Notes under the pieces: generated by a model
The model's database searches: none
The model's input: only the letters and a program-made list of their open reading frames with translations
Told to the model about the DNA's origin: nothing
Source: Methanomassiliicoccaceae archaeon
GTDB lineage: Archaea > Thermoplasmatota > Thermoplasmata > Methanomassiliicoccales > Methanomethylophilaceae
Reading direction: 5' to 3'
DNA length: 36,489 nt
Assembly (NCBI GenBank): GCA_016281925.1
Contig: JAEEJP010000049.1
Location: 1-36,489 of the forward strand
Program-made: the position numbers and the translations under genes
Shown here: piece after piece, positions 1-36,489 of the stretch
Layout: every line of letters begins with the position of its first letter
Position numbering within the stretch: the first letter of the stretch is position 1

Positions 1-582
1 GAACCTTTCGACGGTTTTTATGATGTCCCTGTCGAAAAGCTCGGTGGTGTCGTTCCTGACCCCTCCGATACGGGGGTAGTTGGTGGTCATCCTGGCTCCG
101 CAGAGCTTGACGTTGAGGTCCAGGAAGAATTCCCTCTCCCTCATGCACCAGAGGAACACGGTGAGGCTTCCGAGGTCGGTTCCGACCGCGGCGAGCCACA
201 TCAGGTGCGAGTTGATGCGGTTGCATTCGTCGGCGACGATCCTGATGTATTTCGCTTTCTCCGGGATGTCGATCCCGAGGGCTTTCTCGACGGTCATGCA
301 ATAAAGATGGGAATAGGTCATCGAAGCGGCGTAGCAGAGACGGTCGGCCATGGGGACTATCTTGGGATAGGTCCTGCTCTCGGTCTCTTTCTCCCAGCCG
401 CGGTGAAGGTATCCGACGATAGGCTCGGCGTCGACGACTATCTCTCCGTCGATCTGGACCTTGAGAGTCCAGAGACCGTGGGAGAACGGGTGCTGAGGAC
501 CCATGATGACCCACATCTTGTCGGTTTCCATCCTTTTGATGTTGTCTTCGGCCTCCAATACGGGCACGATAGAATCTGTCAT
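1..582 (-). CDS. fpoD: FpoD/NuoD-like subunit of F420H2 dehydrogenase-type complex (3' end off window)
   Basis: Partial gene: the ATG is at 582 and 194 codons are visible before the window edge. It corresponds to the 49-kDa subunit of complex I, which packs against FpoB near cluster N2 in the membrane-extrinsic arm. Seen here are MGPQHPFSHG near residue 27 (family GPQHPSTHG) and GYLHRGWEK (family GYLHRGxEK), plus the hydrogenase-like core with conserved CNRINSH. It follows fpoC with a 2-base gap in the order A-B-C-D, so it belongs to a co-transcribed fpo cluster. In Methanomassiliicoccales this complex is known to lack the FpoF input module; that cannot be judged from this window. Fpo rather than Nuo is inferred from the archaeal methanogen context. 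Confidence 0.93.
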   Translation of the reverse strand, partial: MTDSIVPVLEAEDNIKRMETDKMWVIMGPQHPFSHGLWTLKVQIDGEIVVDAEPIVGYLHRGWEKETESRTYPKIVPMADRLCYAASMTYSHLYCMTVEKALGIDIPEKAKYIRIVADECNRINSHLMWLAAVGTDLGSLTVFLWCMREREFFLDLNVKLCGARMTTNYPRIGGVRNDTTELFDRDIIKTVERF

Positions 583-584
583 TT

Positions 585-1049
585 TCACTCGGACCCCCTG
601 AGCTTATAGGATTTCCTGAACGGGAAGAACTCGTAGGTCTTGGGCGTGAGAAGCCTCTCGAGCTTGGGGTGGTTGTCGAACACGATGCCGAAAAGCTCCC
701 AGGTCTCCCTCTCATGCCAGTTCGCGCCTTCCCATATGGGGGTGACGGAATCGATGTGGAGGTCGTCCGCGGGTATGTCGGCGGTCAATTCGATGCAGGT
801 TCCCGTGTAGTAGTTGGTCAGGATGTACACCGTGGACATGTGGTCGACGTAGTCGATGCCCATCACGATCGAGCAGTGCTCGAATGTGAGTATGTCGTGG
901 ACGTACTTGCAGACCTCGAAGATGTGCTCCCTGGGGACCTTGGCGTGGACCCTTCTCGTGGCGGTCTTGGTGACTTCCACATAGGGGAACTTTTTGGCGA
1001 AAGCTTTGGCGATCTCTTCGACGGAGGGTTTCTGGATGACTTCGTCCAT
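585..1049 (-). CDS. fpoC: FpoC/NuoC-like subunit (30-kDa subunit family)
   Basis: A 154-residue protein of the complex I 30-kDa family. The diagnostic motif is at the C-terminus: WHERETWELFGIVF followed by DNHPKLERLL, matching the family pattern ERExxDlfGixfxgHPdLrRiL. The start chosen is ATG 1049 (MDEVIQKPSV). The frame stays open further upstream, but that stretch lies inside fpoB and its translation is arginine-rich shadow sequence. It sits between fpoB (stop at 1052) and fpoD (start at 582), so the three are clearly one operon. Function is inferred from family membership: a structural peripheral-arm subunit without cofactors. Confidence 0.93.
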   Translation of the reverse strand: MDEVIQKPSVEEIAKAFAKKFPYVEVTKTATRRVHAKVPREHIFEVCKYVHDILTFEHCSIVMGIDYVDHMSTVYILTNYYTGTCIELTADIPADDLHIDSVTPIWEGANWHERETWELFGIVFDNHPKLERLLTPKTYEFFPFRKSYKLRGSE

Positions 1050-1051
1050 GC

Positions 1052-1615
1052 TCAGTCCTCCATGAATGCGCCTCTTCTGAAGTAGCTCTCGATCTTCTTC
1101 TGAAGCAGCATGAAGCCGTCGATCATCGCGTCGGGACGGATCGGGCATCCGGGGATGTAGACATCCACGGGGACGATCTGGTCGAGTCCCTGGACGGTGT
1201 TGTATGAATCGTACCACGGGCCTCCGGAGATGGCGCATTCGCCCATCGCCACGACCCATTTGGGGTTGGGGATCTGCTCGTACAGACGCCTGAGGTCAGG
1301 CCTGATCTTCTTCGAGATCCATCCGTTGACCAGAAGGATGTCGGTCTGCCTGGGCGAGGAACGGTAGATCATTCCGAGACGCTCGGCATCATACCTGGGT
1401 GCGGAAGCCGCGGCCATCTCCAGGGCACAGCATGCGAGACCCCAGTGCAGAGGGTGCATGGAGTTCTTCATCGCCCATGTCCAGATGGGGCCCGTCAGCT
1501 CGTCTATGGTCCTTTTTGTCCCTGAGCTGAGGAGATTATTGATCATGGCGTCGGACCACGACATAAACTCGTCAGCACTCATTGCTACAGCATGAGGGTA
1601 AAGGCTCATATCCAT
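1052..1615 (-). CDS. fpoB: FpoB/NuoB-like subunit, carries [4Fe-4S] cluster N2
   Basis: A 187-residue protein of the complex I 20-kDa/PSST family, the last iron-sulfur carrier before the quinone or methanophenazine site. The four cluster ligands are visible: the CC pair in ACCALEM, the Cys of GECAISGG and the Cys of PGCPIRPDA. The ATG at 1615 overlaps the end of fpoA by 10 bases, which suggests coupled translation. Length and motif spacing are ordinary for the family. The N-terminal ~35 residues before the core are slightly long and not obviously conserved. Confidence 0.95.
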   Translation of the reverse strand: MDMSLYPHAVAMSADEFMSWSDAMINNLLSSGTKRTIDELTGPIWTWAMKNSMHPLHWGLACCALEMAAASAPRYDAERLGMIYRSSPRQTDILLVNGWISKKIRPDLRRLYEQIPNPKWVVAMGECAISGGPWYDSYNTVQGLDQIVPVDVYIPGCPIRPDAMIDGFMLLQKKIESYFRRGAFMED

Positions 1616-1968
1616 ACAGTTTCCTCCTTTTTCAGAGCGTAAGCCACTCCTAAAATGAGTATGGCGAAGAACACGAGCATCATGATCTGGGACGTCATGG
1701 AGAGACCTCCGAAGGCGATTGCCCATATCATGAGGAATGTCGCAACCAGATCGAATACCACGAAAATCAGCGCGAAAGCATAATACTGGAACCTGAACTG
1801 GACGTGCGCTTCACCAATTGGCTCGGACCCGCACTCGTAGGTGGATTCCATCCACTGAGTGGGATGAGTTGGGCGTATGAACCTTGATGCCCACCATGCC
1901 AAGGGGGCGAAACCGAGCGCGAGAACGCACACGATTGCCAATGGCATGTAGTACACAATTAGTGACAT
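1606..1968 (-). CDS. fpoA: FpoA/NuoA-like membrane subunit
   Basis: A 120-residue membrane protein with three hydrophobic segments (about residues 5-27, 60-85 and 90-112) and the family signature YECGSEPIGEAHVQFRFQYY between the first two. The conserved Cys lies on the loop near the quinone-type site in complex I. The start is ATG 1968; upstream in-frame codons run into the promoter region, so the longer form is rejected. It is the first gene of the cluster and is followed by fpoB with a 10-base overlap. Confidence 0.93.
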   Translation of the reverse strand: MSLIVYYMPLAIVCVLALGFAPLAWWASRFIRPTHPTQWMESTYECGSEPIGEAHVQFRFQYYAFALIFVVFDLVATFLMIWAIAFGGLSMTSQIMMLVFFAILILGVAYALKKEETVWI

Positions 1969-2017
1969 TGTGTCTTGGCGATGAATTGTTAGTACATAAA
2001 GGTTCCACAGAACCAAA

Positions 2018-2025
2018 TATATAAG
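2018..2025 (-). promoter_or_regulatory. TATA box of the fpo operon
   Basis: Read on the minus strand this is CTTATATA, a perfect match to the archaeal TATA consensus, about 50 bases before the fpoA ATG. Transcription would start near 1996, giving a leader of about 25 bases. A second AT-rich element, TTTAAATA at 2053-2060, lies further upstream and could serve either strand. Confidence 0.6.
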
Positions 2026-2131
2026 AATGATTGAAGTCGAAAAACGTACATGTTTAAATATAACCGGCAACAAGAAAACGCCAATAGCATTGATGCCGGA
2101 TGCGGACCCGCCTTATGCGCCCTCCCATCCC

Positions 2132-2139
2132 ATATTTAT
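2132..2139 (+). promoter_or_regulatory. TATA box of proC (leaderless transcript likely)
   Basis: ATATTTAT centred about 27 bases before the proC ATG at 2163. This spacing puts the transcription start at or next to the start codon, so the mRNA is probably leaderless. No Shine-Dalgarno sequence precedes the ATG, which agrees. Confidence 0.5.
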
Positions 2140-2162
2140 CTTTTGACGCAGAATACCGCCGT

Positions 2163-2968
2163 ATGACAATAGGATTCATCGGCGCAGGAAAAATGGCAGA
2201 GGCGCTCATCGGCGGCCTGATCTCTGAGAACGTGTTCGGAAGAGACGAGATCGTCGCCTGCGCCCCGTCCGAAGGGACCCGCATACGCATGTGGGAGACC
2301 TACGGGATAAGCATGTACGAGACGGCGGCTGAGATGTCGGAGAAAGCGGACATCATCGTGCTGGCCGTGAAACCGAAGAACGTGGCCGAAGTTTTCGGGG
2401 AGAACCCCTCGGTGGACGGCAAGATCCTGATAAGCATCGTCGCCGGGCTCTCGATGGGGCGGCTGAAAGAGTACGCCCCCCGCTCGAAGGCCGTGAGGGT
2501 CATGCCCAACCACTGCTGCATGGTGCTCGAAGGCGCCATGGGGTACGTCTGCGACGGATCTATGGATGAAGAAGAGAAAAAGCGCGTCCATGGGATGCTT
2601 TCCGCCGTGGGGCTCGCCGTGGAGGTCCCGGAATCCGAGATGGACGCGATCACGGCCGTCGCCGGGAGCTCTCCCGCCTTCATGTACATGGTGATCGACG
2701 CCATGGCCGACGCGGGGGTCCTCAACGGCCTCTCCAGGGCGGATTCCATAAAACTGGCCGCCCAATCGATGCTCGGGGCGGCGAAAATGGTGCTGGAAAC
2801 TGGGAAGCACCCGGACCAGCTCAAAGATGAGGTGTGCTCCCCGGCCGGGACCACCATAGAAGGGGTCAGAACCCTCGAGGACCTGGGCCTCCGCTCCGCG
2901 ATCATATCGGCGGTGGACTGCACCGCGGCGAAATCGCGCGAGATGGGCAGGAAGCGATCGGCGCCTGA
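2163..2968 (+). CDS. proC: Pyrroline-5-carboxylate reductase (3' end appears frameshifted)
   Basis: Reduces 1-pyrroline-5-carboxylate to proline with NAD(P)H. The Rossmann motif IGFIGAGKM is at the N-terminus; AVKPKNV, VRVMPNHCCM and the C-terminal signature SSPAFMYM...AGTTIEGVRTLED are all in place. The family ends near residue 268, but here the reading frame has no stop and stays open into the facing gene, as far as 4319. A TGA at 2966-2968 is one frame off; restoring one missing base between about 2940 and 2965 would end the protein at 268 residues, the usual ProC length. The end given here assumes that. The enzyme core is complete, so activity is likely unless the extended product is unstable. 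Confidence 0.88.
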
Positions 2969-4685
2969 GCATCGATCTCAGGATCGAAAACCCTATGCGG
3001 GGGGCGTTGCTCCATATGGAGCCCGTCTCCCAATCCAGGTCCTTCTTGTTGTTGATCGTGGAATTCATCATGCGGATGCCTTCGTCTTTGGTCTCCCAGA
3101 GGCGGGCTTCCCGCTCTTCCGCGTCGGGGATCCCGAGTATCCCGTCGACCTTGTGCATCAATTCCCTCGCGAACTCCGTCCTCTCGCGCCTCTGCCGGAA
3201 CTCCCGGTCCCCGATGCGCCCGGCATTGCGCTCGGCTTCCGCAAGGATTACCGCCGCGTCGTAGGATATCTCGGCGACGTCGTCCCTGGTCATCCATTCG
3301 GTCTCGTAGGAAAGCACATGCTTCCACGAAGGGCTGTCCAGAAGCTTCCGGTGGTCTTCCAGCGTGCGGGCGCGGAGCCTGTATCCCCATTTCTCGGGCT
3401 CTTCGAAGGCGCGGCTGCCGGGATCGACGAACGGCGCGAAGGGCGCGTTGTATATGAACAGCCTGTCGTCTTTGTTCACCAGGCTCCAGAGGCGCTCCGC
3501 GGCCCTGGCGCTGTCCAACGCGGATTCCCTGTCCTGGAACGGCAGCCCGTTCATGTAGAACAGATCGAACCTGCTGCATCCGTTCCTGAACGACGCCGCC
3601 ACGGTCTTCTCGATGGCCTCATTGGTATAGCCTTTGCCCAGGGCGAACCTGACCTTCTCGTCGTGCGAATCCGGGGAGAACTCTATCGACCATCCGCCTT
3701 CGAAGGACTTGTCCAGCTTCCTGAAGTACTCCGGCGCGGCCCCTCCGAAGAGCTCCACCACGACATGGTTCTTTATCTTCCTCGAGCGGCACTCCTCCAG
3801 GAAGCGGTCGGCATAATCCATGCCTTTCTGCCTGAGGTCGCCGACTATGAACACCGGCGCATCGAAGTAGGACTGGATCATCTCCATGTCGTCCGCCAAT
3901 CTCTCCGGGCTCCTGAACGCCGGGGCCTTCCTGCAGACGACCTTCCCGTTGGCGAAATGGGATCCGCCGCATTCGGCGCAGTTGATGGAGCAGCCCCTGA
4001 CGGTGAACACCGAGGTCAGCGGGACCTTATCCCACCCGAACCAAGGCAGGGCGCCTTTGATGTCCATGTTGCGCATGGTGCACTTTATCATCGTCCCGTA
4101 GTCGAAGATCACTTCATCCAGGGACTCCAGCGAATGGGTTATGCCGTTGACGTGGACCTTCCCGTCCCTGTCCTTCCAGGTGAGATTCGGGATCTGCGAC
4201 AGATCCTCGGCCCCTTTGGACAGGGCTTCCATGAGCTTCACGGTGGGGGCTTCGGTGGTATCCCCGCGCATGATCAGGTCGATCTCCGGGCGGAGGATGA
4301 GCTCCTCGTGGAAATATGAGGATGTGAACCCTCCGAACTCCACCTTGGAATCCGGATGGTATTTCTTCACGATCTTCGCCAGCTCTATGGCGCCGTGGGC
4401 GTGGGGCATCCAGTGCAGATCTATGGCGAAAACCGCCGCATCCAGACCTTTGATCTTCTTCTCCGCGTCGAATCTGTCGCTGGCCAGCATCTGCACGGCG
4501 ATGTTGCATATGCGGGTCCTGAACCCGGCCGCCTCCAGATGCGAGGAGATCGTCATGAACCCCACCGGGTACATCTCGAACACCGGGGAGGAAGGGATTA
4601 CATCGCTCACCGGGCCGTAGAATATCGGCTTCCTGCGGAAATCGTAGACGCTGGGGGCGTGCAGAAAGATTATGTCGCAGCGCAT
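2902..4685 (-). CDS. B12-binding-type radical SAM protein (3' end appears frameshifted)
   Basis: About 575-590 residues. The N-terminal ~170 residues form a cobalamin-binding-like region (ISSHLEAAGFRTRI, GGFTSSYF, IMRGDTTEAP). The radical SAM motif follows, with C232, C236 and C239 in RGCSINCAECGGS (CX3CX2C). The rest looks like the TIM-barrel core plus a helical C-terminus. The CAECGGS form resembles a Thermoplasmata family of B12/radical SAM proteins (Ta0216-like, from memory); the substrate is unknown. The ATG at 4685 is 2 bases after the uppS stop, making it the last gene of the folD operon. In the current frame there is no stop until 2136, deep inside proC; a 1-base insertion, the same that repairs proC, would give the stop at 2902. 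A role in polyprenyl or tRNA chemistry is only a guess from neighbours. Confidence 0.8.
2964..2982. repeat. Inverted repeat between convergent proC and radical SAM genes
   Basis: CCTGAG and CTCAGG flank the 7-base loop CATCGAT. The repeat lies exactly where both convergent genes should end and contains the out-of-frame TGA of proC. There is no T-run on either side, so it is not a convincing terminator. Confidence 0.4.
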
Positions 4686-4687
4686 GC

Positions 4688-5470
4688 TCAGTTCCCGAAG
4701 CGTCTCTGGCGCTGCTGATAGGTCCTGATGGCCCTCAGAAGGTCGATGTACCTGAATCCGGGCCAGTATATGTCGGTGAAATACAGCTCGGAATAGGCCA
4801 TCTGCCACAGGAGGAAATTGGAGATGCGTATCTCGCCGGAGGTCCTGAGGACCAGATCCGGATCCGGAAGGCCGGAAGTGGATACGCATCCGCTGATCAC
4901 GCTCTCGTCTATGTCCTCGACCCTGAGCTCCCCGTCCAATACCTTCTGGGCTATGCACCGCATCGCGGCGGTGATGTCCTGGCGACCCCCGTAGGCGATG
5001 GCCAGGTTGAGATGGTAGTCGGAGTATCCCTTGGTCTTCTCGTACGCGTAATCGATCGCATCCCTGACATAATCCGGGAGGAGGTCGGTGTCGCCTATGA
5101 CGCGGATGGCCACCTTGTACTTGTGGACGCGGGCATCGTCGGCGAACTCCCTGAGGGCGGCGGTGAGTATCTCCATCAGATAGCTGACTTCGGTGTCGTC
5201 GCGGCTGAAGTTCTCCATGGAGAAGGCGTAGGCCGTGAGATACTTCACGTCGAGATCGATGCACCAGTCGAGGACCTCCCTGAGCTTCTCCTTCCCTTTC
5301 TCGTGCCCCTTGTTGGTGTCATCGGTCTTGAGGACCTCCCTGGCGTACCTGCGGTTTCCGTCCATTATGACGGCTATGTGGCGGGGTATCTCGTGGGATT
5401 TTACTTCCTTCTCGATGCGGGACTGATAGGTCGAATAAGCGATGTCGGAGATCGGATGCGGAAACTCCAT
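4688..5470 (-). CDS. uppS: Cis-prenyltransferase (UppS-like polyprenyl diphosphate synthase)
   Basis: A 260-residue enzyme that extends an allylic diphosphate with isopentenyl diphosphate in Z configuration; in archaea it makes the lipid carrier for glycosylation. Visible motifs are IAVIMDGNRRYAR (catalytic Asp and diphosphate loop), GHEKGKEKL, YAFSMENFSR, and the C-terminal RTSGEIRISNFL with YSELYFTDIYWPGF. A ~30-residue N-terminal extension precedes the core, common in archaeal members. ATG 5470 lies 4 bases after the mmp11 stop. Product chain length cannot be read from the sequence. Confidence 0.93.
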   Translation of the reverse strand: MEFPHPISDIAYSTYQSRIEKEVKSHEIPRHIAVIMDGNRRYAREVLKTDDTNKGHEKGKEKLREVLDWCIDLDVKYLTAYAFSMENFSRDDTEVSYLMEILTAALREFADDARVHKYKVAIRVIGDTDLLPDYVRDAIDYAYEKTKGYSDYHLNLAIAYGGRQDITAAMRCIAQKVLDGELRVEDIDESVISGCVSTSGLPDPDLVLRTSGEIRISNFLLWQMAYSELYFTDIYWPGFRYIDLLRAIRTYQQRQRRFGN

Positions 5471-5474
5471 GAGA

Positions 5475-6425
5475 TCACTCGTAGTCCTCGGGGAGGCCGG
5501 CGGCCGATTCCCCGATGTCGAAGCAGCCTATGGCCGCCACGGCGCCGATGACGCCTTTCATCCCGGTGATGCTGATGATCTGCACCCCGCTCTCCTCGGC
5601 GGCGCGGATGGCATCGTCCTGGGTATAGAGCACGGATTTGCAGCTCCATCCGAATTCCCTGAGCTTGTCGGGGACTTTCAGGCCTTTGAAAACGGTGATC
5701 ACGGTGTCGTCGGAGTAGGTCTCCTTCCTGATGAAATCGGCGGCGAACTCGATGAGCGCGGGTATGTCCTTCTCCTTGACGGCGAAGGATACCGCGGTGG
5801 AGCAGCAGTTGGTGGTCTTGTTGGGCGCCTTGGGGTTGAGCTGGATGATCTTGTGCTCCAGGAATATGCCTACGGGGCACTGGACACCGAGCTTCATGGA
5901 GGAGACCCAGGAGGCCCCTTTCTCTTTGGTGTCGGTGTCGTCGACTCCGATGATCACGCGGACGTATTTCTCGGTGATGATGTCCACATGGGCGCGGTGG
6001 GCCCCTCCCATCCTGAAATCGTCCGGATATTCGGTGCGTATGACCCCGGACGCCTGGGGAAGGCATGCGCCGATCCCGACCGAAGCCCCGGCGATGCCGT
6101 ACCATGTGGTGCGGACCTCGTCGCCTTCCACTCTGAGAGCTTTTATCCCCTGGCCTCCGGTATCCGCGGCGGCAGGGCCGAAATTGATTTCCTTCTCGCC
6201 TATCTCGGCGTCCATCACCAGGGTGCTGGTGTCCAGCCTGATGCTTCTCACGACGCCTTTGGTGCGTCTTCTGTTGGCCGCGTCCCATTCCGCAGGCCCT
6301 TTCGAGGTGCAGTGCTCTATGATCTGGGCGACGCCGTTCTCCTCGTCGACAAGGGTGTAAAGCCCTTTGCAGAACATAGGGCCGTATTTCTCGCGGACTT
6401 CTCCGGGCTTCAATACATATGTCAT
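5475..6425 (-). CDS. Methanogenesis marker protein 11-like, TiaS-related
   Basis: A 316-residue protein. Residues ~165-175 carry VIIGVDDTDTKEKGASW, the GxDDTD motif shared with TiaS-type tRNA agmatinylcytidine synthases, followed by a Cys-containing NKTTNCCSTAVSFAV segment and a C-terminal ITGMKGVIGAVAAIG. This layout fits the methanogen-restricted family called methanogenesis marker 11, whose function is unknown. The ATG at 6425 overlaps the TGA of kptA (ATGA), so the two are translationally coupled. The context with an RNA 2'-phosphotransferase makes an RNA- or nucleotide-linked role possible, but that is inference. Confidence 0.75.
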   Translation of the reverse strand: MTYVLKPGEVREKYGPMFCKGLYTLVDEENGVAQIIEHCTSKGPAEWDAANRRRTKGVVRSIRLDTSTLVMDAEIGEKEINFGPAAADTGGQGIKALRVEGDEVRTTWYGIAGASVGIGACLPQASGVIRTEYPDDFRMGGAHRAHVDIITEKYVRVIIGVDDTDTKEKGASWVSSMKLGVQCPVGIFLEHKIIQLNPKAPNKTTNCCSTAVSFAVKEKDIPALIEFAADFIRKETYSDDTVITVFKGLKVPDKLREFGWSCKSVLYTQDDAIRAAEESGVQIISITGMKGVIGAVAAIGCFDIGESAAGLPEDYE

Positions 6426-7096
6426 TCTGATTCCTCCGAGCCGGAATCCTCCGGATCGTCATAGTCTTCCGGATCGGCCACCGAGATGGCTTCCGGCGGA
6501 ACATGTTTGCAGAGGAATACAGTACGGGCGGCCTTTCCGATATCGTATCCCATGTCCATGCACCTGTCTGCGTCGATCTCCAGGATCACCGGATCGTCCA
6601 CGCGGACGGCACCGGCCTTGAACGCATCCCTGTATGTGAGGGACAGGTGAACCATGGCTCTGTCAGACGGATAGATCCCCGATTCCTTCAGGAATCCGGC
6701 TTCCTCGGGGGTCGCGGGATAGAAAAGGAACTCGGGTATGTTCTCGCAGTCGAGCTTGATGTCCAGCGGGACGGTGTGGCCGTAGGTGGCCTTGATCTTG
6801 CCTCCGGAAATGAGGTATCTGCCCTTGGGATCGGTCTCGGCGAGGGCCTCGATATGCCTCGTCCTGAGCCAGTCCATGCGTCCGTTGCGGGCCTTTATGA
6901 TGTTGAGGACTTCGCGGACGGACACGAACCCCTGGGAATCCATGTCGGGATCGTTCTTCCTGTGCCTCAGAATGCCTGCCATGGACCTTCCGAGCTTCTC
7001 CACCTCGTAATCTGACATGAGGAATTTGCCTTCGCTACCGCAGCGGGGGCACATCTCCCCGCGGAAATAGCCGTGCTCCTCGCATTCCCTTATCAT
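6422..7096 (-). CDS. kptA: RNA 2'-phosphotransferase Tpt1/KptA with N-terminal zinc ribbon
   Basis: A 224-residue enzyme that transfers the 2'-phosphate at an RNA junction to NAD+. The N-terminus has CxxHG...CPRCGSEG, a likely zinc-binding knuckle. The core shows LRHRKND, FVSVREVL, GRYLISGGKIKATYGHT (family RyrIRAxQGHS) and VHLSLTYRDAFKAG, ending with ARTVFLCKHVPPEAI. The C-terminal ~15 residues are strongly acidic (DPEDYDDPEDSGSEESE). Its ATG overlaps the folD stop (ATGA), and its own stop overlaps the mmp11 start. Confidence 0.9.
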   Translation of the reverse strand: MIRECEEHGYFRGEMCPRCGSEGKFLMSDYEVEKLGRSMAGILRHRKNDPDMDSQGFVSVREVLNIIKARNGRMDWLRTRHIEALAETDPKGRYLISGGKIKATYGHTVPLDIKLDCENIPEFLFYPATPEEAGFLKESGIYPSDRAMVHLSLTYRDAFKAGAVRVDDPVILEIDADRCMDMGYDIGKAARTVFLCKHVPPEAISVADPEDYDDPEDSGSEESE

Positions 7097-7983
7097 CTCT
7101 TGCCCTCCGCGCTGAGCTCGGCGGCCCTGACGGCGTTCGCCATAAGCATGCAGATGGTCATGGGCCCGACGCCTCCCGGGACGGGGGTTATCGCCGAAGC
7201 TTTGTCTTTGACGGCATCGAAATCCACGTCGCCGACGAGCCTGGTGCCGCTGGGGCGGGACGGGTCGTCTACCCTGTTCGTGCCGACGTCTATGACCGCG
7301 GCGCCTTCCTTGACCATGTCCGCGGTGATGAAGCGGGGCTTTCCGATGGCCACTATGAGTATGTCAGCCTGCCTTGTGATGCCGGCGAGATTCTCGGTGC
7401 GCGAGTGGACCACGGTGACGGTCGAATCGGCGCCCAGCCCTTTCTGGACCATCATGGCGGCCATGGGCTTCCCGACTATGTTGCTGCGGCCGACAACGAC
7501 CACGTGCTTGCCTTTGGTCTCCACGCCGGACCTGATCAGCATCTGCTGGATCCCGGCGGGAGTAGCGGGAAGGAACGAAGGCTCGCCGATGAGCATGCGG
7601 CCGACGTTCTCCGGATGGAAGCAGTCCACGTCCTTGGACGGGAGTATCGCGTTTATGACCTGCTTCTCGTCGAGATGCTTCGGCAGAGGGAGCTGCACCA
7701 GGAAACCGTGCACGGACGGGTCCGCATTGAGCTCCGAGATCTTTTCCATGAGCTGCTCCTGGGTGGTCTCCGCGGGCATGGTCACGGTAAGCGAGTGCAT
7801 GCCCAGAGATTCGCACATCTCCCCTTTCTTGCGTACGTAGACCTGCGAAGCGGGATCGTCGCCGACGAGGACCACCGCGAGGCCCGGGACGGTCCCCTTG
7901 GCTTTGAGAGCGCCTATCCTCTGCCTGAGCTCCGCATAGATCTCCTCGGAAACGTCCTTCCCCAGAATGAGCCTGGAAGTCAT
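7093..7983 (-). CDS. folD: Bifunctional methylenetetrahydrofolate dehydrogenase/cyclohydrolase
   Basis: A 296-residue FolD interconverting 5,10-methylene- and 10-formyl-tetrahydrofolate using NAD(P). The catalytic motif YVRKK (Lys), GFLVQLPLPKHLD, the nucleotide-binding GRSNIVGKPMA and the C-terminal TPVPGGVGPMT are all present. Length is normal. The ATG at 7983 is preceded by AAAGGTGAA, a clear Shine-Dalgarno sequence. It is the first gene of the operon folD-kptA-mmp11-uppS-radical SAM. Its presence, with purH elsewhere in the window, implies a tetrahydrofolate C1 pool beside methanogen-type pterins. Confidence 0.97.
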   Translation of the reverse strand: MTSRLILGKDVSEEIYAELRQRIGALKAKGTVPGLAVVLVGDDPASQVYVRKKGEMCESLGMHSLTVTMPAETTQEQLMEKISELNADPSVHGFLVQLPLPKHLDEKQVINAILPSKDVDCFHPENVGRMLIGEPSFLPATPAGIQQMLIRSGVETKGKHVVVVGRSNIVGKPMAAMMVQKGLGADSTVTVVHSRTENLAGITRQADILIVAIGKPRFITADMVKEGAAVIDVGTNRVDDPSRPSGTRLVGDVDFDAVKDKASAITPVPGGVGPMTICMLMANAVRAAELSAEGKR

Positions 7984-8017
7984 ATGTTCACCTTTGATGC
8001 GATAATGGATTCCCTTT

Positions 8018-8028
8018 CTTTATATTAA
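8018..8028 (-). promoter_or_regulatory. TATA box of the folD operon
   Basis: Minus-strand TTAATATAAAG, 35-45 bases before the folD ATG, leaving a short leader that contains the GGTGA ribosome-binding site. Confidence 0.5.
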
Positions 8029-8055
8029 CTATCAGAACTTCGAGCGGGAGCCCAC

Positions 8056-8063
8056 AATTAATA
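8056..8063 (+). promoter_or_regulatory. TATA box of pncB
   Basis: AATTAATA, which predicts transcription start near 8082-8085. That is downstream of an in-frame ATG at 8075 and so supports the ATG at 8096 as the true start. Confidence 0.4.
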
Positions 8064-8095
8064 GAAGGACAGCGATGGAAGGGCGAGGACAGAGC

Positions 8096-9518
8096 ATGAC
8101 CCAATGCGACAAGCGCAATCTCAGCATGGTGATGGACCTATACGAGATGACGATGGCGAACGGATATTTCGAAGAGGGGGACGGGGACAGGAAAGCCGTT
8201 TTCGACGTTTTCTACCGCAGGAACCCCGACAACGGAGGGTTCGCCGTGTTCGCCGGTCTGGAGCAGGCCGCTGAGATGATCGCTGACCTCCATTTCGACG
8301 ATTCCGACGTCGATTATTTCAGATCCCTCGGGATGTTCGGCGAGGAATTCCTGGAGATGCTCTCAGGATTCCGTTTCCGCGGCGATGTCTACGCATTCCC
8401 GGAGGGCTCCGTGGTATACCCCAACGAGCCGCTGGTCACCGTCGTGGCCCCGATCATCGATGCGCAGCTCATCGAGACAGCTCTTCTGGCGCAGATAAAC
8501 CACCAATCGCTGATCGCGACGAAAACATCCAGGATAGTCCGCGCCGCAAAAGGGAGATCCGTCTCGGACTTCGGCGCCCGCAGAGCCCACAACATGGACG
8601 CGGCCGTCTACGGTGCCCGCGCGGCATACATCGGCGGGGCGGCTGGAACGGCCACCGTCCTGGCCGGCAAGGAGTTCGGGATACCGGTGAGCGGGACCAT
8701 GGCCCACAGCTGGGTGATGAGCTACGGGGACGAGTTCGAAGCGTTCAGGAAATACGCGGAAACCTACCCGGACAGCACCGTGCTGCTGGTGGACACCTAT
8801 GATGCGCTGCATTCCGGAGTCCCCAACGCCATCCGCTGCGCGAAAGAGATCCTCGGACCCATGGGGAAGAGGCTGAAAGGCATACGCTTCGACTCCGGCG
8901 ACCTCGCATATCTGTCCAAAAAAGCCAGGGGCATGCTGGACGCGTCCGGGCTCCAAGACTGCAAAATAATCGTATCGAACAGCCTGGACGAATACACGAT
9001 AAGCTCACTTCTGGACCAGGGCGGTGCTATCGACGGATTCGGCGTGGGCGAACGCCTGATCACGGCGAAAAGCGACCCCGTATTCGGCGGGGTGTACAAG
9101 ATAGCGGCCGCGGAGGAGGACGGTGATTTCGTCCCCAGGATAAAGATATCCGAAAGCGTCGAGAAGATAACGAATCCCGGCTGGAAAGACGTCTACAGGA
9201 TCTACTCCGACGACGGCCACGCGGTCGCGGACCTCCTCGCCGTCCACGGGGAAAAAGCAGACATCTCCGAAGGATACGGTTTCGTGGATCCGAAACGCCC
9301 CTGGAAGAACATGGAGTTCGGGGATGTGACGGCCAGGAATATGCATGAGAAGGTCATCGAGAACGGAAGGATCGTCGGGAAAAAGAAAGGGATAGAAGAG
9401 ATCAGGGCTTATCTGCGGGACCAGCTGGAAAACGAGATCTGGCCCGAGGAGCAGAGGTTCTCCAACCCCCACGAGCATTTCCTCGACATGTCGCCCCGCT
9501 ATTACAGGATGAAGATGA
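8096..9518 (+). CDS. pncB: Nicotinate phosphoribosyltransferase (3' end appears frameshifted)
   Basis: Makes nicotinate mononucleotide from nicotinate and PRPP, the salvage entry to NAD. Recognised by LSMVMDLYEMTMANGYF at the N-terminus, SVSDFGARRAH, GTMAHSWVMSYGDEFEAF, IRFDSGDLAYLSKKAR and FGVGERLITAKSDPVFGGVYK. The start at 8096 has GCGAGGAC upstream as ribosome-binding site; ATG 8075 lies upstream of the predicted transcription start. The family should end just after MSPRYYRMK, but the current frame runs on to 10108 through the facing gene. Skipping one base near 9508-9515 brings in the TGA at 9516-9518 and gives about 473 residues, normal for this longer NaPRTase type. Confidence 0.9.
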
Positions 9519-10330
9519 ATCTCCTGGACTCCTCGAAGATCCGATCGGCGGACCAGGACCTCGGGCGAGAACCCCAAATCCAGGATTCCTTCGAGGACTT
9601 CCCTGACATTCCGGGCTTCTCTGCGCTCCGATTCCGCGTCCATCAGGCCGCCTTCCCTGCGCTCGCACATATGCCAGGTATGGTCGGCCAGCATCATGTA
9701 GCCGCCGGATTCTTCCGCCATGCGGATGTAATCCCCGGGCGGGCGCCTGCCTTCGTGCATCGGCCACAGATATGCGGCTATGGTCTTGCCGGATCCGTCG
9801 CGGGATTTCGGGACAGGATACTCGGTGATGCCGCAGGCTACGGCATGCGGAGCGCACCCCGCATAAGCGTATTCCGACGAGTCGGCGGATATGCCGAGCT
9901 TTCCCAGGACCGGCAGAGCGCTCTCCGGAAGGGCCATATAAGGGGCTCTGAAGCAGGAAGGGCGGGAAACGCGGTCGGAAACGGCCCGGCATCCCTCCGA
10001 AAGAATGGCTTCGATGTCTTCCCCGGAAAGCCGGATCCCCGGCCCGGCCCCGGTCAGATCCTCGTGGTCGTAGCCGTGGAACCCGATGCAGTGCCCGGAC
10101 AGGCATGAGCAGTCGGTCTCCTCGGCGGTGCGGCCCTCGACGAAGAAGGTTGCTTTCATGCCTATGCCGTCGAGGATCTCCAGGATCGTCCTGAGGCCTC
10201 TCTCCGAGGATGAGAAACGGGGCGCCGTCCCTTGGCCCCTGTCCAGAGAGCCGGCCCCGATGCGCCCCGGCACCGGGATGTTGGCGTCCCGGTCCGCATC
10301 CACGGTGAAATAGAGCTTCTTCCCGCTCAT
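9502..10330 (-). CDS. Polysaccharide deacetylase-family protein (3' end appears frameshifted)
   Basis: A NodB-homology domain protein of about 275 residues. Motifs: YFTVDADRD (catalytic and metal Asp), MKATFFVEGRTAEE, IGFHGYDHEDL (metal His pair), CFRAPYMALPES, and a late YMMLADHTWHM. No signal peptide is seen, so it probably works in the cytoplasm, perhaps on a sugar or N-acyl metabolite. The ATG at 10330 overlaps the AMP phosphorylase TGA (ATGA), tying it to the AMP-pathway operon, where its role is unclear. In the present frame it has no stop and enters pncB (open to 9005). A 1-base shift near 9508-9515 gives the tandem TAA TAG at 9504-9499; the end given here assumes that. Confidence 0.78.
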
Positions 10331-11838
10331 CTCGCGGTCAGAGGCGATACCCTCTTTATGAGCATCCCCTCGATGTCCATCGGCTGGTATTTCATGGCGG
10401 TCTCCTTCGCGCGCTTGAGCTTGGCCTCGTTGTCGGCGTAGATTGTGAGGAGGACCTCGCCTTCCTCGACCCTCTGGCCCTTCTTCTTGGCGAAGAGCAG
10501 GCCTGCGCCCTTGTCCGACGGGGCCCCGGCGGCCTTGGCGATGGCCACGATGTCCTTGTTCTTTATCGCGTGGACATATCCTGATTTGGGGGAGCGGAGC
10601 TCGTAGCTGAACTTCCCGGGCTTGAGGTCCTCGGATTTCAGATCCGGGCGGCCGCCCTGGGCCACTACGATCTCCATGAACTTGCGGTATGCCTCGCCGG
10701 AATTCAGGATCTCCTTCGCCTTCGCCGACCCGTTGGGTATGCCGGCGACCTCCAGGATGATCCCCGCGCAGTCGCAGGCCTTCTCTATGACGGCAGCGGG
10801 ATGGGTGTTGCCCTCGAGGATGCTTATGCATTCCCTGGCCTCCAGGTTCGGCCCTACGGCGTAGCCCACCGGCTGGTCGGCGTACGTTATTGCGCATTCC
10901 ACATGCATCCCGATCCTCTCGCCCAGCTCCATCAGGTCTTTCGCGTACCTTTTGGCGTCCTCGAGGGTCGGGACTTTGGTGCCGGCTCCGGTGGGTATGT
11001 CGACCACCAGGTGCGTCGCGCCTATGGCGAGCTTCTTGCTCATGATCGAGGCGAGCATCTGCGCGCGGGGGTTGATGCCCAGCGGGTGCTCCACTTTGAT
11101 GACCAGATCGTCCACCGGGGCGAGGTTCATAGATCCTCCCCAGGAGAATACCCCTCCGACCTCCTGCGTTATCTCTTTCAGGGACTCGGCGTCTATCTCC
11201 ACGTTGCAGAACGTCTCCACGAAATCCGAGGTCCCGCAGGCGCTGCTGATGGCGCGCGAGGAGGTCTTGGGTATCATGATCCCGGCCGCGGCGACTATGG
11301 ACACGACAATGGGTGTGATCTTGTTCCCGGGAACCCCTCCGAGGCTGTGGAAATCGAACACGGGGGCGCTGTCGAACTTTATCATGTCGCCGGTCTCCGC
11401 CATCGCCACCGTGAAATCGGCTATCTCGGAGATGTCCATGCCGTTGATGTATAGGGAAGTCAGCCATGCCGAGATCTCAATCTTGGACAGCCTGTTCTCG
11501 AGGATGTCCTCCACGATCGACCTGATCTCCTCCTTGCTGAGCTTCTCGCCGTCCATCTTCTTCCTTATAGAGCGGACTGAATCCGGCTTGGAGGCGTATG
11601 TGACGTTGATGACGTCCCCGTCATGGATGCCGCATTTGAGGGCCACGGACTCCGACATGGCCAGAGTCCCTTTCTCGATCACCGTATCCGAATGCGATAC
11701 GAGAACGATCATCGGCTTGGGCCCGGCAAGGTTCACGCGGTCCCCTTCCTGCACGCCTATGTCGGCGCAGTCGGCATCGTGGATGAGGACCGTCGGCTCG
11801 GACGAGTCCACGTCATAGGTCCTTGCGATGAGCTTCAT
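10327..11838 (-). CDS. deoA: AMP phosphorylase (archaeal DeoA-family)
   Basis: A 503-residue enzyme, the standard length of archaeal AMP phosphorylases, converting NMP plus phosphate to free base and ribose-1,5-bisphosphate. Visible are the archaeal ~85-residue N-terminal domain, then the thymidine phosphorylase-like core with FHSLGGVPGNKITPI, IPKTSSRAISSACGT, LVVDIPTGAGTK and a C-terminal barrel-sandwich domain (YELRSPKSGYVHAI). ATG 11838 is chosen over 11850 because it overlaps the RuBisCO stop as ATGA. It is the first enzyme of the AMP pathway, and the next two enzymes are encoded just upstream in the same operon. Confidence 0.95.
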   Translation of the reverse strand: MKLIARTYDVDSSEPTVLIHDADCADIGVQEGDRVNLAGPKPMIVLVSHSDTVIEKGTLAMSESVALKCGIHDGDVINVTYASKPDSVRSIRKKMDGEKLSKEEIRSIVEDILENRLSKIEISAWLTSLYINGMDISEIADFTVAMAETGDMIKFDSAPVFDFHSLGGVPGNKITPIVVSIVAAAGIMIPKTSSRAISSACGTSDFVETFCNVEIDAESLKEITQEVGGVFSWGGSMNLAPVDDLVIKVEHPLGINPRAQMLASIMSKKLAIGATHLVVDIPTGAGTKVPTLEDAKRYAKDLMELGERIGMHVECAITYADQPVGYAVGPNLEARECISILEGNTHPAAVIEKACDCAGIILEVAGIPNGSAKAKEILNSGEAYRKFMEIVVAQGGRPDLKSEDLKPGKFSYELRSPKSGYVHAIKNKDIVAIAKAAGAPSDKGAGLLFAKKKGQRVEEGEVLLTIYADNEAKLKRAKETAMKYQPMDIEGMLIKRVSPLTAR

Positions 11839-13070
11839 TTCGATCCCCACATCGCAAGGGCTTTGGCAAGCTCCTCATGGTCTTTCGCGTACTCCTCCGC
11901 GGGTATGCCTAGGAAAGCGGCGTCCACGGCCTGGCTCATGGCTTTGGCCCCGCCGACGACTCCGTCCGGGTGGCCTGCGACCCCGCCTCCCGCCTGTATC
12001 TGGACGTTCATCCCGGCGCGGCCGGTGATGTCGGATACGATTCCCGGATGCACCCCCCCGGAGCACACCGGCATGACGGTCTTGTAGGGCACATCGTCAC
12101 CCAGGCATGCGGCGAGATTCCCGCCGTCGTGGGCTCCCGCTGACATCTTGCCGGCGCCGAGGGTGCCTATGTGCAGGGCGTCGCCTCCGCACATACGGAC
12201 AAGTTTTGTGATCGGAAGCATGGCGATCCCGTGGAGGGGATCTTTGGTGAAAGCCCCGTGCATAGTCCTGTGCACATGGATCGGGACTTTGATGGAGGGA
12301 TCTTCGGCAAGAGCCTGGACCGCGCCGAAACCGCAGGTGATGACGTCGACCATAATCTGCTTGGCCCCCCACTCCTGGACCTGCTCCGCCAGCTCGACGA
12401 TCCTGTCGCCGCGGGTGCTGACGTTGATGGCGTGGACCATCAGGTGGCCCTCCTCTTCGAGAGTGTCCAACGCTTCGGCGACCGCCACCGTCCTCTCGTC
12501 TATGGGGCAGAAAGGCTGGTCGACGAGGGTCTCGTCGTCTTTGGAGTTGGTGAGCCCTCCGGATCCCGCCTCATAGACGTATTCGGCGGTCTTTTCGGGG
12601 GAGAGCCCGATCTTCGGCTTGACTATGGTCCCGACCAGAGGCTTCTCGGGGCGCCCAAGGATTTCTCTGAGCCCGTCAGCGCCGAATTTCGGGCCTTTGA
12701 ACTGCGATGTGATGCTTTTCGGGAACGAAACGTCCTCCAGCCTGACCCCTTTGAGGGCGCCCAGGCCGAACAGGTTCCCTGCGATGACGCTGAGTATCTG
12801 GGGGACCGAGCCGACTTCGATGCTGAAATCCTCGGCGGGATATTCGACGGTGATCATATCCCCCTCGATTCCAGTGACCCTCGCGCCGAGGGAATCGAAG
12901 ATGTCCCTGTCCAGCGTGGATATCCCGGTCCAAGTCCCTGTGGACTGCTCCGCCGCTATGGCTTCGGCGGCCTTCTCCATCGTAAGGTCCGTCGTCACGC
13001 GGTATTTGCAAACGACATACTCGCTGGGGTCTTCCGGCTCCCCGAGATGCAGATAAGAATAGCTTTCCAT
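11835..13070 (-). CDS. rbcL: Form III ribulose-bisphosphate carboxylase large subunit
   Basis: Carboxylates ribulose-1,5-bisphosphate to two 3-phosphoglycerate as the last step of AMP salvage. Catalytic elements seen: GTIVKPKIGL (first Lys), GGLTNSKDDE (the Lys to be carbamylated with the metal acids), HVHRTMHGAFT, loop 6 HIGTLGAGKMS, and the phosphate-binding CSGGVHPG and AGGGVAGHPDG. The TNSKDDETL variant differs from the more usual DLVKDDEN. ATG 13070 has AAAGGAGTGAGG eight bases upstream, a strong ribosome-binding site; a GTG at 13079 that overlaps the previous stop (GTGA) is the alternative. No phosphoribulokinase is seen nearby, so a Calvin cycle is not implied. Length, 411 residues, is slightly short for form III. 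Confidence 0.95.
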   Translation of the reverse strand: MESYSYLHLGEPEDPSEYVVCKYRVTTDLTMEKAAEAIAAEQSTGTWTGISTLDRDIFDSLGARVTGIEGDMITVEYPAEDFSIEVGSVPQILSVIAGNLFGLGALKGVRLEDVSFPKSITSQFKGPKFGADGLREILGRPEKPLVGTIVKPKIGLSPEKTAEYVYEAGSGGLTNSKDDETLVDQPFCPIDERTVAVAEALDTLEEEGHLMVHAINVSTRGDRIVELAEQVQEWGAKQIMVDVITCGFGAVQALAEDPSIKVPIHVHRTMHGAFTKDPLHGIAMLPITKLVRMCGGDALHIGTLGAGKMSAGAHDGGNLAACLGDDVPYKTVMPVCSGGVHPGIVSDITGRAGMNVQIQAGGGVAGHPDGVVGGAKAMSQAVDAAFLGIPAEEYAKDHEELAKALAMWGSK

Positions 13071-13075
13071 TTTCC

Positions 13076-14005
13076 TCACTCCTTTGCGAAGACCGATCCG
13101 CCCAGCTGCCTGACCATGACGTCATAGACCGATCCGGGGGAGATCATGCCGGCCTCCGTGATTATTGCGTCTATGTACTTCCCGGGCGTGCTGTCGAACA
13201 CGGGATTGAACACTTTGACCTGATCGGGCACTTCGCCCGGCTTCACCACTTCGGAGATGTCTCTCTCCTCTATGGTGACCATGTCGCCGAATATCGTCAT
13301 CGGCGAGAACTTGTACGTCTCGGCGCAGACATAGAACGGCACCCTCCTCTCTTCGGCGGCGAGAGCCAGCTGGGAGGTTCCGATCTTGTTGATCAGGACT
13401 CCGTCGGACGTTATCGTGTCGGCGCCGACGAAGACTTTGTCGATCCTTTTCATGACGCTGCGGACGGCGCTGTCTATCACCAGCGTGACGTCGATGCCCG
13501 ATTCGGCCAGATCCGTCACGGTCAGGATGCCCTGCCTCCAGGGGCGGGATTCGGTGGCGTACACCTTTATGCTCTTCCCTTGGCGGTGCGCCTCTTTTAT
13601 GACCCCCAAAGCGGCGCTGCTGTTGCAGTGCGTCAGAATGGTATCTCCTTCGCGTATCCTTTTAGCGCCTATAGAAGCGATGGTCTGGACCGCTTTCGAC
13701 GACGATTCGACGAATCTCCTGGCGTTTGATTCCACGAGCGCGCGGGCTTCCTCCAGAGAAGATGCTCCGTCCGCGCCCCTCACGGCCGATTGCACCCCGT
13801 TCCACAGGGATACCGCCGTCGGCCTGGAAGAAATCATCCTGTCTGCCGCAGACTTCAGATCGGCGAGGAAATCCTCCAGACTTCCCCCGCGATAAGAGCC
13901 CGCGAATTCACCTATGGCCGATGCCCCTGCGCGGGCTATCTTCCCGGCGCCGCGTATGGTCATGTCGGCAATCTGTCTGGACGTGTCCTCGATGATGTCT
14001 GCCAC
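13076..14005 (-). CDS. Ribose-1,5-bisphosphate isomerase (eIF2B-alpha family)
   Basis: A 309-residue member of the eIF-2B alpha/MtnA superfamily. With RuBisCO and AMP phosphorylase as direct neighbours, the assignment as the archaeal isomerase of ribose-1,5-bisphosphate to ribulose-1,5-bisphosphate is firm. Motifs include ILTHCNSSAALGV (catalytic Cys region), VYATESRPWRQG, KVFVGADTITSDGVLINKIG and FSPMTIFGDMVTIEER. The start is GTG 14005, about 25 bases from a TATA box, so the mRNA is probably leaderless with a GTG start. It is the first gene of the AMP-pathway operon. Confidence 0.92.
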   Translation of the reverse strand: MADIIEDTSRQIADMTIRGAGKIARAGASAIGEFAGSYRGGSLEDFLADLKSAADRMISSRPTAVSLWNGVQSAVRGADGASSLEEARALVESNARRFVESSSKAVQTIASIGAKRIREGDTILTHCNSSAALGVIKEAHRQGKSIKVYATESRPWRQGILTVTDLAESGIDVTLVIDSAVRSVMKRIDKVFVGADTITSDGVLINKIGTSQLALAAEERRVPFYVCAETYKFSPMTIFGDMVTIEERDISEVVKPGEVPDQVKVFNPVFDSTPGKYIDAIITEAGMISPGSVYDVMVRQLGGSVFAKE

Positions 14006-14027
14006 GGGACGAGAATCATTATCCTCG

Positions 14028-14036
14028 ATTATATAA
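14028..14036 (-). promoter_or_regulatory. TATA box of the AMP-pathway operon
   Basis: Minus-strand GTTATATAATC, about 27 bases before the GTG start of the isomerase. The spacing predicts a leaderless or nearly leaderless transcript for the four-gene operon. Confidence 0.6.
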
Positions 14037-14124
14037 CAAACGGGAAAAGCCCCAAAAGCACATGCGAAGAACAGAGGAAGGGGTTTGGGAAAAGGTTTGG
14101 CATGTCAACTCAGATCGACCGAAC

Positions 14125-14751
14125 TCACATGTTCATGCCTTCCTTCACATCCTTGTTGAAGAGAAGGCAGACCATGAAGATGCAGATGATGAGGTTGGCG
14201 ATGGTGATCAGCATGTTGGCCAGATAGACGAGGCTGAAGTTTCCGATACCGATAATCGCTGAGACGAGAGCGAAAAGGTTGGCGAGAACTCCGAGGGCGA
14301 ACAGGATGACGAGGATGAACCAGATGACCCTGTCGAGATTGTCCTTCTTTCCGTCGTTGATCCTTCCGGCGATGGCGATGATGATGATACCGATGATTAT
14401 GGCGATGGCGAGACCGGCAAGGGCCAGGAACACATCTTTGTTGGCCGCGGTCGCATCCTCATAGGAGTTCCAGAGTCCGAAGACGGCGTTGATGATGATA
14501 CCGAGTCCAGCAAGCTTGACGTAGGTAGCAAGTATGTCGAGTTTGTTCGTGATTTCAGCGTTCCTGACCTTCACTCCGAACGCGAAGTACAGGATGGCAA
14601 CGATTATGGGTCCGATAGCGGCGACTGCCGTAGGCCCGTCGATGCCGTCGGTCAGGGCCCCGACGAGAGAGGCGACACCCAGTATGAACTGGATGGCACC
14701 GATCACGATAAGGGCCGTGCCGAGAGTTTTGTTGTCGTCGAAGAATGACAT
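14125..14751 (-). CDS. Six-helix membrane protein of unknown function
   Basis: A 208-residue protein I do not recognise. Hydrophobic segments lie at about residues 11-33, 39-61, 74-94, 107-128, 141-166 and 172-197, so about six transmembrane helices with very short loops. The two longest loops hold charged motifs (KVRNAEITNKLD and GRINDGKKDNLDR). No catalytic motif or Cys pair is visible. It stands alone, with its own AT-rich promoter region in which the TATA box is framed by an inverted repeat, so it may be individually regulated. Codon use is more AT-rich at third positions than in its neighbours. Confidence 0.8.
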   Translation of the reverse strand: MSFFDDNKTLGTALIVIGAIQFILGVASLVGALTDGIDGPTAVAAIGPIIVAILYFAFGVKVRNAEITNKLDILATYVKLAGLGIIINAVFGLWNSYEDATAANKDVFLALAGLAIAIIIGIIIIAIAGRINDGKKDNLDRVIWFILVILFALGVLANLFALVSAIIGIGNFSLVYLANMLITIANLIICIFMVCLLFNKDVKEGMNM

Positions 14752-14758
14752 AACTTAT

Positions 14759-14787
14759 GTTAGAACAAATAAGTTTATAATTCTAAC
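14759..14787 (-). promoter_or_regulatory. TATA box flanked by a perfect inverted repeat (possible operator)
   Basis: The arms GTTAGAA (14759-14765) and TTCTAAC (14781-14787) surround the minus-strand TATA element TTATAAACTT that lies about 25 bases before the ATG of the membrane protein. A factor bound to both arms would block TBP. A second, weaker pair, TGTTCT (14828-14833) and AGAACA (14848-14853), lies upstream in the same AT-rich spacer. Confidence 0.45.
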
Positions 14788-14914
14788 GGTCCTGATTCCC
14801 CAATAATCCAGAAATTGATGAAAATACTGTTCTATATTGTTGTTTACAGAACATAAATAAACATCAACTTACTATATGATGCCCGACAAAAACGTTTATT
14901 TTACCTGAAAGTAT

Positions 14915-14941
14915 TTATTGGAAGTATAGGTCAAATACCTA
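14915..14941 (-). other. In-frame UAG and readthrough extension of rnc (candidate pyrrolysine codon)
   Basis: The UAG at 14941-14939 is followed by seven sense codons (GTA TTT GAC CTA TAC TTC CAA) and TAA at 14917-14915. The extended tail, ARRIAG-x-VFDLYFQ, lines up with the final helix of RNase III domains. Nearly every other gene in the window ends in TGA, two end in TAA, and none other in TAG. Confidence 0.55.
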
Positions 14942-15415
14942 ACCCGCTATGCGGCGAGCTTCTTCCATGCCATAAACAAGATAAACAGCGGCCAAAACGG
15001 CTTCGAAAGAATCTGCGCGCATGTTCTCCTCCACGACCGCTTCCCCGCGCTTGGTCCGGTGACCTCCCCCGACCCTCATGATTCCGTCGATACCGAGACC
15101 GATGGAAAGCACCTTCTCAGATATGCTGTGATTAGAGACTATCGTCTGCTTGAAATCCGTCATCGCGCCCTCCTTCAGTTCGGAATTCCGGTATACCGCT
15201 TCGCAGGCGATGAATTCCAGGACGGCATCCCCCAGAAACTCCAGCCGCTCGTACGACTCCGCTTCCTCGGACGCATCCGCGGCCTCGTTGGAATAGCTGT
15301 CATGGGTCAGCGCGGCGCAGAACAGATCGACGTCGGGTCTGCTCAGGCCTCTGTAGCAGAACGGGGGTTTCGCGAGGAATTCGCGGACTCTCATCTCGAA
15401 ATCCGATTCGGGCAT
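14939..15415 (-). CDS. rnc: Ribonuclease III catalytic domain, no dsRNA-binding domain; ends at UAG
   Basis: A 158-residue RNase III domain. The signature ERLEFLGDAVLEF is near residue 55 and the second catalytic acid pair sits in ENMRADSFEAVLAAVYL near residue 140. There is no dsRBD, as in Mini-III enzymes, and RNase III is uncommon in archaea. The gene stops at TAG (14941-14939) in the middle of the last helix, after GMEEARRIAG. Reading on gives V-F-D-L-Y-F-Q and then TAA at 14917-14915, which restores the usual ARRxxxxxF-type helix. It is divergent from the gene at 15546. Start ATG 15415 (MPESDF); an internal ATG at 15394 is possible. Confidence 0.9.
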   Translation of the reverse strand: MPESDFEMRVREFLAKPPFCYRGLSRPDVDLFCAALTHDSYSNEAADASEEAESYERLEFLGDAVLEFIACEAVYRNSELKEGAMTDFKQTIVSNHSISEKVLSIGLGIDGIMRVGGGHRTKRGEAVVEENMRADSFEAVLAAVYLVYGMEEARRIAG

Positions 15416-15545
15416 CGGACCGAGGCGATGGCGTCATGGGACATATTCCCTGCGCCGGGTAGGCGGACAGAACAGCATGCTGACCCCCAGTTTCAAAGGA
15501 ATTCCACAATGATTTTTATTATGGAGTTGTCCGATAGACCTGTCC

Positions 15546-17054
15546 ATGGCAGAGAAGAAGCGCGTGAGAATGAGAGGAGTGAAGCACACCTCCAAAAGAT
15601 TGGAAGACGATCTTCTGGACCGCTCCAGGACGCTTGCGGAGAATCCGGGCATCATAAGGCCCGCCTGCGCAGGGAACTGCAGGAAATGCGCTTTCGACAG
15701 GACGTTCAAAAGCATCTCCGGCCTAAGAAGCATATTGGACAATCCCGATGCGCTGATCAAGGAGGCTTCCAGATTCGGCGGGGACGACATAGTCCGCGCA
15801 TATGCCGGCACGGTATCCCTTTGGGCGGCCGGAAGCATACCTCTCCTGGCTACCGCCAAGCTCCCGGGAGGGGATACGGTGTCCTACGCCGTCAGAGGCA
15901 CCGTGAAAGCGGACAAGCTCATAGGATGCCAGTACTACACCGACCCGAAGCTGAGGATGTTCCTCTATAATGATTTCATAAAGAAGAACAAGCTGCACCT
16001 CTATTCCTTCGGCGACGACGTGGTATGCTCGGACGCCCCCAACATGCCCGAGGACTATCTCAACGACACGTTCTGGGAATCGCCATACGAATTCCCCAAG
16101 GACGGGACGTCATGCGGGCACGATGCCTCCGCGGTGCTTGAGATAGAGATCAAATCCCTCGGGACCTGCATACGCATATGCGAAAACTGCGCGAAAAACG
16201 TCTCGGCCCTTGCGTACATAGTCTCCAGGCTGTCGGCGGTGGATCCTCTGGACGACATCTCCGTCCGCGTGAAGCACAAGTACCACAAACCCGGGGAAAA
16301 GGACTACGAGGCCGTCGAAGGAGAGGCCCTCAAAAAGTATATGCTCGGCCTGACGACCGATTCCGCGCTCATCGAATCCGTGAAAAGATCCAAGGTGGGG
16401 GATCTCAAAGGCAGCGACACAGCCACCTATGTCATCGGAACTGAGAACTACGGGGATTCGCTCGAAAAGTTCGTGTCGAATCTGACGGGAGACGAATGCG
16501 AGATCGAAGCGCTCAGGAAATTCCTCGCGGACAACCCCAGAGGGATAGTCGTCAAGAGCCCGAAAGCATCGGAAGCGCTCAACGCCATCTGGGAAAGCGA
16601 CTGGAAAGAGATCGTCACCGCATATACCGACGCGAAAACGGCCGAATCCCTGGGGGATGCGTCGAAGAACCAGCCTCTCCCGACGCTCATGGCTGCGCGC
16701 AACAGATTCCAGACCGCCGACGTCAGCGCCGCGCTGCCCGAATTCAAGAGGCCTGGGCCGTTCACTTCGGCCGCGGACAGGCTTGCTAAGGCGTACAAAG
16801 CGGGCGGACAGAAGATGCTCGAAGAATCAGCCAAGGCCAAAGGCATGAAGAACGGCAAGATACGCGCGGTGGAAGCTTCGTTCCTCATAGCCTGCGGCGC
16901 GGCCGAGCTGCCATCAAAGCTCACCGCTTCGGAGAGGAGCCTGGCCGATTACCTGGCGCCGTTCGCCAAAGCTCTTATGGACGCCGATGCGGAAGGTTAC
17001 GCGGACGCGATGAACACGTTCCTCGTCGCGTGCAGCTCCGGCGAGAAGGTCTGA
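15546..17054 (+). CDS. Conserved-looking Cys-cluster protein of unknown function
   Basis: A 502-residue soluble protein I cannot assign. The N-terminus is basic. C41, C45 and C48 form CAGNCRKC, which has the CX3CX2C spacing of radical SAM proteins but none of their other motifs. A second cluster near residues 188-212 has CGHD, then TCIRICENC. Such paired clusters suggest zinc or an iron-sulfur cluster. The C-terminal third is Ala- and Lys-rich and helical. The start ATG 15546 lies about 28 bases after a T-rich TATA-like element (TTTTTATTA, 15513-15521). It is divergent from rnc and its 3' end overlaps taw2 by 80 bases tail to tail. Confidence 0.8.
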   Translation: MAEKKRVRMRGVKHTSKRLEDDLLDRSRTLAENPGIIRPACAGNCRKCAFDRTFKSISGLRSILDNPDALIKEASRFGGDDIVRAYAGTVSLWAAGSIPLLATAKLPGGDTVSYAVRGTVKADKLIGCQYYTDPKLRMFLYNDFIKKNKLHLYSFGDDVVCSDAPNMPEDYLNDTFWESPYEFPKDGTSCGHDASAVLEIEIKSLGTCIRICENCAKNVSALAYIVSRLSAVDPLDDISVRVKHKYHKPGEKDYEAVEGEALKKYMLGLTTDSALIESVKRSKVGDLKGSDTATYVIGTENYGDSLEKFVSNLTGDECEIEALRKFLADNPRGIVVKSPKASEALNAIWESDWKEIVTAYTDAKTAESLGDASKNQPLPTLMAARNRFQTADVSAALPEFKRPGPFTSAADRLAKAYKAGGQKMLEESAKAKGMKNGKIRAVEASFLIACGAAELPSKLTASERSLADYLAPFAKALMDADAEGYADAMNTFLVACSSGEKV

Positions 17055-18069
17055 CCCTCACATCGGCGACATAATGGGAGACGGACGGAGCGAAGGACTT
17101 CACTTCGCGGAGGGAAAGGATTTCGTATCCGTCGTCCCCGCATTCCCTGCCGAATATCTGCCTGATGCGGCTCTCATATTCGTGCACATAGAAAGTATCG
17201 TGATAATGCAGGATTCCGCCGGGCTTTATCATTCTCAGGGCGGCGCCGAGGAATTCCGAAGTGGTCTGGACGTATCCCATCAGGATGCGGTCGGCGAATT
17301 CCTTCCCTGGAATGTCCCTGTTGTCGCCCAGGATGGGGATCACGGTGTCCGCCAGGCCGTTGTCCTTCACGTTGCGTATCAGAAACCTGTACGATTCCGG
17401 GTTCTTCTCGCAGGCGAACACGCGCCTTGCGCCGGAGAATTTGGCCAGAGGCAGGGTGAAATACCCTATGCCTGCGAACATGTCCACGACGGTCTCCCCG
17501 GAGCAGTCCAGATTCCTCATGCGCATGCGTTCGTCGGTGTTGCCGGACGCGAACATCACCTTGGTCACGTCGAAGCCGTAGCGTATCCCGTTCTCCAGCC
17601 TGACAGATTCCGTTTCCGTGCCGTACAGGATCTCCATGCTGGGCTTCCTGAATTCGCCGGACACCCCGCTGACGTCGGCGCAGACCGTCTTCGCCCCCAG
17701 GACCTCGGCATAGGCCTGACCGATGATCCTGCCGTAAGGCCTGCATTCCGGCCGCATGCGGACGATCACTATGTCCCCGACGTATTCCCATTTCTCGGGC
17801 AGGATGCCCTCGAACTCAGGGTACGGCGACAGCCTCTCGCGTATGCGCTCCTGCGGGGGCCTCCTGTCCAGGGTGTGGGCGTCCCCCTCCACCAGATCCA
17901 TGGAAGCCACCGGCTCGTCGCCCAGGCGTTCCGGCAATATCGGGACGTAGCGGTAGGCATCGTCTTTGGAGATCTTGGCATGGATGTCTACGAACCCCTC
18001 ATCCATGAGGCGGCGTATGATCGGGCCGGCTTCCTCGGACCTGATCCTGGCGAAGGTCACCCTCTTCAT
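16975..18069 (-). CDS. taw2: tRNA wybutosine synthase 2 homologue (Taw2, aminocarboxypropyltransferase)
   Basis: Transfers the 3-amino-3-carboxypropyl group of SAM to 4-demethylwyosine at G37 of tRNA-Phe. The N-terminal domain (GFVDIHAKISKDDAYRYVPI) and Rossmann core (VVDMFAGIGYFTLPLAK) are shared with Trm5. RILMGYVQTTSEFL in place of Trm5's NLP motif, KVMFASGNTDERMR and GGILHYHDTFY point to Taw2. ATG 18069 is chosen since it overlaps the upstream TGA (ATGA). The family should end near SVSHYVADVRV; instead a ~25-residue Arg/Ser/Cys-rich tail continues into the facing gene to a TAA at 16975. Confidence 0.85.
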   Translation of the reverse strand: MKRVTFARIRSEEAGPIIRRLMDEGFVDIHAKISKDDAYRYVPILPERLGDEPVASMDLVEGDAHTLDRRPPQERIRERLSPYPEFEGILPEKWEYVGDIVIVRMRPECRPYGRIIGQAYAEVLGAKTVCADVSGVSGEFRKPSMEILYGTETESVRLENGIRYGFDVTKVMFASGNTDERMRMRNLDCSGETVVDMFAGIGYFTLPLAKFSGARRVFACEKNPESYRFLIRNVKDNGLADTVIPILGDNRDIPGKEFADRILMGYVQTTSEFLGAALRMIKPGGILHYHDTFYVHEYESRIRQIFGRECGDDGYEILSLREVKSFAPSVSHYVADVRVRPSRRSCTRRGTCSSRPRNLPHRRP

Positions 18070-19214
18070 ATCAGGCACCTCGCGGCCAGCGATATCAGCC
18101 CGGGGACGGCGGAAGGCCTGCGGAGCATGCCGCGGATCACTTCGGCCGGATGGTCCAGATCTATCGCGTCGAGGGCCGGGCGGACATCGTCCCTGGAGCA
18201 GTACTCTCCGGCGCGGTCGAGCCTGGCATCATCGAGGCGGGCGTACCTGCCGCGGAGGAAATAGGCGCGCCTCAGCTCCTTCCCGAAATCGGCCATCCAC
18301 ATCCTCTCGTAGCGCGACAGGGCTTTGGCGGAAAGATCGCCGGATTCCAGCGCCGACGACAGCACTTCCGCCAGGATGGGCGCGGCCCTCAGGGAAGGGT
18401 ACAGCCCCCCGCCGGAGACCGGCTTCACATGGCAGGCGGCGTCCCCTATGAGCAGGCATCTGTCCCCGTAGGTGGTGCGGCGCCCTCCGAGCGGGATTTT
18501 CCCGCAGTACATCCCCCTTATCTTCTCCCCCCGGTAATGCTCGGAAAGAAGCTTCTTCAGATAGGCCCACGGGGGCCCGGCGGACCATGACGTGCAGAGC
18601 CCGACGCGGACGAAATCCCCGCACGGGATCTCCCACGAGAAGAACCCGGGGGCGACGCCGTTGCCTATGCGTATCCTGAATATGTCTTCGAAATCTGCGT
18701 CCGCGCAGACGTCGGCCTGGATCCCGCGTATGTATTCCTTCGGGCCGTTGTTCCCGAGGGACGCGGCCACCGCGGAGGAATGCCCGTCGGCGCCTATCAG
18801 GGACCTGCATGCTGCCCCGCCCGATGCCGAGCGGACCTCAATGCCGCCGGAAGATGCGGAATGCGAGATGTAGCGGTCGCCGTAGGAGAACCCGGCGCCT
18901 GCGTCCATGGCGGCGGCGGCCATCTTGGCGTCCAGATCGGCCCGGTCCACGACCACGGCCTTTACGCCCTCGGAACGGACCTTCACGGCCCTTCCCCCGG
19001 GGAAGATCACTTCCGCCCCGCGCAGAGAATTGTATGTTTCCGGGCGGACCCCGGACATGCGGACGACCTCCTCGGAGATCAGCCCGGCGCATTGCGTCGG
19101 GACCCCGGAGGATGCGTGATCCTCCAGGACCCTGACGGAAAAACCTCTCGATGCCAGCAGGCGGGCGGATGCGCTTCCGGCGGGGCCGCCGCCCACGACC
19201 ACAGCATCGAGCAT
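18066..19214 (-). CDS. Geranylgeranyl reductase-family flavoprotein
   Basis: A 382-residue FAD-dependent protein. The dinucleotide-binding motif DAVVVGGGPAGSASARLL opens the chain; QCAGLIS (the conserved Cys region of geranylgeranyl reductases), RCLLIGDAACHVKPVSGGGLYPSL and a helical C-terminus follow. In archaea the family saturates the prenyl chains of membrane ether lipids. Whether this copy acts on lipids or on a prenyl carrier made by UppS cannot be told. ATG 19214 lies 7 bases after the transaldolase stop and its own stop overlaps the taw2 start. Confidence 0.85.
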   Translation of the reverse strand: MLDAVVVGGGPAGSASARLLASRGFSVRVLEDHASSGVPTQCAGLISEEVVRMSGVRPETYNSLRGAEVIFPGGRAVKVRSEGVKAVVVDRADLDAKMAAAAMDAGAGFSYGDRYISHSASSGGIEVRSASGGAACRSLIGADGHSSAVAASLGNNGPKEYIRGIQADVCADADFEDIFRIRIGNGVAPGFFSWEIPCGDFVRVGLCTSWSAGPPWAYLKKLLSEHYRGEKIRGMYCGKIPLGGRRTTYGDRCLLIGDAACHVKPVSGGGLYPSLRAAPILAEVLSSALESGDLSAKALSRYERMWMADFGKELRRAYFLRGRYARLDDARLDRAGEYCSRDDVRPALDAIDLDHPAEVIRGMLRRPSAVPGLISLAARCLI

Positions 19215-19221
19215 GGATCCC

Positions 19222-19869
19222 TCAGCTCTTCTTGGATTTCTCGTAGTCTTCGATGAATTTCGCGATGCCTTCGTCGGTCTTGGGGTGCCTGACCATCTTC
19301 TTGAGGGTGTCATAGGGGATGGTGGCGATGTCGCATCCGGCGAGGGCGGCGTCGAGGACGTGCTGGGGGCCGCGGATGGAAGCGGCGATGACCTCGGTGG
19401 TTATGCCGTAGTTCTGGAAGACCTGCATGATCTGCGATACCAGGTCCGATCCGTAGATCCCGATGTCGTCCAGGCGCCCCACGAAAGGCGACACGAACGC
19501 GGCTCCGGCTTTGGCGGCGAGAAGGGCCTGCTGGGCGGAGAAGATGAGGGTCACGTTGACTTTGATGCCCTCGGAAGAGAGGACTTTGGTGGCCTTCAGG
19601 GTCTCGACGCACATGGGCAGCTTGATGTTGATGTTGGGGTGGATCTTCGCGACCTCGCGCCCCTCCGCGATCATCTCAGGAGCGGTCATGGACATGATCT
19701 CGGCGGATACAGGGCCGTCGACGATCTCGGCGATCTCCCTGACGCGGGTCCTGACGTCGACCCCTTCCTTGGCGATGAGGCTCGGGTTGGTGGTGACCCC
19801 GTCCAGGATGCCCCAGCTGTTGATCTCCTTTATCATGTCCAGATTCGCAGTGTCTATGAAAATCTTCAT
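19222..19869 (-). CDS. tal: Transaldolase (TalC/FSA-type, short form)
   Basis: A 215-residue class I aldolase of the small transaldolase family. [16 protein letters not shown] at the N-terminus, [30 protein letters not shown] (the Schiff-base Lys), [19 protein letters not shown] and [12 protein letters not shown] match the family throughout. It links sedoheptulose-7-phosphate and glyceraldehyde-3-phosphate to fructose-6-phosphate and erythrose-4-phosphate. The ATG at 19869 overlaps the tktC stop, with AAAGGTGAAAGC as ribosome-binding site inside tktC. Together with tktN and tktC it forms a non-oxidative pentose phosphate module. Confidence 0.95.
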
Positions 19870-20813
19870 GCTTTCACCTTTCTTGAAACCGATTTCCTGG
19901 CCGCGGCGGCGATGTCGGACGCCGTGAGGCCGTACTTGGCGAGGAGATCCGCCGGAGACCCGGATTCGCCGAACGTATCCTTGGTCCCGACCATCTCGAG
20001 AGGGACGCAGACGGAAGAGCAGAGGCATTCCGCGACCGCGGAGCCGAGCCCCCCGATTATGCTGTGCTCCTCGGCCGTGACGCAGCATCCGGTCTTCTTC
20101 GCGGAGGCGATGACCGCGTCCGCATCCAGCGGCTTGATCGTCGCCATGTTGATGACTTCGGCGCTGATCCCCTCTCCGGCGAGGATGTCCGCGGCATCGA
20201 GGCAGAACGAGACCATCTGGCCGCAGCCTATGAGCGTGACATCCGAGCCTTCCCTCATCACTTTGGCCCTGCCGATCTCGAAGGCCGCCCCTTCCTCGGT
20301 TATGGTGGGGAACTCCGCGCGGCCCATCCTCATGTAGACCGGGCCTTTGTAATCGGCTATGGCCATGGTGGCGGCGTAGGCTTCGTAAGCATCCGCCGGG
20401 GATATGACAGTCATGTTGGGAAGCGCGCGCATGATCGCCATGTCTTCCAGCGCCTGGTGCGACGCCCCGTCCTCCCCCACGCTTATGCCGCAGTGGGTGG
20501 CGACGATCTTGACGTTGAGCCTGGGATAAGCGACGGCGAGCCTGATCTGCTCCCAGCATCTTCCCGAGGCGAAAACCCCGAAAGTGGATGCGAAAGCGGT
20601 CTTCCCCGAAGCGGCCAGTCCGGCGGCGATGCCGATCATGTTCTGCTCCGCGATCCCCACTTCGACGAACCTTTCCGGGGCCGCCTTCCTGAAATCGGAG
20701 GTTTTCGTGGAGCCGGCGAGGTCCGCATCGAGGACGACGATGTCATCCCTTCTGGCGGCTAGCTCGGCGAGGGCTTTGCCGTAGTAATTGCGCTGGGCGA
20801 GGTTCTTGGTCAT
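19866..20813 (-). CDS. tktC: Transketolase, C-terminal (pyrimidine-binding/lid) subunit
   Basis: A 315-residue split-transketolase subunit. The glutamate that activates thiamine diphosphate is in [54 protein letters not shown] and the C-terminal [18 protein letters not shown] follow in order. The start, ATG 20813, overlaps the TGA of the N-terminal subunit (ATGA), so the two chains are made in a fixed ratio. Splitting of transketolase into two genes is normal for archaea. Confidence 0.95.
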
Positions 20814-21640
20814 TGTATCGCCTCTCTGAGCTCCGCGACTGCGCGGGCATATTCCTCGGAATTGCAGGCTCTCCCATGGAATCCGGCGTTGTTCTCCATG
20901 AACGAGACGCCCTTTCCTTTGACCGTGTTCATGATTATGGCCGTGGGCTTCTTCTTCGACGCGGACGCGCGGTCGACAGCCTCGATTATCTCGCGGATGT
21001 TGTGGCCGTCTATGGTGCAGACGTTCCAGCCGAATGCCCTCCATTTCTCGGGGAGGGGATCCAATCCGACGGCCTCCTCGGTGTTCCCGGTGATCTGCAG
21101 GCGGTTCCTGTCCACGAAAGCGATGAGCCTGTTCAGCCCGTTCTGGCTGGCGAACATCGCCGCCTCCCAGTTCTGGCCGCTCTGGAGCTCGCCGTCCCCG
21201 AGAAGGCAGAACGTCCTGTAGTCCTTCCCGTCCATCTTTCCGGCCAGAGCTATCCCGCAGGACATGCTGAGCCCCTGGCCGAGGGATCCGGTGGACATCT
21301 CCACGCCGGGGACCTTGCCGCGGACGGGATGGCCCTGGAGCTTCGAGCCGATCTTCCTCAGAGTGATGAGATCGTCCACGGGGAAATACCCCGATTCAGC
21401 CAGCGCCGCGTAAAGGATCGGGGCGACATGGCCTTTGGAAAGCACGAATCTGTCCCTGCCGTCCCATGACGGGTCCTTCGGATCGTGCTTCATTATGCGG
21501 AAATACAGCGCGGACATCAGATCCGCGGAGGACAGGGATCCGCCGGGATGCCCGGAGGATGCCGCATAGGTCATCTCAATGACATGGAGTCTCAGCTTGT
21601 TGGCGATGTTCTCGAGTTCCGGTACGCCGCGTTCGACCAT
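20810..21640 (-). CDS. tktN: Transketolase, N-terminal (thiamine diphosphate-binding) subunit
   Basis: A 276-residue partner of tktC. It has ASSGHPGGSLSSADL, RFVLSKGHVAPILYAAL, EMSTGSLGQGLSMSCGIALA and the thiamine diphosphate motif LLGDGELQSGQNWEA...DRNRLQ (GDG-x-N type). The ATG at 21640 has GAGTGAG just upstream; a GTG at 21646 overlapping the PCNA stop (GTGA) is the alternative. It lies directly after pcn, so a carbon-metabolism gene is coupled to the replication clamp. Confidence 0.95.
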   Translation of the reverse strand: MVERGVPELENIANKLRLHVIEMTYAASSGHPGGSLSSADLMSALYFRIMKHDPKDPSWDGRDRFVLSKGHVAPILYAALAESGYFPVDDLITLRKIGSKLQGHPVRGKVPGVEMSTGSLGQGLSMSCGIALAGKMDGKDYRTFCLLGDGELQSGQNWEAAMFASQNGLNRLIAFVDRNRLQITGNTEEAVGLDPLPEKWRAFGWNVCTIDGHNIREIIEAVDRASASKKKPTAIIMNTVKGKGVSFMENNAGFHGRACNSEEYARAVAELREAIQ

Positions 21641-21642
21641 TT

Positions 21643-22422
21643 TCACTCACTCTCGATCCTCGGCGCGAGGAGGTAATTGACTGACACATGCTGGCCGGCG
21701 ATCCCGAACAGAAGTTTGACGGGGTAATCGTTGTCCAGCTCGATGTTGATGACCGTCCCGTTGGGGATGGCCTTGACAATGTTCGAGAAATAATCGAGGG
21801 GGAACATGCTGCAGACTTCCGCGTCCGCATCCAGGCTCACGAGATTGGACTTGTCCACGCGGAGGGTGACGGAATCGGTGTCCCCTTCGCACGACAGCTC
21901 GAACCTTTCGGAGTCGGCCCTCATAGTGATGTGGTCCGAAATCGCGTCGGCGGCGCTGATGCCCTTCTTGAGCTCGTCGACGGAGATTCCTATGGACGAT
22001 TTGAGATGGAGCTCCGGCACTTTCGGATCGTTGAGGCTGGAAGTGTCGAGGATCGTCATTGCCCTCGTGATGTTGCCGACCCTGAATATGAGCCTTCCTT
22101 TGTCTGCGTCCTGCTCCATCCTTATGATGTCCACGCCGGATGCGAGCTTGAGGACTCCCTTGATCTTGTCGAGATCGAGGCCTATCTCGCATTCCTCTGC
22201 GGAGTACGATTCGAAGGCGCCGCTGTCGGCGTTGATCTCTATCATGGCGACGTGGGCTGCATCCACCGCCTTGAGGGTCATTCCTTCGGGGGTTATGGTG
22301 AATTTCACCTCATCCACGATGGCTGAAATGATGTTGACGAGACCTTTGAGCGTCTCGGATTTGATCTCCGCGCAGAAATGGGGGGTGCCCCCGCTTCCGC
22401 CGTACTGGACAGTCCCGGCCAT
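21643..22422 (-). CDS. pcn: DNA polymerase sliding clamp (PCNA)
   Basis: A 259-residue PCNA homologue that forms a trimeric ring around DNA and tethers polymerase, ligase and FEN1. The two-domain fold is visible, with GMTLKAVDAAHVAMIEI, the interdomain connector region (LNDPKVPELHL) and the C-terminal DNDYPVKLLFGIAGQHVSVNYLLAPRIE. The N-terminus carries about 15 extra residues (MAGTVQYGGSGGTPHF) before the usual start of strand 1. It follows tfs by 12 bases in the same operon. Confidence 0.97.
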   Translation of the reverse strand: MAGTVQYGGSGGTPHFCAEIKSETLKGLVNIISAIVDEVKFTITPEGMTLKAVDAAHVAMIEINADSGAFESYSAEECEIGLDLDKIKGVLKLASGVDIIRMEQDADKGRLIFRVGNITRAMTILDTSSLNDPKVPELHLKSSIGISVDELKKGISAADAISDHITMRADSERFELSCEGDTDSVTLRVDKSNLVSLDADAEVCSMFPLDYFSNIVKAIPNGTVINIELDNDYPVKLLFGIAGQHVSVNYLLAPRIESE

Positions 22423-22434
22423 ATCCCAATCCCC

Positions 22435-22761
22435 TCAGTACTCTCTCCAGCTGTGGTTGCATTTGCAGCAGCGGTATATCATAGTCTCCGGCTCATCGGC
22501 CGCGCGCGTCTGCCTGATCATATAGTATGCTTCGGTGTATTTGCACTGGGGGCACAGCACATGCGTCTTGGGAAGGGTTATGGTGTCTTCCTCGGAGATC
22601 ACCGTGATCTCCTTGTCTCTTGACGATGTGGTTATGATTTCGGAGCTTCCGGAAACGTCCTTGGTAGCTCCGCAACCGTTGCAGGTATACACCCCGTCCT
22701 TAGGGAACATCATCGAACCGCATGCTGGACAAAACAATTTAACAGCCTCTTTTTTCCCCAT
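22435..22761 (-). CDS. tfs: Transcription elongation factor TFS (TFIIS-like)
   Basis: A 108-residue factor that rescues backtracked RNA polymerase by stimulating transcript cleavage. The N-terminal zinc ribbon (FCPACGSMM...YTCNGCG) resembles RPB9. The C-terminal TFIIS ribbon CPQCKYTEAYYMIRQTRAADEPET ends in CCKCNHSWREY, and the acidic DE pair that reaches the polymerase active site is present in ADEPET. ATG 22761 is chosen over an upstream in-frame start in the promoter. It leads the seven-gene operon tfs-pcn-tktN-tktC-tal-GGR-taw2. Confidence 0.96.
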   Translation of the reverse strand: MGKKEAVKLFCPACGSMMFPKDGVYTCNGCGATKDVSGSSEIITTSSRDKEITVISEEDTITLPKTHVLCPQCKYTEAYYMIRQTRAADEPETMIYRCCKCNHSWREY

Positions 22762-22777
22762 TGACTGTCCGTATATA

Positions 22778-22798
22778 GTTATATCGAGCGTATTATTG
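22778..22798 (-). promoter_or_regulatory. Probable promoter of the tfs-pcn operon
   Basis: An AT-rich block with two TATA-like elements on the minus strand (AATAATAC at 22791-22798 and GATATAAC at 22778-22785). The first sits at the right distance for a leaderless start at tfs. Confidence 0.4.
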
Positions 22799-23027
22799 GA
22801 ATGATTAATCGCATCCGATATGCCGCCTCGGACCCGCAAAACTGCGGTTCACATAAATCCGCATAAAGCATATCGAAACGCGACGGAAGGCCGGATATCG
22901 CCGGACCGCCCGCAGAGATCGGTTCCGTCCGCATATGCGGCAGGACTCCGCAGAACGCCCAGACTATCTTCCGGCAGAGGTTACCGAGAACCGGCTGCCG
23001 AAGCAGAACGGTACGGGGGACGAGAGT

Positions 23028-26000
23028 ATGAGATGGAAAACAGCATTGATGGCGTTGTTCGCTTTGGTTATCGTGTCATCTGCGCTTTTAGCGGTATCCG
23101 ATGGGAATTCGGATGCCGACGCGCAGACTGCGGTCCCCGAACCGGACGGGGAAATCAAAACAGGCCAGACCGTAACAGTGAGGATCACGTCGGCAGAAGA
23201 AGGTATGATTTACAAATTCAAAGCCGACAGGGACGGGATCTTCAAATTCGAATCCTACGGAAACCAGGACACTTACGCGATCATCCTCGACCAATACGGG
23301 ACGATGGTGACGCGCGACGACGACAGCGGAAGCGGCAGGAACTTCAGATTCAGTCTGATCGCGGATGAAGGCGAGGTCTTCTACATCGCAACCACGCTCT
23401 ACACAGAGTCGGGGACCGGCAGCTTCACGATGGATGCGACCTACACAGGCGCATATTACAACGAACTGAAGACGGTGAATGTCACGAAACCCGGATCGTA
23501 CCTGCTGTTCGACAGCGGACTGACAGGCGACGAGGACTATGAACTGGACATCTTCGTCGATGAGAAGGAACACAGGAAGATAGGACGGTTCGACATGGGA
23601 TTCGAGCCGGAGAACGCCATCCTGACCGTATATGCCTACGACGTCGATGAGCAGTCCGGAGAAAGGGATGTCATCAAGCTCAGGGACCTCACCGACGAAA
23701 CCGAGACGGAATTGCCCGGGCAGTATCTCCACGGATCCGACGACGAATGGAGCACTTCCACCGTGCTGATAGACGGCAAATATCTGAAGAAAGGCCACTC
23801 CTACGCCATTTATGATTATGAGACGGAACCCGGATGGATAATCTGGATCAGGAACGTCTCCATCCAATTCTCCGGCGATCCCTACAATCTGGAGCTCAGC
23901 GCCGCCGTCTCCGGCACCGACGTCAGCCTGTCCCTCTCCGGAAAGCTCGCCCGCGGAACGTACGAAGTTGAGTACGGGATATACAGAACGGCCGACCTGG
24001 TGCACATCGCCACGATCAACAGCACAATCACCACGGATTCGGCAGGGAACTTCTCCGCCTCCGCGAAAAGCTCCATGGCCGGGAACTCCGCCGGCGTGTA
24101 CAAAGTCGATGCCTTGATCAGGACGGGGACCGCCCTGGTTACAACCGCCGGCTGCACGTTCAGCATGGACGGATATTCGATCAACTACAATCCGAACGGA
24201 GGATCCAACAACGTCCCGTCAGGCTCCACCTACGCCCCCGGAGACAAAGTCAAGGTGCTGTTCGACAAAATCCCGTCCAGAACCGGATATGCGTTCCTGG
24301 GATGGTCCGACAGCAAGACCGCGGCGGCCGCGAAATACACGGCAAACGGAACAGACACATTCACCATCACGAAGAACACCACGCTCTATGCCGTATGGCA
24401 GCAGTCCGACTTCGACGTTGGGACCGAGTTCACCGTCGGGAACCTCAGATACACCATGACGTCCGTGGATCCCGACCAGGCGTCGGTCACAGGCTATGTC
24501 TCGGGGCTGACTTCCGCCTCGATACCTGCCACAGTGACATACAAGAACCACAGCATAGCCGTGGTTTCGGTCGGTGAGAAGGCATTCTACGGATGCACGA
24601 CGCTCAAAACCCTCAGCGTATCCGCGCCTGCGATACTTCAGAAGGCGTTCGCCGGATGCACAGCGCTGACAACCGTCAAGCTGACCGGCGTGAAGAGCAT
24701 CGGCATGTATTCGTTCTACGGCTGCGAGGCGTTCGCTTCGGTCACGTTCGCGAAGGGCCTGACGGCTGTGGGAGCCTCTGCTTTCAACAAGATCCAGTTC
24801 TTCGACGGCGGAAATGCGGTTTCGGCTGCGAAAGACCTCGCCGGGAAGACGTTCACCGGCAAAGACGGCAGACTCACCAGCGGATCGGCGATAACCGTGG
24901 GGACCGAGTTCACCGTCAGCAACGTGAAATACACAGTCACGTCCGTCAGCCCAGCCTCGGCAAGCGCCACCGGCTTCGTATCCGGCATCAAAGCGGCATC
25001 CATCACGGCATCCGTGACATACAGCGGCCAATCCTTCGCGGTAGAATCCGTCGGCGAGAAAGCATTCTACGGATGCACTACGCTCACTTCCGCAAGCATA
25101 TCGGCTCCGGCTGTGCTTCAGAAGGCGTTCGCCGGATGCACGGCTCTGACCACCGTCAAGCTCACCGGCGTGAAGAGCATCGGAGCATACTCGTTCTTCG
25201 GCTGCGATGCCCTGACCTCGGTAGCTTTCGCCAAGGATCTGGCATCCGTCGGGGCTTCGTCCTTCAACAAAATCCAGTTCTTCGACGGCGGAAAAGCAGT
25301 ATCCGCGGCTAAAAGCCTCGCCGGAAAGACTTTCAAAGGCAGCGACGGAAAGCTGTATTACGGATCTTCGATAACCATAGGGACCGAGTTCACCGTCAGC
25401 AATGTGAAATACACAGTCACGTCCGTCAGCCCTACCTCTGCAAGCGCCACCGGCTTCGTATCCGGCATCAAAGCGGCATCCATCCCGGCATCCGTGACGT
25501 ATAACAGCCAGTCCTTCGCGGTAGAATCCGTCGGCGAGAAGGCTTTCTACGGATGTACGACTCTCGCTTCCGCTTCTGTTTCCGCGCCTTCGATACTTCA
25601 GAAAGCGTTCGCCGGATGCACGGCTCTGACCACCGTCAAGCTCACCGGAGTGAAGAGCATCGGAGCATACTCGTTCTTCGGCTGCGATGCCCTGACCTCG
25701 GTAGCTTTCGCCAAGGATCTGGCTTCTGTTGGGACCGCGGCATTCAGCAAAGTCCAATTCTTCGACAACGGAAAGTCGGTCTTGGCGACAGCCAAAAACC
25801 TCGCCGGGAAGACGTTCACCGGAAAGGACGGCAAGCTGTATTACGGCCCCGCAATCGCTCCGGGAACCGAATTCACCTCCTCCAGCATCAGATACAAGGT
25901 CGTTTCCGTGAATCCTGCGGCCGTGGATGCCGTCGGATACTCTTCCGGGATCAAATACCCGATCATCCCCGGGTCGGTCGCCTACAGCGGCATGACTTTC

Positions 26001-26882
26001 ACGGTGAGCTCCGTGGCCGAGAAAGCTTTTGCCGACTGCGCCACCGCGATCACCGTGAAGATCAGCGCTCCGACGATCGGCATGAAGGCTTTCGCCAACT
26101 GCACCGCCCTCAAGACGGTGAAGCTCCTGTCCTGCGAAAACATAGGCGCGTATGCGTTCTACGGGGACGGCGCGATATCGACCATTGAATTCTCGAAGGA
26201 TCTGAAATCGGCCGGGACATCCGCCTTCGGCAAACTGCAGTTCTCCAAGAACGGCAAGGACATATCCGCGGCCGCCGCCGACCTCGCCGGCAATGCGTTC
26301 ATCCTGTCCGGAGGCAAGCTGTGCGCCAAGGCACCCGAAGGGACCAGCGTCACCGTCGGCTCCCTCACCTATACGGTAACATCTGTGGCGCCGTACGAAG
26401 TCTCGGTCACAGGCTTCAAAGAAGGCCTGAAGAGCCTCACCGTCCCCGCATCCGTGTCCGTGTGGAAGCTTACCGCGGACGTGACTTCGATAGGCGACCA
26501 GGCTTTCCTCGGCTGCAAGACGCTGGCCACCGCCGACCTCGGCGACGTGAAATCCATAGGGTTCAAGGCCTTCGCAGGATGCACGGCGCTCAGAGCGGCC
26601 TGGATGTTCTCGGCCGAAAGCATCGGCGCCTACGCGTTCTACGGATGCAGCAAGATCACGGTCCTGGAGATCCCCGGCGTCAAAACTATAGGCGCCAGCG
26701 CATTCTCCGGATGCACCGGCCTTTCGTTCGCGTCCTTCTCCGGAGATCTGGCGGAAGTCGGCTCCAACGCCTTCTCCAAGGTCAAGTTCATGAAGGGAAC
26801 GGCCGAACTGACGGCCACAGCCAAGAACCTCGCCGGGAAGACGTTCGCCGGCGCTCCCGCCGTCCTTAAGCTCGTCTCCTGA
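23028..26882 (+). CDS. Giant secreted surface protein with BspA-type leucine-rich repeats
   Basis: A 1284-residue exported protein. Residues 1-~31 form a signal peptide (MRWKTALMALFALVIVSSALL) with a likely cleavage before the Asp-rich start. Residues ~40-135 resemble a prepeptidase C-terminal (PPC-like) beta domain. Residues ~383-459 are a Listeria-Bacteroides (InlB B-type) repeat: INYNPNGGSNN, RTGYAFLGWSD, TLYAVW. From residue 465 five copies of a ~160-residue unit follow, each with GTEFTV, EKAFYGC and AFAGCTAL-type BspA LRRs and an end motif DLAGKTF. No C-terminal membrane anchor is seen, so it may be secreted or held non-covalently. Start ATG 23028 fits the signal peptide and has GGGGGA upstream; the ~170-base leader after ATAAATC (22851) is long. 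Likely roles are adhesion or host and microbe contact, inferred from the families. Confidence 0.9.
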   Translation: MRWKTALMALFALVIVSSALLAVSDGNSDADAQTAVPEPDGEIKTGQTVTVRITSAEEGMIYKFKADRDGIFKFESYGNQDTYAIILDQYGTMVTRDDDSGSGRNFRFSLIADEGEVFYIATTLYTESGTGSFTMDATYTGAYYNELKTVNVTKPGSYLLFDSGLTGDEDYELDIFVDEKEHRKIGRFDMGFEPENAILTVYAYDVDEQSGERDVIKLRDLTDETETELPGQYLHGSDDEWSTSTVLIDGKYLKKGHSYAIYDYETEPGWIIWIRNVSIQFSGDPYNLELSAAVSGTDVSLSLSGKLARGTYEVEYGIYRTADLVHIATINSTITTDSAGNFSASAKSSMAGNSAGVYKVDALIRTGTALVTTAGCTFSMDGYSINYNPNGGSNNVPSGSTYAPGDKVKVLFDKIPSRTGYAFLGWSDSKTAAAAKYTANGTDTFTITKNTTLYAVWQQSDFDVGTEFTVGNLRYTMTSVDPDQASVTGYVSGLTSASIPATVTYKNHSIAVVSVGEKAFYGCTTLKTLSVSAPAILQKAFAGCTALTTVKLTGVKSIGMYSFYGCEAFASVTFAKGLTAVGASAFNKIQFFDGGNAVSAAKDLAGKTFTGKDGRLTSGSAITVGTEFTVSNVKYTVTSVSPASASATGFVSGIKAASITASVTYSGQSFAVESVGEKAFYGCTTLTSASISAPAVLQKAFAGCTALTTVKLTGVKSIGAYSFFGCDALTSVAFAKDLASVGASSFNKIQFFDGGKAVSAAKSLAGKTFKGSDGKLYYGSSITIGTEFTVSNVKYTVTSVSPTSASATGFVSGIKAASIPASVTYNSQSFAVESVGEKAFYGCTTLASASVSAPSILQKAFAGCTALTTVKLTGVKSIGAYSFFGCDALTSVAFAKDLASVGTAAFSKVQFFDNGKSVLATAKNLAGKTFTGKDGKLYYGPAIAPGTEFTSSSIRYKVVSVNPAAVDAVGYSSGIKYPIIPGSVAYSGMTFTVSSVAEKAFADCATAITVKISAPTIGMKAFANCTALKTVKLLSCENIGAYAFYGDGAISTIEFSKDLKSAGTSAFGKLQFSKNGKDISAAAADLAGNAFILSGGKLCAKAPEGTSVTVGSLTYTVTSVAPYEVSVTGFKEGLKSLTVPASVSVWKLTADVTSIGDQAFLGCKTLATADLGDVKSIGFKAFAGCTALRAAWMFSAESIGAYAFYGCSKITVLEIPGVKTIGASAFSGCTGLSFASFSGDLAEVGSNAFSKVKFMKGTAELTATAKNLAGKTFAGAPAVLKLVS
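24420..26882 (+). repeat. Five tandem ~480-bp coding repeats
   Basis: Units begin at 24420, 24900, 25380, 25863 and 26340 (480, 480, 483 and 477 bases, then the last). Units 2 and 3 are nearly identical at DNA level: over 25124-25243 against 25604-25723 I count one mismatch. Units 4 and 5 have diverged. The unit length and DNA identity point to recent duplication or gene conversion inside the gene. Confidence 0.95.
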
Positions 26883-26891
26883 GCGCAAACC

Positions 26892-26919
26892 GGGGGTTCC
26901 GGCCCCCATTCCCGTTTTT
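26892..26919 (+). terminator. Hairpin plus T-run after the surface protein gene
   Basis: GGGGG and CCCCC arms (26892-26907) with loop TTCCGG, followed by T5 at 26915-26919, starting 10 bases after the stop codon. Confidence 0.6.
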
Positions 26920-27013
26920 CCCTTCCTAAGGGGCACCGGAGAAAGGCATCCGCGCCCCGCCGGGACGGCATCGGATTTCCTATATGATGCGCGGACGCAA
27001 AAACAGCAACATA

Positions 27014-27023
27014 AAAATATATG
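27014..27023 (+). promoter_or_regulatory. TATA box of the beta-CASP RNase gene
   Basis: AAAAATATAT, predicting a start near 27045 and a ~110-base leader before ATG 27156. The leader holds a small GC hairpin, AGGGC-GGCAG-GCCCT at about 27054-27068. Confidence 0.5.
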
Positions 27024-27155
27024 CTTCCGATAGAGTGGCATCCTTATAATGTAGGGCGGCAGGCCCTGCGTCATCATCACAGTCAAGGGGACGCTTTGAG
27101 GCTTCCCTTCACAAAGCCCTCCTACCCGGAGGCATACGAAAAGGAGACCACTGAT

Positions 27156-28391
27156 ATGGACATGAAATTCAGATTCCTCGGCGGAGCCGATATGGTAGGC
27201 CGCATGGGGATGACAATGGAGGCCAAAGGGAGCACGTTCCTGGTCGAGTACGGGCTGAGCCCTACCAAACCGCCGGAATTCCCCCTTCCCGCGCCCAAAG
27301 TAGATTATGTGTTCCTCACCCACGCGCATCTCGACCACAGCGGGATGCTCCCCCAGGTGTGCGGAACCAACGACTGCAAGCTTTTCACCGCCCCCCTGAG
27401 CGCAGAGATCGGGGAGCTGATGATGAAAGACACCCTGAAAATCGCCAAGGCGGAGGACTATGTCCAGCCTTACACCGACATAGACATCAAAAAGACGATG
27501 GATTCCGTCGTCCCGATGAGATTCGGGGACACCATAACGCTCAACAACATCGACATCTCCATGATCGACGCGGGCCACATCCCCGGGGCGGCCATGTTCG
27601 AGTTCGAGAAGGACGTCAGAACCCTCTACACCGGAGACATACACACCGAAGCCCAGAAGCTGGTCAAAGGAGCCAAACCCCGGGACTGCACCAACCTCTT
27701 CATAGAGGGGACCTACGGCGGGCGCTACCACCCGTCCAGAAGGGAGACCGAGAAAAACTTCATGGACAAGATCAGGGAGGTCATCGAGCGCGGAGGGAAA
27801 GTGCTCATACCCTGCTTTGCGGTCGGAAGGACCCAGGAGATAATGGTCCTGCTCAAGAACCTCGGCTACGACATGTGGGTCGACGGCATGGGAAGGAAAG
27901 TCACCAACCTGTTCCTCAGATACGACGAGTATCTCAGGGAGCCCGGAGTCCTCAGGTCCGCCAGGAAGCGCTTCAACGAAGTCACCAACGGATACACCAG
28001 GAACGAGGCCAAGAAAGGCGAGATCATCGTCACCACCGGCGGAATGCTCGACGGAGGCCCCATCCTCGGCTACCTCAAGACCATCAAAGACGATCCCAAG
28101 AGCGCAATCCTTCTCGTGGGATACCAGGCGGAAGACACCAACGGCAGGATGCTCCTGGAGCAGGGCTGCGTCAGCATCGACGACGAGATCTGCAAGATCG
28201 AGTGCGAAGTCCAGAAATACGATTTCTCCGCGCACGCCGACCACGGCCAGATCGTCAGCTTCATCGAGAGATGCGACCCGGACAACGTCATCATAATGCA
28301 TTCGGACAACAGGGACCTCTTCCTCCCCGACCTTTCGGACTACAACGTCATCCTTCCGGAGACAGGGAAAGAATTCCATCTGGAGGTCTGA
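27156..28391 (+). CDS. Beta-CASP metallo-beta-lactamase RNase (aCPSF2-like)
   Basis: A 411-residue RNA-processing nuclease. The metal-binding motif THAHLDHSG, YTGDIHTE, the beta-CASP domain with LIPCFAVGRTQEIMVLL, the TTGGMLDGGP segment, FSAHADHGQ and the last conserved His in IIMHSDN are all present, so the enzyme should be active. There are no N-terminal KH domains, which separates it from aCPSF1 and fits aCPSF2-like proteins. ATG 27156 has AAAAGGAGA upstream, a strong ribosome-binding site. It is followed by the NadC-like gene after 5 bases. Confidence 0.9.
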   Translation: MDMKFRFLGGADMVGRMGMTMEAKGSTFLVEYGLSPTKPPEFPLPAPKVDYVFLTHAHLDHSGMLPQVCGTNDCKLFTAPLSAEIGELMMKDTLKIAKAEDYVQPYTDIDIKKTMDSVVPMRFGDTITLNNIDISMIDAGHIPGAAMFEFEKDVRTLYTGDIHTEAQKLVKGAKPRDCTNLFIEGTYGGRYHPSRRETEKNFMDKIREVIERGGKVLIPCFAVGRTQEIMVLLKNLGYDMWVDGMGRKVTNLFLRYDEYLREPGVLRSARKRFNEVTNGYTRNEAKKGEIIVTTGGMLDGGPILGYLKTIKDDPKSAILLVGYQAEDTNGRMLLEQGCVSIDDEICKIECEVQKYDFSAHADHGQIVSFIERCDPDNVIIMHSDNRDLFLPDLSDYNVILPETGKEFHLEV

Positions 28392-28396
28392 GGCCG

Positions 28397-29194
28397 ATGG
28401 ATCCCTCCGCGTTCCTCAAAGCCGATATCGGGAGATGCGATCTGGCCTCCGGGCTCGGCATCCCGGACATACGCGGCACGGCTCACATCATATGCTGCGA
28501 GGATGCCGTCGTCGCCGGGATCGACGAGGCCGCCGACGTGCTCTCGGCTTTGGAAGGCGACACGGAGCCTCTGGCCAAAGACGGGGAAAAGGTACGCGCT
28601 GGAACCCGCGTGATGTCGGTCTCCGGGCCGATAAACAAGATACTGGCCGGCGAAAGGACCGCGCTCGGGTTCCTGTCGGTTATGAGCGGAATCGCTTCGA
28701 ACACGGCGGATGCGATCGGAGCATCGGGCGGAAAGATAAGGATAGAGGCCCTGCCTTCAACGCCCGGATTCTTCGGATTCGAGATGAAAGCTGTAGCTGC
28801 CGGAGGGGGAGACCCCTACGTCTGCGGCCTGGATTCCATAGTATTCCTCAGAAGGGAGCATATCTCCGTCTGCGGAGGCGTCAGGAACGCCATGGCACGC
28901 GTGTCCAAGGCTTCTGTGGCGGTCAAGAAAACCGTCGAAGTCGTCAGCGCCGGAGAAGCCGAGGAAGCGACCGCTGCCGGGGCAGATATCATAAGAGCCC
29001 TGGATCTCAGCCCGGAAGCCGCCTCGAATGTATTCAAAGCGGCGAAGAAAGTCTCCGACCGCATTATCGTCGAGGTCTGCGGAGGCATAACGGCAGAGAA
29101 CGCCGCCGATTACGCCGGCAAAGCGGACGTCGCGGTCCTGGACCGTGCCCAGCGTCCGGCGGGCCCAGTCGGCTTCAAGCTGATTTTCTCCTGA
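28397..29194 (+). CDS. NadC/ModD-family protein with altered active site
   Basis: 265 residues with the fold of quinolinate phosphoribosyltransferase. AGERTALGFLSVMSGIASNTA matches the family GERxALNflqrlSGIAT, and VEVCGGITAENAADYA matches the C-terminal barrel strand. The substrate loops differ: LPSTPG (119-124) replaces TRKTxPG, GGGDPYVCGL (136-145) replaces the GGGxxHRxGL loop, and VFLRREH (149-155) replaces IKDNH. The last is reminiscent of ModD proteins, which have VFPEH there. It may therefore not make NAD precursors. It is co-transcribed with the beta-CASP RNase. Confidence 0.78.
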   Translation: MDPSAFLKADIGRCDLASGLGIPDIRGTAHIICCEDAVVAGIDEAADVLSALEGDTEPLAKDGEKVRAGTRVMSVSGPINKILAGERTALGFLSVMSGIASNTADAIGASGGKIRIEALPSTPGFFGFEMKAVAAGGGDPYVCGLDSIVFLRREHISVCGGVRNAMARVSKASVAVKKTVEVVSAGEAEEATAAGADIIRALDLSPEAASNVFKAAKKVSDRIIVEVCGGITAENAADYAGKADVAVLDRAQRPAGPVGFKLIFS

Positions 29195-29225
29195 TGAGGG
29201 CGGGGAAACCCCCTCATCCTTTTCC
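29193..29225 (+). terminator. Hairpin after the NadC-like gene
   Basis: GATGAGGG (29193-29200) pairs with CCCTCATC (29211-29218); the stem starts in the stop codon and is followed by CTTTTCC. Confidence 0.6.
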
Positions 29226-29235
29226 AAACCGACAA

Positions 29236-29243
29236 AATCTTTA
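29236..29243 (+). promoter_or_regulatory. TATA-like element of the small zinc protein gene
   Basis: AATCTTTAT about 27 bases before ATG 29268, consistent with a leaderless mRNA. Confidence 0.4.
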
Positions 29244-29267
29244 TCCGCGGCCTGCGATGGGCGTTGC

Positions 29268-29480
29268 ATGCCCATCAACCCGGAAGACTACACCTGCGAA
29301 TTCTGCGGGAAGACCTGCAAGAACATCATCTATGCCGCGTTCGTCTGCGACGACCCGGAATGCATCGAGAAAGCCAGGATCGCTCGCGGAGGGCCCGGAG
29401 GGCACATGAAGAGGAAAGCCGAGGGGAAGCCGATCATACCCGAGGACCTCGAGGCCGTGGTGGAAGGCAAATCCGAATGA
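29268..29480 (+). CDS. Small Cys-rich (zinc-finger-like) protein
   Basis: A 70-residue protein of unknown function. C10 and C13 (CEFC), C17, C27 and C32 could bind one zinc ion, and the C-terminal half is charged and probably extended (MKRKAEGKPIIPEDLEAV). It has its own promoter and terminators on both sides, which supports a real gene despite its size. I know no family for it. Confidence 0.7.
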   Translation: MPINPEDYTCEFCGKTCKNIIYAAFVCDDPECIEKARIARGGPGGHMKRKAEGKPIIPEDLEAVVEGKSE

Positions 29481-29481
29481 G

Positions 29482-29515
29482 CGGCGGACGGTCCGGTTCC
29501 CGCCGAGTTTTTTTT
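29482..29515 (+). terminator. Hairpin plus T8 after the small zinc protein gene
   Basis: CGGCGG (29482-29487) pairs with CCGCCG (29500-29505), followed by eight T at 29508-29515. Confidence 0.65.
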
Positions 29516-29525
29516 GAAGTAGAAC

Positions 29526-29543
29526 GGGCGGGACATCCCGCCC
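29526..29543. terminator. Perfect palindromic hairpin between convergent transcripts
   Basis: GGGCGGGA and TCCCGCCC around a 2-base centre, midway between the small zinc protein gene and the end of purH. It is followed by TTTTT on the plus strand and by a weaker pyrimidine-rich stretch on the minus strand. Confidence 0.5.
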
Positions 29544-29551
29544 CTGGTTTT

Positions 29552-31102
29552 TCAGTGCCTGAACACGCGGCATCCGGTGAAGACCATCGCCATGCCGTGC
29601 TCGTTGGCGGCATCGATGACCTCCTGGTCCCTGATGCTTCCGCCGGGCTGGATGATGGCCGTGACGCCTGCCGAAGCGGCCTCGTCGACCCCGTCCCTGA
29701 AGGGGAAGAAGGCATCGGACGCCATCACGCATCCTTTGGTGGGCTCGTTGGCCTTCATGGTGGCTATCTTCGCGGAATCCACGCGGCTCATCTGGCCTGC
29801 GCCTATTCCCACGGCGCGCTCCTCCCTGACGTAAACGACTGCGTTGGAGGTCACGTGCTTGGCGAGCTTCCACGCGAACATCAGAGCGGCTATCTCCGTC
29901 TCGGTGGGGGCGCGCTCGGTGACGACCTTGAGGTTCTTGGGATCGATAGGCACGTCCTCGTCGGTCTGGACGAGCATGCCGCCCTGGACCTTCTTCATCT
30001 TGTATTCCCTGTGCTTGGCGGCGGGGCATATGGGCGAGTTCGTCCTGAGGAGGCGGATGTTCTTCTTAGCCTCCATGATCTCGGCCGCTCCCGGCTCGTA
30101 ATCGGGGCAGATGACTGCCTCCACGAAATGCTGGGAGATCTCCTGGGCGGTGGCGACGTCGCAGTTCCTGTTGAGGCATATGACGCATCCGAACGCGGAA
30201 AGAGGGTCCACGTTGTACGCGGTCATGAAGGCGTCGTAGATGTTCCCGGCGGAAGCCAGCCCGCACGGGTTGGTGTGCTTCATGACGACCGCGGTAGGCT
30301 TCTCGAAGTCCATGCAGATGTCCAGGGCCTTGTCCAGATCCAGGATGTTGTTGTAGGAGAGCTGCTTCCCGTGGAGCTGCTCGGCCTTTGCTACGGTGGT
30401 CCCCGGAGTGAACGGGTCCTTGTAGAACGCCGCGGATTGGTTGGGGTTCTCCCCGTATCTGAGGTCCTCGACTTTCTCCAGCGGGATGGGGAACGATTCG
30501 GGGAATCCCTGGCAGAAGCGGGGGTACATGCGGGAAGCGATCATCGCATCATAGTTGGCGGTGACGACGAACGCCTCGGCCATCAGCCTTCCGAGGAGGT
30601 CCTCGGAGAGCTCGCCGGTGTCTTCGAGCTGGCCGAGGATGTTTCCGTACTGGGACGGGGAAGTCACGACGGCGACCGACTGCCAGTTCTTCGCGGCGGC
30701 GCGGATCATGCTGGGCCCGCCGATGTCGATGTTCTCGACGATGTCCTCGAAAGACGCGTTCTCCTTCAGGACCGTCTGCTTGAAAGGATAGAGGTTGATG
30801 ACGACCATATCGATGGGCTCGATCCCCTTGTCCTTGATCGCCTGCATATGCTCGGGGATGTCCCTGCGGGCGAGTATTCCGGCGTGGACCTTGGGATGAA
30901 GAGTTTTGACGCGGCCGTCGAGCATCTCGGGGAATCCGGTTATGTCGGACACTTCCGTAACCGCGATCCCGTTCTCCTTCAGAAGCCTGTACGTTCCACC
31001 CGTTGAGATTATATCGACTCCGAGGGAAGAAAGGGACCTGGCAAAATCCACGATCCCGGCCTTGTCGGAGACACTGATTATCGCTCTGCGAACTTTGGAC
31101 AA
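29552..31102 (-). CDS. purH: Bifunctional AICAR transformylase/IMP cyclohydrolase (bacterial-type PurH)
   Basis: The last two steps of IMP synthesis in a 516-residue protein. The MGS-like cyclohydrolase domain shows ISVSDKAGIVDFARSL, IISTGGTYRLL, GRVKTLHPKVHAGIL and INLYPFKQTV. The transformylase domain shows RYGENPNQSAAFY, GKQLSYNNILDLDKAL, VVMKHTNPCG and DAFFPFRDGVD. The start is TTG 31102, since it has GAGGAGGT six bases upstream and gives the normal N-terminus (SKVRRAIISVS); an ATG at 31162 lies in the leader. It needs 10-formyl-tetrahydrofolate, in line with folD. Many archaea use PurP and PurO instead. The long upstream leader holds a terminator-like hairpin. Confidence 0.96.
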   Translation of the reverse strand: MSKVRRAIISVSDKAGIVDFARSLSSLGVDIISTGGTYRLLKENGIAVTEVSDITGFPEMLDGRVKTLHPKVHAGILARRDIPEHMQAIKDKGIEPIDMVVINLYPFKQTVLKENASFEDIVENIDIGGPSMIRAAAKNWQSVAVVTSPSQYGNILGQLEDTGELSEDLLGRLMAEAFVVTANYDAMIASRMYPRFCQGFPESFPIPLEKVEDLRYGENPNQSAAFYKDPFTPGTTVAKAEQLHGKQLSYNNILDLDKALDICMDFEKPTAVVMKHTNPCGLASAGNIYDAFMTAYNVDPLSAFGCVICLNRNCDVATAQEISQHFVEAVICPDYEPGAAEIMEAKKNIRLLRTNSPICPAAKHREYKMKKVQGGMLVQTDEDVPIDPKNLKVVTERAPTETEIAALMFAWKLAKHVTSNAVVYVREERAVGIGAGQMSRVDSAKIATMKANEPTKGCVMASDAFFPFRDGVDEAASAGVTAIIQPGGSIRDQEVIDAANEHGMAMVFTGCRVFRH

Positions 31103-31200
31103 TGGTATACCTCCTCTTTCGAGGCTGCCATACTCATGTATGCACCGTAAGAATCGCTTCATCGTTAAAGGGACTTTCGCAATCGCCGGAAATCATGCGC

Positions 31201-31296
31201 AAAAAAGTCGGGCACGGTTAAAGGGGACCGCACCCGGAAGCGGTTTGGGATCGAATACCGCCGGTGGCATCTGCTTTCCAACGGCTATATTCTGGG
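31201..31296 (-). ncRNA. Candidate small RNA or purH leader attenuator
   Basis: Starting about 25 bases after a TATA box, this ~95-nt segment can form GCCGuUGG/CCAcCGGC (one mismatch), an overlapping alternative stem GCGGU/ACCGC, and a final 10-bp stem CGGGUGCGGU (31236-31227) with ACCGUGCCCG (31218-31209) around an 8-base loop. AC and six U (31206-31201) follow. A stem plus U-run is a terminator design, and the two early stems share bases, so they could switch. It is not a known RNA family to me. The boundaries are predicted from the TATA box and the U-run only. Confidence 0.45.
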
Positions 31297-31316
31297 GCCC
31301 CTATTATCTTTACATG

Positions 31317-31324
31317 ATATATAA
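31317..31324 (-). promoter_or_regulatory. TATA box upstream of the structured leader and purH
   Basis: Minus-strand TTATATAT, placing a transcription start near 31296. This would give purH a leader of nearly 200 bases, unusual among these mostly short-leader genes. Confidence 0.5.
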
Positions 31325-31391
31325 TGTTGTCTGACGCATTTTTGTGCATGCTGGATGCATTGAACGCCTATGCCAAATGTGCCTGAACATA

Positions 31392-31399
31392 CTATTTAA
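31392..31399 (+). promoter_or_regulatory. TATA box of the METTL5-csl4-thiI-like operon
   Basis: CTATTTAA, giving a start near 31420 and a leader of about 45 bases to ATG 31466. Confidence 0.5.
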
Positions 31400-31465
31400 G
31401 GATGCATGCGAATCCGACCGGCCGGAGCCCCGGAAACGGGCGCCCGCGCGGAGGGTTGCGCAGCC

Positions 31466-32059
31466 ATGAGGAAGAGGGATCTCGAGATCAGCCTGCAGAA
31501 AGTGGAGGGATTCGGTTCCCCGGATCCGTCGCTGGAGCAATACATGACCCCCGCGGCGATAGCCGCCGACATAATCTTCGATGCGTACCGGAACGGGGAC
31601 ATCGCCGGGATGAAGGTGGTGGACCTGGGATGCGGGACGGGAATGCTTTCGATAGGCGCATACCTCATGGATGCGGGAATGGTCATGGGGTTCGACAGGT
31701 CAGAGGAAGCCCTGGAGACCGCCCGCAGGAACGCCGCATGCTTCGGCGCTGACATTGATTTCGTGCTCCGGGACATAGCAGACGTCGATGAAATGGCAGA
31801 TACGGTGGTAATGAACCCCCCGTTCGGCTGCCAGAGCAGGAATGCGGACCGCCCCTTCCTGGACAAGGCGATGGAACTGGCGGAATGCGTGTATTCCATC
31901 CATATGCTGGAAACGCTGGGGTTCGTGAGGGAGTATTGCGGCAGAAAAGGGCGCAGCGTGCGCTCCTATAAAACCTATAAGTACGAAATCCCTCATGTGT
32001 TTTCATTCCATACAAAGACGAAGAAGACGATTGACGTCGCTGTCGTCAATATAAGGTGA
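31466..32059 (+). CDS. METTL5-like N6-adenine RNA methyltransferase
   Basis: A 197-residue class I methyltransferase. LEQYMTPAAIAADI at the N-terminus, the SAM motif VVDLGCGTGMLSIGAYL, the adenine-N6 catalytic motif VVMNPPFGCQ and VYSIHM agree with the METTL5 family, which methylates an adenosine of the small-subunit rRNA in eukaryotes. An rRNA target here is inference. ATG 31466 is preferred over 31406 because the longer form would start before the predicted transcription start and lacks family similarity. Its TGA overlaps a GTG of csl4. Confidence 0.88.
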   Translation: MRKRDLEISLQKVEGFGSPDPSLEQYMTPAAIAADIIFDAYRNGDIAGMKVVDLGCGTGMLSIGAYLMDAGMVMGFDRSEEALETARRNAACFGADIDFVLRDIADVDEMADTVVMNPPFGCQSRNADRPFLDKAMELAECVYSIHMLETLGFVREYCGRKGRSVRSYKTYKYEIPHVFSFHTKTKKTIDVAVVNIR

Positions 32060-32064
32060 ACATG

Positions 32065-32625
32065 ATGGCAGATTCAGAAATGGTTTTTCCGGGTGACGAG
32101 GTCGCAGTGGAGGAAGAATATCTCGCATCCGACGGCACATTCGCTGAGAACGGGATCGTTTACGCATCCCAGATAGGCATACTGGAATTGGATGACAAAG
32201 ACTGCGTCGCCAGGGTCATCACGCCCAACCCCCCCAACATCCTCGCGGAAGGCGACATAGTATACGCCATAGTGGCGGACATCAGGAACACGATGGCGAC
32301 GGCCGACGTCGTGGCCAAGGACGGGACCGAGAGAGGACTGGGATGCGAGACCTACGCGACCATACACGTCTCCAAAATCTCCCCCAAATACACCGACGAC
32401 GTCTCCAAGGAGCTCAGAAAGGGGGATTACATCAGGGCCAAGGTCACCGGCGTGAAGCCTTCCCTGCAGCTCACCACCAAGGACGACCACCTGGGCGTCA
32501 TCAGATCCCTGTGCTACAAATGCAAGACCGAACTGGAGAAGAAAGGCGAAGGGCTCTACTGCCCCGAGTGCAAATATTCCGCCACCAGGAAGCTCGCCGA
32601 CGACTACGGCGACGTGGTACTCTGA
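32065..32625 (+). CDS. csl4: Exosome RNA-binding subunit Csl4
   Basis: A 186-residue cap subunit of the archaeal exosome. The N-terminal domain begins FPGDEVAVEEEYLASDGTF, typical of Csl4; an S1 domain follows (GDIVYAIVADIRNTMATADV, HVSKIS), then a C-terminal zinc ribbon with C-x2-C pairs (CYKC and CPEC). ATG 32065 is spaced well from AAGGTGA; ATG 32062 and the GTG at 32056 that overlaps the previous stop are alternatives. It is followed after one base by the PP-loop gene. Confidence 0.94.
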   Translation: MADSEMVFPGDEVAVEEEYLASDGTFAENGIVYASQIGILELDDKDCVARVITPNPPNILAEGDIVYAIVADIRNTMATADVVAKDGTERGLGCETYATIHVSKISPKYTDDVSKELRKGDYIRAKVTGVKPSLQLTTKDDHLGVIRSLCYKCKTELEKKGEGLYCPECKYSATRKLADDYGDVVL

Positions 32626-32626
32626 G

Positions 32627-33253
32627 ATGAAAGCGATCTCCCTTCTTTCCGGAGGGATAGACTCGCCTGTGGCGTCCTATCTCATGTCCAAAGCCGGGGC
32701 GGATGTCATCCTCCTCCACATGGACAACAGCCCGTACTGCGACGAAAGGGCGATGAGGAACGTCAGAGCCATAGCCAAGCAGCTCAGAGACTTCACCGGA
32801 AAGGAGTTCCCGCTGTATTCGGCGCCCCACGGGCCCTCGCAGACGGCCATCCGCGACTGCTGCGACAGGAACTACCAATGCGTCATGTGCAAGCGCGTGA
32901 TGCAGCTCACGGCCGGCAGATTCGCCGAGAAGATGGGCGCGAGCGCGATAATAATGGGGGATTCCCTGGGCCAGGTGGCCTCTCAGACCCTGAAGAACAT
33001 ACGCGCCGAATTCAGCAGCATGAAGATACCCATAGTCAGGCCGCTCATAGGCCTGGACAAAAACGAGATCATAGCAATCGCCCGCAAAATCGGAACCTTC
33101 GACATCTCCATATCGCCCGCCGTCGGATGCACCGTGGTGCCGAGCAAAGTCACGGTCGCGGCCGAGCCCGGTAGGATAGAATCCTTCAGAGACCGCATCG
33201 ACATCGAAAAACTCGCGGAAGAAGCCGCGGAGCAGGCCGTCCCCGTCGTCTGA
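32627..33253 (+). CDS. ThiI-like PP-loop sulfurtransferase domain, THUMP-less
   Basis: A 208-residue adenylating PP-loop protein with SGGIDS at residues 8-13, corresponding to the C-terminal domain of the tRNA 4-thiouridine synthase ThiI; the THUMP and ferredoxin-like domains are missing. C85 and C88 (CVMC) and C168 (VGCTVV) form the three-Cys set that in methanogen ThiI/TtuA-type enzymes holds an iron-sulfur cluster. So it may thiolate tRNA using sulfide directly; alternatively it is another member of the adenine nucleotide alpha-hydrolase group. It is the last gene of an RNA-themed operon with the methyltransferase and Csl4. Confidence 0.82.
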   Translation: MKAISLLSGGIDSPVASYLMSKAGADVILLHMDNSPYCDERAMRNVRAIAKQLRDFTGKEFPLYSAPHGPSQTAIRDCCDRNYQCVMCKRVMQLTAGRFAEKMGASAIIMGDSLGQVASQTLKNIRAEFSSMKIPIVRPLIGLDKNEIIAIARKIGTFDISISPAVGCTVVPSKVTVAAEPGRIESFRDRIDIEKLAEEAAEQAVPVV

Positions 33254-33270
33254 GACGGCCGGCGCCGGAT

Positions 33271-33546
33271 TCAGATGTTTATCGTGCGCCTGGGATAGAA
33301 TGCGGGGCAGGCATCGATGTCTTCGTCTTCGTAAACCATATCGATCGTGACGCGGTCGATGTACATGGCCTGGACCCTTGAGATGTACAGCGTATGGTCG
33401 CCGACGGGGATTTTTATGTCGGAATCTTTGGGCGCCTTGACGCTGATGGGGACGAGCGCAGGCCCCATGCACGCGGTGCAGACGCGGTAGTCGCAGCCTT
33501 CTTTTTTGATCAGTTCGATGACGGCGTCGTCCACAGCAATTTCCAT
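33271..33546 (-). CDS. Small four-Cys protein, possibly A-type Fe-S carrier-like
   Basis: A 91-residue protein I do not recognise with certainty. C18, C23 and C26 (GCDYRVCTACMGP) plus C80 are candidate cluster or zinc ligands. The second half, beta-rich with VGDHTLYISRVQAMYIDRVTIDMVYED, has the run of strands seen in HesB/IscA-type proteins (a conserved strand, a short helix, then xxIDxV), but Cys positions differ, so this is a weak analogy. It has its own TATA box (33568-33575) and converges on the ThiI-like gene with a 17-base gap. Confidence 0.72.
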   Translation of the reverse strand: MEIAVDDAVIELIKKEGCDYRVCTACMGPALVPISVKAPKDSDIKIPVGDHTLYISRVQAMYIDRVTIDMVYEDEDIDACPAFYPRRTINI

Positions 33547-33567
33547 GCGGACGCGTTATGATTGGTA

Positions 33568-33575
33568 GTTTATAG
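33568..33575 (-). promoter_or_regulatory. TATA box of the small four-Cys protein gene
   Basis: Minus-strand CTATAAAC about 26 bases before the ATG at 33546 (leaderless). It overlaps the 3' end of xpd upstream of it. Confidence 0.5.
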
Positions 33576-33577
33576 CC

Positions 33578-35464
33578 TTAACGTATGGCTCCCCGCTTCT
33601 CCCCGAAAAAAACGGCTACCTCTCCGGGGATGTCGCGGGACAGCCTGGCGCCGATGCCCTTCAGAGAAGCTACCCTGCGATCGAGGATCACCGCCGCGCC
33701 GCGGTCTGTCTCCGACCTTATCAGCCTTCCGACGGCCTGCCTCATCTTCCTGGAAGCCGGGACCGCGGACGCGAAAGCCTGCCCGTCGCCGAAGCGCAGG
33801 TCGTAATAGCGCCTCAGAGCGCGGAGCTTCGCCGTCGGCCTCGGGTAAGGCACCCCGACGATGACCGCCAGCTCCATCGCCCTGCCAGGGAAATCGATGC
33901 CCTCTGAGATCCTTCCGCCCAGGACGCAGAACAGGACCCCGCAATCTGACGCGCGGAAAGCCTCCACCTCCGTCATGAGCTCCTCCTGGGACGCCCCGCG
34001 GCGCTCGAAGAATGCCTCCCTCCCGATGCGTCCGGCCAGGCCGTCGCCCAGCATGCGGTCCATGACGCCGTACGACTGGAAGAAGACGGCGGAATTGACG
34101 GCGGCGGCCGCTATGGTATCCGCGATGAGATCCATCGCCCTGCGGTAGTTGCTCTCCCGGAAGCGGTCATCATAACCCATGGAGACCTCGTCCGAATACA
34201 GCGTCAGAAGGTTCTCCGGCGGGAAGGGGCTTCCCAGAGACAGCTTGGCGGGGGCGAAAAGGCCCATCTCCTCGGCGTATCCGTCCAGAGGCTCCAGAGT
34301 CCCCGACATATGGATGGACGACCGGCATTCGTTGAGCGGCCATGCGGCGGGAGACGGATCCATGCAGTAGGACTGGAGCGTTGGGTTGCCGGGATCCGCT
34401 ATGAGTTTCACGCGCATGCCGCCGTCCTCCTCCGACCAGGCCTGCAGGAAGGCGGCCAGCGACCTCAGATATGAGCGGGGAAGCTTCTTGGCCTGCTTTC
34501 TCCTCTCGGCTATGCCGTCTCCTATGGCGTACATGGCGGATATGGCCTTGAAAAGAGCGGCCGAAGGGACTCCGAGAGCCTCCATCAGCTCCTCCTCCAG
34601 GAAATACGGCGGCACGATGCCGTCCTCGTCGACCATGTATTCCGTGCGGGCATGGGATATCGCCTCTCCGACGGCGGAGATGAGGCTTTTCGCGCGGATG
34701 TCGCCGTAAAGATACGGATCCCCGTTGGCTTCCGCCTCCTTCTCCGCCTTGCCCAGCGCGGACGCGGACAGGGATATGGTCTGCAGATCCCTCAGGTATC
34801 CCGGCAGATTGTGGGCCTCGTCGGCGATGATCACGGTTTCGTTCAGAGGAATCCCCATCCAAGTCTCCAATCCTGCCAGCGCCCCCGGCACGAACACGAA
34901 CGGGTACGGCGCGGCTATGACGTCCGCCATCGGGAGCAGGAGCTTCCTGAACTCGTAAGGGCATATGCCTGCGGACTCGCACATAGCCGAGAATTCCTCC
35001 GGGTCTGGAGATGATTCCCTCAGAATGGCGGCCCAGCGTCCGGGGCTCTCCTCCAGGGCTCTGGCATAATACGGGCAGCGGCGCTCCCCTCCGCGGTCCG
35101 GCCTCTTGTATTCGGAGCACAGCCTGGACAGCTCTTCGGGAGTCCCGCCCTCCAGCTCAGGATCCCCGCGCATCATGGGGCACGATCTCCCGGACCTTCC
35201 GCGCAGAGCCACGCATAGAACATCGCCGCCGATGGCGGAGACTTCCCTGGATATCTGGAGCTGCTGGGATTTGGTGCGGGTGAGATAGATGACCTTGGTC
35301 CCTTTCTCGAGGGCATAAGGCAGAGCGCCGCACAGGGACGAGACTGTCTTCCCCGTCCCGGTGCCCGCTTCGATGACCGCGGATCTGCCTCCGCGCACCG
35401 CGGAATCTATGAAGCGCACGAGCTCCGCCTGGCCTGGGCGGAACCCGTACGGAAAAAGGCTCAT
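33578..35464 (-). CDS. xpd: XPD/Rad3-family DNA helicase with Fe-S cluster
   Basis: A 628-residue superfamily 2 helicase, 5'-3' on single-stranded DNA, for repair. Walker A EAGTGTGKT (32-40), YLTRTKSQQLQ, the four iron-sulfur Cys C95, C116, C130 and C168, DEAH in IIADEAHNL, and the second motor domain with HMSGTLEPLDGY, GGRISEGIDFPG and RQAVGRLIRSETDRG are all seen. The start ATG 35464 overlaps the stop of the upstream gene (ATGA). It ends in TAA, one of the few non-TGA stops here. Confidence 0.95.
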   Translation of the reverse strand: MSLFPYGFRPGQAELVRFIDSAVRGGRSAVIEAGTGTGKTVSSLCGALPYALEKGTKVIYLTRTKSQQLQISREVSAIGGDVLCVALRGRSGRSCPMMRGDPELEGGTPEELSRLCSEYKRPDRGGERRCPYYARALEESPGRWAAILRESSPDPEEFSAMCESAGICPYEFRKLLLPMADVIAAPYPFVFVPGALAGLETWMGIPLNETVIIADEAHNLPGYLRDLQTISLSASALGKAEKEAEANGDPYLYGDIRAKSLISAVGEAISHARTEYMVDEDGIVPPYFLEEELMEALGVPSAALFKAISAMYAIGDGIAERRKQAKKLPRSYLRSLAAFLQAWSEEDGGMRVKLIADPGNPTLQSYCMDPSPAAWPLNECRSSIHMSGTLEPLDGYAEEMGLFAPAKLSLGSPFPPENLLTLYSDEVSMGYDDRFRESNYRRAMDLIADTIAAAAVNSAVFFQSYGVMDRMLGDGLAGRIGREAFFERRGASQEELMTEVEAFRASDCGVLFCVLGGRISEGIDFPGRAMELAVIVGVPYPRPTAKLRALRRYYDLRFGDGQAFASAVPASRKMRQAVGRLIRSETDRGAAVILDRRVASLKGIGARLSRDIPGEVAVFFGEKRGAIR

Positions 35465-35874
35465 GCGTCCGGTTTGCTGAGAGTTTTGAGCGCGTCCCAC
35501 GCTTCGGGAGGAAGCTGCTCGTAGACGTTGGCTTCCTCGCTCTGGCCGTCGTCGGGCCTGTCCTCGCCGCGGATCAGCCTGTCTATGGCGTCCCTGTTGA
35601 AGAGCCAGTAGTGTATCCTCCATTCCCTGCCGTCGTAGAGGGTGGTCTCCTCCCTCTCGGTGCTGAGGATGCGGGCGTCCTCCAGCATGTAGAACGCCCC
35701 GCGGTCCTGGGATTCGAGGACATTGTCTATTATCCTGTCCGAATAGCCGAAGAAATTGAGGACGCGGTGGGCCAGATCGTAGGCCTCCTCCTCGTCCATC
35801 CCCCGGCCGCCATCTATCCCGTTGCTGATGGCTTTCGTGAGATCGTCGACGGTCAGTATTCCCAATTGGATCAC
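35461..35874 (-). CDS. Conserved archaeal protein of unknown function (DUF6015-like)
   Basis: A 137-residue soluble protein, acidic, with the block NFFGYSDRIIDNVLESQDRGAF followed by ILSTEREETTLYDGREWRIHYW. This looks like a methanogen/Thermoplasmata family of unknown function (DUF6015 from memory). The shape, a helical N-half and a short winged-helix-like beta hairpin with STEREETTL, might suit nucleic-acid binding, but no motif proves it. The start is GTG 35874, overlapping the serA TGA (GTGA), and its own stop overlaps xpd. Confidence 0.8.
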   Translation of the reverse strand: MIQLGILTVDDLTKAISNGIDGGRGMDEEEAYDLAHRVLNFFGYSDRIIDNVLESQDRGAFYMLEDARILSTEREETTLYDGREWRIHYWLFNRDAIDRLIRGEDRPDDGQSEEANVYEQLPPEAWDALKTLSKPDA

Positions 35875-36489
35875 TCCGTGAAGCGCACATACCTGACGTC
35901 GTCGGTGCCGACTTCCTTGGCGATGGCGGATGCCAGGCCGGGAGTGACATCGTGGTCGACGGTGAGGAACATCAGCGCCTTCTTCCCGGACCTTCCCACG
36001 GACATCTGGCCGATGTTGACGCCGGCCCTGCCGAGGTTGTTCCCGACGATGCCGATGACCCCGGGGGCATCGTCATACCCGACGAACATCATCCTGCCGT
36101 AGAAGGGTATGTCGAAGGAGAACTCGTCGAATCCGACCAGCCTGTTCTGGCCGCCGATGACGGTTCCCCTTATGATGCGCTCCTTGCCCTGGGAGACGAA
36201 CTTCATCTCGATGACGGACGCGTAATCGGTGGAGACGGGGTTGCTGCTCTCGACGACGTCGATGCCCTTGGATTTGGCGAGGGGAAGAGCGTTGATCGTG
36301 TTGGCGGAGCCGACGACGTTCCTGAGGTATCCGATGACGGCGGATACGGTGAGGAGCCTGGTGGGCTTGTCGGCCAGGGCGCCGCAGTATTTGACCTCGA
36401 GCTTGTTCAGGGGGTGGTTGCCGACGGTCTGCTGGACCAGGCTTCCCATCCTGTCCGCGAGGACGACGAAGGGCTCGGTGTCGGCGTCC
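35871..36489 (-). CDS. serA: D-3-phosphoglycerate dehydrogenase, C-terminal part (5' end off window)
   Basis: 206 codons of the C-terminal half of SerA, first step of serine synthesis from 3-phosphoglycerate. The frame is open to the window edge (translation reads ADTEPFVVLADRMGSL before the first Met), so the gene starts outside. It contains the allosteric substrate-binding domain (YCGALADKPTRLLTVSAVIGYL, TVIGGQNRLVGFDEF) and a C-terminal ACT domain (DDAPGVIGIVGNNLGRAGVNIGQMSVGR), the usual site of serine feedback. This is the long, three-domain form of the enzyme. The downstream partner overlaps by GTGA. Confidence 0.93.
   Translation of the reverse strand, partial: DADTEPFVVLADRMGSLVQQTVGNHPLNKLEVKYCGALADKPTRLLTVSAVIGYLRNVVGSANTINALPLAKSKGIDVVESSNPVSTDYASVIEMKFVSQGKERIIRGTVIGGQNRLVGFDEFSFDIPFYGRMMFVGYDDAPGVIGIVGNNLGRAGVNIGQMSVGRSGKKALMFLTVDHDVTPGLASAIAKEVGTDDVRYVRFTE

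Follow-up and report, generated by a model that had tools for sequence, protein, structure and literature searches.

The tRNA-His guanylyltransferase of Methanosarcina reportedly gained a pyrrolysine residue by neutral evolution, a case said to have been studied experimentally by Heinemann et al. in 2009. Kivenson et al. (about 2025) are likewise said to have described archaea with a "Pyl code", which translate every TAG codon as pyrrolysine. The locus presented here belongs to a contig of 36,489 nt (JAEEJP010000049.1, assembly GCA_016281925.1) from a Methanomassiliicoccaceae archaeon; the whole contig is referred to below as the window, and its genome as G000. The gene concerned encodes an RNase III, which is an RNA-processing enzyme like the Methanosarcina guanylyltransferase, but a different protein from a different lineage. 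Sense use of TAG across the genome, as in the "Pyl code" archaea, would match the pattern in G000 and its neighbours, for which full reassignment is at most a possibility.

A member of the same order, Candidatus Methanomethylophilus alvus, has 16 predicted pyrrolysine-containing proteins besides its methyltransferases (Borrel et al. 2014, PMC4153887, Table 7). There, as here, ordinary genes carry an in-frame TAG where their homologues exhibit sense codons, pylTSBCD is present, and TAG terminators are few (1.6% in Ca. M. alvus; PMC4153887). The kind of event that we describe is already known (Borrel et al. 2014, PMC4153887), and RNase III is new to that list: it does not appear in Table 7 of that study, whereas here its gene exhibits a TAG eight codons upstream of an in-frame TAA. 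Unlike the Ca. M. alvus set, the present data also include an in-frame TAG, in citrate synthase, that recurs in several members of the genus.

The RNase III ORF (position 15415 to 14939, minus strand) begins with ATG and encodes 158 amino acids, the C-terminus of which (EEARRIAG) is directly followed by TAG; residues 1-158, which contain the RNase III domain, correspond to positions 14942..15415. The identity of the protein is supported by profile searches against PF14622 (85.4 bits, over the cut-off) and PF00636 (63 bits). The ERLEFLGD signature and the acidic catalytic residues (E56, E59, D63, D135 and E138) are all present, and all the catalytic residues lie upstream of the TAG. As a test for the bacterial class I enzyme, which has a C-terminal dsRNA-binding part, the TIGR02191 profile scored 103.9 bits against a cut-off of 166.25, and its match covers only positions 9-132 of 219; a profile search for a second domain gave no match to a double-stranded RNA-binding domain (dsRBD). 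The best matches in the PDB are the nuclease domains of bacterial RNase III. The window protein has the fold and the catalytic residues in common with the endonuclease domains of the Thermotoga maritima (1o0w) and Aquifex aeolicus (1jfz) enzymes, and it differs from bacterial RNase III in lacking a dsRBD and in carrying a UAG near its C-terminus. The initial annotation, made from the sequence alone, considered an archaeal RNase III without a dsRBD to be unusual. This architecture proved to be normal among the orthologues of the family, most of which are 152-175 aa long; we found nothing usable in the literature on archaeal RNase III lacking this domain.

The arrangement downstream of the ORF is as that annotation described it. 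The TAG (14939..14941, minus strand) is followed in frame by the codons GTA TTT GAC CTA TAC TTC CAA and TAA, that is, by a seven-residue tail VFDLYFQ (residues 160-166; 14918..14938) and a second stop (14915..14917). The accompanying statement that no other gene of the window ends with TAG holds for credible genes: in a codon-usage gene call, RNase III is the sole credible gene of the window with such an end, and the other ORF ending with TAG (205-609, plus strand) is antisense to nuo/fpo-type genes. No match to a defence system was found.

A search across the order found RNase III relatives in 81 of 147 genomes; for 59 sequences the alignment extends through the C-terminus. At the column of the TAG, the 58 other orthologues all exhibit a sense codon (E in 28, R in 10, D in 9, A in 5, K in 3, S in 2 and Q in 1). 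None of them stops at or before this column, and all extend at least three residues beyond it; termination at the site, which would have spoken against the readthrough proposed in the initial annotation, was thus not found. The site lies in the last helix, at a position that varies but mostly carries a charge. After it, the orthologues usually show three hydrophobic residues and then a variable tail, and the frame past the window's TAG continues to a C-terminus that aligns with theirs, so that VFDLYFQ is homologous to the C-terminus of the orthologues. What had been anticipated as a conserved V-F-D/E-L tail is reduced by this comparison to the short hydrophobic stretch. The closest species (genome G091), of which the RNase III protein is 89% identical, exhibits GAG at the TAG site and stops at the same TAA, without an indel. 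The mutation and its polarity are therefore apparent: GAG changed to TAG within a pre-existing frame whose ancestral terminator is the TAA, which is thus not a newly evolved back-up stop.

The genome also possesses the machinery for decoding UAG. A tRNA-Pyl with the anticodon CUA was identified with ARAGORN on contig C94. PylS, PylC and PylD scored over the cut-off of TIGR02367, TIGR03909 and TIGR03911, respectively, PylS being represented by its C-terminal domain; a search for the N-terminal PylS family was negative, as was to be expected, since the order lacks that domain. PylB is a fragment at a contig edge (208.7 bits, below the full-length cut-off). The methylamine methyltransferase MtmB contains an in-frame TAG spanned by PF05369 (762 bits). 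The pyl genes, the absence of which would have weakened the initial proposal, are thus all in the genome (pylT, pylS, pylB, pylC and pylD), together with a TAG-containing mtmB.

The use of UAG elsewhere was examined in 561 kb of G000 (a draft of 122 contigs), about 1.02 Mb of G091 and 400 kb of the more distant genome G135. In the 561-kb sample, in-frame TAGs are spanned by single Pfam domains in citrate synthase, TruA, ArcS (DUF5591), a HAD hydrolase and ATPgrasp_ST, against none of ten control junctions at TGA or TAA codons followed by sequence with a high coding score. The TAGs of MtmB, HAD (phosphatase), citrate synthase and the RNA polymerase subunit A'' are also present in G091. The RNA polymerase A'' gene (RpoA2; locus L104, contig C1, 17257-18771, minus strand) is colinear with distant relatives on either side of its TAG. 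The citrate synthase gene (L118, contig C16, 4283-5696, plus strand) reads LTRVSQVDGS-TAG-VVDGAKVQCPG, and its match contains one TAG, never TAA or TGA, also in G080, G084, G085 (two genes) and G092. Six-frame profile searches reading through all stops gave about 200 matches, and the stops inside them were ten TAG, no TAA and no TGA. The ten are distributed among RNase III (one), citrate synthase (seven, from six genus members), TruA (one) and an ABC transporter domain (one). If the three stops were equally likely, such an outcome would have a probability of about 2e-5, with the reservation that some of the seven citrate synthase cases depend on one another.

These counts bear on the possibility that a wrong base, introduced by sequencing or assembly of this metagenome-assembled draft, turned a true GAG into TAG. 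The difference is of one base and the draft is in 122 contigs, as such an error would have it; however, random errors would yield a mix of stops rather than TAG in ten of ten sampled cases, and several of the TAGs are common to two separately assembled species. We regard an error as very improbable. Other approaches were less discriminating. Raw TAG ends of high-scoring ORFs (17/312 in G000, 1/179 in G091) mix interrupted genes with antisense ORFs, a tblastn comparison of the G135 ORFs with the G000 sample returned 19 segments only, and the DNA past every stop, compared between G000 and G091, includes downstream genes and wrong-frame ORFs that are conserved too. At least one possible true TAG terminator was noted in G000 (C1:721-1260), a point against the readthrough reading; the G091 orthologue of this gene ends within one residue of it, with TGA. 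Taken at the level of sequence, the genome-wide use of TAG as a sense codon makes the insertion of pyrrolysine into the RNase III likely.

Between G000 and G091, the RNase III codons that changed upstream of the TAG comprise 57 synonymous and 17 nonsynonymous cases, which indicates that the gene is under purifying selection; pseudogene status is ruled out by this mostly synonymous divergence. The seven tail codons exhibit no synonymous and six nonsynonymous differences (Fisher p about 0.0003), and at the DNA level the tail is 67% identical, about the same as the intergenic sequence next to it (66%). The extreme C-terminus thus appears weakly constrained in this pair of genomes, and beyond its first three residues the tail is also variable among the orthologues. 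No synonymous bias was seen past the TAG in the G000-G091 comparison, for which seven codons provide little power. AlphaFold models of the 158-aa and the 166-aa forms have mean pLDDT values of 95.9 and 95.7, respectively. The last helix covers residues 150-157 in the former and 150-161 in the latter, where the final residues are less certain (pLDDT about 80); readthrough is thus predicted to add about one turn to this helix. Since both forms are predicted to fold equally well, readthrough does not complete the fold in the way that the initial annotation had supposed. Of its proposal of a pyrrolysine-containing or recoded RNase III, the insertion of the residue remains likely given the genome-wide use of TAG as sense, and the completion of the fold is not supported, nor is the conserved tail that it suggested looking for.

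The shortness of the extension, the absence of visible selection on the tail and the prediction that the 158-aa form folds equally well count against a functional readthrough. The lack of synonymous bias in the tail and the equal confidence of the shorter model, together with the location of every catalytic residue upstream, would also suit a genuine stop, that is, a recent nonsense mutation that removed eight non-essential residues and left a protein of 158 aa, with the TAA as a relic that contains leaky readthrough. A nearby downstream UAA or UGA is indeed said to contain unintended readthrough of UAG (review PMC9499178). We nevertheless consider a genuine stop unlikely, given that none of the 58 other orthologues ends so early, that the same genome reads TAG as sense in conserved genes, and that a terminator TAG would leak anyway in a cell decoding UAG.

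TAG codons are also found at other places in the RNase III genes of relatives. In G085, a genome of the same genus in which PylS is present, the gene (locus L032) exhibits a TAG in the middle of the protein, immediately ahead of the catalytic SYERLEFLGD motif, at a place occupied by E or P in other members of the genus; termination at this codon would destroy the enzyme. Four Pyl-encoding species of another genus, g14 (L045, L050, L052 and L053), have an RNase III that ends with TAG-[S/A]RI-TAA, and a further member of g14 (G120) has sense codons throughout; the TAG of this genus may be a near-terminal pyrrolysine codon, too. The RNase III of G090 exhibits a TAG followed by nine residues. Judging from these alignments, RNase III has gained TAG more than once among Pyl-encoding relatives, and the differing sites argue against a site-specific role of pyrrolysine. 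They also weigh on the notion of a regulated switch, by which the supply of methylamine and pyrrolysine would set the balance between 158-aa and 166-aa enzymes differing in activity or dimerisation. A published model has Pyl-tRNA and the release factor compete at UAG (PMC9499178), but orthologues do not share the UAG of the window, no selection is visible on the tail and the other RNase III genes have their TAGs elsewhere, so that we hold such a switch to be extremely improbable.

The explanation that we favour, and regard as probable, is a GAG to TAG change in an RNase III without a dsRBD, the UAG of which would be decoded, at least partly, as pyrrolysine. An ancestral GAG (Glu) near the 3' end of this ordinary gene would have mutated to TAG in a Methanomassiliicoccales host able to decode UAG with pyrrolysyl-tRNA. 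Ribosomes would then insert pyrrolysine at residue 159, with an efficiency that may be less than complete, and translation would end at the old TAA to give an RNase III of 166 aa. We infer that the substitution was most likely neutral. If so, an RNA-processing enzyme joins the short list of pyrrolysine proteins outside methylamine metabolism, and housekeeping genes of this family will be cut short or broken up by standard gene callers. A broader proposition, that UAG has been effectively reassigned to pyrrolysine in this subclade of the Methanomethylophilaceae and that RNase III, citrate synthase, TruA, ArcS and RNA polymerase A'' depend on its supply, is possible but rather doubtful to us. 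It would tie RNA processing and central functions to a modified amino acid whose known roles lie mainly in methylamine metabolism. The in-frame UAGs of citrate synthase, TruA and RNA polymerase A'' offer a direct test of the extent of UAG reassignment in these uncultured gut archaea.

The neighbourhood of the gene is shared in part with other genomes. Within positions 13076-15415 of the window, RNase III lies near a gene for ribose-1,5-bisphosphate isomerase (eIF2B-like), the signature of which adjoins RNase III in most of the relatives' loci. Genes for RuBisCO and AMP phosphorylase come next (10327-13079). Elsewhere in the window (23049-26882, plus strand), a protein of about 1300 aa exhibits BspA type repeats (GEKAFYGCTTL...) and is probably a surface protein.
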